A stretch of DNA of 38,115 nucleotides from positions 1-38,115 of IMG/VR virus record IMGVR_UViG_3300024346_000211; one strand, given 5' to 3'. How positions within the stretch are numbered: the first letter of the stretch is position 1; the number at the start of each line of letters is the position of its first letter. This document shows positions 1 to 38,115 of the stretch, one piece after another. Under the pieces are notes generated by a model. It searched no databases, was not told the origin of the DNA, and saw only the letters and a program-made list of their open reading frames with translations. The DNA comes from a virus. Made by a program: the position numbers and the translations under genes.

Positions 1-17
1 CGTGGGAATTACCCACG
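1..17. other. Inverted repeat at window edge; candidate cosN
   Basis: CGTGGG-AATTA-CCCACG is a perfect 6-bp inverted repeat with a 5-base centre. Its first 13 bases recur at 38102-38114, the other end of the window. Read on the minus strand, the phage left end starts (T)GGTAATTCCCACG and the right end finishes with GGTAATTCCCACG. A rotationally symmetric cohesive-end site about 150 bp upstream of the small terminase gene would match the lambda plan. The base next to the repeat differs at the two ends, so this is not a clean terminal duplication. A transcription terminator is the alternative, but no T-run follows on either strand. Confidence 0.4.
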
Positions 18-47
18 TTGAAACCCCTAGGAGGGACCCGTAAACCG

Positions 48-737
48 TCAGCGCGCCCCAGCAACGGCCCTCTCGAGGCTGCTGCGTAGGTACTGACCAA
101 AGCGGCGCTGCACGACCTTCTGGCCGATCTGACCCATGGGGAAGCGTGGCCTGTAGGTGGCACGCTGATCGGTGGCGATGAAGTATGGGAACAGCTGCAA
201 CCTGCTGCGGCGATAGATGCCAGGTGGGCGGTCGCCTCCCTTGGGTGTGCCGATGAAGAAGCCACCACGGGCTTTACCGCTCAACCCCTTCTGGATGCGC
301 TTGATGGTGGCAAGGCTGACGCCACCCGAGCTATCAAGCTTGACCAATGATGTTGGTTGCAGCTGTGCGCCTGCGGGGATGGTGCGGGTGCCAACGATGC
401 TGCCAAGGAACTTGCGTTCAAAGCCCTTCTGCGGACGTGTACCACCAGCGATGCCAAAGCGCAAGTAGCGGGCACGATCACGGCCTTGCTGATCGTTGGC
501 AAAGACCGTGGCTTCCAGGTTGCGCTTGGTGCTCTTGCTGTACAGGAAGGCGGACTGTGTGAACTTGTTAGGTCGATCGAAGTATTGGCGTGTTGCCCCA
601 CCCAGTGCGATGCGCGCATCAAACGCCGTGCTGTTGATTGCTTGGCTGATTGCGAAGGGTAGCTGCTTGGTCATGGTGTCGGTCCACCGTATGGCCTTGG
701 GCAGCTCTGACTGGATGTCGAGGGTGATGGTTGCCAT
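48..737 (-). CDS. Minor tail protein Z-like (tail completion)
   Basis: A basic 229-residue protein resembling the gpZ family of lambdoid phages, which acts when the tail is completed and joined to the head. Visible family traits are an N-terminal beta segment (MATITLDIQ), a helix with 'LPFAISQAIN' (compare 'PGAAAMAIN' in lambda gpZ), the 'YFDRPNKFTQSAF' motif, and an Arg-rich C-terminus with 'RFPMGQIGQKVVQRRF'. The ATG at 737 is chosen because relatives begin there. An in-frame start 39 bases upstream would add 13 residues, and neither has a good Shine-Dalgarno sequence. In lambda, Z lies between FII and U. Here it is the last gene at the right end of the phage map, after the primase and next to the cos-like junction. 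The family call is from memory of related sequences. Confidence 0.65.
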   Translation of the reverse strand: MATITLDIQSELPKAIRWTDTMTKQLPFAISQAINSTAFDARIALGGATRQYFDRPNKFTQSAFLYSKSTKRNLEATVFANDQQGRDRARYLRFGIAGGTRPQKGFERKFLGSIVGTRTIPAGAQLQPTSLVKLDSSGGVSLATIKRIQKGLSGKARGGFFIGTPKGGDRPPGIYRRSRLQLFPYFIATDQRATYRPRFPMGQIGQKVVQRRFGQYLRSSLERAVAGAR

Positions 738-940
738 GTGCCAAGGGTAGGTAGTGAGCCGGCCTCGGGGCATCAAAAAGGGTGAATTTGGCGCCTGTCA
801 ACCTGCCTACCTCGCCTACGTTGCCCCTATAGCTCCTTTTTCTGTACGCCCTGTCCCTCTCTCTATAAATTAATAAAAGGTTAGTAGGTTAGTAAGGATA
901 GTAAAAGGCCTGCGGTGCATGGGATGTGCGCCTCCCTACC
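738..940. other. Intergenic region, candidate replication origin
   Basis: About 200 bases without a convincing gene, between the primase-helicase gene and the gpZ-like gene. The centre (about 860-905) is markedly AT-rich compared with its surroundings and contains ATAAATTAATAAAA next to tandem octamers. The 790-820 part has GCCTACC and GCCTACG in close succession. An AT-rich stretch beside iterons and a primase-helicase gene suggests a replication origin. It could also be the promoter region of the gpZ-like gene, since a minus-strand TATAGA lies near 862-867. No rho-independent terminator was found. Confidence 0.35.
879..903. repeat. Tandem octamer iterons
   Basis: GGTTAGTA at 879-886 is followed directly by a second perfect copy at 887-894 and a degenerate third copy, AGGATAGTA (895-903). 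They border an A+T-rich stretch just downstream of the replication gene's stop codon. Repeats of this kind are typical binding sites for an initiator protein or repressor. The binding protein is unknown. Confidence 0.55.
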
Positions 941-2980
941 TTATTTTGGAGGTTGGACAAACACCCATTTGTTCCTACCTTCCAACCATGCGCGCTTCTT
1001 TTCGTAGCCGAGATCACGCAGGATTGACGCGACCTGCATTTGGTCCGCTCTGCCTTGGCGCTCCACCGGCTTGCCGATCGCCTCGGTCAAAATCAGCTCG
1101 CTGCTGATCGCTCTGGCCGATCCGCTATGGCTGTTGAGCCACTCCTGAATAGCTGCCTTCCAGGGGCTATCGACCAGGTAGGTTTCGTTCTCCGCGTCCA
1201 CCTGTGCGGCGTGGGTGCTGTCGAGGTGGTTGGGTTCACCGTTGCGATATGCGGCAACCGCTGCGCTCCATATGGCGTCACGTTCCAGCAGCAGGCCATC
1301 GACGGGGATGTGCGGGGCCGCGAGGACGGGGATGACCCAGAAGCGTCGGTTACCGGTGTCATCGACTAGGAAGCCGGTGTCCCGGTTGGTGCTGCCAACG
1401 ATGATCGACCGCCTGGGGTAGGACTCGGTGGTGCGCTGGTAGGGCGCGCGAAACAGGTCGGTCTGCTGGGTAAGGAATGCCTTGACTTGGCCGGCGTGCT
1501 TGCGGCCGGTGATGTGATCCAGCTCAGCCCACTCCATTAGCCATGAGCGGTGGAGCACCATGAGATCGTCTTTGCTGCCGATGTCGCGTAGGGCATCACT
1601 GAACCAGAGTCCGCCGAGGTTGCGCCAGAAGGTGGACTTACCACAACCTTGTGGGCCCATCAGTACGCAGGCTGAGTCGTGCTTGCAGCCGGGTTCAAAG
1701 ATGCGTCGCACAGCTGCGATGAGCGTGGCCTTGAGCATGGCGTCATAGAGACTGCCGGGCTGGTCCTGTGGCCGTAGGTATGCGGTGGCAAGCGTTTCGA
1801 TCGAGACAGGTGGCACGTTGTCTGCAACATGATCTAGGTATTCGCGGACTGGATCGTGGGGGTTCTCGAGTGCTACGACGTGCACAGCATCAGCTGCAAG
1901 GTCTTTGGTTACCTTGACGCCCTGCTGTGCAAGCTGGAGGTAGAAGTGCTCGATGCGCTCGATGGGTTTTTGATCCAGCTCAATGGTCTGGGTGAAGATG
2001 TTCCAGCGAAGGCGATCGGCTAGCTGTTGGCGTAGGAGTGATAGGAGTTCGTTTGATTCAAGCTTGAGGATCTTGTCGGATCGCGGTGTAGGATCAACGG
2101 GTTGATGCTCCTGTGGGTGGGAAGCTGATTGCCGCTTGGATGCAACCGGGCGGCTTTTTTCATGGCCGGCGAGATGTGCAAGGGTGCCGAGGGTGACGCC
2201 GTGACCGTTGAATGTGCGCCATTTGGCATCACATGCACCGAGCTCGAATTTGCCCGATGCGGTGGACCATTGGATCCAGTCGTTGAGTAGCGAATCATCA
2301 CCAACGCTGTGAAGCGCCATACCGACCTTGACCCATGCGTCGTAGTCATCGGCATCTGCTGCGGGAATGCGATCAAGAAAATCACGGGCGCGCTGACTTT
2401 CTGATTCAGGCAGCCGGAGCAATGGTGTGGGGTCTGGATGCTGTCGCAGCATCTGCTGGAGCAGGGTGGAAGGTGCGACCGCAATCGATAGATCGGATGG
2501 ACTGCGACCTTTGACCCAGCGATAGGCGCCGGTGATCGGGTGAGCACCTGCAACAACGGATTGGCAACCAGCCCAACGGAGCTCCAGCTGCTCACCTTTT
2601 ATTGATGATCGAAGCTTGGTGGTTTTGATGGTGGGCCAGAACGGCTCGGGCACCTGATAGATGATCTGCAGGCGGGCATCACGGCCGGAGGTTACGGCCC
2701 ATGATTTAGGTAGCTCACGAAGTGGTGCGCCGATCTGCTCGAGCACTTCGGATGCGCCGAGGCCATCGTGATCAACGAAGAGCAGGCCACCGGATTGCGG
2801 GCCAGCGATGACGCCAACGGCAACGGCGCGACCGGCAAGGATTTCGGCTTGTAGCTGGTCCTTGTTGAGTGGCCGTTTTTGCCATTCGGGCTGATAAGGG
2901 CGCTTGTCGTTGCCGACTGCGACGAAGGCCCATGCATCAGGGAGAGCCTGAAGCTGAGCAATGAGCGGGTGGGTGGTCAT
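941..2980 (-). CDS. PrimPol primase/polymerase-VirE helicase fusion
   Basis: A 679-residue replication protein. Residues 1-190 resemble the bifunctional primase/polymerase domain: GVIAGPQSGG at 56-65, catalytic-type VDHD at 69-72 and a conserved His near 147 ('AGAHPITGAYRW'). Residues 230-310 resemble a PriCT linker domain. Residues 410-610 match the VirE/SF3-like ATPase, with Walker A GPQGCGKS at 442-449, a Trp-Ala-Glu-Leu segment acting as Walker B, and 'GSTNRDTGFL...GNRRFW' as sensor region. It should unwind DNA and prime or extend strands at the origin. The ATG at 2980 leaves 19 bases after the nuclease gene. An upstream start giving 719 residues would add a poorly conserved, overlapping tail. 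No separate replicative polymerase is seen in the window. Confidence 0.85.
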   Translation of the reverse strand: MTTHPLIAQLQALPDAWAFVAVGNDKRPYQPEWQKRPLNKDQLQAEILAGRAVAVGVIAGPQSGGLLFVDHDGLGASEVLEQIGAPLRELPKSWAVTSGRDARLQIIYQVPEPFWPTIKTTKLRSSIKGEQLELRWAGCQSVVAGAHPITGAYRWVKGRSPSDLSIAVAPSTLLQQMLRQHPDPTPLLRLPESESQRARDFLDRIPAADADDYDAWVKVGMALHSVGDDSLLNDWIQWSTASGKFELGACDAKWRTFNGHGVTLGTLAHLAGHEKSRPVASKRQSASHPQEHQPVDPTPRSDKILKLESNELLSLLRQQLADRLRWNIFTQTIELDQKPIERIEHFYLQLAQQGVKVTKDLAADAVHVVALENPHDPVREYLDHVADNVPPVSIETLATAYLRPQDQPGSLYDAMLKATLIAAVRRIFEPGCKHDSACVLMGPQGCGKSTFWRNLGGLWFSDALRDIGSKDDLMVLHRSWLMEWAELDHITGRKHAGQVKAFLTQQTDLFRAPYQRTTESYPRRSIIVGSTNRDTGFLVDDTGNRRFWVIPVLAAPHIPVDGLLLERDAIWSAAVAAYRNGEPNHLDSTHAAQVDAENETYLVDSPWKAAIQEWLNSHSGSARAISSELILTEAIGKPVERQGRADQMQVASILRDLGYEKKRAWLEGRNKWVFVQPPK

Positions 2981-2999
2981 GGGTGGGGGATTAGCCGAC

Positions 3000-3398
3000 T
3001 CATCTTGCCGTATAGGTCGGCAGGTTGGAGAGTAGAAGGTGAGCATCCGTAACAGACCGGGCAATGCCAGCGATGCCACCACCGCGTAGTACCACGTCAA
3101 GCCATGCCTGCTGCTCGGGTCGCACCCGGCCGGTGGGTGTCTTCACCTCAATGCTGGTGAACACGGCGAGGCGGGTGCCGACCATGGCCTGAGTGATGGT
3201 GACGGTGCGCCAGCCGATTAGGTCAGCGGATCCCTTGGCTAGGCCGAACGTTACGAGCCGACCGGTGCGGGGATCGGGGAGGCTGCCGACCTGGTTGCGG
3301 AAGATGCGGGCGTCGGGGTTGGTGCCGAGTGCCAAGCGGATCTGCTGCTGCAGGGTGGTTTCGGCGTTAGCCACATGATCATGAGCGCTGCCTTGCAT
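3000..3398 (-). CDS. VRR-NUC domain nuclease
   Basis: A small nuclease (132 residues from this start) of the VRR-NUC group in the PD-(D/E)XK fold. Visible signatures are 'FRNQVGS' near the N-terminus, 'FGLAKGSADLIGW' supplying the catalytic Asp, 'SIEVKTPTGRVRPEQQ' supplying the E-x-K pair and following Gln, and a C-terminal helix. Relatives in phage replication modules cut structured DNA beside helicases and VirE primases, as here. The start is uncertain: ATG at 3422, ATG at 3398 and GTG at 3373 are all in frame, and none has a clear ribosome site. The gene overlaps the end of the helicase gene by 20 bases from this start. Confidence 0.8.
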   Translation of the reverse strand: MQGSAHDHVANAETTLQQQIRLALGTNPDARIFRNQVGSLPDPRTGRLVTFGLAKGSADLIGWRTVTITQAMVGTRLAVFTSIEVKTPTGRVRPEQQAWLDVVLRGGGIAGIARSVTDAHLLLSNLPTYTAR

Positions 3399-4755
3399 TG
3401 TGGACGTGCTTCGCCCATGCAACAGGATTCTTCATGCCACGGGCTTGGCCAACGGCGATGAGTTGCTGGAGCGTCTGCGCTTTTTTGCGCTCGGTGACAC
3501 GTTGCTGGACAGCTTCGCGTTTTAGCTCTTGTAGGTCACCATCCTGCTGGCGGATGACGCGGCGTGGAGGTGCGCAGTATGCGCCACATGCGGGGCAGAT
3601 GAGCGCCGGCTTGAATGCTGCAAAGCACTCGGGGCATGTGCGCACTGATGGCGCTGGTTGACCTGCAGATTGGGCACGGCGCTCCTGATCTGCAAGGGTC
3701 CAGTCACGAGGATCATCAGGCCAGCCATGGCGGTGAACGTTGCCGACGTGATCCAACACGATCGCCGCGGCCTTACCTGGCGCCGGCCTGAGCACCCGGC
3801 CAACCTGCTGGAGGTAAAGGCCAAGGGACTGGGTAGGGCGTAGCAAGATTGCGCAGCCCGCTGCGGGGCAGTCAAAGCCCTCGGACACCACGTCAACAGT
3901 TACTAGCACCTGGATCTCACCGGCTGCGAAGCGAGTCACTAGGGCATCGCGGTCGGTTGTATTTCCTAGAAGGGTGGCTGAGCCAATACCTGCGGCATTG
4001 AAGGCATCGCAGACTGATGTGGCGTGCTTGACGTTGCAGCAGAAGGCGATTGCACGTTGACCTGCACCGATGCGTTGGTAGTGGCTGATCGCATCACCGG
4101 TGACAGTGGGTCGATCCATACGGTTGGCGGCCTCATCAATGGCGTAATCACCAGCGCGGCGACGAATGCCGGCGAGATCTGCCACTGGTGGTGGGGCATA
4201 GATGCGCGCAGGTGTGAGATAGCCGGCGGCGATCAGCCTGGCCGTGGATGGCCCGAGCACCAATTGATCAAACATGGCACCAAGGCCGCGGCCGTCTTGC
4301 CTGACCGGGGTGGCGGTGACACCTAAAAGCAGGCTGTTGGGCCAGTGATCAATCACCTTGCGCCATGAGCCAGCGACGGCGTGATGTGCCTCGTCGATCA
4401 CGATCAGATCAGGCTGGGCGGCGTGCTGAAGGCGACGGATAAGCGTTTGCACCGATGCGACCTGCACTGGTGCGTTTGCAGGAGGGATACCTGCTGCGAT
4501 GACGCCATGATCGACACCGATAGCTGCAAGTTTTGCGCTGGCCTGATGGATTAGCTCACGGCGGTGGACGAGGATCAAGACCTGGCGACCACGATCTGCT
4601 GCCGCTTGGGTGATGGCAGCGAAGATGACGGTCTTGCCCATGCCGGTGGGGGCCACCAGCAATGGGGCGCGTGCGCCGTTGCGATAGGCCATGCGCAGAT
4701 CGATGATGGCCTGCTGTTGATAGGGGCGAAGTTGCACAATGCGCGTCGATGCCAT
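3379..4755 (-). CDS. SF2 DEAD/DEAH-box helicase with zinc ribbon
   Basis: A 458-residue superfamily 2 helicase. Motifs in order are the Q-motif region 'LRPYQQQAI', Walker A APTGMGKT (35-42), DEAH box (120-123), TATP motif III (146-149), 'TVDVVSEGFDCP' motif V and 'QQVGRVLRP' motif VI. After the second RecA domain comes a four-cysteine ribbon (CPEC...CPAC) and a basic helical tail. It probably remodels DNA in replication or recombination, ahead of the VRR-NUC and primase genes of the same strand. The ATG at 4755 is preferred over one 36 bases upstream because AGGAG precedes it by 10 bases. It faces the recombination operon across only 25 bases. Confidence 0.88.
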   Translation of the reverse strand: MASTRIVQLRPYQQQAIIDLRMAYRNGARAPLLVAPTGMGKTVIFAAITQAAADRGRQVLILVHRRELIHQASAKLAAIGVDHGVIAAGIPPANAPVQVASVQTLIRRLQHAAQPDLIVIDEAHHAVAGSWRKVIDHWPNSLLLGVTATPVRQDGRGLGAMFDQLVLGPSTARLIAAGYLTPARIYAPPPVADLAGIRRRAGDYAIDEAANRMDRPTVTGDAISHYQRIGAGQRAIAFCCNVKHATSVCDAFNAAGIGSATLLGNTTDRDALVTRFAAGEIQVLVTVDVVSEGFDCPAAGCAILLRPTQSLGLYLQQVGRVLRPAPGKAAAIVLDHVGNVHRHGWPDDPRDWTLADQERRAQSAGQPAPSVRTCPECFAAFKPALICPACGAYCAPPRRVIRQQDGDLQELKREAVQQRVTERKKAQTLQQLIAVGQARGMKNPVAWAKHVHNARQRS

Positions 4756-4765
4756 AGGATGATAG

Positions 4766-4770
4766 CTCCT
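4766..4770 (-). promoter_or_regulatory. Ribosome binding site of the SF2 helicase
   Basis: AGGAG on the minus strand (CTCCT on plus), 10 bases before the ATG at 4755. It decides the start codon and is one of the few clear Shine-Dalgarno sequences in the window. Confidence 0.6.
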
Positions 4771-4780
4771 GCACCCAGCA

Positions 4781-5632
4781 ATGGACAACACCGACTACCA
4801 CGCCCACCCAGCGATCAGCAAAAGCCATCTCGACCAAGTGGCGCGCAGCCCGCTGCATTACTGGGCATCCTTCCTCGATCCCAATCGCCAGCCGCGAGAA
4901 ACCACGCCGGCCATGGCCATCGGCACCGCAGTTCACACCCATGTCTTAGAGCTGGACCAATGGGACGCGCGCTATGCGATTGCACCCGAGAGCATCGACC
5001 GTCGCACCAAGATGGGGAAGGCCGAGTGGGAGGTGTTCACCACCGCTGCTACCGGTCGCACGGTGTTGAGCCGCGCTGATGCCGAGCTGGTGATGCGGAT
5101 GGGCCATGCGGTCTACAGCCACCCAGCCGCGGCGATGCTGCTCAAGCATCTGCCGGGCAAGGCCGAGACCACCCACATGTGGGACGATGCCGCCACTGGC
5201 TTGCAGTGCAAGTGCCGGCCGGACTGGCTGACTGATGACGGCAGCCTGATCATTGACTTGAAGACGACCGAGGATGCGAGCCCGGCTGGATTCCGCAAGT
5301 CGATCGCCAATTGGCGATACCACGTCCAAGCGGCTTGGTATCTGAACGGCATCGAGCAGGCCACCGGCACCCGGCCCGATCAGTTCATCTTCATCTGCGT
5401 TGAGAAGAAGGCGCCGTTCGCGGTGGCCGTCTATGCGGCGGATGCGGAGATGATCCAGATCGGCAACGAGGCAGCAGCCCGCGACCTCGACGTGCTTGCC
5501 ACCTGCAAAGCGGCTGGCGCGTGGCCGGGCTACAGCGATCAGATCGAAACCATCAACCTGCCCAGCTGGATGCGGCCGCGGCCTGATGGATCTATGCCAC
5601 AGCAACCACCCACCGAGATCGAGACTTACTGA
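4781..5632 (+). CDS. RecE-like PD-(D/E)XK exonuclease (DUF3799 type)
   Basis: A 283-residue nuclease of the RecE/exonuclease VIII-like group. Seen: 'AISKSHLDQVARSP' near the N-terminus, GTAVH (48-52) with the early conserved His, CRPDWL (145-150) with the catalytic Asp, IIDLKTT (157-163) with the D-x-K pair, and 'YHVQAAWYL' as the conserved Gln motif after the core. Such enzymes degrade one strand of duplex DNA and hand the single strand to an annealing protein. The next gene, RecT-like, starts within its stop codon (TGATG), which suits a coupled exonuclease-annealase pair. No clear ribosome site precedes the ATG. Only 25 bases separate it from the divergent helicase gene. Confidence 0.88.
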   Translation: MDNTDYHAHPAISKSHLDQVARSPLHYWASFLDPNRQPRETTPAMAIGTAVHTHVLELDQWDARYAIAPESIDRRTKMGKAEWEVFTTAATGRTVLSRADAELVMRMGHAVYSHPAAAMLLKHLPGKAETTHMWDDAATGLQCKCRPDWLTDDGSLIIDLKTTEDASPAGFRKSIANWRYHVQAAWYLNGIEQATGTRPDQFIFICVEKKAPFAVAVYAADAEMIQIGNEAAARDLDVLATCKAAGAWPGYSDQIETINLPSWMRPRPDGSMPQQPPTEIETY

Positions 5633-6279
5633 TGGACAGCACAGCATTGACAACAACCACCCCGCAGGGTGTGTTCAGCGGCATCCAAGCATTTGAGGAA
5701 GCCCAGCGGATCGCAAAGGCGCTGGCCAGCAGCACGCTGATTCCGCAGCAGTTCCAGGGGCAGGCGGGTTACGCCAACTGCTTGGTGGCGCTGAACATCA
5801 GCCGGCGGATGGGCATGGACCCGCTGATGGTTATGCAGAATCTGCATATCATCCATGGCCGCCCGAGCTGGAGCAGCCAGTTCATCATCGGCCTGGTCAA
5901 CGGCTGCGGTCGCTTCAGCCCGTTGCGGTACGACATCAGCGGCAAAGGCGACACGCTGGCCTGCACCGCGGTAGCTACTGAGCTGCGCACCGGCGAGGAG
6001 CTGCGCGGCCCTGAGGTGACGATGGCGATGGCCAAGCGTGAAGGATGGGCAACCAAAAGCGGCAGCAAGTGGGCAACAATGCCCGATCTGATGATCCGTT
6101 ACCGAGCCGCGGCATTCTGGGGCAGGCTGTTCATCCCCGAGCTGCTGGTCGGCATCCAGACTCAAGAGGAAGTGCTGGACATTGAGCCGGTGACGGTAAC
6201 TGCTGAGCCACGGGTGGAGGTGGCTGACCTAAACAAAAAGATTGCGGAGGTGCCCAACGATGACGACGACATCTTCTGA
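5632..6279 (+). CDS. RecT-like single-strand annealing protein with SSB-like tip
   Basis: A 215-residue protein of the phage RecT-like group. Visible motifs are 'FEEAQRIAKALASS', 'ANCLVALNISRRMGMDPLMVMQNLHIIHGRPSWSS' (spread over residues 45-85), 'VNGCGRFSPL' and 'MIRYRAAAFWGRL'. It should coat single strands left by the preceding exonuclease and anneal them to homologous DNA. The last residues, DDDDIF, resemble the acidic tip of bacterial SSB (DFDDDIPF) and follow a short flexible linker. The start overlaps the exonuclease stop by one base. The final 20 bases overlap the next gene and carry its ribosome site. Confidence 0.8.
   Translation: MDSTALTTTTPQGVFSGIQAFEEAQRIAKALASSTLIPQQFQGQAGYANCLVALNISRRMGMDPLMVMQNLHIIHGRPSWSSQFIIGLVNGCGRFSPLRYDISGKGDTLACTAVATELRTGEELRGPEVTMAMAKREGWATKSGSKWATMPDLMIRYRAAAFWGRLFIPELLVGIQTQEEVLDIEPVTVTAEPRVEVADLNKKIAEVPNDDDDIF
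6246..6251 (+). promoter_or_regulatory. Ribosome binding site inside the RecT-like gene
   Basis: GGAGGT, 8 bases before the ATG at 6260. The site lies within the 3' end of the RecT-like coding region and supports the internal start of the small HTH gene. Confidence 0.6.
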
Positions 6280-6457
6280 GTTTTTGACGGATCAGCAACT
6301 GGCAGCGCGATGGCAAATCCATCGCCAGACCTTGCTGCGATGGCGCCGGCAATCAACCGGGCCAGTTTATGTGCGCATTGAAGGGCGCGTGCTCTATCCC
6401 CTGGCCGAGGTGGAGCAATACGAAAAGGCCAACACCATTACCCACGAACAACCGTGA
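6260..6457 (+). CDS. Small helix-turn-helix protein (excisionase/AlpA-like fold)
   Basis: A 65-residue protein with a MerR/excisionase-type winged helix: 'LTDQQLAARWQIHRQTLLRWRR' as the helix-turn-helix, followed by a beta wing ending 'RVLYPLAEVEQYE'. This fold serves in excisionases and small phage regulators. No integrase is visible, so a regulatory role in the recombination operon is more likely than excision. GGAGGT lies 8 bases before the ATG at 6260, inside the RecT-like gene, and this decides the start over an upstream TTG. Its stop overlaps the GTG of the next gene (GTGA). Confidence 0.75.
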   Translation: MTTTSSEFLTDQQLAARWQIHRQTLLRWRRQSTGPVYVRIEGRVLYPLAEVEQYEKANTITHEQP

Positions 6458-6831
6458 CTTTCAAAACCAAAGGCGCCATCTTCAAGAACACACCTGAGAA
6501 GCTGCAGCAGCGGCTTGGCGATCGCTATGACGCCGGGAAAAAATATCCCGATGTCGATGGCGTGTTTGGCATTAAGGAAGAAGACCGGATGGCGTTTGCC
6601 AGCTATGTGATGAACGCCGAGCCGAACGACAAAGGTGAGATCCCGGTTCGGATCACGGGCTACAACAACACCAGCCAGTCGGGGGTGAAGTATCTTGGGT
6701 TGACGATCGAGCCTGACTACAAAACCCAGAAGGGGATTGAGGAAAAGCTGGCTGCTGCAGGTGCTGCCCAGAGCTTGGCTACTGCCACTGATGGCGTGGT
6801 GGTTGCTGTGAATGATGACGACCTGTTCTAG
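6454..6831 (+). CDS. SSB-like phage protein with acidic C-terminal tip
   Basis: A 125-residue protein that may be a single-strand DNA binding protein. It has a basic N-terminus ('FKTKGAIFKNTPEKLQQRL'), a predicted beta-rich core ('GVFGIKEEDRMAFASYV', 'IPVRITGYNNTSQSGVKYLGLTI'), a low-complexity Ala/Val linker and the terminus NDDDLF. Position after the nuclease and annealing genes and an SSB-type tip support the call. An OB fold is inferred, not proven. GTG start at 6454 overlaps the stop of the HTH gene. Its last four bases overlap the convergent 67-residue gene. Confidence 0.55.
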   Translation: MTFKTKGAIFKNTPEKLQQRLGDRYDAGKKYPDVDGVFGIKEEDRMAFASYVMNAEPNDKGEIPVRITGYNNTSQSGVKYLGLTIEPDYKTQKGIEEKLAAAGAAQSLATATDGVVVAVNDDDLF

Positions 6832-7031
6832 TGCTGCATGATGTGCAGCTCCAGCCGTGCGATCTCATGCACGGCTGATTGAAGGAGTTGCTGCTGTCGG
6901 TAGTTTTGCCGCAGGAGCATGGCCGCTAGGTTGCCGCTGTCTGGAGCATTTTCCAGACGACGGCAGTCTTCCTCAAGTTTAAAGAGCTTTTCGGGGGGGA
7001 TATCAATCGCCATCCACTGTCCAAAGTTCAT
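6828..7031 (-). CDS. Small helical protein, unknown; lone minus-strand gene
   Basis: A 67-residue protein of unknown function. It is almost entirely charged or amphipathic helix ('PPEKLFKLEEDCRRLENA', 'LLRQNYRQQQLLQSAVHEIARLELHI') and could form a coiled coil. It is the only minus-strand gene inside the plus-strand early region. No plus-strand frame of comparable length covers it. A shorter start at 7013 (MAIDIPPEKL) is possible; neither start has a clear ribosome site. Its start faces the zinc-ribbon gene across about 20 bases holding an inverted repeat and spaced TTGCCC motifs, an arrangement that fits a regulator with an operator. Confidence 0.55.
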   Translation of the reverse strand: MNFGQWMAIDIPPEKLFKLEEDCRRLENAPDSGNLAAMLLRQNYRQQQLLQSAVHEIARLELHIMQH

Positions 7032-7037
7032 TTGTCC

Positions 7038-7072
7038 GGGGCAGATTGCCCCATGTTGCCCATGAATTGCCC
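7038..7072. promoter_or_regulatory. Operator-like palindrome and helically spaced TTGCCC motifs
   Basis: GGGGCA-GAT-TGCCCC (7038-7052) is a perfect inverted repeat directly before the ATG at 7053, between two divergent genes. TTGCCC occurs at 7046, 7056 and 7067, with spacings of 10 and 11 bases, about one DNA turn each. The second and third copies are inside the start of the zinc-ribbon gene. It could be an operator for either neighbour, or an RNA hairpin covering the start codon. Confidence 0.4.
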
Positions 7073-7382
7073 AGTTTGCAGTCACCCTCGCCACCGCGCA
7101 GTGGTGACGAACAGCCAGATGGCTGACCAGACGGTGCGCAAACGTGCGTGCGAGAACTGCGGAAATGTCTGGTACACGGTGGAGGTGACGGTGCCGAGCT
7201 ATGCAGTGGGGTGGAGCGCTAGGCATTTGCGAAAGCCGGTGCTGCGGGTGCCTATTGACGTAACGGTGGGTCACACGCGAATGCGGGCAAGCCATGAGGA
7301 AGCGCAGGATCAGCTGGCCAACCTGACGCAGGAAGCAAACGAGCGATCATCGGCACGGGCCGACGCACGTCACGGATTGTGA
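7053..7382 (+). CDS. Zinc-ribbon protein, possible transcription regulator
   Basis: A 109-residue protein. The N-terminal half holds two Cys pairs, 'CPVCSHPRHRAVV' and 'CENCGNVWYTVEV', about 27 residues apart, forming a zinc ribbon like that at the N-terminus of NrdR or in Ogr/Delta-type phage activators. The C-terminal half is basic and helical. It follows the operator-like repeats at once and is divergent from the 67-residue gene, which suits an early regulator. ATG at 7053 is chosen; ATG at 7062 is also possible. A binding target cannot be named from sequence. Confidence 0.6.
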   Translation: MLPMNCPVCSHPRHRAVVTNSQMADQTVRKRACENCGNVWYTVEVTVPSYAVGWSARHLRKPVLRVPIDVTVGHTRMRASHEEAQDQLANLTQEANERSSARADARHGL

Positions 7383-7460
7383 CAGAGGGGATGGCGTAAT
7401 GCGCCGTCTGCGGTGTATGATTCATGCATCGGAGGCAACCGCCTCCACCCACGCATCACC
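7383..7460 (+). promoter_or_regulatory. Leader with hairpin before the small-gene operon
   Basis: This 78-base gap is one of few breaks in the plus-strand chain of genes. It contains a perfect inverted repeat, GGAGGC-AACC-GCCTCC (7431-7446), whose left arm holds a Shine-Dalgarno-like GGAGG, about 25 bases before the ATG at 7461. A TATGAT hexamer (7416-7421) could be a -10 box, but I see no matching -35. A promoter or a translational control hairpin for the following operon is plausible, not shown. Confidence 0.3.
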
Positions 7461-7655
7461 ATGATTGCTACCACTTTCCTTTTGATCTGGAAGCTGCTGC
7501 TGCCACTGCTGGTGCTGGTCGCCTTGATCGACTGGCTCACTGCTTCCGACAATCGCCGCATCCGAATCTTGCGCAGCACCGGCCTTAGCCAGCGCGCCAT
7601 TGCAGACCGCCTCAACCTGTCCCGCTACCGCGTCCGTCAGGCGCTTGCATCATGA
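7461..7655 (+). CDS. Membrane-anchored helix-turn-helix protein
   Basis: A 64-residue protein made of one hydrophobic helix ('FLLIWKLLLPLLVLVALIDWL', about residues 5-25) followed by a basic stretch and a resolvase/sigma-like helix-turn-helix ('GLSQRAIADRLNLSRYRVRQAL', about 41-62). The layout predicts an inner-membrane anchor with a cytoplasmic DNA-binding tail. It might tether phage DNA to the membrane or act as a membrane-linked regulator. The ATG at 7461 is chosen because the protein then starts at the membrane helix. The stop overlaps the next start (ATGA). Confidence 0.7.
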   Translation: MIATTFLLIWKLLLPLLVLVALIDWLTASDNRRIRILRSTGLSQRAIADRLNLSRYRVRQALAS

Positions 7656-7795
7656 TCACGAATCCTTGGGTCAACCGCATCACCGCCTTGGTGGTGCTCG
7701 CCGCTATCTACGCAGCTGGATATGCCGGCGGCAAAGAAGCAGCCATCCAAGCCCACCAAAACCACCCTGCTTGCCACGGCAACCTAAAGCCATGA
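7652..7795 (+). CDS. Small membrane protein, unknown
   Basis: A 47-residue protein with one hydrophobic segment ('ITALVVLAAIYAAGYAGG', about residues 10-27) and a short polar, His-rich C-terminus. ATGA overlaps join it to the membrane-anchored HTH gene upstream and to the next gene downstream, so it is very likely translated. It may act with its upstream membrane partner. No family was recognised. Confidence 0.6.
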   Translation: MITNPWVNRITALVVLAAIYAAGYAGGKEAAIQAHQNHPACHGNLKP

Positions 7796-7995
7796 CAAAA
7801 CCGACCACTGACGATTTAATGAAAGCCTTGTATGAAGTAAGCCTTTTACTTGGCGTCACATTAAATCGACATGAAAAAAAAGCTGTTGAAAATGCAATTT
7901 TTGATCTTTTTAAGGATCACATGCTTAAACACGCTGGTACAGGATGGATGAGTAAGGCCGGTGTAATCCAAAAAGCACTTGCGGAACTGCCATGA
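7792..7995 (+). CDS. Small helical protein, unknown; A+T-rich gene
   Basis: A 67-residue acidic-basic helical protein ('DDLMKALYEVSLLLGV', 'KKAVENAIFDLFKDHMLKH') with a C-terminal 'MSKAGVIQKALAELP' helix. No family recognised. Its base composition differs from its neighbours: codons such as AAA, AAT, TTT, TTA and CTT dominate in 7800-7980, against GC-rich codons on both sides. This suggests recent acquisition. ATGA overlaps at both ends place it firmly in the operon. Confidence 0.6.
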   Translation: MTKPTTDDLMKALYEVSLLLGVTLNRHEKKAVENAIFDLFKDHMLKHAGTGWMSKAGVIQKALAELP

Positions 7996-8177
7996 CCACC
8001 ACCACCAAGATGCGGCGCTTTTACTTCCAGATCCGCTCAGCCAATGTGATCGAGTGCATCTGGGCGCACAGTTTGATCGATGCCAAAGCCAAGGCTGCAC
8101 TCACATGGATGCCGTGGTGGCAAGAGCTGGAATGGCTCAACCCTGAAAACATCGACGACATCTGGAGCAATGACTGA
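7992..8177 (+). CDS. Small conserved-type phage protein, unknown
   Basis: A 61-residue protein with a compact beta-alpha-beta look: 'RRFYFQIRSANVIECIWAHSLIDAKAKAAL' then a Trp-rich tail 'WMPWWQELEWLNPE' and an acidic end. It resembles small proteins I associate with cyanobacterial phages, with no known function. It starts within the preceding stop (ATGA), and its own stop lies inside an ATGACTGA overlap with the next gene. Confidence 0.6.
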   Translation: MTTTTKMRRFYFQIRSANVIECIWAHSLIDAKAKAALTWMPWWQELEWLNPENIDDIWSND

Positions 8178-8511
8178 TTACCCGATCACCCCACCGCCTG
8201 AGTTGCGTTGCCAGTGGCAGTCAGAATCTCCGTTCAGAGTCATCAGTGTTGAACGAGAGGACTACATGATCGACCTCGCCGCCCAATGGGGCGCCGACCA
8301 AGAGCTGGAGGCGTGTTGTGACACTCTGCAGCGCCATGCGCACTGGGATCTTGCCGTCTGCGAGCTCATGGCGGACCGCCGCCCCAAGCCGCCGAGCTTG
8401 AAGGATCAGGCGCTGGAAGAACTGGAGCAGCTCAGGGGCGATGCCAACTCAATGGGCATGGGATTCGACGCTCCTGCCATCCGCCGCGCCCTGGAGGCCC
8501 TCGATGACTAA
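8170..8511 (+). CDS. Early phage protein, 'QWGADQELEACC' type, unknown
   Basis: A 113-residue acidic protein with 'ITPPPELRCQW' at the N-terminus, 'AAQWGADQELEACCDTL' in the middle and 'RRPKPPSLKDQALEELEQL' towards the C-terminus. I associate these motifs with proteins of cyanobacterial phages. Function is unknown. It begins in the 8-base ATGACTGA overlap with the previous gene and ends in an ATGACTAA overlap with the next. The C-terminal 'DAPAIRRALEALDD' resembles 'PAMRRALELW' in the protein encoded at 8818, hinting at a shared motif. Confidence 0.65.
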   Translation: MTDYPITPPPELRCQWQSESPFRVISVEREDYMIDLAAQWGADQELEACCDTLQRHAHWDLAVCELMADRRPKPPSLKDQALEELEQLRGDANSMGMGFDAPAIRRALEALDD

Positions 8512-8821
8512 GCCACACCGCGCCACGCCTGAGCAGTGGGCTCAGCAAGCGCTTTGGGTAGAGACTTACGAAGACAGCTCTTGCATCATGGAGCTGTTGC
8601 ACCGCATCGAGGCGCTGGAGGCTGCGCAGCAGAAGATCCGCTCTGGCCCTGAATCACCCCTGGTTGAGCGGGTAGCTGATGCCATCGCAGCACAGGCAAC
8701 ATCTGCTGGCATCGTCAACGACCGCCCAGCCCGCGCCGCGATCCTTGAGGTGGCGGCGTGGTTGCGGAAGGTTCCATGGCCCAATGCTGCCACCGCCCTT
8801 GAGAAGGAGGTCGAGCGATGA
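8504..8821 (+). CDS. Early helical protein, unknown
   Basis: A 105-residue, mostly helical protein ('ATPEQWAQQALWVETYEDSS', 'MELLHRIEALEAAQQKI') with a C-terminal segment 'AARAAILEVAAWLRK'-like in character. The central heptad pattern suggests a coiled coil. No known function. The start sits in an ATGACTAA overlap with the upstream gene. The stop overlaps the next start (ATGA), with GGAGG just upstream of that start. Confidence 0.6.
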   Translation: MTKPHRATPEQWAQQALWVETYEDSSCIMELLHRIEALEAAQQKIRSGPESPLVERVADAIAAQATSAGIVNDRPARAAILEVAAWLRKVPWPNAATALEKEVER

Positions 8822-9309
8822 GCACCGACTTCCGCGCCCTGTGCGCTGAGTTGCTGACTGATTACGAGCAAAACCGATTCCGAGCGGAGCTTGCTGCCGA
8901 AGCCCGCGCCGTCCTTGCCCGCTGGGGCAACTATCCGGTAAAACCAGATAGTTCACCTGCTTACCAGCCCGAGCCGGTGGCGCCGACTGATGAGGATCTT
9001 GAGGATCTTGCTGAAGTTATGAACGTGAGTGGCAACCCAGTCCCGGCAATGCGCCGTGCACTAGAGCTTTGGGGCACACCCGCCATCAAGCCGGTGGCGG
9101 TCGCTGAGCGGTTACCGGAGCCTGATGATTGCAATGCGGAAGGTGGGTGCTGGTTTTGGCACCCCGGCCACAAGGAAGATGACTTCATTGATGGCTGGAT
9201 CTTGCTTGATCCCAAATGGGCAGGTAGCCGCCGCGATTCCGACGACTGGCTGATCTACACCCACTGGCTCCCCCACCACGCCATCCCCACCCCCGAGACC
9301 AATGACTGA
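8818..9309 (+). CDS. DUF551-like early phage protein
   Basis: A 163-residue protein. The C-terminal part 'AERLPEPDDCNAEGGCWFWHP' and 'WLIYTHWLPHHAIPTP' is a Trp/Cys/His-rich pattern related to DUF551-like domains often found in phage early genes, especially those of cyanobacteria. The N-terminal part is helical ('RALCAELLTDYEQNRF') with a middle 'DEDLEDLAEVMNV'. Function unknown. GGAGG (8806-8810) lies 7 bases before the ATG. The gene ends in an ATGACTGA overlap with the next. Confidence 0.7.
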   Translation: MSTDFRALCAELLTDYEQNRFRAELAAEARAVLARWGNYPVKPDSSPAYQPEPVAPTDEDLEDLAEVMNVSGNPVPAMRRALELWGTPAIKPVAVAERLPEPDDCNAEGGCWFWHPGHKEDDFIDGWILLDPKWAGSRRDSDDWLIYTHWLPHHAIPTPETND

Positions 9310-9502
9310 CCACCGCGCCAAGCTGGAGGCATTGATCACCGACTCGAGCCTTTACAAAGCAGGACAGCAGGATGAGCGGCTGCGGCTGTGCTCGTTGCTT
9401 GATCTGCGTCTAGAACTGCTAGGCAATCTTCATGGCTTGCAGGCTGCTGCCTGCCGCAAGGAGTTGCTCATGATCCGTCAAGCATTGCAAGATCAACAAT
9501 GA
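9302..9502 (+). CDS. Small helical protein, unknown
   Basis: A 66-residue, Leu- and Gln-rich helical protein ('LCSLLDLRLELLGNLHGLQ', 'KELLMIRQALQDQQ'), probably a helical hairpin or coiled coil. Not recognised. It starts within the previous gene (ATGACTGA) and ends in an ATGA overlap with the next. Confidence 0.55.
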   Translation: MTDHRAKLEALITDSSLYKAGQQDERLRLCSLLDLRLELLGNLHGLQAAACRKELLMIRQALQDQQ

Positions 9503-9762
9503 TCCGCGTTCAACTTGACCAGCAGCGCGCCGACATGCTCGACGCGCTTTATGCCTCCAGCGGCCGCACCTGCGGCACTTACACCGGGTTGTGGGAGGAG
9601 TTTTGCCGCGACATCGCCGCCAACTTCCGCGACACCTCCTACCCAGAACTTCACGCTGCCTGCGTGCAAGCCATCGGTGGTACTGAAAGCATTCTTGCCG
9701 AAAAGCACGCGCAGCAGTGCATTGCTGTCTGTCGTCAATATGTGCTCGGGAGGTGGGCGTGA
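9499..9762 (+). CDS. Small early protein, unknown
   Basis: An 87-residue protein with an N-terminal 'MIRVQLDQQRADMLDALYA' strand-helix and four Cys residues scattered over its length ('GRTCGTYTGLWEEFCRDI', 'AACVQAI', 'CIAVCRQY'). Too widely spaced for an obvious zinc motif. Not recognised. Its end carries the GGGAGGT ribosome site and the overlapping GTG start of the next gene. Confidence 0.55.
   Translation: MIRVQLDQQRADMLDALYASSGRTCGTYTGLWEEFCRDIAANFRDTSYPELHAACVQAIGGTESILAEKHAQQCIAVCRQYVLGRWA
9748..9754 (+). promoter_or_regulatory. Ribosome binding site of the winged-helix gene
   Basis: GGGAGGT just before the GTG at 9759. It supports the GTG start over start codons further upstream in the same frame. 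Confidence 0.6.
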
Positions 9763-10223
9763 TCCAGCCGGAGTTCTTGGCGCAGCTGCGGCGTCGATAC
9801 CGCCCTGAGCTGCTGCTGGTGCTGGTGCAGCTGGAGCAGCTTTGCCCAGCGTTTTGGCCTGACATAGCCGATCTGGCTGAGCAGCTTGGCACCGATCGCG
9901 CCACGCTCAACCGCTCGCTGCGGAAGCTGGAAGATCAGCAGCTGCTGCGACGCGTCAGCGTCGGCAACGGTGGCGGGACTTGGGTCTGGTGGGTGGCGCG
10001 CCAGCACGGTGAGCAACCGCCTGTAGATGCCGAGCCTGCCTGGGTGGTGCGCGACGTGCGCGCGCAGCGAACGCAGCGGATAACGGTCACCGAGCGATGG
10101 GACTGGGCACGGCGTCATGGCATCCCACGCGGCACAATGCGCAACTTTCTGACAGGTGGTCAGCTTGTGATGCGTGAGCGCTGGCGGCTGGTCGCTACCC
10201 CATACGACGAGCTGGCGGCATGA
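9759..10223 (+). CDS. Winged-helix DNA-binding protein
   Basis: A 154-residue protein with a MarR-like winged helix at its N-terminus: 'DIADLAEQLGTDRATLNRSLRKLEDQQLLRRVSV' followed by a Gly-rich wing 'GNGGGTW'. The C-terminal half has a second possible DNA-contact region ('RWDWARRHGIPRGTMRNFLTGG'). It is probably a regulator of early or late transcription. The GTG at 9759 is chosen because GGAGG (9749-9753) precedes it by 5 bases and the start overlaps the upstream stop (GTGA). The frame stays open further upstream, but it overlaps the previous gene there. Confidence 0.65.
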   Translation: MIQPEFLAQLRRRYRPELLLVLVQLEQLCPAFWPDIADLAEQLGTDRATLNRSLRKLEDQQLLRRVSVGNGGGTWVWWVARQHGEQPPVDAEPAWVVRDVRAQRTQRITVTERWDWARRHGIPRGTMRNFLTGGQLVMRERWRLVATPYDELAA

Positions 10224-10444
10224 ACGATCCAGTGAACCATCCCGAGCACTACACCGCCGGCCGCTTTGAGGCGATCGACGTGATCGAAGATGCGGTGCAG
10301 CACGCGCCCGACCCAATACTCGGTGCACTGCAATGGCAGGCGCTCAAGTATCTTCTGCGGATGTGGGGCAAGGGTAACCCTGCTCAAGATGCCGCAAAGG
10401 CCCAGTGGTATCTCACCCGGTTACTTGCCAAACTAGAGCCATGA
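10220..10444 (+). CDS. DUF3310 phage protein
   Basis: A 74-residue protein matching the DUF3310 pattern: 'VNHPEHYTAGRFEAIDVIEDAV' at the N-terminus and 'ALKYLLRMWGKGNPAQDAAKAQWYLTRLL' at the C-terminus. The family is frequent in phage nucleotide and replication regions. Its biochemical role is not firmly established. ATGA overlaps at both ends place it in the early operon. Confidence 0.85.
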   Translation: MNDPVNHPEHYTAGRFEAIDVIEDAVQHAPDPILGALQWQALKYLLRMWGKGNPAQDAAKAQWYLTRLLAKLEP

Positions 10445-10680
10445 TCCTCCCCAACCTGTCACTGCTGGATCGCCTGGCGATTTGGGTGTTGCACCACAGC
10501 CCACGGGTGAGCTTGCTGGTGGTGAAAGATAAGTTTTGGCCTGACGTGTTTTTTGCTGCCGATCAAACTGATCCGATTGCGCGCACTGTATTTGAGCGCA
10601 GCATGGAGCAGGAGCAAGATCCACTCAGCATGGTGTTTGAGCGTATTTATCACCAGCCAGCGCACGGCGAAGACGAATGA
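10441..10680 (+). CDS. Small early protein, unknown
   Basis: A 79-residue protein with a mildly hydrophobic N-terminal half ('LLDRLAIWVLHHSPRVSLLVV') and an acidic C-terminal half ('FERSMEQEQDPLSMVFERIY'). Not recognised. The hydrophobic stretch is broken by His and Arg, so a membrane segment is doubtful. ATGA overlaps with both neighbours. An upstream in-frame start lies inside the DUF3310 gene and was not chosen. Confidence 0.55.
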   Translation: MILPNLSLLDRLAIWVLHHSPRVSLLVVKDKFWPDVFFAADQTDPIARTVFERSMEQEQDPLSMVFERIYHQPAHGEDE

Positions 10681-11021
10681 TCTCCTTGCACGCTGGCCGC
10701 CTGCTTTTAATTTGCGAGCGGTCGAGCCAGACGTGGCACGCGCACATCACAATCGGGCCAAAGCCTGAGCACCATCTGGTGGTTGACACCGGCACGGTTG
10801 ACCTGCGCCAGGCAATGGAGCGCGGCCACTGGCACTATGCGGCATTCAAGGCTAAGGCGCGGCCGGTGGAGCCCGATGCCAAGGTGATGTGTTGGGATTG
10901 CATCCACTGGACACCTGGCGGCCGCGGCCGATGTGAGATTGACATCCCCGAGTGCCGCCAAACTGGTGGCAGGTTTGCGCCTAACTGCGCAGTATTTACG
11001 CCATGCCCGAGCCCAAAGTAG
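10677..11021 (+). CDS. Cys-rich protein, probable zinc binder
   Basis: A 114-residue protein. The C-terminal third has six Cys: 'CWDCIHWTPGGRGRCEIDIPEC' followed by 'NCAVFTPC'. These could hold one or two metal ions. The N-terminal two-thirds is beta-rich ('LLLICERSSQTWHAHITIG', 'HHLVVDTGTVDLRQAMERGHW'). Function unknown. The start overlaps the previous stop (ATGA), and the end overlaps the next gene by 19 bases. Confidence 0.6.
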   Translation: MISLHAGRLLLICERSSQTWHAHITIGPKPEHHLVVDTGTVDLRQAMERGHWHYAAFKAKARPVEPDAKVMCWDCIHWTPGGRGRCEIDIPECRQTGGRFAPNCAVFTPCPSPK

Positions 11022-11215
11022 TCAGCAGCGTCGATCCATGCCCTGGCGTGACGGTGGAGGTGCTGGAACCTGCTGATGGTGGGGAGCTGTATTACCGCAC
11101 CTGCACGACCGGGACCTGCCGCTACAGCTCAGATCTGTGGCAGGCGATGCTCTACGCCGAGCAGCTAGCAGCAGCCGCTGAGCCACTGGACGATCGACCA
11201 CTCACGCTCAGCTGA
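11003..11215 (+). CDS. Small early protein, unknown; last of plus-strand operon
   Basis: A 70-residue protein with 'GVTVEVLEPADGGELYYRTCTTGTC' as a likely beta hairpin pair and a C-terminal helix 'DLWQAMLYAEQLAAAAEPL'. Three Cys, no clear metal motif. Not recognised. Its last 51 bases are antisense to the end of the HNH gene, so the two transcripts converge and overlap here. No hairpin terminator was seen. Confidence 0.5.
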   Translation: MPEPKVVSSVDPCPGVTVEVLEPADGGELYYRTCTTGTCRYSSDLWQAMLYAEQLAAAAEPLDDRPLTLS

Positions 11216-11467
11216 CCAGAACGACTGCTGGCGATACCAGTCCACCCAATGCTTGTCGCTTTTCTGGCTGTTGCACATCAGGCAGCAGCTGACGAGGTTG
11301 GTGCGGTGATGGATGCCGCCGAGTGCTTTGGGCACTACATGGTCAAGGGTGGGACTGCGATTCAGCTCGTCGCCGCAGTAAGCGCACTGGTAGTTCCATG
11401 AGAGGTGGATCTGATCGCGCGCAGATTTGCGGGTGACCAGCTGCGTCTCTTCAATCCGGTGTTCCAT
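11165..11467 (-). CDS. HNH endonuclease
   Basis: A 100-residue free-standing HNH nuclease. Seen: 'CAYCGDEL' with the first Cys pair, 'TLDHVVPKALGG' with the catalytic D-H, 'NLVSCCLMCNSQKSD' with the second Cys pair and final Asn/His-region. It could be a homing-type nuclease or a packaging accessory; cos phages often carry an HNH protein, usually beside the terminase, which is not the case here. ATG at 11467 (MEHRIEE) is chosen, inside the end of the 60-residue gene upstream. Its 3' end overlaps the convergent plus-strand gene by 51 bases. Confidence 0.85.
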   Translation of the reverse strand: MEHRIEETQLVTRKSARDQIHLSWNYQCAYCGDELNRSPTLDHVVPKALGGIHHRTNLVSCCLMCNSQKSDKHWVDWYRQQSFWSAEREWSIVQWLSGCC

Positions 11468-11633
11468 CGTCCTGGCCAGGCAACAGGAAAGAGGAAACGT
11501 CGAGGTCCACGATGTCGTCATCGCTGGGGATGAACTCCGCCAGCTGGCTGTAAATGTCGGCCGGCAGTTCCTCGGGCTCGGTATCGGAGCGGATGATCAG
11601 CTTGGCGTTGATCTCGACCAGGTAAGCCCGCAT
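11451..11633 (-). CDS. Small acidic protein, unknown
   Basis: A 60-residue acidic protein beginning 'MRAYLVEINAKLIIRSDTEPEEL', a beta-strand pair typical of small phage proteins of this start pattern, followed by an Asp-rich tail ('PSDDDIVDLDVSSFLLPGQDDG'). Function unknown. Its last 17 bases overlap the HNH gene, so the two are probably translated together. Confidence 0.55.
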   Translation of the reverse strand: MRAYLVEINAKLIIRSDTEPEELPADIYSQLAEFIPSDDDIVDLDVSSFLLPGQDDGTPD

Positions 11634-11695
11634 GGCCAGAAGCCCGGCTAAACCAACGGTAACGGGTGAGACTGGATCGGCTTGTGCCCTCTCCC

Positions 11696-11812
11696 ATGAC
11701 CCGCCAGCTCGATCCTGAATACGACTACATCCCTGAGGATCTGCCCGATGATGATGACGACCAAGATCACCCCAGCCTTACGCCTGAGCAGCGCAACCCA
11801 ACCCTGAAATGA
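11696..11812 (+). CDS. Very small acidic protein, uncertain
   Basis: A 38-residue frame with an acidic run ('PEDLPDDDDDQD') and ATG at 11696. It is unrecognised and has no clear ribosome site. Support comes from the ATGA overlap with the next small gene, the same coupling seen in the main early operon. The opposite strand has a 99-codon frame rich in Arg and low-complexity residues, which looks non-coding. Confidence 0.35.
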   Translation: MTRQLDPEYDYIPEDLPDDDDDQDHPSLTPEQRNPTLK

Positions 11813-11979
11813 CCTACATCCTCGATCTTGGCATCTGGCACGTCGGGCCGTTCCCGACTCACATCTGCGCGCAACACTGGGCCGAAACCCACGGCGTTGA
11901 TGATTACCGGATGATCCCGCTAGATGACCCGGCAGAAGCGCCGGCAAGGATCAGCCGGCTGCAAATCACCCTCGACTAG
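11809..11979 (+). CDS. Small protein, unknown
   Basis: A 56-residue protein with ordinary globular composition: 'MTYILDLGIWHVGPFPTHI' then a helix 'AQHWAETHGVDDYRMI' and a short tail. Not recognised. It starts inside the preceding 38-residue gene's stop (ATGA) and ends 14 bases into the 3' end of the convergent deaminase gene. The pair forms a small plus-strand island within the minus-strand late region. Confidence 0.45.
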   Translation: MTYILDLGIWHVGPFPTHICAQHWAETHGVDDYRMIPLDDPAEAPARISRLQITLD

Positions 11980-12481
11980 CGGTTACCTGCTGATCGTTGT
12001 TGTAGCGGCCTGTTTCCCGGTAGGTGCGCTCAGGCTCGCCGGCGATGACGTGGAAGACCATCTGCCCGATCTTCATGCCAGGCCACAGCGCGATGTTGTG
12101 AAAGCGGCGGCTGTTGTGCAGCTCCAGCGTTAGCCGGCTGCCATGCCACCCTGGATCGCAATAACCGGCCAGCAGGTGCTCCAGCCCTTCACGGGCACGG
12201 CTGGACTTGAGCACAAACTGCGCCGCGATGTGGTCGGGCAGGTTGAAGATCTCCTGTGTCTCCGCCAAACAGAACTCACCCGGCGTCATCCAGTACGGGT
12301 CCGCCTGCGTGTGGTGGCCGATGCCGAGGATCTGCAGCTCGGGGCGCTCAGGCACCTCGATCATCAACCGATCGCCCAGCAGCACATCGAGGCTGGCGGG
12401 GTTCTGCAGGTCGGCGTTGTACGGCACCACCATCGCCGCCTGGCGACAGAGGCGGGCGATCTCATGGTCTGGAATGATCAT
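11966..12481 (-). CDS. dCTP deaminase/dUTPase-family protein
   Basis: A 171-residue member of the dCTP deaminase/dUTPase superfamily. Family marks are 'KSSRAREGL' (92-100; compare SSxAR in dCTP deaminase), 'GYCDPGWHGSRLTLELHN' (106-123), with Glu120 in the place of the deaminase catalytic Glu, 'LWPGMKIGQMVF' (132-143), and a C-terminal 'YRETGRYNNDQQ' like the nucleotide-closing tail. It would produce dUTP or dUMP from dCTP, or hydrolyse dUTP, supporting thymidylate supply. It follows the endolysin by 6 bases. Which activity it has cannot be settled from sequence. Confidence 0.8.
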   Translation of the reverse strand: MIIPDHEIARLCRQAAMVVPYNADLQNPASLDVLLGDRLMIEVPERPELQILGIGHHTQADPYWMTPGEFCLAETQEIFNLPDHIAAQFVLKSSRAREGLEHLLAGYCDPGWHGSRLTLELHNSRRFHNIALWPGMKIGQMVFHVIAGEPERTYRETGRYNNDQQVTASRG

Positions 12482-12487
12482 TCAGGC

Positions 12488-13570
12488 TCAGTAGTCCCAG
12501 CGGACTCTAGGCCTACCCTTGCGGATGCCAAGGTGAACGAAGCCTTTAGCTGCGCCGTATCCAACGCTGTAGGGCCATTCACGATCCACCCATGCCTGGA
12601 CCGCGTTGATGTCTGCGCCGTCAACGTAGAAGTCCACAGCACCTACTCCCGGCGCGTCATAGAGGTGCTCGCTGTTGCTGGCGCCACCCACGGATCTGTT
12701 GATGGCCGGTGGCCGGTGGCCCGAGGTGATTGTGATGCGCTTGCCTCCAAACTGGACGCGCACCTTTTCCAAAAACGTCGCCAGCTCTGCAGCGGTGTCC
12801 ACCTGGTGCTGCGCCACGAAACGCCGGGCCGGCTCACCTAGGGCAAACTCGCCAAGGGTGAAGTGCTGCGACAGCTTGGTGCTAAACGGGTCGCTGGGCT
12901 TGACCTTGGCGGGGCGAGGTGGCGGCGGGGGTGGCTGCGTGCCAGTCCATAGGGCGCCTTCCGCGATGCGGCGCCGCTTGAGGCCGGCTTCGACGTTGGT
13001 GCCCGGATTGCGGTAGAGGAGCAAGGCAGCGGGCACTGCAGCCCAGTCCTTTTCGCGCAGCTCGCGGCTGATGGTTTCAAAGCCTGGCGCGCCATAGAAG
13101 CCGCTGCCAAGGTTGTAGGCGAAGCTGATCAGCGCGCACTTCTGATGATCGGCCATCTCGCCCCATGCGGGGATTGAGGCGCGCAGCTTTTCAGCAATGC
13201 GGTCCACCTCCTGGCGGAGCAGCATGTCCGCCTCGATAACGTTGATCTTGTCGCCCTGCTTGACCTTGCGGCCGTCGCTGTAGCGGGTGGTGCCATAGCC
13301 GATCGTTGCCACGTCCCAGCCGTGCAGCGGGTCGGCGTAGGCCTCAAGGTGGCAGCCCTCGAACTCCTTGATGATCTTCAGCGCTGCGGCCAGGTCGGAC
13401 TGCTTGCCGTCTTGGCTCCATGTTTGGAACCATGCCCGGTCGCGGCGCATGGCCACGGCATAGCCGTTTACCGCTAGATCCTGTTCCAGCATTTCAATCG
13501 CGGCCGACTGGTGCGGCAGTTTTCGATAGAAACGGAACAGCTGCTCTAACGTGATCGGTGCGGCGGTCAT
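12488..13570 (-). CDS. Two-domain endolysin: GH24 muramidase plus M15 peptidase
   Basis: A 360-residue lysis enzyme. Residues 1-57 form a small domain ('ITLEQLFRFYRKLPHQSAAIEML...AMRRDRAWFQTW') that I associate with cyanobacterial phage lysins. Residues 60-210 are a T4-lysozyme-type muramidase, with the catalytic triad equivalents Glu71, Asp80 and Thr89. A Pro-rich linker (about 212-225) leads to an M15-type peptidase, with 'SGHRPPAIN', 'SEH' (near 302), 'AVD' (near 313) and 'FVHLG' (near 346) supplying zinc ligands. It should cut both glycan and peptide bonds of peptidoglycan. No signal peptide is seen, so a holin is expected; candidates lie upstream. ATGA overlap with the previous gene. Confidence 0.88.
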   Translation of the reverse strand: MTAAPITLEQLFRFYRKLPHQSAAIEMLEQDLAVNGYAVAMRRDRAWFQTWSQDGKQSDLAAALKIIKEFEGCHLEAYADPLHGWDVATIGYGTTRYSDGRKVKQGDKINVIEADMLLRQEVDRIAEKLRASIPAWGEMADHQKCALISFAYNLGSGFYGAPGFETISRELREKDWAAVPAALLLYRNPGTNVEAGLKRRRIAEGALWTGTQPPPPPPRPAKVKPSDPFSTKLSQHFTLGEFALGEPARRFVAQHQVDTAAELATFLEKVRVQFGGKRITITSGHRPPAINRSVGGASNSEHLYDAPGVGAVDFYVDGADINAVQAWVDREWPYSVGYGAAKGFVHLGIRKGRPRVRWDY

Positions 13571-13848
13571 CGCTTGATGTTGCGGAGGGCAGCCTTGATG
13601 GGGTCGTAGAGGCCGAGCACGGCGCTCACTTGGGTGGCGGTAGCAATGTGGCCGAGCTTTTCTTCGATGGCGTCAGTTACGACAGCTTGCACCGCTAGTG
13701 GCTGGGCGTGATCTACCAACATAGATGGCAGCTCAATGTCGAGCTTGGCGAAGATTGCGGGCAGCTCTTTGCGGAGCGCACGATCCACCGCCAGCTTGAG
13801 CAGGGTGCGACCTAGATCTAGTGCAATGGTACGGAAGATGTTGGTCAT
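13567..13848 (-). CDS. Lysis-cassette protein of unknown role
   Basis: A 93-residue protein, helical throughout, with 'MTNIFRTIALDLGRTLLKLAVDRALRKEL' as an amphipathic N-terminal helix and a second helical half ending 'DPIKAALRNIKR'. No clear membrane span. It lies between the holin candidate and the endolysin, with ATGA overlaps on both sides, so a lysis-related or holin-regulating role is possible. The ATG at 13848 is preferred over one 33 bases upstream because it sits in the ATGA overlap. Confidence 0.55.
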   Translation of the reverse strand: MTNIFRTIALDLGRTLLKLAVDRALRKELPAIFAKLDIELPSMLVDHAQPLAVQAVVTDAIEEKLGHIATATQVSAVLGLYDPIKAALRNIKR

Positions 13849-14039
13849 TGCGGTGACTTGGTGAGGATGCCGCCAATCCAACCAGCGGCTGTACCTACCG
13901 CAGCATAGACAGCTGAAGACTGCGGATCACAGTTGGATGGCGTGCGAACACGGCAAACGGTAAGGTCGATACCGCCAATGGTGATGCCTGCTGCTAGCAG
14001 CCCCACTAAGCAGCGAAGTAGGTAGCTGCGTTCATTCAT
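13845..14039 (-). CDS. Putative holin (two membrane segments)
   Basis: A 64-residue protein with two hydrophobic segments, 'LLRCLVGLLAAGITIGGIDL' (about 7-26) and 'AVYAAVGTAAGWIGGILT' (about 43-60), separated by a polar loop. A small protein with two membrane spans immediately before an endolysin gene is the classic holin layout. It overlaps both neighbours by ATGA. Sequence alone cannot exclude another membrane role. Confidence 0.55.
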   Translation of the reverse strand: MNERSYLLRCLVGLLAAGITIGGIDLTVCRVRTPSNCDPQSSAVYAAVGTAAGWIGGILTKSPQ

Positions 14040-14275
14040 CTGCCTTCAAGCTTGCTGACGCGCTGCTCGACTGCGTTAAGGCGGGTATAGGTTTCGCGGC
14101 GGTCATCCTTTATGTCGACGTGCATTGCTTCTAGCTGTAAGGCAATGTGCTCCACTGCGGAAGTAAGGCGGATGACAGCATCACGCGCTTCATCGTTGCG
14201 CTTGCCGAAGCCCATCGCGCCCATCGCAGCCACGCTGATGGATGCTCCAGCGATAGCAGCGATGACCTCGATCAT
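14036..14275 (-). CDS. Membrane-coiled-coil protein, possible lysis accessory
   Basis: A 79-residue protein with an N-terminal hydrophobic helix ('IEVIAAIAGASISVAAMGAMGF', about 2-23) followed by a charged coiled coil ('ARDAVIRLTSAVEHIALQLEAM...RLNAVEQRVSKLEGR'). This resembles holin-associated or XhlA-like proteins and some spanin subunits, though no lipobox is seen. It opens the lysis cassette 16 bases after the last fibre gene. Confidence 0.5.
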   Translation of the reverse strand: MIEVIAAIAGASISVAAMGAMGFGKRNDEARDAVIRLTSAVEHIALQLEAMHVDIKDDRRETYTRLNAVEQRVSKLEGR

Positions 14276-14291
14276 GGTGTCATGCTAGCCG

Positions 14292-14963
14292 TTAAGCCCA
14301 CGACCCGACAGAAGTATTGGCGCCAGCGGCGCCGATGGGCCAGATAGCGAAAAAAGACCCTGCGACTGTGGAATAGGCGCCACCTGGCGCTGCGGATAAC
14401 TTGTACTGGGGGATAAACGTGCCGCCAGCGTCAATGCTTACCGTGCCGTGGTAAGTGTAACCATATTGAATTGTTGATAGAGTGGTCGCTGACGTAAGAT
14501 TTGCAATCGTTGCAATCGTAATGTGAGAAGCGCTTGTAGTGCCTGTGCCAACGGTTGGAGGAGCAACAGTAGCTCCAGTCACATAAGCAGTGTAGAAAAT
14601 ATTGTTAAGAGTGGCGGTGCCACCAAATAGTATCCCTAGTGTGTGGCTCGTCGTGCCCGCTGTTTTTGAAAGCAAAAAGTCAGCCGTAAAAGCGTAAACG
14701 GTGCCTGCCTGTAGCGTTACGCCAACATTAAACAGTGACTGCGCGGTAGAACTATTTGCCCCAGCAAAATTACTATTTAACCTATAAAACATCATTGACG
14801 GCGATACGCCGCGACTGGCTGGTGTGGAATAAAGCACGTTGCCGTCAAACTCGACAGCGCCGGCAGCTGCTGTCGTTAGGTTAGTGCCTGACTGCAGTTT
14901 TAGCGGCGCGTTTGACGTCGTGCCAGCAGGAAGGGCAATGGGCGTGAGAAAGTTACGGCTCAT
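14292..14963 (-). CDS. Fibre or baseplate surface protein
   Basis: A 223-residue Gly/Ala/Thr/Ser-rich beta protein, typical of a phage surface or receptor-binding component. It begins 'MSRNFLTPIALPAGTTSNAPL', similar in plan to the next gene upstream on the strand ('MARKFFTDLDLQ'), which suggests a shared attachment domain. The rest looks like a single jelly-roll-type domain. Placed last in the fibre cluster, just before lysis. One-base overlap (TGATG) with the upstream gene. Confidence 0.6.
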   Translation of the reverse strand: MSRNFLTPIALPAGTTSNAPLKLQSGTNLTTAAAGAVEFDGNVLYSTPASRGVSPSMMFYRLNSNFAGANSSTAQSLFNVGVTLQAGTVYAFTADFLLSKTAGTTSHTLGILFGGTATLNNIFYTAYVTGATVAPPTVGTGTTSASHITIATIANLTSATTLSTIQYGYTYHGTVSIDAGGTFIPQYKLSAAPGGAYSTVAGSFFAIWPIGAAGANTSVGSWA

Positions 14964-15754
14964 CAGCCAATCACCACTACGCGGTAGGCGTTAGACGTAG
15001 GAGCAGTGGCAAACACCACTGCCACAGTGTTTACGCCCGTGCGCTGTACATCCACTTCCACGTCGTCGTAGTCGCCTGAGTTAGGGAATACCCGCACAAT
15101 CACGTCTCTCGTATTCAAGTTGTGAGTCACGGTATAACTGGTGGCGCTGCCGTCACCAACGCTGCTGGATACTTTACGCAGACGGCCAGACCAGTTGGCC
15201 AACTTGAGTGGGGTGACGATGCGAGCGTCGTCGGTGCCGGTGTCGGTTTCGGCTTGCGTTGCCAGTTCAGCAATGCCTGCGGTGCTCTCGCTGGCGGCGG
15301 GTGCTGCAGTTCCAAAAGCAACCCAGCTGATCGAGCTGCTGCCGATGGTGCCGTTGATTTGATCTTGGCGCCATGTCGTAGCAGCGCTGGTGCCTTCCTC
15401 GACGGTGGTGACGGCTTGCTCCAGCTCGGCAAAAGTGCTTGCATCTAGCGAGCGGGTCATGGCGGTGCTAGCGCCGTTCCAGACGTAGATGCCGTTTTCG
15501 GATGCGGTGGATTGCGCTCGCACCAGCACCCGATCTTGGCTGGCCATCGTGATGCCATCAATAGTGGCGCCAGGGCTGCTCAGGTTGAGGTTTGACTGGG
15601 TGGAAACACGGCAACTGTCTTTCCATGCCAAGCCCTCTACTAGCGAGTCCACATAGGACTTGGATACAGCATCACCCGATGCGCTTGGTGATGGAACATT
15701 GATGACCTTTGACGTGCTTTGCAGGTCTAGGTCGGTAAAAAACTTTCGTGCCAT
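14963..15754 (-). CDS. Tail fibre protein
   Basis: A 263-residue fibre protein. The N-terminus ('MARKFFTDLDLQSTSKVINVPSP') is the presumed attachment part. The middle has 'DRVLVRAQSTASENGIYVW', a repeat type common in fibres. Then comes 'STAGIAELATQAETDTGTDDARIVTPLKLANW', a tail-fibre collar motif, and finally a small beta domain with 'YTVTHNLNTRDVIVRVF' and a typical C-terminal 'VVFATAPTSNAYRVVVIG'. It is probably a trimeric side fibre. The host receptor is unknown. Confidence 0.75.
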   Translation of the reverse strand: MARKFFTDLDLQSTSKVINVPSPSASGDAVSKSYVDSLVEGLAWKDSCRVSTQSNLNLSSPGATIDGITMASQDRVLVRAQSTASENGIYVWNGASTAMTRSLDASTFAELEQAVTTVEEGTSAATTWRQDQINGTIGSSSISWVAFGTAAPAASESTAGIAELATQAETDTGTDDARIVTPLKLANWSGRLRKVSSSVGDGSATSYTVTHNLNTRDVIVRVFPNSGDYDDVEVDVQRTGVNTVAVVFATAPTSNAYRVVVIG

Positions 15755-15755
15755 G

Positions 15756-16082
15756 TCAGATCAGACGGGCTAACCCAGCGGACGCTGGATTCAGTGTAAC
15801 AACAGTTTGGTTGACCGATGGATGCGTCACATCTCCGTCAATTTCCTGACTACCAGCATCAAGCAGCTCAACTGATGGCCTATAACCAAGGTTATGGTTG
15901 ATAGTCCATGTAGTTGCGGGTGAAGCCTGCTCAAAAACAAACGCAGCTCCACCTGCCGGCCCTTGCGGACCTTGAGTAACTGCTGTAACAGTGCTAGTAA
16001 CAGGAACCGTGACAATCGTGCTGCTGCCGTTTTCAGTAACGGTGACAGTGTTGGTTACGGCGCTGACGTTTACGGTAGTCAT
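15756..16082 (-). CDS. Small fibre-associated protein with collagen-like motif
   Basis: A 108-residue beta protein. The N-terminal 35 residues are Val/Thr-rich alternating strands. They are followed by a short collagen-like 'GPQGPAG' and a C-terminal domain 'TTWTINHNLGYRPSVELLDAGSQEIDGD', found in many phage fibre tips. It starts in an ATGA overlap with the upstream gene and ends one base before the next. Probably part of the fibre or tail tip. Confidence 0.65.
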   Translation of the reverse strand: MTTVNVSAVTNTVTVTENGSSTIVTVPVTSTVTAVTQGPQGPAGGAAFVFEQASPATTWTINHNLGYRPSVELLDAGSQEIDGDVTHPSVNQTVVTLNPASAGLARLI

Positions 16083-16417
16083 GCAGTGTAACCCTCGGAC
16101 ACATAGATAGTGCCTTCAAGGTAATACTCCTTTAGGCCGGAAGGGTTGGTTAACAGTACGTCGTAATATGCTTCATCAGGAAATATAGTTGTTTGTTCGT
16201 CTGTCAGAGCGATGGCGATGGTGCCAGTCGCGCGGTTTGTGTAGGTAACCGTGAAATCGGCGTATTTCGTCGTGCGGGCTTGGTTCCAGGCTTGTGCGGC
16301 GACGATCCAGCCGGTTAAGTTGATTGCTGCGTCAGTGCTGTCTTTGAACTGCAGCGTGATGCTGTAGTCCGCCCGGCGTTGCAGGCTGATATTGTAGATG
16401 CCGGGTGAGATGGCCAT
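16079..16417 (-). CDS. Baseplate/fibre accessory protein (BppU-like domain)
   Basis: A 112-residue beta protein, 'PGIYNISLQRRADYSITLQFKDSTDAAINLTGW', reminiscent of the upper-baseplate (BppU-like) N-terminal domain and similar small proteins in phage fibre clusters. The C-terminus 'AYYDVLLTNPSGLKEYYLEGTIYVSEG' completes a likely beta sandwich. The role in fibre attachment is inferred from fold pattern and position. Confidence 0.55.
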   Translation of the reverse strand: MAISPGIYNISLQRRADYSITLQFKDSTDAAINLTGWIVAAQAWNQARTTKYADFTVTYTNRATGTIAIALTDEQTTIFPDEAYYDVLLTNPSGLKEYYLEGTIYVSEGYTA

Positions 16418-16434
16418 GGTGCCAGTCTACCTAC

Positions 16435-16755
16435 TTACCTTGGCCACGGCATACCTTGAGCCGTGGTCGGTGTGCGCTGCTGGTCAATCTGCGCTTGTAG
16501 GGCAGCTTCAATCTCGGTGACCTTCTCGGCGCCACCAAGCTTGTCCTGCACCCAGCCGATGACGATCTCGGGGGTGAGGTCAGCGTAAGGGATGACGTCA
16601 CCTTCAGGCTGCTCCAGGCCGATGGAGCCGTAGGCAGAGCTGGCGTAGGTGCCGTCGCTTGCGGCCACGGTGTAATGGACCGTGAACACAATGCCGTCAG
16701 CGGTGTGGCGTTCCATCTGGGCAACGCCCCAGGTGTAGTCAGTGGTGGTAGTCAT
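16435..16755 (-). CDS. Small phage structural-region protein, unknown
   Basis: A 106-residue protein. The first half ('YTWGVAQMERHTADGIVFTVHYTVAASDGTYASSAYGSIGL') is beta-rich. The second is helical with 'ADLTPEIVIGWVQDKLGG' and 'EIEAALQAQIDQQ'. Such proteins are common in tail-fibre regions of podo- and siphoviruses, including cyanophages. No function known. It ends 17 bases before the next gene. Confidence 0.6.
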   Translation of the reverse strand: MTTTTDYTWGVAQMERHTADGIVFTVHYTVAASDGTYASSAYGSIGLEQPEGDVIPYADLTPEIVIGWVQDKLGGAEKVTEIEAALQAQIDQQRTPTTAQGMPWPR

Positions 16756-16798
16756 GGGCTAGGCGGGGGTAGGTAAATTGTAGCTGGGACTAGCGTGT

Positions 16799-17857
16799 TT
16801 AGTAAGTGATCATTAAGGTGCCGTCCGACTTGCGGTAGACATCACCAGCGACAAGGCCGCCAGCTAGTGCGGCAGTGTTGTCGGCGTAGGTAGCAACGTT
16901 TGAGAAATTAATCGTGCCGTTGCTCTTAATCCTCATCCGCTCTGTAGGACTAGCCGCGCCGTCTGCCGTAGTGGAGAACACTAATCTCGACGGAAGATCA
17001 TTCGCTCCAGGGGTGCCATCTACCTCACATTGAATACGCGCACCTTCAACAAGCTCCGAGCCATCAGCGCCTTGGAAAGAAACAGCACCAAGCAGATCAT
17101 TATTCGATACCACTGTTGCGCTGCCTGCTGCAGTTCCCCTGCTTTTCCCAAGAACAAAAATCGACTGCGCGTCGTCATTGCTGTTATGAACCAGAGACAA
17201 AGCTCGTGCGCTATTTCCCGTCGTTTCCAACTGAACAGTTGGAGTAATACCTACGTTATTGAATAAATTGCTACGCGCAGAAGACGTGCCAACTAAGAGC
17301 CTGCCCGAGCCGTCGATGCGGAGGCGTTCGGCATAGCTGGCGCTTGAATCAGTAAATCGTAAAGCAGATAAGTATCCTATTTGAGCGCCATTACTGTCTA
17401 CAGTAAATAAAAAACTTCGGTTAGTTGAACTGTACGCCGTCCACATTGTTAGGCTTGGGTTATAAATGCCATTACCTTGGCGACCGATCTGAACATCCGT
17501 ATTAGCTACATCGCTATAAAAACGTGCCGTAGACCCATAAACATCTAGCGTCGCGCCAGGGCTCGTAGTGCCAATCCCTACGTTGCCCGAGCTGTCGATG
17601 CGCATAGCCTCGACACCACCTTCAACAAATGCCAGCGTGTCTGCACTAGGGCTGTAGATGCCGGTGTTGGCATCGCTTTCAAAGGCGATACTGGGTGCAG
17701 CGGCAGTGCCATCAGGCATCCCGCGCATCAGTTCCTCGATGGTGATGCGTTTGTTCTTGGTGGCCGCCGCCGCTTCGCTGATGTCAACGATAGGCAAAAA
17801 GTCACCCGACGCTGGTGTAGTCAGTGCTGTCAGGTCTGAAATCTTACGGTCAGCCAT
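16799..17857 (-). CDS. Tail fibre protein with repeat modules
   Basis: A 352-residue fibre protein. The N-terminus 'MADRKISDLTALTTPASGDFLPIVDISE' is a common attachment domain in fibres. It continues with 'SDANTGIYSPSADTLAF', 'GNVGIGTTSPGATLDV' and two 'LRIDGSGRLLVGTSSA'-like repeats, typical of cyanophage and environmental phage fibres. The end, 'ADNTAALAGGLVAGDVYRKSDGTLMITY', is a small tip domain. No S74 peptidase-type chaperone is visible at the C-terminus. It shares a repeat module with the fibre gene at 18311. Confidence 0.78.
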   Translation of the reverse strand: MADRKISDLTALTTPASGDFLPIVDISEAAAATKNKRITIEELMRGMPDGTAAAPSIAFESDANTGIYSPSADTLAFVEGGVEAMRIDSSGNVGIGTTSPGATLDVYGSTARFYSDVANTDVQIGRQGNGIYNPSLTMWTAYSSTNRSFLFTVDSNGAQIGYLSALRFTDSSASYAERLRIDGSGRLLVGTSSARSNLFNNVGITPTVQLETTGNSARALSLVHNSNDDAQSIFVLGKSRGTAAGSATVVSNNDLLGAVSFQGADGSELVEGARIQCEVDGTPGANDLPSRLVFSTTADGAASPTERMRIKSNGTINFSNVATYADNTAALAGGLVAGDVYRKSDGTLMITY

Positions 17858-17887
17858 GGCTTGTGTTGTGGTGGGTACTGGCGTTGA

Positions 17888-18304
17888 CTACGCGCCTTCA
17901 AGGGCTAACTTGATCTCATCCGTAGTTTCAGCCACATTGATTGCATCTTGAATCAAGGCGTACTTTTCACGGATTGACTGACGTGATGTCTCAGCTTCTA
18001 CAGCGCTGACGCCGGGGATTTGTTTAACGATGATTTCGTCAAAAGGATGGAACTCCTCAGCACGTTTGGCGCGGCGGGTGTCATGGCCAATCGCTTTGCA
18101 CTGGCCAAGGTCGTGCTCGATGCAGTCGTTACCGATCACCCATGCATTGCGGAAGGTGCGGTCGCTGGGGACATCAGCAGCGTCGATGATCATGTACGAA
18201 ACGCCGGGTGGCACATCCTTTAGCGCTAGCTCAACGGAGCCGGCTGGGATGATGACGGCAACACCGCCGGATTCGGCTTGAAAAATAATGCGTTGAGTGG
18301 TCAT
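17888..18304 (-). CDS. Tail-fibre region protein ('PSDRTFRNAW' family)
   Basis: A 138-residue protein with a beta N-terminal part ('IIFQAESGGVAVIIPAG'), the widespread phage motif 'IIDAADVPSDRTFRNAWVI', then a basic helical stretch ('AKAIGHDTRRAKRAEEF'-like) and a C-terminal helical domain. Proteins with this motif lie next to fibre genes and may be assembly helpers or minor tail parts. The exact role is unknown. Confidence 0.6.
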   Translation of the reverse strand: MTTQRIIFQAESGGVAVIIPAGSVELALKDVPPGVSYMIIDAADVPSDRTFRNAWVIGNDCIEHDLGQCKAIGHDTRRAKRAEEFHPFDEIIVKQIPGVSAVEAETSRQSIREKYALIQDAINVAETTDEIKLALEGA

Positions 18305-18310
18305 GGCAGG

Positions 18311-19255
18311 TTAGCGGAAGATGGAAACGGAAACGTCATTGAAGTCTGTAACTGTTCCGCTAGATCCAGCTCCAGTGCCGATGCGAACAGCTGAAGATGT
18401 TTTGGTCGTAGCGGCTGAGCTAGTGCTTGCAGATTGTACGTTTAACACTGCTTGAATGTTGGCCACCCCGTAGGAGTTAAGCACTCCAACAATTGAATAA
18501 TTTGCATCCGCCAACGCCGTCGTGAAGTTCACCGTATAATCACCCACACCATTGTCAGTAATCGAGCTGACATTACCACTTGCCCGGATCGCTACCGTGC
18601 CGGTGCCGTTGAAGTTCACCCAGGCGCGGCATCCATATGCCACAGCAGCGGAGCCGTAGCCGGAGTTAAATGAAAAGTCGCCAGAGCTTGATACCCTTAT
18701 CCGCTCCGTGCCCGCTGTCGATGCCGCAAGTGTGTCTGCTGCTGGGCTCCAAAATCCAGTGTTGAGATCACCAGTGAACGTCAGCGACGGGGTGCCGACT
18801 GCTCCAAGGGGGACATCAACTGCCAGCGTTGAGCTAACTGCGGTGGTGCTGACGGCTAAGCGGCTAGTCCCGCCCGTGGTGATTGCTAGTTGATCCGCTC
18901 CGGGTGAGACCAATCCTGTGTTAAGGTCGCCTGATACGGCAATGCCTGGCAGTGCTGCAGTGCCTGCTGTGACGGCCAGCACACCCGTCATGGTGCCGCC
19001 AGCCAATGACAGCAGCCCAAGGTTGGTGCTTGCCAGTGTGCCAACAGTTACCCATGCGCTGTTGGCCGCATTGCGGATTTTGAGCAGCCCTGTCGTCGTA
19101 TCTGCCCACGTCATGTAGGCAACGGTTTCAGGTGGCGACGTGGCGCTACTGTTTTGCGAAAACAGCGCCAGCATGGCATCGTTCAGGTCAGCGCGGACTG
19201 CTGAACCACTGCCGTTTGGAATTATGTCTGTACCTATCCAGTCGTATGTGGGCAT
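18311..19255 (-). CDS. Tail fibre protein with internal repeats
   Basis: A 314-residue fibre. The N-terminal part ('MPTYDWIGTDIIPNGSGSAVRADLNDAM') and 'TWADTTTGLLKIRNAANSAWVTVG' are common fibre modules. Two internal repeats, 'GDLNTGLVSPGADQLAITTGGTSRL' spread over about residues 109-135 and 'GDLNTGFWSPAADTLAASTAGTERI' over about 161-187, share most residues. The C-terminal domain 'CRAWVNFNGTGTVAIRASGNVSSITDNGVGDYTVNFTTAL' is a known tip type in environmental phages. It lies 3 bases after the gpJ-like gene. Confidence 0.78.
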   Translation of the reverse strand: MPTYDWIGTDIIPNGSGSAVRADLNDAMLALFSQNSSATSPPETVAYMTWADTTTGLLKIRNAANSAWVTVGTLASTNLGLLSLAGGTMTGVLAVTAGTAALPGIAVSGDLNTGLVSPGADQLAITTGGTSRLAVSTTAVSSTLAVDVPLGAVGTPSLTFTGDLNTGFWSPAADTLAASTAGTERIRVSSSGDFSFNSGYGSAAVAYGCRAWVNFNGTGTVAIRASGNVSSITDNGVGDYTVNFTTALADANYSIVGVLNSYGVANIQAVLNVQSASTSSAATTKTSSAVRIGTGAGSSGTVTDFNDVSVSIFR

Positions 19256-19258
19256 GGA

Positions 19259-22200
19259 TTACGAGCCTTTGCCATATCCTACAGCCGACCACGCAAAAAG
19301 ACGATCCACTGCGGTGCCACCGCTATTGCGGAAGGTCACGTCAAACCCGCTGCTGCTGACGTTGGTCACGTTGAAATAGTCACCAGATTGCAGGTTTTGA
19401 GCTGTAATACCAATAGATGGCAAGATGCTGTTAACGCCGCCAAGCACTGCCGAGCCAGTCCAGAAGGGACTGCCAAAAGCAATGCTCTTGGTAGCAGCTC
19501 CGCTTTGCTCCGCCAGCACTGAGCTTTCAATACGACGCTGGAACGATGCCTTGTAGCCCAGCTCATAGCAGGCAAAAGCCTGGGACAATGTGAAAGCAGT
19601 GGCATCCAGCTTGAACTCAAATGCCCGTGCCGTAAATGTGCCGTTACCAAATTCTTGGTAGTCGCTCCATGTTGGTGAGGCAGTTGGGTTGTCGTCGGTG
19701 GTGCGTACGCAGACCTTGGAGTTGACCTGATCCGCTACAGCGCCTTCAAAATCCACCCATGTATCAATGAGGTCGGTGCGTTCGTCAATTAGATCGGATG
19801 GGTAAAACCCACCGGCAATAAGATGACGCCGTAGATCCAGTGAATACTTAGCGCCAAGGTCCAGCACTTCGGTGAACACATAGTTGCCAGTGGCGGCAAT
19901 ATCGCCGTAGTAGTCAAGATCCAGCAGCAGGTCTAGATCGGTAATGGTGTCAAATAATGTTGAGCCACCCAGCGTAATGGCGTCGTACTCAGTGCTGTAA
20001 AACAGGTTGGTGAACTCACCTTGAAATGGAGGGTCAGTGGTGTCCTCGCGTTTGTCCAGCACTAAAAACGCACTAAGGGGATCAGGTAGGCCAACAACGA
20101 CGCTGGCCTCGCCAATGCTTTGCTTACCGCTGCTATCTTCAAACTTGACGATGTACTCGCCTTCAACCATCGGCACAATCGCCTCAGTGCTGTATCCAGG
20201 CACTGCAGGGATTAAATCCTGCGAGTTGGTCCAAGAGCCGGTGCCGTCTGCAATGCTGGTATGGCGGATGTGAACGCGACCGCCTACTTTTACATCGAGA
20301 TCGGTTGCGGCATCCCACCGCAGACGTGCTGAGTTGGCGCTGATTTGTTCAATTGTCAGATTTCCTACATTGGCGGGCTCAGCTAATTTGCCCCGTGCTG
20401 ATACATCAAGGCGGGCTGGTTCTGCCGATAGGCGCAATCCAGCATTAACACCATAAATCAATACTTCATAGTCACCTGGCGTCGTGTCATATATGACGTA
20501 CTCCTGTGTGGTGACGTAGCTTTGCGCCCAGTTACCATTTGCTCTGCGCCATTTTACAATATATTGCACCGCATTAGTGCGGCCATCATCGTCTATGGAT
20601 GCCAACCAGCTAATGATTAGTTTGGACAGTACCTGCCCAGACTCTTCGTACAGCACCTCCACAAATGTCGGTGCTCGCGGCGCAGTTGCTGGTTTGTTCA
20701 GGTCGGTGATGTCACGCTGCTCTAGTGCTGTGCCACGCTCGATGTAGTCGTATTTACTAGCGTTATAGGCAATAGCGCTGATGGCATAGTTGCTGCCGTC
20801 TTGCTCCGCGACGCTGAGCACTCGCCATGTTGAGGTTTGGATGTTGCTGGTTTGATAGATCCAAACGGTATTAACGTTAGGCGTTGCAGAGAACGCTGCG
20901 CTGACGGTAATGACATTACCAACAATGGTTGAGATAGAGCGAGTTTCAACGCTGCCATCTGGCATGATTACAGATAGATCAGCGCCCGCAGCGGTGAGGC
21001 CGGTGGCATCATCTGCTGTGATAGCAGTGGTTGTTGCAGCGGAAATGCGGCCACCACGACGGGCGCCAGTCTTGACAGGATCTGCTACTTCAATGATTTG
21101 TCCTGGTCTGACCACCACGCCGGCATCAATCGAGGCGGTAAAGCTGATAATCTCACCTTCGTAGCGGTTCGAGTAGAGAAGCCATTCACCAATGCGATAC
21201 GCTTGCCCGCGACTGGTACAGGCGAAAGCACTAATTTCAGTTTTTACAACGCCGTAGTTGGCAATGCCTTCTGCGTCTTCGACTGCTTCGTATGCAATAT
21301 CACGACTGTTGAGATCTAGGTAACTAACGATACAAACCGTGGGGCGCGTTTTGCGGCTAGCGCCTTGGTAACTGAAACCCTCTTCGGTAATATTTGCCAG
21401 CGTAAACAAGTAAGCGGTATCAGCAGGTTTATCTTGGCTGATGGTTAATGCGCCAGTGCTCCAATACGGCATTACCCGCATAATGGAACACATATCGTTG
21501 ATAAGTTTGTACGCTTCTTCTGCTGTTTGGATGTTGACGTTACAACTAAAGCGCGGCTCTTCTCCGCCAAAACCATCGGGCACCAACGCTGATGCGTATT
21601 TGCTAGCGGCAAAAAATGCAAACTTGTCTAGCTTGCTGGCATTACCATTAAAGCTAATCTTTTCCGCATCAGTAAGGATATGGTCACCAAAGCCGTAGCG
21701 AGTCGATGTGAGCAAGTCCCACAAGATCCATGCTGGGTCGCTGCACCACTGCGCTGATGCAAATGTGCCACTCCATATAAAATCATCGGGATAGATAATG
21801 CGTCCGTTGGTTTGATCGACGGTGACGCCATTAGGGATACGCACCTTGATGCCACGAATCAAGTAAGACCTTGTTGGGATGCTGCTGAACTGCTCAGCAT
21901 CAATGCGCGTCCACACCAAGGCGCTGTTGGGGTAGCGCAACTTGGCGTATATGATTTCGGTGTAGCTACTCCAGTTAAAAGCGTTGGCAACTTTTGGATC
22001 TGTGCTGTCTGGTCTGTCCCGCTCTATTTTTATGGTGAGTGGATAAACAGGCGCAAGATTGATTAGGTAGTCGCGTTGATATGCGTCGCCGGTACGGCCG
22101 TCAATGGTATCGGTTATGGCTAGGTTGTCGCCGCCGCCGTTGTAGTTGACGTAAATACGCAGACCGACTTGAGATCCCAGTATGTCGCCTTGATTAGTAA

Positions 22201-22600
22201 AGGTCTGTAGTTGCGGGATCGTAATAGTGATGCGTACAGCATTAACGTTTGAATCGGTAATAGATTGCACTACGGGCGAGCCGTACTGCACTGCAAGCCC
22301 TACAGCTTTTTCCTCTTCAATGTCAAACGTGCCAGGAATAAATGATTGATCCTGAGTGCCGTTGCGCGTTGCAATGGTGACGTTCTGAAAGTTGTATGTG
22401 CCGTTTGCATTTTGCAGTGGCGTGTTATCAATAAAGATAGATTGAGCGCCATTCTTCAGCCCTTGAATTTCGCCTTCGCTGAGCAGGTCAAGAACCTGCG
22501 CATACTGCTTGGAATTAAGGCTGTCGTTTGCTGTGACAGGATCGCGAGCCTCGCCACCGCCCTTGCCGCCACCACCGCCTGCTCCGTAGATGCGTGCCAT
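19259..22600 (-). CDS. J: Tail tip host-specificity protein, gpJ-like
   Basis: An 1113-residue central tail-tip protein like lambda gpJ. A Gly-rich N-terminus is followed by 'DSLNSKQYAQVLDLLSEGEIQGL', 'SIFIDNTPLQNANGTYNFQNV' and 'NVNAVRITITIPQL', all gpJ family hallmarks. Then come 'WILWDLLTSTRYGFG' and 'DMCSIMRVMPYWSTGALTISQD'. Residues of about 640-750 form a fibronectin type III domain ('PRAPTFVEVLYEESG...WLASIDDDGRTN'), with a second similar region after. It binds the host surface and plugs the tail. Its start overlaps the gpI-like stop by one base (TAATG). Confidence 0.9.
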   Translation of the reverse strand: MARIYGAGGGGGKGGGEARDPVTANDSLNSKQYAQVLDLLSEGEIQGLKNGAQSIFIDNTPLQNANGTYNFQNVTIATRNGTQDQSFIPGTFDIEEEKAVGLAVQYGSPVVQSITDSNVNAVRITITIPQLQTFTNQGDILGSQVGLRIYVNYNGGGDNLAITDTIDGRTGDAYQRDYLINLAPVYPLTIKIERDRPDSTDPKVANAFNWSSYTEIIYAKLRYPNSALVWTRIDAEQFSSIPTRSYLIRGIKVRIPNGVTVDQTNGRIIYPDDFIWSGTFASAQWCSDPAWILWDLLTSTRYGFGDHILTDAEKISFNGNASKLDKFAFFAASKYASALVPDGFGGEEPRFSCNVNIQTAEEAYKLINDMCSIMRVMPYWSTGALTISQDKPADTAYLFTLANITEEGFSYQGASRKTRPTVCIVSYLDLNSRDIAYEAVEDAEGIANYGVVKTEISAFACTSRGQAYRIGEWLLYSNRYEGEIISFTASIDAGVVVRPGQIIEVADPVKTGARRGGRISAATTTAITADDATGLTAAGADLSVIMPDGSVETRSISTIVGNVITVSAAFSATPNVNTVWIYQTSNIQTSTWRVLSVAEQDGSNYAISAIAYNASKYDYIERGTALEQRDITDLNKPATAPRAPTFVEVLYEESGQVLSKLIISWLASIDDDGRTNAVQYIVKWRRANGNWAQSYVTTQEYVIYDTTPGDYEVLIYGVNAGLRLSAEPARLDVSARGKLAEPANVGNLTIEQISANSARLRWDAATDLDVKVGGRVHIRHTSIADGTGSWTNSQDLIPAVPGYSTEAIVPMVEGEYIVKFEDSSGKQSIGEASVVVGLPDPLSAFLVLDKREDTTDPPFQGEFTNLFYSTEYDAITLGGSTLFDTITDLDLLLDLDYYGDIAATGNYVFTEVLDLGAKYSLDLRRHLIAGGFYPSDLIDERTDLIDTWVDFEGAVADQVNSKVCVRTTDDNPTASPTWSDYQEFGNGTFTARAFEFKLDATAFTLSQAFACYELGYKASFQRRIESSVLAEQSGAATKSIAFGSPFWTGSAVLGGVNSILPSIGITAQNLQSGDYFNVTNVSSSGFDVTFRNSGGTAVDRLFAWSAVGYGKGS

Positions 22601-23196
22601 TAGTTATACACCTGCACAGTGTCAATACCAGCAGAGATGACGACGCTGCCGACTATTGTTTCGCCATAGACAATAGGCACTGGTACGCCTTGCCTGCTGA
22701 CGTTTTGGATGCCGCTGAAGCTGTAGCTCTTGCGCGGGTCATCTTGGCCATCTGATCCTTGCGGCACTTGCGGCGTGGGCGTGAGTAGTTGGGCGACGCC
22801 GCCGAGGACGAGGCTGGCGCCGATGCCAATAATGATTGGCACGGCTGCCGAGCCAAGAGTTATAAGACCACCTGCTAACGCAGCCCCTGGAGCAAACAAA
22901 AGTGCAAACGCAATCAATGCAATCCCCGCAATAATCCTCCCCGTTGCACCAGCGCCAGCCATCACGGGTACGATCTTGATTTCTTGCTGGCCGGCGGGGT
23001 CGTGCAGCTCTTCTGCTACCAAGTCGTAGGTGCCGACGCTGACGCGGTAGTGCTGATCGTTCATGTGGCGCTCCAGTTCTGGCCAGTTCGCAACTAGGAA
23101 GCGCACTGCCTCAGCCGCAGTAGCTACGTCAGCTTCAAGCACACGATGGCCGACGAACTTAGCGAGGGCGCCATACAGCTTGATTTTACGCAGCAT
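22600..23196 (-). CDS. I: Tail assembly protein, gpI-like
   Basis: A 198-residue protein like lambda gpI. The N-terminal 85 residues fit a ubiquitin-like fold ('KIKLYGALAKFVGHRVLEADVATAAEAVRFL'). A hydrophobic Gly/Ala-rich middle ('IIAGIALIAFALLFAPGAALAGGLITLG') leads to the C-terminal 'RQGVPVPIVYGETIVGSVVISAGI', which is the family signature. It helps assemble the tail tip with gpK and gpJ, between which its gene lies. Confidence 0.85.
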   Translation of the reverse strand: MLRKIKLYGALAKFVGHRVLEADVATAAEAVRFLVANWPELERHMNDQHYRVSVGTYDLVAEELHDPAGQQEIKIVPVMAGAGATGRIIAGIALIAFALLFAPGAALAGGLITLGSAAVPIIIGIGASLVLGGVAQLLTPTPQVPQGSDGQDDPRKSYSFSGIQNVSRQGVPVPIVYGETIVGSVVISAGIDTVQVYN

Positions 23197-23205
23197 CGTT
23201 TTGCC

Positions 23206-23931
23206 TCATCGTTCTTTCATTGTAGGAAACTTAGGATGACGCAACCATCGGCCTGTGCATTTTTGCAGCCAGCCGCCGCCTCCGTAAAGATCGCGGCTGC
23301 TGAGGCGTCCACGAATGTGATGCAGCACCATGGCGTCGCCAATGTAGACACCGCAATGGTTTAAGCCAGGTCCGCTGATGTTCATCAGCAGAAAGTCGCC
23401 TTTCTGTATCGCTTCATCTTGATTCAACTCCCGAAATCCTGCATCACGCCAGCAGGTATCGAACATGGGTGAGGCTTCAAATTGCTCTGGCGTCAGTGGG
23501 CGCTCCCAGTCGCGCAAGCGCAGGCCATGGTCGGCGTACCAGTCGCGGGCTAGCGTCCAGCAATCGCTGATGCCCCATGCCCACTGCCTGCCGATTAGCG
23601 GTGCCTTAAACCCGGATGGCTTGCATTCACCCCATGTTTCAAGCTTAGGGTTGACGATATACCAAGGCAATCCACTGGCTTCGCAGCCCATTAAATCTGG
23701 CTGACTGGGCGATGGTGATGTCATCGGGTGCGAATGCACCACTGCGACTACCTCGCCTTGGTCTTCTGCGTCGGCGTAGTCGTCAGGGGCAAGAATAAAT
23801 TGATCGTTGCCACTGCTGAGGTTGCGGCATGGTACATAATGCTCGCGGCCTTTGATGACTATTAGCAAGCCACACGCCTCACGCGGGTCTTCCGCCTTGG
23901 CATGGGTTAATGCTGCATCGCGCCAGGTCAT
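23206..23931 (-). CDS. K: Tail tip protein with JAMM and NlpC/P60 domains, gpK-like
   Basis: A 241-residue protein like lambda gpK with two enzyme domains. The JAMM/MPN metalloprotease part has Glu18 and the complete H66-x-H68-P-x6-S76-x2-D79 motif. The NlpC/P60 part has the nucleophile Cys124 ('[11 protein letters not shown]') and the partner His192 ('LNHCGVYIG'). It probably cleaves peptidoglycan or tail components at DNA entry. The gene starts in an ATGA overlap with the gpL-like gene. All key residues are present, so both domains look active. Confidence 0.92.
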
Positions 23932-24677
23932 CCGTAGAAGGCTCCAATGCCGGGGTAGCTTCCAAATGGCAGCTCAGCGACGTTACCAAAATGCGCCTTG
24001 CAATCGGTTAAGGTCTTAAGGCATGTAGGCAAACCACCGCTATAGCTACATTCGGTTGATTTGTATACCCACTGACAAATGTTGGCAATACACTGTCGCT
24101 TTGGTGCGCGAACACCAATAAGGTCAAATGCCGATGCCAGCTCAAACTCCACCACGTCGCGGGTTTCAATAACCTTGCGGTCAACGTAGTAGACCTCGCG
24201 TGGGAACTCCGCTGTAGGGTCTTCAGTTGGGTTAACCGGCTCCAGCAATATTGATCCACCATCTTCCAGCAGTAATGCAAAGCTATCTTCCGTCAGCAGG
24301 ATGTCGCCACTGGCTGGAAAGTTTGCGGCGTCTAGGTAGCGGCCTAATGTGCGAATGCGCGTAAATTTAGCGCCTTCTAAACCATCTGGCAACGTCAACA
24401 GCAATGCAGTGATAGTGCTAAGGATGTTGCTAATACGAATCTTGGGGCGCGGTAATTGACCATTGCCGCTGTATTCAAAGCCCTCGGCTTCAATGGGGAA
24501 CGCTAGATATGCCTGGCTATTCCAGATGATGTTACCGTTAGTACCAGTTGCATTTACGCCAGCGTGGAAATAAAAGGTTTCATTTGCGTCATGCTGCGCT
24601 GTATTTAGCTCCAGCTCAAACAGCTCGATAATTGCGCCGGGTGCAATTTCCTGTAGCGCACTGACGGGTACGCTCAT
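23928..24677 (-). CDS. L: Minor tail protein, gpL-like (Fe-S cluster type)
   Basis: A 249-residue tail-tip protein. The first half has '[14 protein letters not shown]' and '[23 protein letters not shown]', the gpL family pattern. The C-terminal region has five spaced Cys ('[22 protein letters not shown]', '[16 protein letters not shown]'), fitting the iron-sulfur cluster known in lambda gpL. It overlaps the gpM-like and gpK-like genes by ATGA at both ends. Confidence 0.9.
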
Positions 24678-25009
24678 GGTTCATACACTTCTCGAAAAGT
24701 CGCCTGAATTTGATTGTTGTTGCAGTTGCTCAACGTCACCTGCCATTCCTCGCAAACGTATTTGCCAGCAATGTTGCGAGGTGATGTCCAGTCAAATGAT
24801 TCAACGCCGCCACGCGCATCAAAAAATGCCGTAATTTGATCGCGTTCTGAATCAGTACGATTAGAAAATTGAAGAGTCCATTCCTTGGGATCGGTGTTTA
24901 GTCCAAAGGTAATCCGCTGTTCGTAGCCGTCTCCAAACTGCGTCTTGCGTACCCGAGGCTTGCTGCTCTCGGTAGCTTCAAAGCTGGGTGTGTAGGTAAA
25001 AGTTGCCAT
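24674..25009 (-). CDS. M: Minor tail protein, gpM-like
   Basis: A 111-residue protein with the gpM family layout: 'PRVRKTQFGDGYEQRITFGLN', 'WTLQFSNRTDSERDQITAFFDARGGVESFDWTSPRN' and 'YVCEEWQVTLSNCNNNQIQATFREV'. It forms part of the distal tail. Located between the tape measure and gpL-like genes, as in lambda. Confidence 0.9.
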   Translation of the reverse strand: MATFTYTPSFEATESSKPRVRKTQFGDGYEQRITFGLNTDPKEWTLQFSNRTDSERDQITAFFDARGGVESFDWTSPRNIAGKYVCEEWQVTLSNCNNNQIQATFREVYEP

Positions 25010-25012
25010 GGG

Positions 25013-27349
25013 TTATGCCATCAGTAGGCCACCAGGCCGTTTTTGTTTAATCAATTCTGCCTGCACCGCTTGCGCAATGGCACGGCCGAGCTGAGCGCCT
25101 TGACCTTCGTTGCCCTGCACGCTGGTGCCCTTGGCGTCCACTGAGACGTTTACCGTTGTGCTGCTGCCACCGCCGCCACCTGCGACGCCAAGCTTGCCAT
25201 CGCGGCCCCGCATTAAAGGCATGATGGCCTCGGGGCCGGATTCGCCCATCAGGCCAGTGCGCATGGAGCCGCCGTTGGCAAACTTAAAGAGCGTGGGTGA
25301 ACTGACAATTGAATTGGTAAAGGTGCCGCCTTTGGCGAAACCAGTGCGGGGCTGCATACTTGGACCAAATACGCCGCCGTTAGCGAACCCGGTCAAGCCG
25401 GGGAAGAGGGCACCAACAGCCTTGAAGATCGCAAACTTGATCAGCATCGCGCTGAGATCTTTCAGCACTGATGCCGCAAACTCTTTGAATGATGCCTTGC
25501 CCGTGGTGGCAAACTCAACAATGGCATTGGTCAAACCGTCGATGCCGTTTGTGGCAATGCTGGCGAGGTTTGAACCAAGGTCAGTGGCTGCGTCGTAGGC
25601 CTGCTTAAAGGACTCCTTGAACTTTGTGCCAAAGCTGTTGCTGCTTTCTTCTTGCTTCTTGGTCGCATCATCCAGTGCGCCGGCACGCTCGCGCAGCAGC
25701 CTGATCTGCTCAGCCAGTGCCGGGTTGGTTGCTGCCAGAATGTCCAGCTGCAGCAGGTTCACCTGAGCGTTCAGTTTCTCCAGCTCAGTCAGCTCGGTCT
25801 TGCCGCGCACTACCTCTGCAATCTTGGCGTCGTAGTCGGCCAGGCTGGGCAGCAGGTCCTTTAGACCTTGCTGGTATTGACTGTCAGCTACATTTGCCAA
25901 TGATGCGCCGAGCTGATTGATCAAATCAATCGTTGGCTTCATGTCAAAGCTAACTCCAACTTTTGCAAGCTCGTTGGAAAGATCAACAAGGTCATCTCTA
26001 AAATCATTTGTTATGCGCGTTGCGTCCGTTAGTTGGTTGCCGCGCTCAATAAACAATGCGTCAGCGGCGGACACACCAACCCCTGCATAGGCGGCGTTAG
26101 TGTCTTCAATGCTGCGCCGCAGCTTTTCTTGCATGTCATAGGCCTGTGTTTCCAGCGTCTGCCGCCGATCTAGCAGGCGCTCCTGCTCAGATGCAGCACT
26201 CTTGGCATCTGCTGCTCTCCGTTTCGCATCCGCTGTTGCTTTGCGGGCTGCTGCTGCCGCTTCCTTGTCTGCGCCGCTGGTGTCCAGCGCCATGTTGCGC
26301 CCGCCCGTGCGGCGGCCGGTGCCGGGTGATGCCGCGGACCCAAAGGCCAGCTTGTTCAGGTCGGCAATGGCTTGCTGCGCTTCCGCAAAGCCACTGCTCA
26401 CGGCAGTGGTAATGGTGTTAAATGCAGCGCCAAAGTCGCCCGCAAATGCCTGGCTTGCTGCCTGCACTGCTGCAACGATGTTTTTGATCAAGATGTCCAC
26501 CGCCTTGACGACGGTGTAAATCGCAACCGCTATGCCGCGGATCACACCCTCAATCACCTTGAACAGCGCCGTCCAGTCTTGGTCAGTGTCGAATAGATCG
26601 CCAAACACCTCAAGGATTGTTTGCAGCGCAGGCAGCAGTGCATCGGTCAGCTCGAGCCCGAAGCCTTGCGTCTTGATGCCCAGCTCGGTGATCGTGTCAT
26701 TGAATAAATCCGAACGCGCTGCAAAGTCTTCGCCCACCTTGTAGGTGAACTTTTCCATGCTGGCCGCGCCTTCGTTCAGGAGCGGGATCAGGTCTGATCC
26801 CGACTTGCCAAACAATGCAACCGCCGCGGCCGCCTTCTGCGCACCATCGGGCATGTCGGCAAAGCGATCAGCGATCTGCTTCAGCGCCTTGTCTGCCGGC
26901 ACCACCTGGCCGTTGGCATCCTTGATCGAGACGCCCAGCGCCTTGAACTTCTGCGTCAGCCCGTCATTACCCTCGGCGGCCTTGACCAGGTTCACGCTCA
27001 GCTTGGTCAGGCCTTTGCCAAGAGTGGCTTGATCAACGTCCGCCAGTTTGGCTGCATTGCCCAATCCGATCAGCGCATTGGCTGCAATGCCGGTCTTGGC
27101 CTGCAGGTTGAACAGCTCATCGCCTGCGTCGATGGATTTCTTGATGACAGCCGTCAGCCCGCCCACAATGGCGCTGCCAGCGATTGCTGCACCAAAACCA
27201 GCCACTGCACCTTTGAGGTTGTTGAACCCCAGCGCAGCGTTCTTTGCCTGCCCCTGCAGCCCCTGCATGGAGTTGCCCAGCCGGCGGATGTTGTTCTCGC
27301 CTTGAACGGCCGCTTTGATGCGGAGCATGGCATCCATGTTCATCGCCAT
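25013..27349 (-). CDS. H: Tape measure protein, gpH-like
   Basis: A 778-residue tape measure protein. The N-terminal part is helical with two hydrophobic stretches ('LKGAVAGFGAAIAGSAIVGGLTAVI', and 'VIRGIAVAIYTVVKAVDILIKNIVAAV' near residue 270). A long charged coiled coil fills the middle ('ADAKRRAADAKSAASEQERLLDRRQTLETQ'). The C-terminal part carries the lambda gpH signature: 'ATTGKASFKEFAASVLKDLSAMLIKFAI' and 'FANGGVFGP...GESGPEAIMPLMR'. Its length sets tail length. One base separates it from the T frame. Confidence 0.93.
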   Translation of the reverse strand: MAMNMDAMLRIKAAVQGENNIRRLGNSMQGLQGQAKNAALGFNNLKGAVAGFGAAIAGSAIVGGLTAVIKKSIDAGDELFNLQAKTGIAANALIGLGNAAKLADVDQATLGKGLTKLSVNLVKAAEGNDGLTQKFKALGVSIKDANGQVVPADKALKQIADRFADMPDGAQKAAAAVALFGKSGSDLIPLLNEGAASMEKFTYKVGEDFAARSDLFNDTITELGIKTQGFGLELTDALLPALQTILEVFGDLFDTDQDWTALFKVIEGVIRGIAVAIYTVVKAVDILIKNIVAAVQAASQAFAGDFGAAFNTITTAVSSGFAEAQQAIADLNKLAFGSAASPGTGRRTGGRNMALDTSGADKEAAAAARKATADAKRRAADAKSAASEQERLLDRRQTLETQAYDMQEKLRRSIEDTNAAYAGVGVSAADALFIERGNQLTDATRITNDFRDDLVDLSNELAKVGVSFDMKPTIDLINQLGASLANVADSQYQQGLKDLLPSLADYDAKIAEVVRGKTELTELEKLNAQVNLLQLDILAATNPALAEQIRLLRERAGALDDATKKQEESSNSFGTKFKESFKQAYDAATDLGSNLASIATNGIDGLTNAIVEFATTGKASFKEFAASVLKDLSAMLIKFAIFKAVGALFPGLTGFANGGVFGPSMQPRTGFAKGGTFTNSIVSSPTLFKFANGGSMRTGLMGESGPEAIMPLMRGRDGKLGVAGGGGGSSTTVNVSVDAKGTSVQGNEGQGAQLGRAIAQAVQAELIKQKRPGGLLMA

Positions 27350-27350
27350 G

Positions 27351-27674
27351 TCAGATGCTCCTGCTGTTGATCGAGACCATTACCGCTGCCTCCATCACCT
27401 GCAGGTCCTCCAAGAGCGCGCGAGGGTCTTTTACTTCGTACATCATAAAGAGCCAAGCCACTGCTCCATAGTCCAATCCCAGCACGCCGCTCATTGTGGT
27501 GCGCCACTGCGTCTGCACTCGCAAGAACATCTCTAGCACCGGCCAGTTTTCCTCCCATACCTCAAAGTCATCGGATCGGGGTTGCTCTGGCAGCGCCACT
27601 CCAAGGATGGCGGCATCGTCTTGAGTTTCATCTTTAACGCCGCCGCCGGCCCAATGCTCGGCGGCCTCTATCAG
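27351..27674 (-). CDS. T: T part of gpGT, made by -1 frameshift (DUF1799-like)
   Basis: A 107-codon frame in the -1 register relative to the gpG-like gene, open without a stop from the slippery site to 27351. It contains 'PRSDDFEVWEENWPVLEMFL' and 'GLDYGAVAWLFMMYEV', the DUF1799/gpT-like pattern. A ribosome slipping at A-AAA-AAC (27674-27680) would make a gpGT fusion of about 226 residues. In lambda the fusion chaperones the tape measure onto the tube. Independent start from the in-frame GTG at 27599 is possible but less likely. Confidence 0.85.
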   Translation of the reverse strand: MIEAAEHWAGGGVKDETQDDAAILGVALPEQPRSDDFEVWEENWPVLEMFLRVQTQWRTTMSGVLGLDYGAVAWLFMMYEVKDPRALLEDLQVMEAAVMVSINSRSI

Positions 27675-28030
27675 TTTTTTCTTTTGGCTCCTTTGATGCT
27701 GTCCATGTATGCCTTGAGTACAGCAATAGCCAAGAATGGCACCTCTAGCAATTCATTCAATCCCTTCTCGCTGAAAGGGATCTCATTGCCTTCGTCATCG
27801 TTGATGCCAGACCAACCAACCAGCACATCGCGAGCGATGTCGGTGATTTGATCCAGATCACCTAGATCTTCAAGCTTCTGCAGCTCGGCAACCATCGGAC
27901 CGATTTTGCTTTGTGGCAGGCGCTTGAACTCACCATCAAAGGTCTGGCGCTCATGGCGGCCACCATCGATCGGGAGATCAAAGGCGACCGGCCATGAGTA
28001 GGTGCCAGATTGCTTAAGAACGAATGCCAC
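27671..28030 (-). CDS. G: Tail assembly chaperone, gpG-like
   Basis: A 119-residue tail assembly chaperone: 'TYSWPVAFDLPIDGGRHERQTFDGEFKRLPQSKI' at the N-terminus and a helical second half ending 'AVLKAYMDSIKGAKRKN'. The last codons, AGA-AAA-AAC, form the slippery heptamer that gives the longer gpGT product. It follows the tail tube gene by 5 bases. Confidence 0.9.
   Translation of the reverse strand: MAFVLKQSGTYSWPVAFDLPIDGGRHERQTFDGEFKRLPQSKIGPMVAELQKLEDLGDLDQITDIARDVLVGWSGINDDEGNEIPFSEKGLNELLEVPFLAIAVLKAYMDSIKGAKRKN
27674..27680 (-). other. Slippery heptamer for -1 frameshift
   Basis: A-AAA-AAC on the minus strand (GTTTTTT on plus), aligned with the zero frame as AGA|AAA|AAC and followed at once by the zero-frame stop TGA. 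It fits the X-XXY-YYZ rule, and the -1 frame downstream is open for 107 codons. This is the lambda G/GT mechanism. Confidence 0.88.
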
Positions 28031-28035
28031 GCGGA

Positions 28036-28974
28036 TTAGGTGTAAGCGATTGACAGCTCATCATTGCCCGAACTGGTCGGAACCGCAATAAACGGCATGT
28101 TGAGCATCTGCACGCCATCCTGATCGCTGTAGGTCAGATTGCCTAGATCAGACTGCGCAGTGGTCACCGTGCATCGGTTGCCGGCAGTGGTGCCGTGCTG
28201 GAAGGTGATGCTGCCTGTGCTGCTGCCAGTAGCGATTCCAAAGAAGTCCTTGGCCGCAATGGTCGGCGCCTCGATCACAACGGTGCCGCTGGGCATCCGG
28301 TTGGTGATCAAGATCTCCTTTGAGCAACCCACCAGTTCGCGGTAGATCACATCATTGGCGAGGCTGAAGTTGTAGGACTGCAGACAACCGCTGTAGGAGA
28401 ACGCCGAGAAGCTGGTGGTGTTGCCTTCCTTGAACAGGAGCGGAGCCGCCTGGTTGGCGTAGGTCGGGGTGGGCAACGTCTCGTCGGTTGGAGCGTTGTA
28501 GATCCCCGTCATCGTGAAAGCGATTGATGGGATCGCACCCACTTCGGCGCTGATGTCAAATGTGCCGCGGCAGCCCGTCAGCTTGTGGCGAATCCCGTCT
28601 TCGTGGTAGTAAATGGTAGAGCTTTCAAAGCCGCTGCTCTCGGGCGCATAGGTGGCGCTGGTGCTGGTGACCAGCGTCTCGCTAAGGCCGCAGCTGCGCA
28701 GCACTGGGCCATAAGCCGGAGCGGTGCCTGCCGTACCGGAGCCAGCCAGCTCAACCTCAAAAGTAACTTCAACCCGAGTTTGAGCCAGCAGTTGATCAGC
28801 TTGGCCCATGTATGGGCGCACCAGGTCGCGGTTCACCGTGTCGGCAACTAGCGGCTGGATCTCAAGGTTGCGCACCAAGATCGCGTTGCTGGCCCCACTC
28901 GGCGTCGAGTCGGTGCCGTAGGTGGTTTCAATCTTCGCCAGGATCAGGCGTCGGCGAGTCAGAACTGATGCCAT
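28036..28974 (-). CDS. V: Tail tube protein
   Basis: A 312-residue major tail protein. The N-terminus 'RRRLILAKIETTYGTDSTPSGASNAILVRN' and 'GQADQLLAQTRVEVTFEVELAGSG' are typical of phage tail tube proteins of this type. The rest is beta-rich with alternating small residues. It is longer than lambda gpV (about 246 residues), perhaps from an additional surface domain. It precedes gpG as in lambda. Its start overlaps the 54-residue gene by 47 bases. Confidence 0.85.
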   Translation of the reverse strand: MASVLTRRRLILAKIETTYGTDSTPSGASNAILVRNLEIQPLVADTVNRDLVRPYMGQADQLLAQTRVEVTFEVELAGSGTAGTAPAYGPVLRSCGLSETLVTSTSATYAPESSGFESSTIYYHEDGIRHKLTGCRGTFDISAEVGAIPSIAFTMTGIYNAPTDETLPTPTYANQAAPLLFKEGNTTSFSAFSYSGCLQSYNFSLANDVIYRELVGCSKEILITNRMPSGTVVIEAPTIAAKDFFGIATGSSTGSITFQHGTTAGNRCTVTTAQSDLGNLTYSDQDGVQMLNMPFIAVPTSSGNDELSIAYT

Positions 28975-29092
28975 TAGAGGCTACCTCGAAGGTTGGATGA
29001 GGGGCCGGCTGGGTCCGCTCGACGAGCTTTCGCTTGCCGGTTTTAGGATCGACCAGGTAGCTGCCGCCCTGGCCTTTGTGTTCGTCCACCAT
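28928..29092 (-). CDS. Small phage protein, 'GGSYLVDPKTGKR' type
   Basis: A 54-residue protein with 'GQGGSYLVDPKTGKRKLVERTQP', a pattern I have seen in small proteins beside tail tube genes of other phages, followed by a Pro/Ser/Asp-rich tail. Function unknown. It fits exactly into the gap between the tail terminator and tube genes, and overlaps the tube start by 47 bases. The start ATG at 29092 has no strong ribosome site. Confidence 0.55.
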   Translation of the reverse strand: MVDEHKGQGGSYLVDPKTGKRKLVERTQPAPHPTFEVASNGISSDSPTPDPGED

Positions 29093-29100
29093 GATAGCTG

Positions 29101-29532
29101 CTAAGGGCTAAGGGATAAATCGGCAACTTTCGTCCGATACCTGACAGCGTAATCGCAGCTGATCACACCACTGGGTTGATCTGCTTCAACCAGATCAAAC
29201 GACACCGAAATAGGTTGCACATCGTAGGCATAGCCGCCCAGTGTGAGATCGGCCATCACCTTGGCGTGCAAGCTTTGAACTGTTGCATCAGCGACTTGAT
29301 CGGGGATGTCGCCGCGAACAATCACCGAGATGCGAACGGTCAGGGTCCAATCCAGCGTTGGGAGGCTGGTGTTCTGCTGAGCGTTATCACTGACAGGCTC
29401 GACCACGATCGCCGGCAGTTCGCCTCTGCTCATTGGTTCAACCCTGCTGCGATAGATCCGCGTGCTAACTCCTGTGGTGCCCGTCAGTGCGGTGCGGATC
29501 GCCGCCAAGATGGTTTCGCGTTTGGTTGCCAT
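29101..29532 (-). CDS. U: Tail terminator, gpU-like minor tail protein
   Basis: A 143-residue protein with 'RETILAAIRTALTGTTGVSTRIYRSRVEPMSRGELPAIVVEP', then 'TLTVRISVIVRG' and 'GVISCDYAVRYRT', the layout of gpU-type tail terminators that cap the tube and form the head-binding face. It lies before the tail tube gene as U does in lambda. Confidence 0.8.
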   Translation of the reverse strand: MATKRETILAAIRTALTGTTGVSTRIYRSRVEPMSRGELPAIVVEPVSDNAQQNTSLPTLDWTLTVRISVIVRGDIPDQVADATVQSLHAKVMADLTLGGYAYDVQPISVSFDLVEADQPSGVISCDYAVRYRTKVADLSLSP

Positions 29533-29535
29533 GGG

Positions 29536-30165
29536 TTAAGCAGATGCAACTTGAACGACAGTACAGATGATGCCGGGGATGCTCGGATGCGCGAACGGGC
29601 TGGTCTGGGCTACTTCAGCATGGATGTAGGCTGCCACGTTGCTGGTCGCCCACATCAGCTCGAGGTAGTCGTTTGTCGTCACGCCCAGCACGAAGTTGAC
29701 GCAGCCGATCACGTTGCCATCAACGCTGCCATGTCGGGCAATGACGCTAAATCGGCTGTCGCTGGCGGGCACATCGGCGCCGTTCTTGCGGAGCCAGACG
29801 TTGATGTCGTGAATCGAGTTGTCGGTATTGCTGAATTGAATCGAGAACGTGATGCTGTAAATGCCGGGATGATCGAAAGTGATCCGCTCGTTTGAGATAA
29901 TCTTCGTGCCACGGCTTGTCGTATCAATCTGCCGCAGCTTGATCGCATAGGCCGTATTGGCAAGGGCTGCCACCTGCGAGGTCTCATCCCAGAACGAGCC
30001 CCAGTAGCCAGGGTTCCCGAAGTAGGGCAGGCCAGACCATGCCGTGCGGCCATCGCCAATCTTCAGGTTCTCAGTTTCGCTTTCAATGCCAGGCTCACCA
30101 GCCAACACCACTGGGTTGAGTGCTGCCCATTGGCTGCGTGTGTTGACCTTGAAGGGGCCACTCAT
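29536..30165 (-). CDS. Fibre-like protein with jelly-roll domain, between head and tail genes
   Basis: A 209-residue protein. The N-terminal 'NTRSQWAALNPVVLAGEPG' and 'ENLKIGDGRTAWSGLPYFG' match the attachment domain found at the start of many phage fibres and tropism proteins. The C-terminal 130 residues resemble a TNF/C1q-like jelly roll ('GIYSITFSIQFSNTDNSIHDINVWLRKNGADVPAS'). It occupies the place lambda gives to gene Z. It could be a capsid fibre, neck decoration or receptor-binding protein. It overlaps the FII-like gene by ATGA. Confidence 0.65.
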   Translation of the reverse strand: MSGPFKVNTRSQWAALNPVVLAGEPGIESETENLKIGDGRTAWSGLPYFGNPGYWGSFWDETSQVAALANTAYAIKLRQIDTTSRGTKIISNERITFDHPGIYSITFSIQFSNTDNSIHDINVWLRKNGADVPASDSRFSVIARHGSVDGNVIGCVNFVLGVTTNDYLELMWATSNVAAYIHAEVAQTSPFAHPSIPGIICTVVQVASA

Positions 30166-30440
30166 GTCTTTTGCAGTGCGATCTGAACAAACTTGCCATC
30201 GTCGATCAACATCGTCTCTCGCACCGTATAGGCCACGCTATCAACCGTGATCGAGTTGCCACGAATCAAGCTGCCAAAATTGGATGTGCGCGCAGTCAGC
30301 GTGTAGTCAGTGCTAAGCACCATGCCATCGCTCAGGATCTGGCTCGGCATATCCAAGATGCCATTAGCAGTAACGGCGCCAGCTGTGCAGCTGACGCCGA
30401 AGTCTGCAAGGAAGATGCTTAGGTCTTCCGTAAACGCCAT
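30162..30440 (-). CDS. Head-tail joining protein, gpFII-like
   Basis: A 92-residue beta protein with 'SIFLADFGVSCTAGAVTANGILD' and 'DYTLTARTSNFGSLIRGNSITVDSVAYTVRETMLIDDGKFVQIAL', a head-tail joining (gpFII-like) pattern. It should sit at the head-tail interface. It overlaps the upstream gene by one base and the downstream gene by ATGA. Confidence 0.75.
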   Translation of the reverse strand: MAFTEDLSIFLADFGVSCTAGAVTANGILDMPSQILSDGMVLSTDYTLTARTSNFGSLIRGNSITVDSVAYTVRETMLIDDGKFVQIALQKT

Positions 30441-30823
30441 CAGCTGTACTTCTTGGAACCCAATCCGACAATTGCTACAGCGCCGGCACCAGTGCCGCCT
30501 GCAACCGTGACCACTGCCTTGACAAACCGCTTCATGTCGTCAGCGTTGACCGAGATCTTCTGAACAGATGCGGTGTTAGCGGTAGTGATTGTGAACGCGC
30601 CGCCGGTTACATCGGTGTAGGTCCCACCTGATGTGTCGGAAGCGGTCAGCTTACCAAGGTAAGTAATGCTCGCGCCGCCTGCTTCGGCGCAAAGGATCAC
30701 AGCGATGTCGCCTTCATAATCCACCAAGTCAATGGCGGTGCTTGCGGTGACAGTAGCTGTCACCACATCATTAGGCAGGAAGTTAAGGACCTCAGTTTTG
30801 GTCCCAAGATTGAGAATGGTCAT
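30440..30823 (-). CDS. Putative capsid decoration or head protein
   Basis: A 127-residue beta protein rich in Thr, Ala and Val ('AIDLVDYEGDIAVILCAEAGGASITYLGKL', 'DDMKRFVKAVVTVAGGTGAGAVAIVGLG'). This pattern is common to structural proteins next to the capsid gene in siphoviruses. A decoration or minor head role is inferred from position, in line with the D-like slot. No firm family call. Confidence 0.5.
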   Translation of the reverse strand: MTILNLGTKTEVLNFLPNDVVTATVTASTAIDLVDYEGDIAVILCAEAGGASITYLGKLTASDTSGGTYTDVTGGAFTITTANTASVQKISVNADDMKRFVKAVVTVAGGTGAGAVAIVGLGSKKYS

Positions 30824-31029
30824 GGCTTAGCCCTCCGTCGGGGGGATTGTGGTTTTGGTGCAGGCTCAGGCTGAATTGCCTGAACAATAGTGGCTGCCAC
30901 GTTGGCAACCTCGATCGCCTTACCAATGCCGATCAACAGCCTGGCGTCAGAGGGGGAAGCCTCGATGACCTCCCCAATCCGAACCACCTGGCCCGCCAGC
31001 ATTGTTTGCCGTAGGACCTCGATCAACAT
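30820..31029 (-). CDS. Small head-region protein
   Basis: A 69-residue protein. 'IEVLRQTMLAGQVVRIGEVIEASPSDARLLIGIGKAIEV' is a widespread small-protein pattern next to phage capsid genes, with a short beta barrel-like domain. The C-terminal tail is Pro/Arg-rich ('PEPAPKPQSPRRRAKP'). Exact function unknown. It follows the capsid gene by 2 bases and overlaps the next by ATGA. Confidence 0.6.
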   Translation of the reverse strand: MLIEVLRQTMLAGQVVRIGEVIEASPSDARLLIGIGKAIEVANVAATIVQAIQPEPAPKPQSPRRRAKP

Positions 31030-31031
31030 GA

Positions 31032-33419
31032 TCAGAGGGTGTTGTTGCCGCGGCTGAAGGATTCAGGATGGCGAACAGCAATGTCCACGTCCTGCATTGC
31101 CACAACGCGCACGGTGCCCGATGTGCTGTGGGTGTAGGGGTCCACCATCAGATCCAAGCCGGAGAAGTAACCAATGATCAGATCGGCAAAGTTGCCAAAC
31201 CACAGATCATTAGCTGCCACCTGGTTGGAAAGCACGCCGGGGTAACCGTTGACTTCGCCATTCTCCATGATGAAGATGCCGGAGCCCGCGTCCTTCTTCG
31301 TCGTCTTCAGGTTGCCGCGCATAGCAGCGTTCATCAAATAGACAGGGTTGCCCATCAATGCGTTGGCGGTTGCCACGTCGCTCTCAAGCGCCACCACCTC
31401 AGCGAAGGTAGGAGCATCATTAGCGAAGTCTTCGGTGTTGATGCCGGTGGTTAGCTTGAGGCCGAGGGGCTCGCTGTTGCTACCGGTGCCGTAAAGGCCA
31501 GACAGGTCAATCTTCAGGGCAAGAACAGTGGCCAGATCGGTGCGGATCATGTTCTCCACGTCGATGCTCGACTGGAGCATCAGGCGGCGGCTGTAGTCAG
31601 TGAAAGCGGCAACCGTTTTAGGGGTCAGGCTCACCTGATCAACAGTTTGCTGGCTCTCGGTAGGCGAACCAGATTCAGCCACCCAGTAGGCGGTGCCAGC
31701 GCCGGATTGGCGAGGGATGGCAACGTTGCCGGTAAGGCCGGTCAGCACGGTGGCGCCAGCTTGGTCCAGTGCCGACGCATTGCGCAGCAGGTCGATGAAG
31801 CTGCCAGCATCAAGATCAGTAGCAACCAGGTTGCCGCCAGCTGACGCAGTGCCAACGTTCAGGTCACGGCGCAGCACATCCTGAGGGATGGTGATGCCAC
31901 GCGATTGACGGCCCAGCTTTGCAGCTGCAGCGTCAGATGCTTCGATCTCAAAAGCAGCAGCCTCACGGGCTGAGCGATCGGTCGGGTTGGCTAGATAGTT
32001 GATGGCACGCAGGAAGGAGAACTTACGGCTCTCCTGTGCGGTAAGGCCAATTTCAGCGGCGCTCATGTTGACAGGCTCCTGTTGAATGTTCATTTTGTCA
32101 AGAACAGCAGCCCGTGCCTCGTCGATTGAACGACCAGACTCGACCAGCTGGCGGCCCAGCTCGCCCATGTTGTGCTTATCGCACATGGCAGAGATTTCAG
32201 CAATGCGGGAGCGCTCAGCCTCAACGGCTTCGGCCCGCACCACGGCCAGATCGGTGGCGTTGGTTTCCATTGAAGGAAGGGGATCAGGGGATGGTGCTGC
32301 CGAAGCAGCGGGTTTTGTGGGCGTCAAAGCGCGGCCGATGCCCACGGTTTTGTCAGCAGGAACGCTGACGATCGACACCTCGTAAGGTGCCCAGGCAGTG
32401 GCAACAAAGTCACCGCTGCCGCGCTCCTCCATTTTGTCAATGGAGTAGCCGAAAGACACGTTCCGTAGAACGCCGTCCTTCACATCACCCAATATCTCTT
32501 GGGCAAAGGCATTGCGGCTGAACCGCACCCGCGCATAACCGCGGCGCCCTTTGCTGTCGATTCTTGCGCCCTCAACAACACCAATCACTCGGTCCGGGTT
32601 GTGGTTAAACAGCAACGGCGCGCCATCGTTCAAGCGGCTCAAGTCAGCCGCGCTGGCCTCATGGCTCAGGATCTCGTTGCCGAAGTAACGAGCAACGGGG
32701 AACTCAGAACTGAACGGGAACTCGTAGGTGCGATCCTCCACCTCGTCAAAGGTGGTCAGTTCAGCGCGTTGATATTTGCCGATGCCAGTCATGGCCCGCA
32801 GTGCGTCGATCTTGGTCAGCGTCGAGAACTTATGCCCAACCATCGTCTCGGTCGCCTCCCAGCCTTCATCGCCTTCGCTGTAGATCCTGATCAGCGCAGC
32901 CGGATCCTCAAGGGTGGCTTCAATGCTGAACTCAGTCCCAGGCACATTCAAGCTGCCTTCTCGAAGCACGTTTTCAATTCGGCCCCGCGCTGTGCCACCG
33001 CTTGAATCCCACTGAACGAAATCACCATCGCTCAATTCATTAGGTTCAGCCCGGTCGGCAGCCATCGCGCGATCTTCTTGCAATGTCTTGATTCTATCGG
33101 CTTTTGCGCTAGCCCATACTTGACCATCATCTCCACCCCATGCCGCCCATGCAACACGGCCAGGTGATGGATAGCCGTCTTCATCAGGACTAAACCCTTC
33201 GCCTTGCTTATCGACTTCATGCCTGGCGAACCAAGCCGCCATCGTGATCACCGTGTCTGGACTCAACTCATCGCCGCTCAATATCTGGCTGGCCCGGTTC
33301 GCTGCCACCTCAGTGCCACCGGGCTCGCCGTCAGCTTTCCACTCGCGGTAACGCTCCGCTTCGGTGCGCATCCCATCGGTTGGCATCAAGTTGATCTCAG
33401 TGCCGTTGACGTTCGCCAT
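31032..33419 (-). CDS. Fused prohead protease and HK97-type major capsid protein
   Basis: A 795-residue polyprotein with four parts. Residues 20-110 are a Trp-rich domain ('YREWKADGEPGG...GRVAWAAWGGDDG'). Residues 128-205 resemble a Tudor-like domain ('GDFVQWDSSGGTARGRIE'). Residues 225-365 are an S78-type prohead protease with 'PLLFNHNPDRVIG' (catalytic His) and 'RNVSFGYS' (catalytic Ser). After a helical scaffold-like stretch (385-450) follows the HK97-fold capsid (460-795), with 'GGNLVATDLDAGSFIDLLRN' and 'FGNFADLIIGYF'. It should self-assemble and cleave itself. ATG at 33419 overlaps the portal stop (TGATG), preceded by GAGG. Confidence 0.88.
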   Translation of the reverse strand: MANVNGTEINLMPTDGMRTEAERYREWKADGEPGGTEVAANRASQILSGDELSPDTVITMAAWFARHEVDKQGEGFSPDEDGYPSPGRVAWAAWGGDDGQVWASAKADRIKTLQEDRAMAADRAEPNELSDGDFVQWDSSGGTARGRIENVLREGSLNVPGTEFSIEATLEDPAALIRIYSEGDEGWEATETMVGHKFSTLTKIDALRAMTGIGKYQRAELTTFDEVEDRTYEFPFSSEFPVARYFGNEILSHEASAADLSRLNDGAPLLFNHNPDRVIGVVEGARIDSKGRRGYARVRFSRNAFAQEILGDVKDGVLRNVSFGYSIDKMEERGSGDFVATAWAPYEVSIVSVPADKTVGIGRALTPTKPAASAAPSPDPLPSMETNATDLAVVRAEAVEAERSRIAEISAMCDKHNMGELGRQLVESGRSIDEARAAVLDKMNIQQEPVNMSAAEIGLTAQESRKFSFLRAINYLANPTDRSAREAAAFEIEASDAAAAKLGRQSRGITIPQDVLRRDLNVGTASAGGNLVATDLDAGSFIDLLRNASALDQAGATVLTGLTGNVAIPRQSGAGTAYWVAESGSPTESQQTVDQVSLTPKTVAAFTDYSRRLMLQSSIDVENMIRTDLATVLALKIDLSGLYGTGSNSEPLGLKLTTGINTEDFANDAPTFAEVVALESDVATANALMGNPVYLMNAAMRGNLKTTKKDAGSGIFIMENGEVNGYPGVLSNQVAANDLWFGNFADLIIGYFSGLDLMVDPYTHSTSGTVRVVAMQDVDIAVRHPESFSRGNNTL

Positions 33420-34999
33420 CAATCCTCTGGATCCTCCAGCGGATCCTCGAGCACTGATAGCTCTTCGTATTCCTCGTCTTCCATTGATGATTCGGTTTGT
33501 TCAAACGCAGGCTCAGCACCCATTGGCATGAATGGCTGGGACACCCCGCTGCCGTTCACCTCGCTCGGGTCAGTGTCTAGCACGATGTCCAGCTCGTCAA
33601 GTTTGGCCAGCTCTGACTGACGCTGCGTCAGCACATCATCCAGATCCCCACCCTGTTCGCTGATCACTTGCGCCAGCGTCTTGAACCCGCATCTCACGGC
33701 CGCCTTATAAGCCTCCACCTCACGCTGCGGATCCACCCACTCCCAGCTGCGGGGCACCCACTTGCTAGCCCGGTAGCGGTCAGGGTTGGTTTCGTAACCC
33801 GGCAAATTCAGCGCACCGCTAAGCACCGCCATCTCAAGCCATGCCTCAAACACCGGCTGGTGGAAGTTCTCGATCATGTACCGCTGCAGCACCCGATAGG
33901 TGTCACGCTCCTCAAGAAGGCTCAGCCGGCTGCTGCTGTAGTTGCTCTCGCTAAAGTTTTTGCTGATGCTCTCGAAGCTCACACCCACGCCAGCCGCCAC
34001 GGCCCTCAGCATCGATCGGGTGAACGGCTCAAGCTGACCATCAGGTGCATTCAGATCAGGTACTGTCACGCTCTCGCCTGGTGCCAGATACTTGAACACG
34101 CCTGGCGTGAACTCACTCACTCGCTGACCTTCGTAAACCTCATCACCCATCAGCTCGCCTTCTGGCGATTGGATGAATCCCATCAGTGCACTGCTGGCCC
34201 GTGCCCTCACCAACTCGGCTTCCTCATAACCCTGCAGCATGTGAAGCCGCATCAACGCCGACGCAAACCACGTCACGCCCCTGGTCTGCCCCGGCCGCTC
34301 CGGCAGGAACAGATGGATCACCTCATCAGCAGGCACCCGGATCTTCCGGCCATTGGTCCGAGGGTTACCCGCATAGGTATCGCCCGGATGGTTCGCGTAG
34401 AAGTGATACGCCTGCGGCCGCAGATAACCATCCACCTCGATGCCCATCCGAACCGTGTTGCCGGCCGCTGCCTGCGGCACCTCGTCATCGATCAGATAGT
34501 CGGCCTCAAGCACCTGCAATGCAAATGGCACCCGGCTACCGCCAAATGATTGGCGGATCATCCGAATAAACACCTCACCCGACTCGGCCATGCTGCGCGC
34601 CAGCAGGCGCTCCATGTCGTGGAAGCCCAGAAGCCCGCTTACATCGCAGCGGCTTTTGTGCATCCACCGCTCCCATTGCTCATGCACTTGGCCATTGATC
34701 ACCTCATCAAGGCGCCCGCCGCGCAGCATCTTGATCTGACCTTGGTGCCGGATCCCATGGCCGATCACATTGTTCTGGATCGCGCGCACCGTTTGCCTTG
34801 CGTAGTCGTTGTCACGCACCAACTGACGCGCACGGTTGCGTAGTGCCTTGAAGCTCGACTTGATCTCGCTGTCAGCGCTGGTGCCACTTGTCACCCAGTC
34901 AGCAGTCAACCGGCTAACGCGTGCGCCTTGATAGGCCCGACGCTTTGGCCGCAATGGCTCAAAACCCATCGCCCGAAACAACCGCGTGCGCAATCCCAT
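33419..34999 (-). CDS. B: Portal protein, lambda gpB family
   Basis: A 526-residue portal protein of the lambda family. Seen: 'YQGARVSRLTADWVTSGTSADSEI', 'ALRNRARQLVRDNDYARQTVRAIQNNVIGHGIRHQ', 'PADEVIHLFLPERPGQTRGVTWFASAL' and 'ISKNFSESNYSSSRLSLLEERDTYRVLQ', all strongly diagnostic. The last 70 residues are acidic (repeated Glu/Asp), as in several portals. It forms the dodecameric DNA channel. Start and stop overlap neighbours by one base (TGATG). Confidence 0.95.
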   Translation of the reverse strand: MGLRTRLFRAMGFEPLRPKRRAYQGARVSRLTADWVTSGTSADSEIKSSFKALRNRARQLVRDNDYARQTVRAIQNNVIGHGIRHQGQIKMLRGGRLDEVINGQVHEQWERWMHKSRCDVSGLLGFHDMERLLARSMAESGEVFIRMIRQSFGGSRVPFALQVLEADYLIDDEVPQAAAGNTVRMGIEVDGYLRPQAYHFYANHPGDTYAGNPRTNGRKIRVPADEVIHLFLPERPGQTRGVTWFASALMRLHMLQGYEEAELVRARASSALMGFIQSPEGELMGDEVYEGQRVSEFTPGVFKYLAPGESVTVPDLNAPDGQLEPFTRSMLRAVAAGVGVSFESISKNFSESNYSSSRLSLLEERDTYRVLQRYMIENFHQPVFEAWLEMAVLSGALNLPGYETNPDRYRASKWVPRSWEWVDPQREVEAYKAAVRCGFKTLAQVISEQGGDLDDVLTQRQSELAKLDELDIVLDTDPSEVNGSGVSQPFMPMGAEPAFEQTESSMEDEEYEELSVLEDPLEDPED

Positions 35000-35568
35000 C
35001 AGAACCTCACGAACAGATTGTGGGGATTGCCAAGGCCGTTAGCGATTAGGTCCGCCATTTGCTCGCGCTTCACTTCAGCCTTGAGCTTACTTTCAAGCTG
35101 CAGCAAATCGGCCATATCGTACTTCTTGAGGTTGCGGTTGCCGATCGTGTATTCCTTCGCAACACCGCCAGCCACAATCGCGCGGATCGCTGCTTGCACC
35201 GCTACAAGATCCTGCTCTGCCTGCGACCGTCCATCAACCGCTCCAGGTGTGCCGCTATAGCTCAAGCTGCGCAACACCGTCAGCTGCCCAGATCCCATCG
35301 TCACCGTGCTGCCGGTCTTGGTAGCAACCGCTTGCCAATACCACTGCCCAGCATTCAAATCAATGCTGGTGCCAGCAGCAATCGTAAACTCCCACCCAGT
35401 CCCGTAAGCGCTGCCGACCACCGTTGCGCCTTCCGTTGCCGTGTTAGTCCGCAGGTAGTAAGTCAGCGTGTAATCGGAGCTGCTGATCGCATTGCCCAAA
35501 TTATCGGCACCAGGTACATCCCGCCACTGGATCGTGTCGCCTGCTCTAATTTCGCTCGGGATGTTCAC
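34999..35568 (-). CDS. gpW-like head-tail connector with extra N-terminal domain
   Basis: A 189-residue protein in the gene W slot, between terminase and portal. Residues 115-180 have the gpW pattern: 'AEQDLVAVQAAIRAIVAGGVAKEYTIG' and 'NLKKYDMADLLQLESKLKAEV'. Lambda gpW has only 68 residues. Here about 110 residues precede it, an Ig- or fibronectin-like beta domain ('DYTLTYYLRTNTATEGATVVGSAYGTGWEFTIAAG'). GTG start at 35568, 3 bases after the terminase stop. Confidence 0.7.
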   Translation of the reverse strand: MNIPSEIRAGDTIQWRDVPGADNLGNAISSSDYTLTYYLRTNTATEGATVVGSAYGTGWEFTIAAGTSIDLNAGQWYWQAVATKTGSTVTMGSGQLTVLRSLSYSGTPGAVDGRSQAEQDLVAVQAAIRAIVAGGVAKEYTIGNRNLKKYDMADLLQLESKLKAEVKREQMADLIANGLGNPHNLFVRF

Positions 35569-35571
35569 GGC

Positions 35572-37434
35572 CTACCAGTTGCTGACGAAGCCACTGACAG
35601 CTGCAGGAGCCGGCTGTCGTTTCGATCTTAGCGGCGGCGTCTTCCCATGCTCGAGCTGATCCGCCAACTGCTGCCACATCGTTGCCCGGTTCATTCGTCT
35701 TGAGAACAACAGCATCGCCGCATACGCATAGACCACACAGTCCAGCGCTTCGTTTCGATCACCTGCTTTCTTCACCCACTCCCGAATCGGGAAGCCGCGG
35801 TGGTAACGCAACGCCTGTCGTTCGCTGGTCAACTGCCTGAAATACTCCTCATCCGCTGCCATGCCGAAGTGCAGCGTCCCGATGCCGCCTGCTTCGTTAT
35901 GCCGCAGCCGGCCAAACAGCGTTGTCTTGATCGTGTCAGTACCCAGCTGATACAGCGTCACACCACGTTTCAACACTCGACCCTGCCAGCTCACATCCAC
36001 CTTGTTGCCTTTGCCAACTGCTGGGCTGTTGCGCCTGCTGCTGCCCTTGATCGCCACCACGTTTTGCCGTACGCGATCGCGCACATATCGATAGACCTCA
36101 TGGGTGCAGTGGCCACCACTATCCACCGCCACCTGCGACACCTTCAACGCCTTGCCTCCAGCCGTTGCCCATTCAGTCACCAGCACCTGATCCAACTGCC
36201 CCCACACTTCCGTCTGCGTTGGATCACCCATCAGCTCTTGATGCCAGATCATCCAACCCGTTTCACCTTCGCCCCAACCCCACACGCTCACCGCTAAGCG
36301 ATTGTCCTGCACGTCAACGCCACACGTCAGCAGCACCACGCCAGCGGGGCATGTGCCTGACTCATACGCCAACCGCTTACCCATCAACCCATCAGCACTC
36401 ACGGCCGCGGCATAGTCCTCCTCCCATGTCTCGGCCAGCCTTGTGTTAACAAACGCCTTCAACGCCGGCGCATCTGATTTGGCCCGCAGAAAATCATCCA
36501 CCAGCTGCTCCCAACTGCACCACCCGAGCGGGCTATAAAGCCCCGACAGTTGGAAGCCAGCTGTTCGGCCATCGCTTGGCGCCGTCGCGCGCCACTCACC
36601 AGCCGACAGCATTGCCGCTTTGTGGTTTTCCTCAAACCGCTCACCGCAGTGCTCGCACTGATAGCGCACATCACCCGGCCGCTTTGCGTCCCATTTGAGC
36701 CGCGGCCATTGCAGCCACTGCATCCCACCGCAACTAGGGCACGGCACATAAAACCGCCGTTGATCGCTGCGCAAATACTCCGCCTCAATCCGGCTGAAGT
36801 CCTTCACCGTTGGCGTGCTAGTCAGCAGGATCTTTCGCCTAGCGAACGTCGTCGTCCGTCGCTCCGCCAGCGCCACCGGATCGCCCTCGCCGTCCACGTC
36901 ACTCGGGAAGGCATCCACCTCATCAGCAAACAAGTAACGGCACGGCGCCGATCGCAAGCCCGTCGCACTGTTGGCTCCAGTCAGCAGCATGATCCCGCCG
37001 CTGAACTCTTTGCTGAACATCGTGTTGCCCGAATCCCTCGCCCGTGCTGGCGCAATCTTCGCCGCCAAGCATGGCGTGTCGGTGATCATGCTCTCAAGCC
37101 GTTGCTTGCTCAGGCGCTTTGCCATCTCCACCGTTGGCTGTACGCATAACATCGGCCCCGGCGCATGGTCGATCACATAGCCCAGCCAGTTGCTGCCAGC
37201 CTCGGTCTTGCCCGTCTGTGCCGCGAACATCATCACCACACGCTGCACCGGGCTGTTGCTGCTCAAGCAATCCATCGGCTCCCGTAAATACGGCGTCCGC
37301 CCCGTGCGCCACGGCCCAGGCTCAGCGCTTGCCTTGCTGCTCAGCTTTCGGTAACGGTCAGCCCACTCGCTCACCGTCAACGGTTCCTCAGGTCGCAGGC
37401 CCTCGAGGAATCCGGTTCTCCATGGATTACCCAT
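35572..37434 (-). CDS. A: Terminase large subunit, GpA-like
   Basis: A 620-residue GpA-family terminase. Walker A-like AAQTGKTE at 71-78, Walker B 'CRYLFADEVDAFP' with Asp171/Glu172, a Cys-pair zinc element ('CPSCGGMQW...CEHCGERF', about 235-270) and a nuclease domain with 'LTCGVDVQDNRLAVSVWGWG' and 'AVDSGGHCTHEVY'. It cuts concatemers at cos and pumps DNA into the prohead. Its start overlaps the small subunit stop by 8 bases. Confidence 0.95.
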   Translation of the reverse strand: MGNPWRTGFLEGLRPEEPLTVSEWADRYRKLSSKASAEPGPWRTGRTPYLREPMDCLSSNSPVQRVVMMFAAQTGKTEAGSNWLGYVIDHAPGPMLCVQPTVEMAKRLSKQRLESMITDTPCLAAKIAPARARDSGNTMFSKEFSGGIMLLTGANSATGLRSAPCRYLFADEVDAFPSDVDGEGDPVALAERRTTTFARRKILLTSTPTVKDFSRIEAEYLRSDQRRFYVPCPSCGGMQWLQWPRLKWDAKRPGDVRYQCEHCGERFEENHKAAMLSAGEWRATAPSDGRTAGFQLSGLYSPLGWCSWEQLVDDFLRAKSDAPALKAFVNTRLAETWEEDYAAAVSADGLMGKRLAYESGTCPAGVVLLTCGVDVQDNRLAVSVWGWGEGETGWMIWHQELMGDPTQTEVWGQLDQVLVTEWATAGGKALKVSQVAVDSGGHCTHEVYRYVRDRVRQNVVAIKGSSRRNSPAVGKGNKVDVSWQGRVLKRGVTLYQLGTDTIKTTLFGRLRHNEAGGIGTLHFGMAADEEYFRQLTSERQALRYHRGFPIREWVKKAGDRNEALDCVVYAYAAMLLFSRRMNRATMWQQLADQLEHGKTPPLRSKRQPAPAAVSGFVSNW

Positions 37435-37963
37435 TGCTCAGCTCCACCAACGCCGCACGATGCTCATCCGTCAGCACCGCATGGATCCGAACCGGATCCG
37501 TCTCACCTGCTAGCTGGTAACTCAATCGATCCGCCAGGTTGGCCAGTGCCTCGCGCACGCTACGGCCCAGCGCAAACGATTCCTTCTGCACATCCACCGC
37601 AGGCACCAGCTCCTTCCGTTTCAAATCCACCTCAAGCTTCGCCAGCTCCGCTTGGTAATGCTCACGCCTTGCACGGCTTTCATTCAGTTCCGGGATCTCA
37701 TCATCGGGTAACCCAGCTACCTGCTGCCGCAACTCACGCGCATCCTTAGGCGGCAATGGCTCAATCAAATCTGGTTTGCTTACCTTTGCGTTGTGTGTTG
37801 CTTTTGTGTTTTGGTTCCAAAGTTGCAACGCAAGATCACGATCCAACCATCGCTTGCCATCCTTTTCAATCACTGCATCAGCAATGCGGCTCTTCGTCGC
37901 TGCTGTAACCGTGCCCTTAGCGCAGCCTTTGATTGCGGCAAACTCGCTAAATGTGACCAGCAC
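37427..37963 (-). CDS. Terminase small subunit, Nu1-like
   Basis: A 178-residue protein with an N-terminal winged helix ('TFSEFAAIKGCAKGTVTAATKSRIADAVIEKDGKRWLDRDLAL') and a helical C-terminal half with 'RARREHYQAELAKLEVDLKRKELVPA', like Nu1. It recognises cos and recruits the large subunit. GTG start at 37963, with no clear ribosome site. The repeats just upstream are likely binding sites. Confidence 0.88.
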   Translation of the reverse strand: MLVTFSEFAAIKGCAKGTVTAATKSRIADAVIEKDGKRWLDRDLALQLWNQNTKATHNAKVSKPDLIEPLPPKDARELRQQVAGLPDDEIPELNESRARREHYQAELAKLEVDLKRKELVPAVDVQKESFALGRSVREALANLADRLSYQLAGETDPVRIHAVLTDEHRAALVELSNG

Positions 37964-37982
37964 TCTGTTGTTGACTCTTATC

Positions 37983-38004
37983 GTTCACTAATAGCATAGT
38001 GAAC
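37983..38004. repeat. Perfect 8-bp inverted repeat upstream of small terminase
   Basis: GTTCACTA (37983-37990), a 6-base spacer ATAGCA, then TAGTGAAC (37997-38004). It is an exact inverted repeat 20 bases upstream of the Nu1-like start codon. Its right arm is also the first of three tandem octamers. Likely a dimeric protein-binding site: a terminase site (cosB-like) or an operator. Confidence 0.6.
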
Positions 38005-38020
38005 TGTTGAACTATTGAAC
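37997..38020. repeat. Three tandem TRKTGAAC-type octamers
   Basis: TAGTGAAC, TGTTGAAC and TATTGAAC occur head to tail with no gap. Together with the inverted repeat they form a compact array between the window end and the small terminase gene, where lambda has its cosB R sites. The fit to cosB is by position, not by sequence. Confidence 0.55.
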
Positions 38021-38035
38021 CGCTGGGGACGTTGT

Positions 38036-38070
38036 GTCTCATGCGTCTTACGTTGAGACTCGTTTGAGAC
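38036..38070. repeat. TGAGAC motifs: one inverted, two direct
   Basis: GTCTCA at 38036-38041, TGAGAC at 38054-38059 and again at 38065-38070; the latter two are 11 bases apart, about one helical turn. A second motif family in the same cos-like region, consistent with a multi-site nucleoprotein complex for terminase. Confidence 0.45.
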
Positions 38071-38101
38071 CATTGCTTGCTGACGCTAGCCAAAGCGAGG
38101 G

Positions 38102-38114
38102 CGTGGGAATTACC
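38102..38114. repeat. 13-base repeat of window start
   Basis: CGTGGGAATTACC is identical to positions 1-13. The next base differs (A here, C at position 14). It suggests that the window is one phage unit whose ends meet, with the overlap at or near the cohesive-end site. Confidence 0.5.
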
Positions 38115-38115
38115 A

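Follow-up and report, generated by a model that had tools for sequence, protein, structure and literature searches.

In transcriptional regulators such as CadC and ToxR, a single helix tethers the DNA-binding domain to the inner membrane, and minimal helix-turn-helix (HTH) domains are dimerized by the membrane helices; these proteins carry an N-terminal winged HTH together with a large periplasmic sensor. To our knowledge, few phage proteins are both membrane-anchored and DNA-binding. The p16.7 protein of phage phi29 has been reported to bind the terminal protein and single-stranded DNA, recruiting phage DNA to the membrane (PMC4974454). In this work we analyze a 38,115-nucleotide stretch of viral DNA (IMG/VR record IMGVR_UViG_3300024346_000211, referred to here as the window) that encodes a small protein, TM-HTH, predicted to carry a minimal HTH behind one membrane helix, followed by a second small protein, P2 (Table 1).

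The resemblance to p16.7 lies in general design. Both are small early phage proteins with an N-terminal membrane helix and a cytoplasmic DNA-binding domain, predicted in the case of TM-HTH. The neighboring genes are also alike, with phi29 gene 16.6 carrying a zinc-finger annotation and the neighbor of TM-HTH encoding a zinc ribbon. The two proteins differ in size (130 versus 64 aa) and in setting, with phi29 using protein-primed replication in a Gram-positive host whereas the window phage has primase/helicase and RecT genes. A profile comparison returned an hhalign probability of 0.4% over 8 columns, and homology to p16.7 was rejected for want of sequence or profile similarity. The parallel drawn in a previous sequence-only reading of this DNA, that of a membrane tether for phage DNA, is used here as a functional analogy only. 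With respect to CadC and ToxR, TM-HTH differs in that its HTH is C-terminal and not winged and in that it has no outer domain; fewer than 10 residues precede the membrane helix, and a periplasmic sensor domain is absent.

Table 1. Coordinates and supporting evidence for the features discussed; all rows refer to the window except the last.
Feature	Position	Strand	Evidence and remarks
Exonuclease VIII	4781-5632	+	phrog_412, E 4e-95; heads the early region
RecT-like annealing protein	5632-6279	+	phrog_561, E 6e-79; early region
Possibly SSB-like ORF	6454..6831	+	acidic ...NDDDLF C terminus; conserved neighbor in the exo-recT neighborhood
NrdR-like zinc-ribbon gene	7032..7382	+	precedes TM-HTH; PF22811, 29.9 bits vs cut-off of 27.2; start codon uncertain
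TGTnACA motif, TGTGACAG	7378..7385	+	conserved in A-branch promoters, with the -10 box about 30 nt further downstream
Degenerate CACCG-N4-CGGTG inverted repeat, CGCCGTCTGCGGTG	7402..7415	+	abuts the -10 box; candidate operator
Probable -10 box, TATGAT	7416..7421	+	inferred from position and conservation; no -35 consensus
Type III leader hairpin, GGAGGC-AACC-GCCTCC	7431..7446	+	directly before the TM-HTH gene
TM-HTH gene	7461..7655	+	64 aa; membrane helix about residues 3-25, predicted cytoplasmic HTH residues 29-64
ATGA stop/start overlap	7652..7655	+	couples TM-HTH and P2
P2 gene	7652..7795	+	47 aa; N terminus short, single membrane span (borderline), C-terminal tail rich in His
Endolysin	12488-13570	-	phrog_28234, E 6e-159
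Two-span holin-like ORF near the endolysin	13845-14039	-	64 aa; not recognized by PHROGs
S-2L TM-HTH ORF	MW334946.1, about 32632-32814 (= L082:5935-6117)	-	unannotated

The TM-HTH protein of the window (MIATTFLLIWKLLLPLLVLVALIDWLTASDNRRIRILRSTGLSQRAIADRLNLSRYRVRQALAS) reaches a higher hydropathy maximum than any other window ORF of 35-150 aa (Kyte-Doolittle, 19 residues), with the 19-residue mean peaking at 2.58 over residues 5-23. There are no charges N-terminal to this helix and nine K/R residues C-terminal to it, so the positive-inside rule predicts an N-out/C-in topology that would leave the HTH half, of pI 12, in the cytoplasm. Pfam searches yielded weak matches (E 3e-4 to 0.03) to HTH_38 (E 3e-4; 20.9 bits vs a curated cut-off of 27), Sigma70_r4 (E 5e-4; likewise under its cut-off), HTH_23 (E 4e-3; 17.4 vs 24.6) and HTH_7 (15.0 vs 23.8). 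The AF2 model of the window protein, computed from a 34-member alignment (pLDDT 89), places helices at residues 2-39, 44-50 and 55-63, the first of these being an unbroken rod that comprises both the membrane span and HTH helix 1. A second model, for the branch represented by Synechococcus phage S-CBS3 and built on an alignment of 16 (pLDDT 88), has a membrane helix at residues 2-25, a short break, and helices at 29-38, 43-50 and 54-62. In Foldseek comparisons, the last 33-38 residues of TM-HTH superpose at 0.6-1.4 A on the HTHs of NarL, DosR, SigF, gamma-delta resolvase (1gdt; 0.6 A over 33 columns), DeoR and ParB; no match attains E 0.001, and E-values stay near 1 because the matching domain is tiny, at about 35 residues. 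The sole near full-length structural match in the viral library is F4YCV4, a nameless 63-aa protein. The two models thereby confirm, at the level of predicted structure, a tri-helical HTH in the C-terminal half. Hydropathy, modeling and homologs with the same layout in viral contigs and two isolates all agree with the previous description of a 64-residue protein made of one membrane helix and a resolvase-like HTH. Its fold and motif are like those of the resolvase/transposase-type families HTH_7, HTH_38 and HTH_23 and of Sigma70 region 4, but the domain stands alone on a membrane helix, without a catalytic partner domain.

Full-length relatives of TM-HTH were found in at least 224 viral contigs in a scan of IMG/VR, and the best 80 of these 224 were read in detail. 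These 80 loci contain 52 distinct proteins of 63-64 aa, with coverage including both the membrane helix and the HTH, and the median dN/dS of TM-HTH is 0.30. The 224 relatives and the purifying selection rule out a spurious ORF; a GTG start at position 7413 was also discarded, as the extension is unconserved and would cross the leader hairpin. Residues M1 and G41 are invariant across branches and T5, L16, I23, W25, T27, S29, R33, R35, I47, R50, L51 and R59 nearly so, comprising a juxtamembrane set (W25..T27..S29) and a set within the HTH (R33, R35, G41, I47, R50, L51, R59). The layout is kept in branches that are merely 27-46% identical and that include two cyanophage isolates. In S-2L, an unannotated 60-aa ORF (MNTILCILVTIVAVFVGVILWVTETPTDRARRWHRSGVSQAKIADRLGVTRYRVRQMLAR), 46% identical to the window protein, stands alone and in antisense orientation, flanked by the tape-measure and minor-tail genes. 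In S-CBS3, the family member is gp41 (63 aa, 27% identical), which retains a canonical HTH motif (..RTIGQRLGISHTTARRW) and directly precedes a methylase/helicase gene, annotated as DNA methylase, with RepA, ssb and RusA nearby. P2 follows TM-HTH in neither isolate. Further members comprise small sets of S-2L-like and S-CBS3-like contigs and a variant in L111. Contigs of aquatic cyanophages commonly carry TM-HTH, yet the gene has escaped annotation even in S-2L, whose genome has been studied intensively; the two isolates make it directly testable. The gene in S-2L, a 2-aminoadenine phage, has a promoter-like TATACT of its own, a leader hairpin, and another hairpin right after the stop codon.

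Patterns for the window branch (A branch) had zero matches in 84,980 prokaryote genomes. A search of prokaryote genomes for the S-CBS3 branch returned two contigs, with one partial match and one full-length match, the latter on a Luminiphilus MAG contig of 7.7 kb and low coverage that is probably misbinned phage. Since prokaryote genomes yield just one or two probable phage/MAG contigs, we take TM-HTH to be a phage protein and reject a host or prophage gene; the phages that carry it probably seldom lysogenize. A weaker HTH match located 1-3 kb downstream in relatives corresponds to a separate, soluble protein wherever it could be read.

In our estimation TM-HTH probably binds DNA, given its fold, its basic charge and the preservation of its motif, and an HTH motif that stays canonical in divergent branches is what would be expected if the protein still reads DNA. 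The single most likely use of such a protein, to which we assign a probability of roughly 0.4, is to tether DNA at the membrane. TM-HTH would be produced early and expressed autonomously, placing a minimal HTH on the cytoplasmic membrane face, with the membrane helix joining the HTH straight in the A branch or via a 3-residue hinge in the S-CBS3 branch. As the helix would run directly into the HTH, the DNA-reading helix would be held within a few nanometers of the bilayer and, as space for a further dimer domain is lacking, dimerization would fall to the membrane helices. P2, made via translational coupling, would act as an accessory membrane subunit. The DNA held would be the phage genome or replication/recombination intermediates, and less likely host DNA. 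Capture of host DNA by a membrane-bound HTH, shutting the host down, would suit the early position and a strongly basic, generic HTH with no dedicated phage site shown; no host target was found, nothing else specific speaks against it, and we regard it as quite improbable. Under the tethering reading, TM-HTH would be about as small as a membrane-anchored DNA-binding protein can get.

The genomic neighborhood provides further context. The order exonuclease VIII, RecT, small HTH_17 protein, SSB-like ORF, zinc ribbon, TM-HTH and P2 is found in the window and largely kept in most relatives, and the window additionally encodes a VapE-type primase/helicase and a DEAD helicase. The ORF between the RecT and zinc-ribbon genes has no family match and is possibly an unrecognized single-strand DNA-binding protein. 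A position just downstream of these genes fits a DNA-related role for TM-HTH. It is harder to reconcile with a holin, pinholin or spanin-like lysis pair, which small one-span proteins in tandem might otherwise suggest and for which P2 gives a weak PHROG match to an Rz-like spanin that falls short of significance (E 0.012). The two genes lie on the + strand in the early recombination region, with the endolysin encoded 5 kb away on the - strand beside a holin-like ORF of its own, which is likely the holin, and an HTH would be out of place in such a protein. With the lysis genes located elsewhere, no endolysin adjacent and no significant family match, we disfavor a role in lysis and consider it extremely unlikely.

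Upstream of TM-HTH, the window presents the simplest form of leader, consisting of a promoter and a hairpin. The sigma-70 scan did not report the TATGAT hexamer as a -10 box. The leader hairpin has a folding energy of -12.9 kcal/mol (z -3.8), with 0 of 200 shuffles equally stable, and in the leaders that were read a hairpin lies shortly upstream of the TM-HTH start codon. An SD-like site before TM-HTH was seen in none of the best 80 of 224 relatives, nor in the window leader. The S-2L gene has a motif related to TGTnACA upstream (CTGTTACAG), at a different spacing. TGTnACAG occurs five times across the whole window against 4.7 expected, showing no enrichment, and was dismissed as a genome-wide motif of the window given this chance-level count. 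The CACCG-N4-CGGTG repeat is found with 0 mismatches in 12 distinct A-branch relatives, and may be an operator, of TM-HTH or of another regulator.

This repeat speaks for a membrane-bound transcription regulator, whose HTH would occupy an operator, perhaps at its own promoter, while membrane state or superinfection would be sensed by the membrane helix, either by itself or together with P2. Its conserved location against the -10 box and its full symmetry (7/7) in several relatives agree with such a function, and CadC and ToxR illustrate that minimal HTHs can be dimerized by membrane helices. Nevertheless, the few residues outside the membrane leave TM-HTH without a sensor domain, and the repeat is likewise present at the head of genomes in which other genes or RNAs open the slot, so that the HTH_17 or zinc-ribbon protein may be its owner. 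Moreover, the window copy is degenerate (one mismatch, 4/7 symmetric) and the S-2L and S-CBS3 promoters lack the repeat. On balance we judge regulation to be an unlikely primary function.

The junction between TM-HTH and P2 bears on both the tethering reading and its alternatives. The previous claim of an ATGA-coupled, 47-residue one-span protein stands with regard to coupling, the overlap being exact and present in 79 of the best 80 of 224 relatives; the span, in contrast, is borderline in the window form (KD 1.49, compared with 2.06 in the commoner 43-aa form). P2 occurs in forms of 43 aa (53 cases) and 47 aa (18, window included); in both, a single span follows a short N terminus and precedes a His-rich tail, and hhalign matches the two forms weakly (probability 18%, P 0.0014). 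Median dN/dS of P2 is 0.16-0.43. The 43-aa form has 266 relatives and, in the best 80 of these 266 loci, P2 is preceded by TM-HTH in 66 and by an HTH-less one-span protein in 13, and lacks any partner in one (L201). The replacement protein is MKQALTSDWGPTLYLWTAQLAEIVVAVYVSGLMLGAWLHRLNDRIARMVAS or a relative, with one span, no HTH and no match among annotated phages. This MKQALTSDWGP... protein was observed in the promoter-RNA-ATGA-P2 slot of L202, L203, L215, L219, L220 and L223-L226, as well as L200, L217, L221 and L222. TM-HTH is missing elsewhere in 8/8 contigs with the replacement, and the replacement is missing in 13/13 contigs with TM-HTH, on contigs that may be partial.

Because an HTH-less protein can fill the slot before P2, DNA binding is dispensable to the slot, and nothing argues more strongly than this exchangeability against a locus that serves DNA binding alone. 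Together with the S-2L gene, which stands alone outside the replication module, the HTH-less occupant cuts against a plain replication tether. It is instead compatible with a membrane-takeover or superinfection-exclusion module, in which the shared job of the slot would be performed in the membrane and the HTH would be auxiliary or serve protein docking. The mutual exclusion of the two proteins before the same P2 and the solitary, moron-like TM-HTH of S-2L are in line with such a module. A canonical HTH is nonetheless retained across branches, and the existence of TM-HTH without P2 (S-2L, S-CBS3) and of P2 without a partner (L201) indicates that a shared function is not required. We see this module as possible but doubtful, second to tethering and ahead of regulation.

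The leaders of relatives are more elaborate than that of the window. Among the best 80 relatives, 44 TM-HTH genes are immediately preceded by one of two structured RNAs that can replace each other, type I (28/80) or type II (16/80). The type I element spans about 113 nt, starts a few nt past the -10 box (ACGAG...GCCGGTTGGCCCGGC) and is predicted to fold into a pair of successive pseudoknots with two hairpins after them. Pairing holds in 97.7% of cells across 25 distinct sequences, as opposed to 27-42% when the structure is slid, a control that is favorable because the structure was derived from the same sequences, so that the nine pairs with two-sided changes constitute firmer evidence; 0 of 500 shuffles attain any of five measures. 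Type II has a conserved loop (GGACAAGAGA), with 99.3% paired and four pairs with two-sided changes. Single-sequence folding of either leader, which is blind to pseudoknots, does no better than shuffles, and the case for both RNAs rests on covariation, pseudoknots included. Comparison of the leader elements with Rfam 15 gave no gathering match in seven sources and none at E <= 1 on targeted stretches, and assignment to tRNA, tmRNA or an Rfam family was discarded. Judged by covariation, these are two previously undescribed leader RNAs, absent from Rfam.

A covariance-model search for type I detected a single copy in each of 11 genomes among 15 records; the window has none. Downstream of 80 type I copies located by pattern are 23 TM-HTH genes, 19 HTH-less one-span proteins, 13 copies of a 65-aa soluble ORF, two P2-like proteins and assorted others. 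One-span membrane proteins are therefore the most frequent partners of this RNA, an association that also favors the membrane-takeover alternative. The type I leader of S-CBS3 shares up to about 90% DNA identity with A-branch leaders while the proteins are 27-32% identical, which argues that leader and gene are swapped separately. Type II often lies behind type I in tandem (L060, L113, L122). We tentatively put forward an integrated reading, possible though still doubtful, in which cyanosiphophages possess an exchangeable early membrane slot composed of a promoter, swappable leader RNAs (alone or in tandem), a one-span protein (TM-HTH as a rule, else the HTH-less type) and P2; its TM-HTH form would clamp phage DNA to the cyanobacterial membrane, and the new RNA class would set synthesis. 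If true, TM-HTH would be a minimal membrane DNA-docking protein, unlike p16.7. Most genes paired with the leader RNAs encode small membrane proteins, and these RNAs, for which translation control, RNA stability and antitermination are candidate functions, provide a separate lead for cyanophage gene control.

Additional copies of both elements were recorded. Type I copies include L083:4098-4213, L005:4870-4983 and L004:1509-1624, among others, and type II copies L008 (about 4890-4980), L105:7001-7095 and L113:5560-5654. Type II also heads an unrelated 61-aa ORF (MPRKQPT) in L104, L115, L131 and L132. In Synechococcus phage S-CBS1 (L135:3930-4080), an unannotated chimeric leader, type II in its 5' part and type I in its 3' part, precedes gp37.
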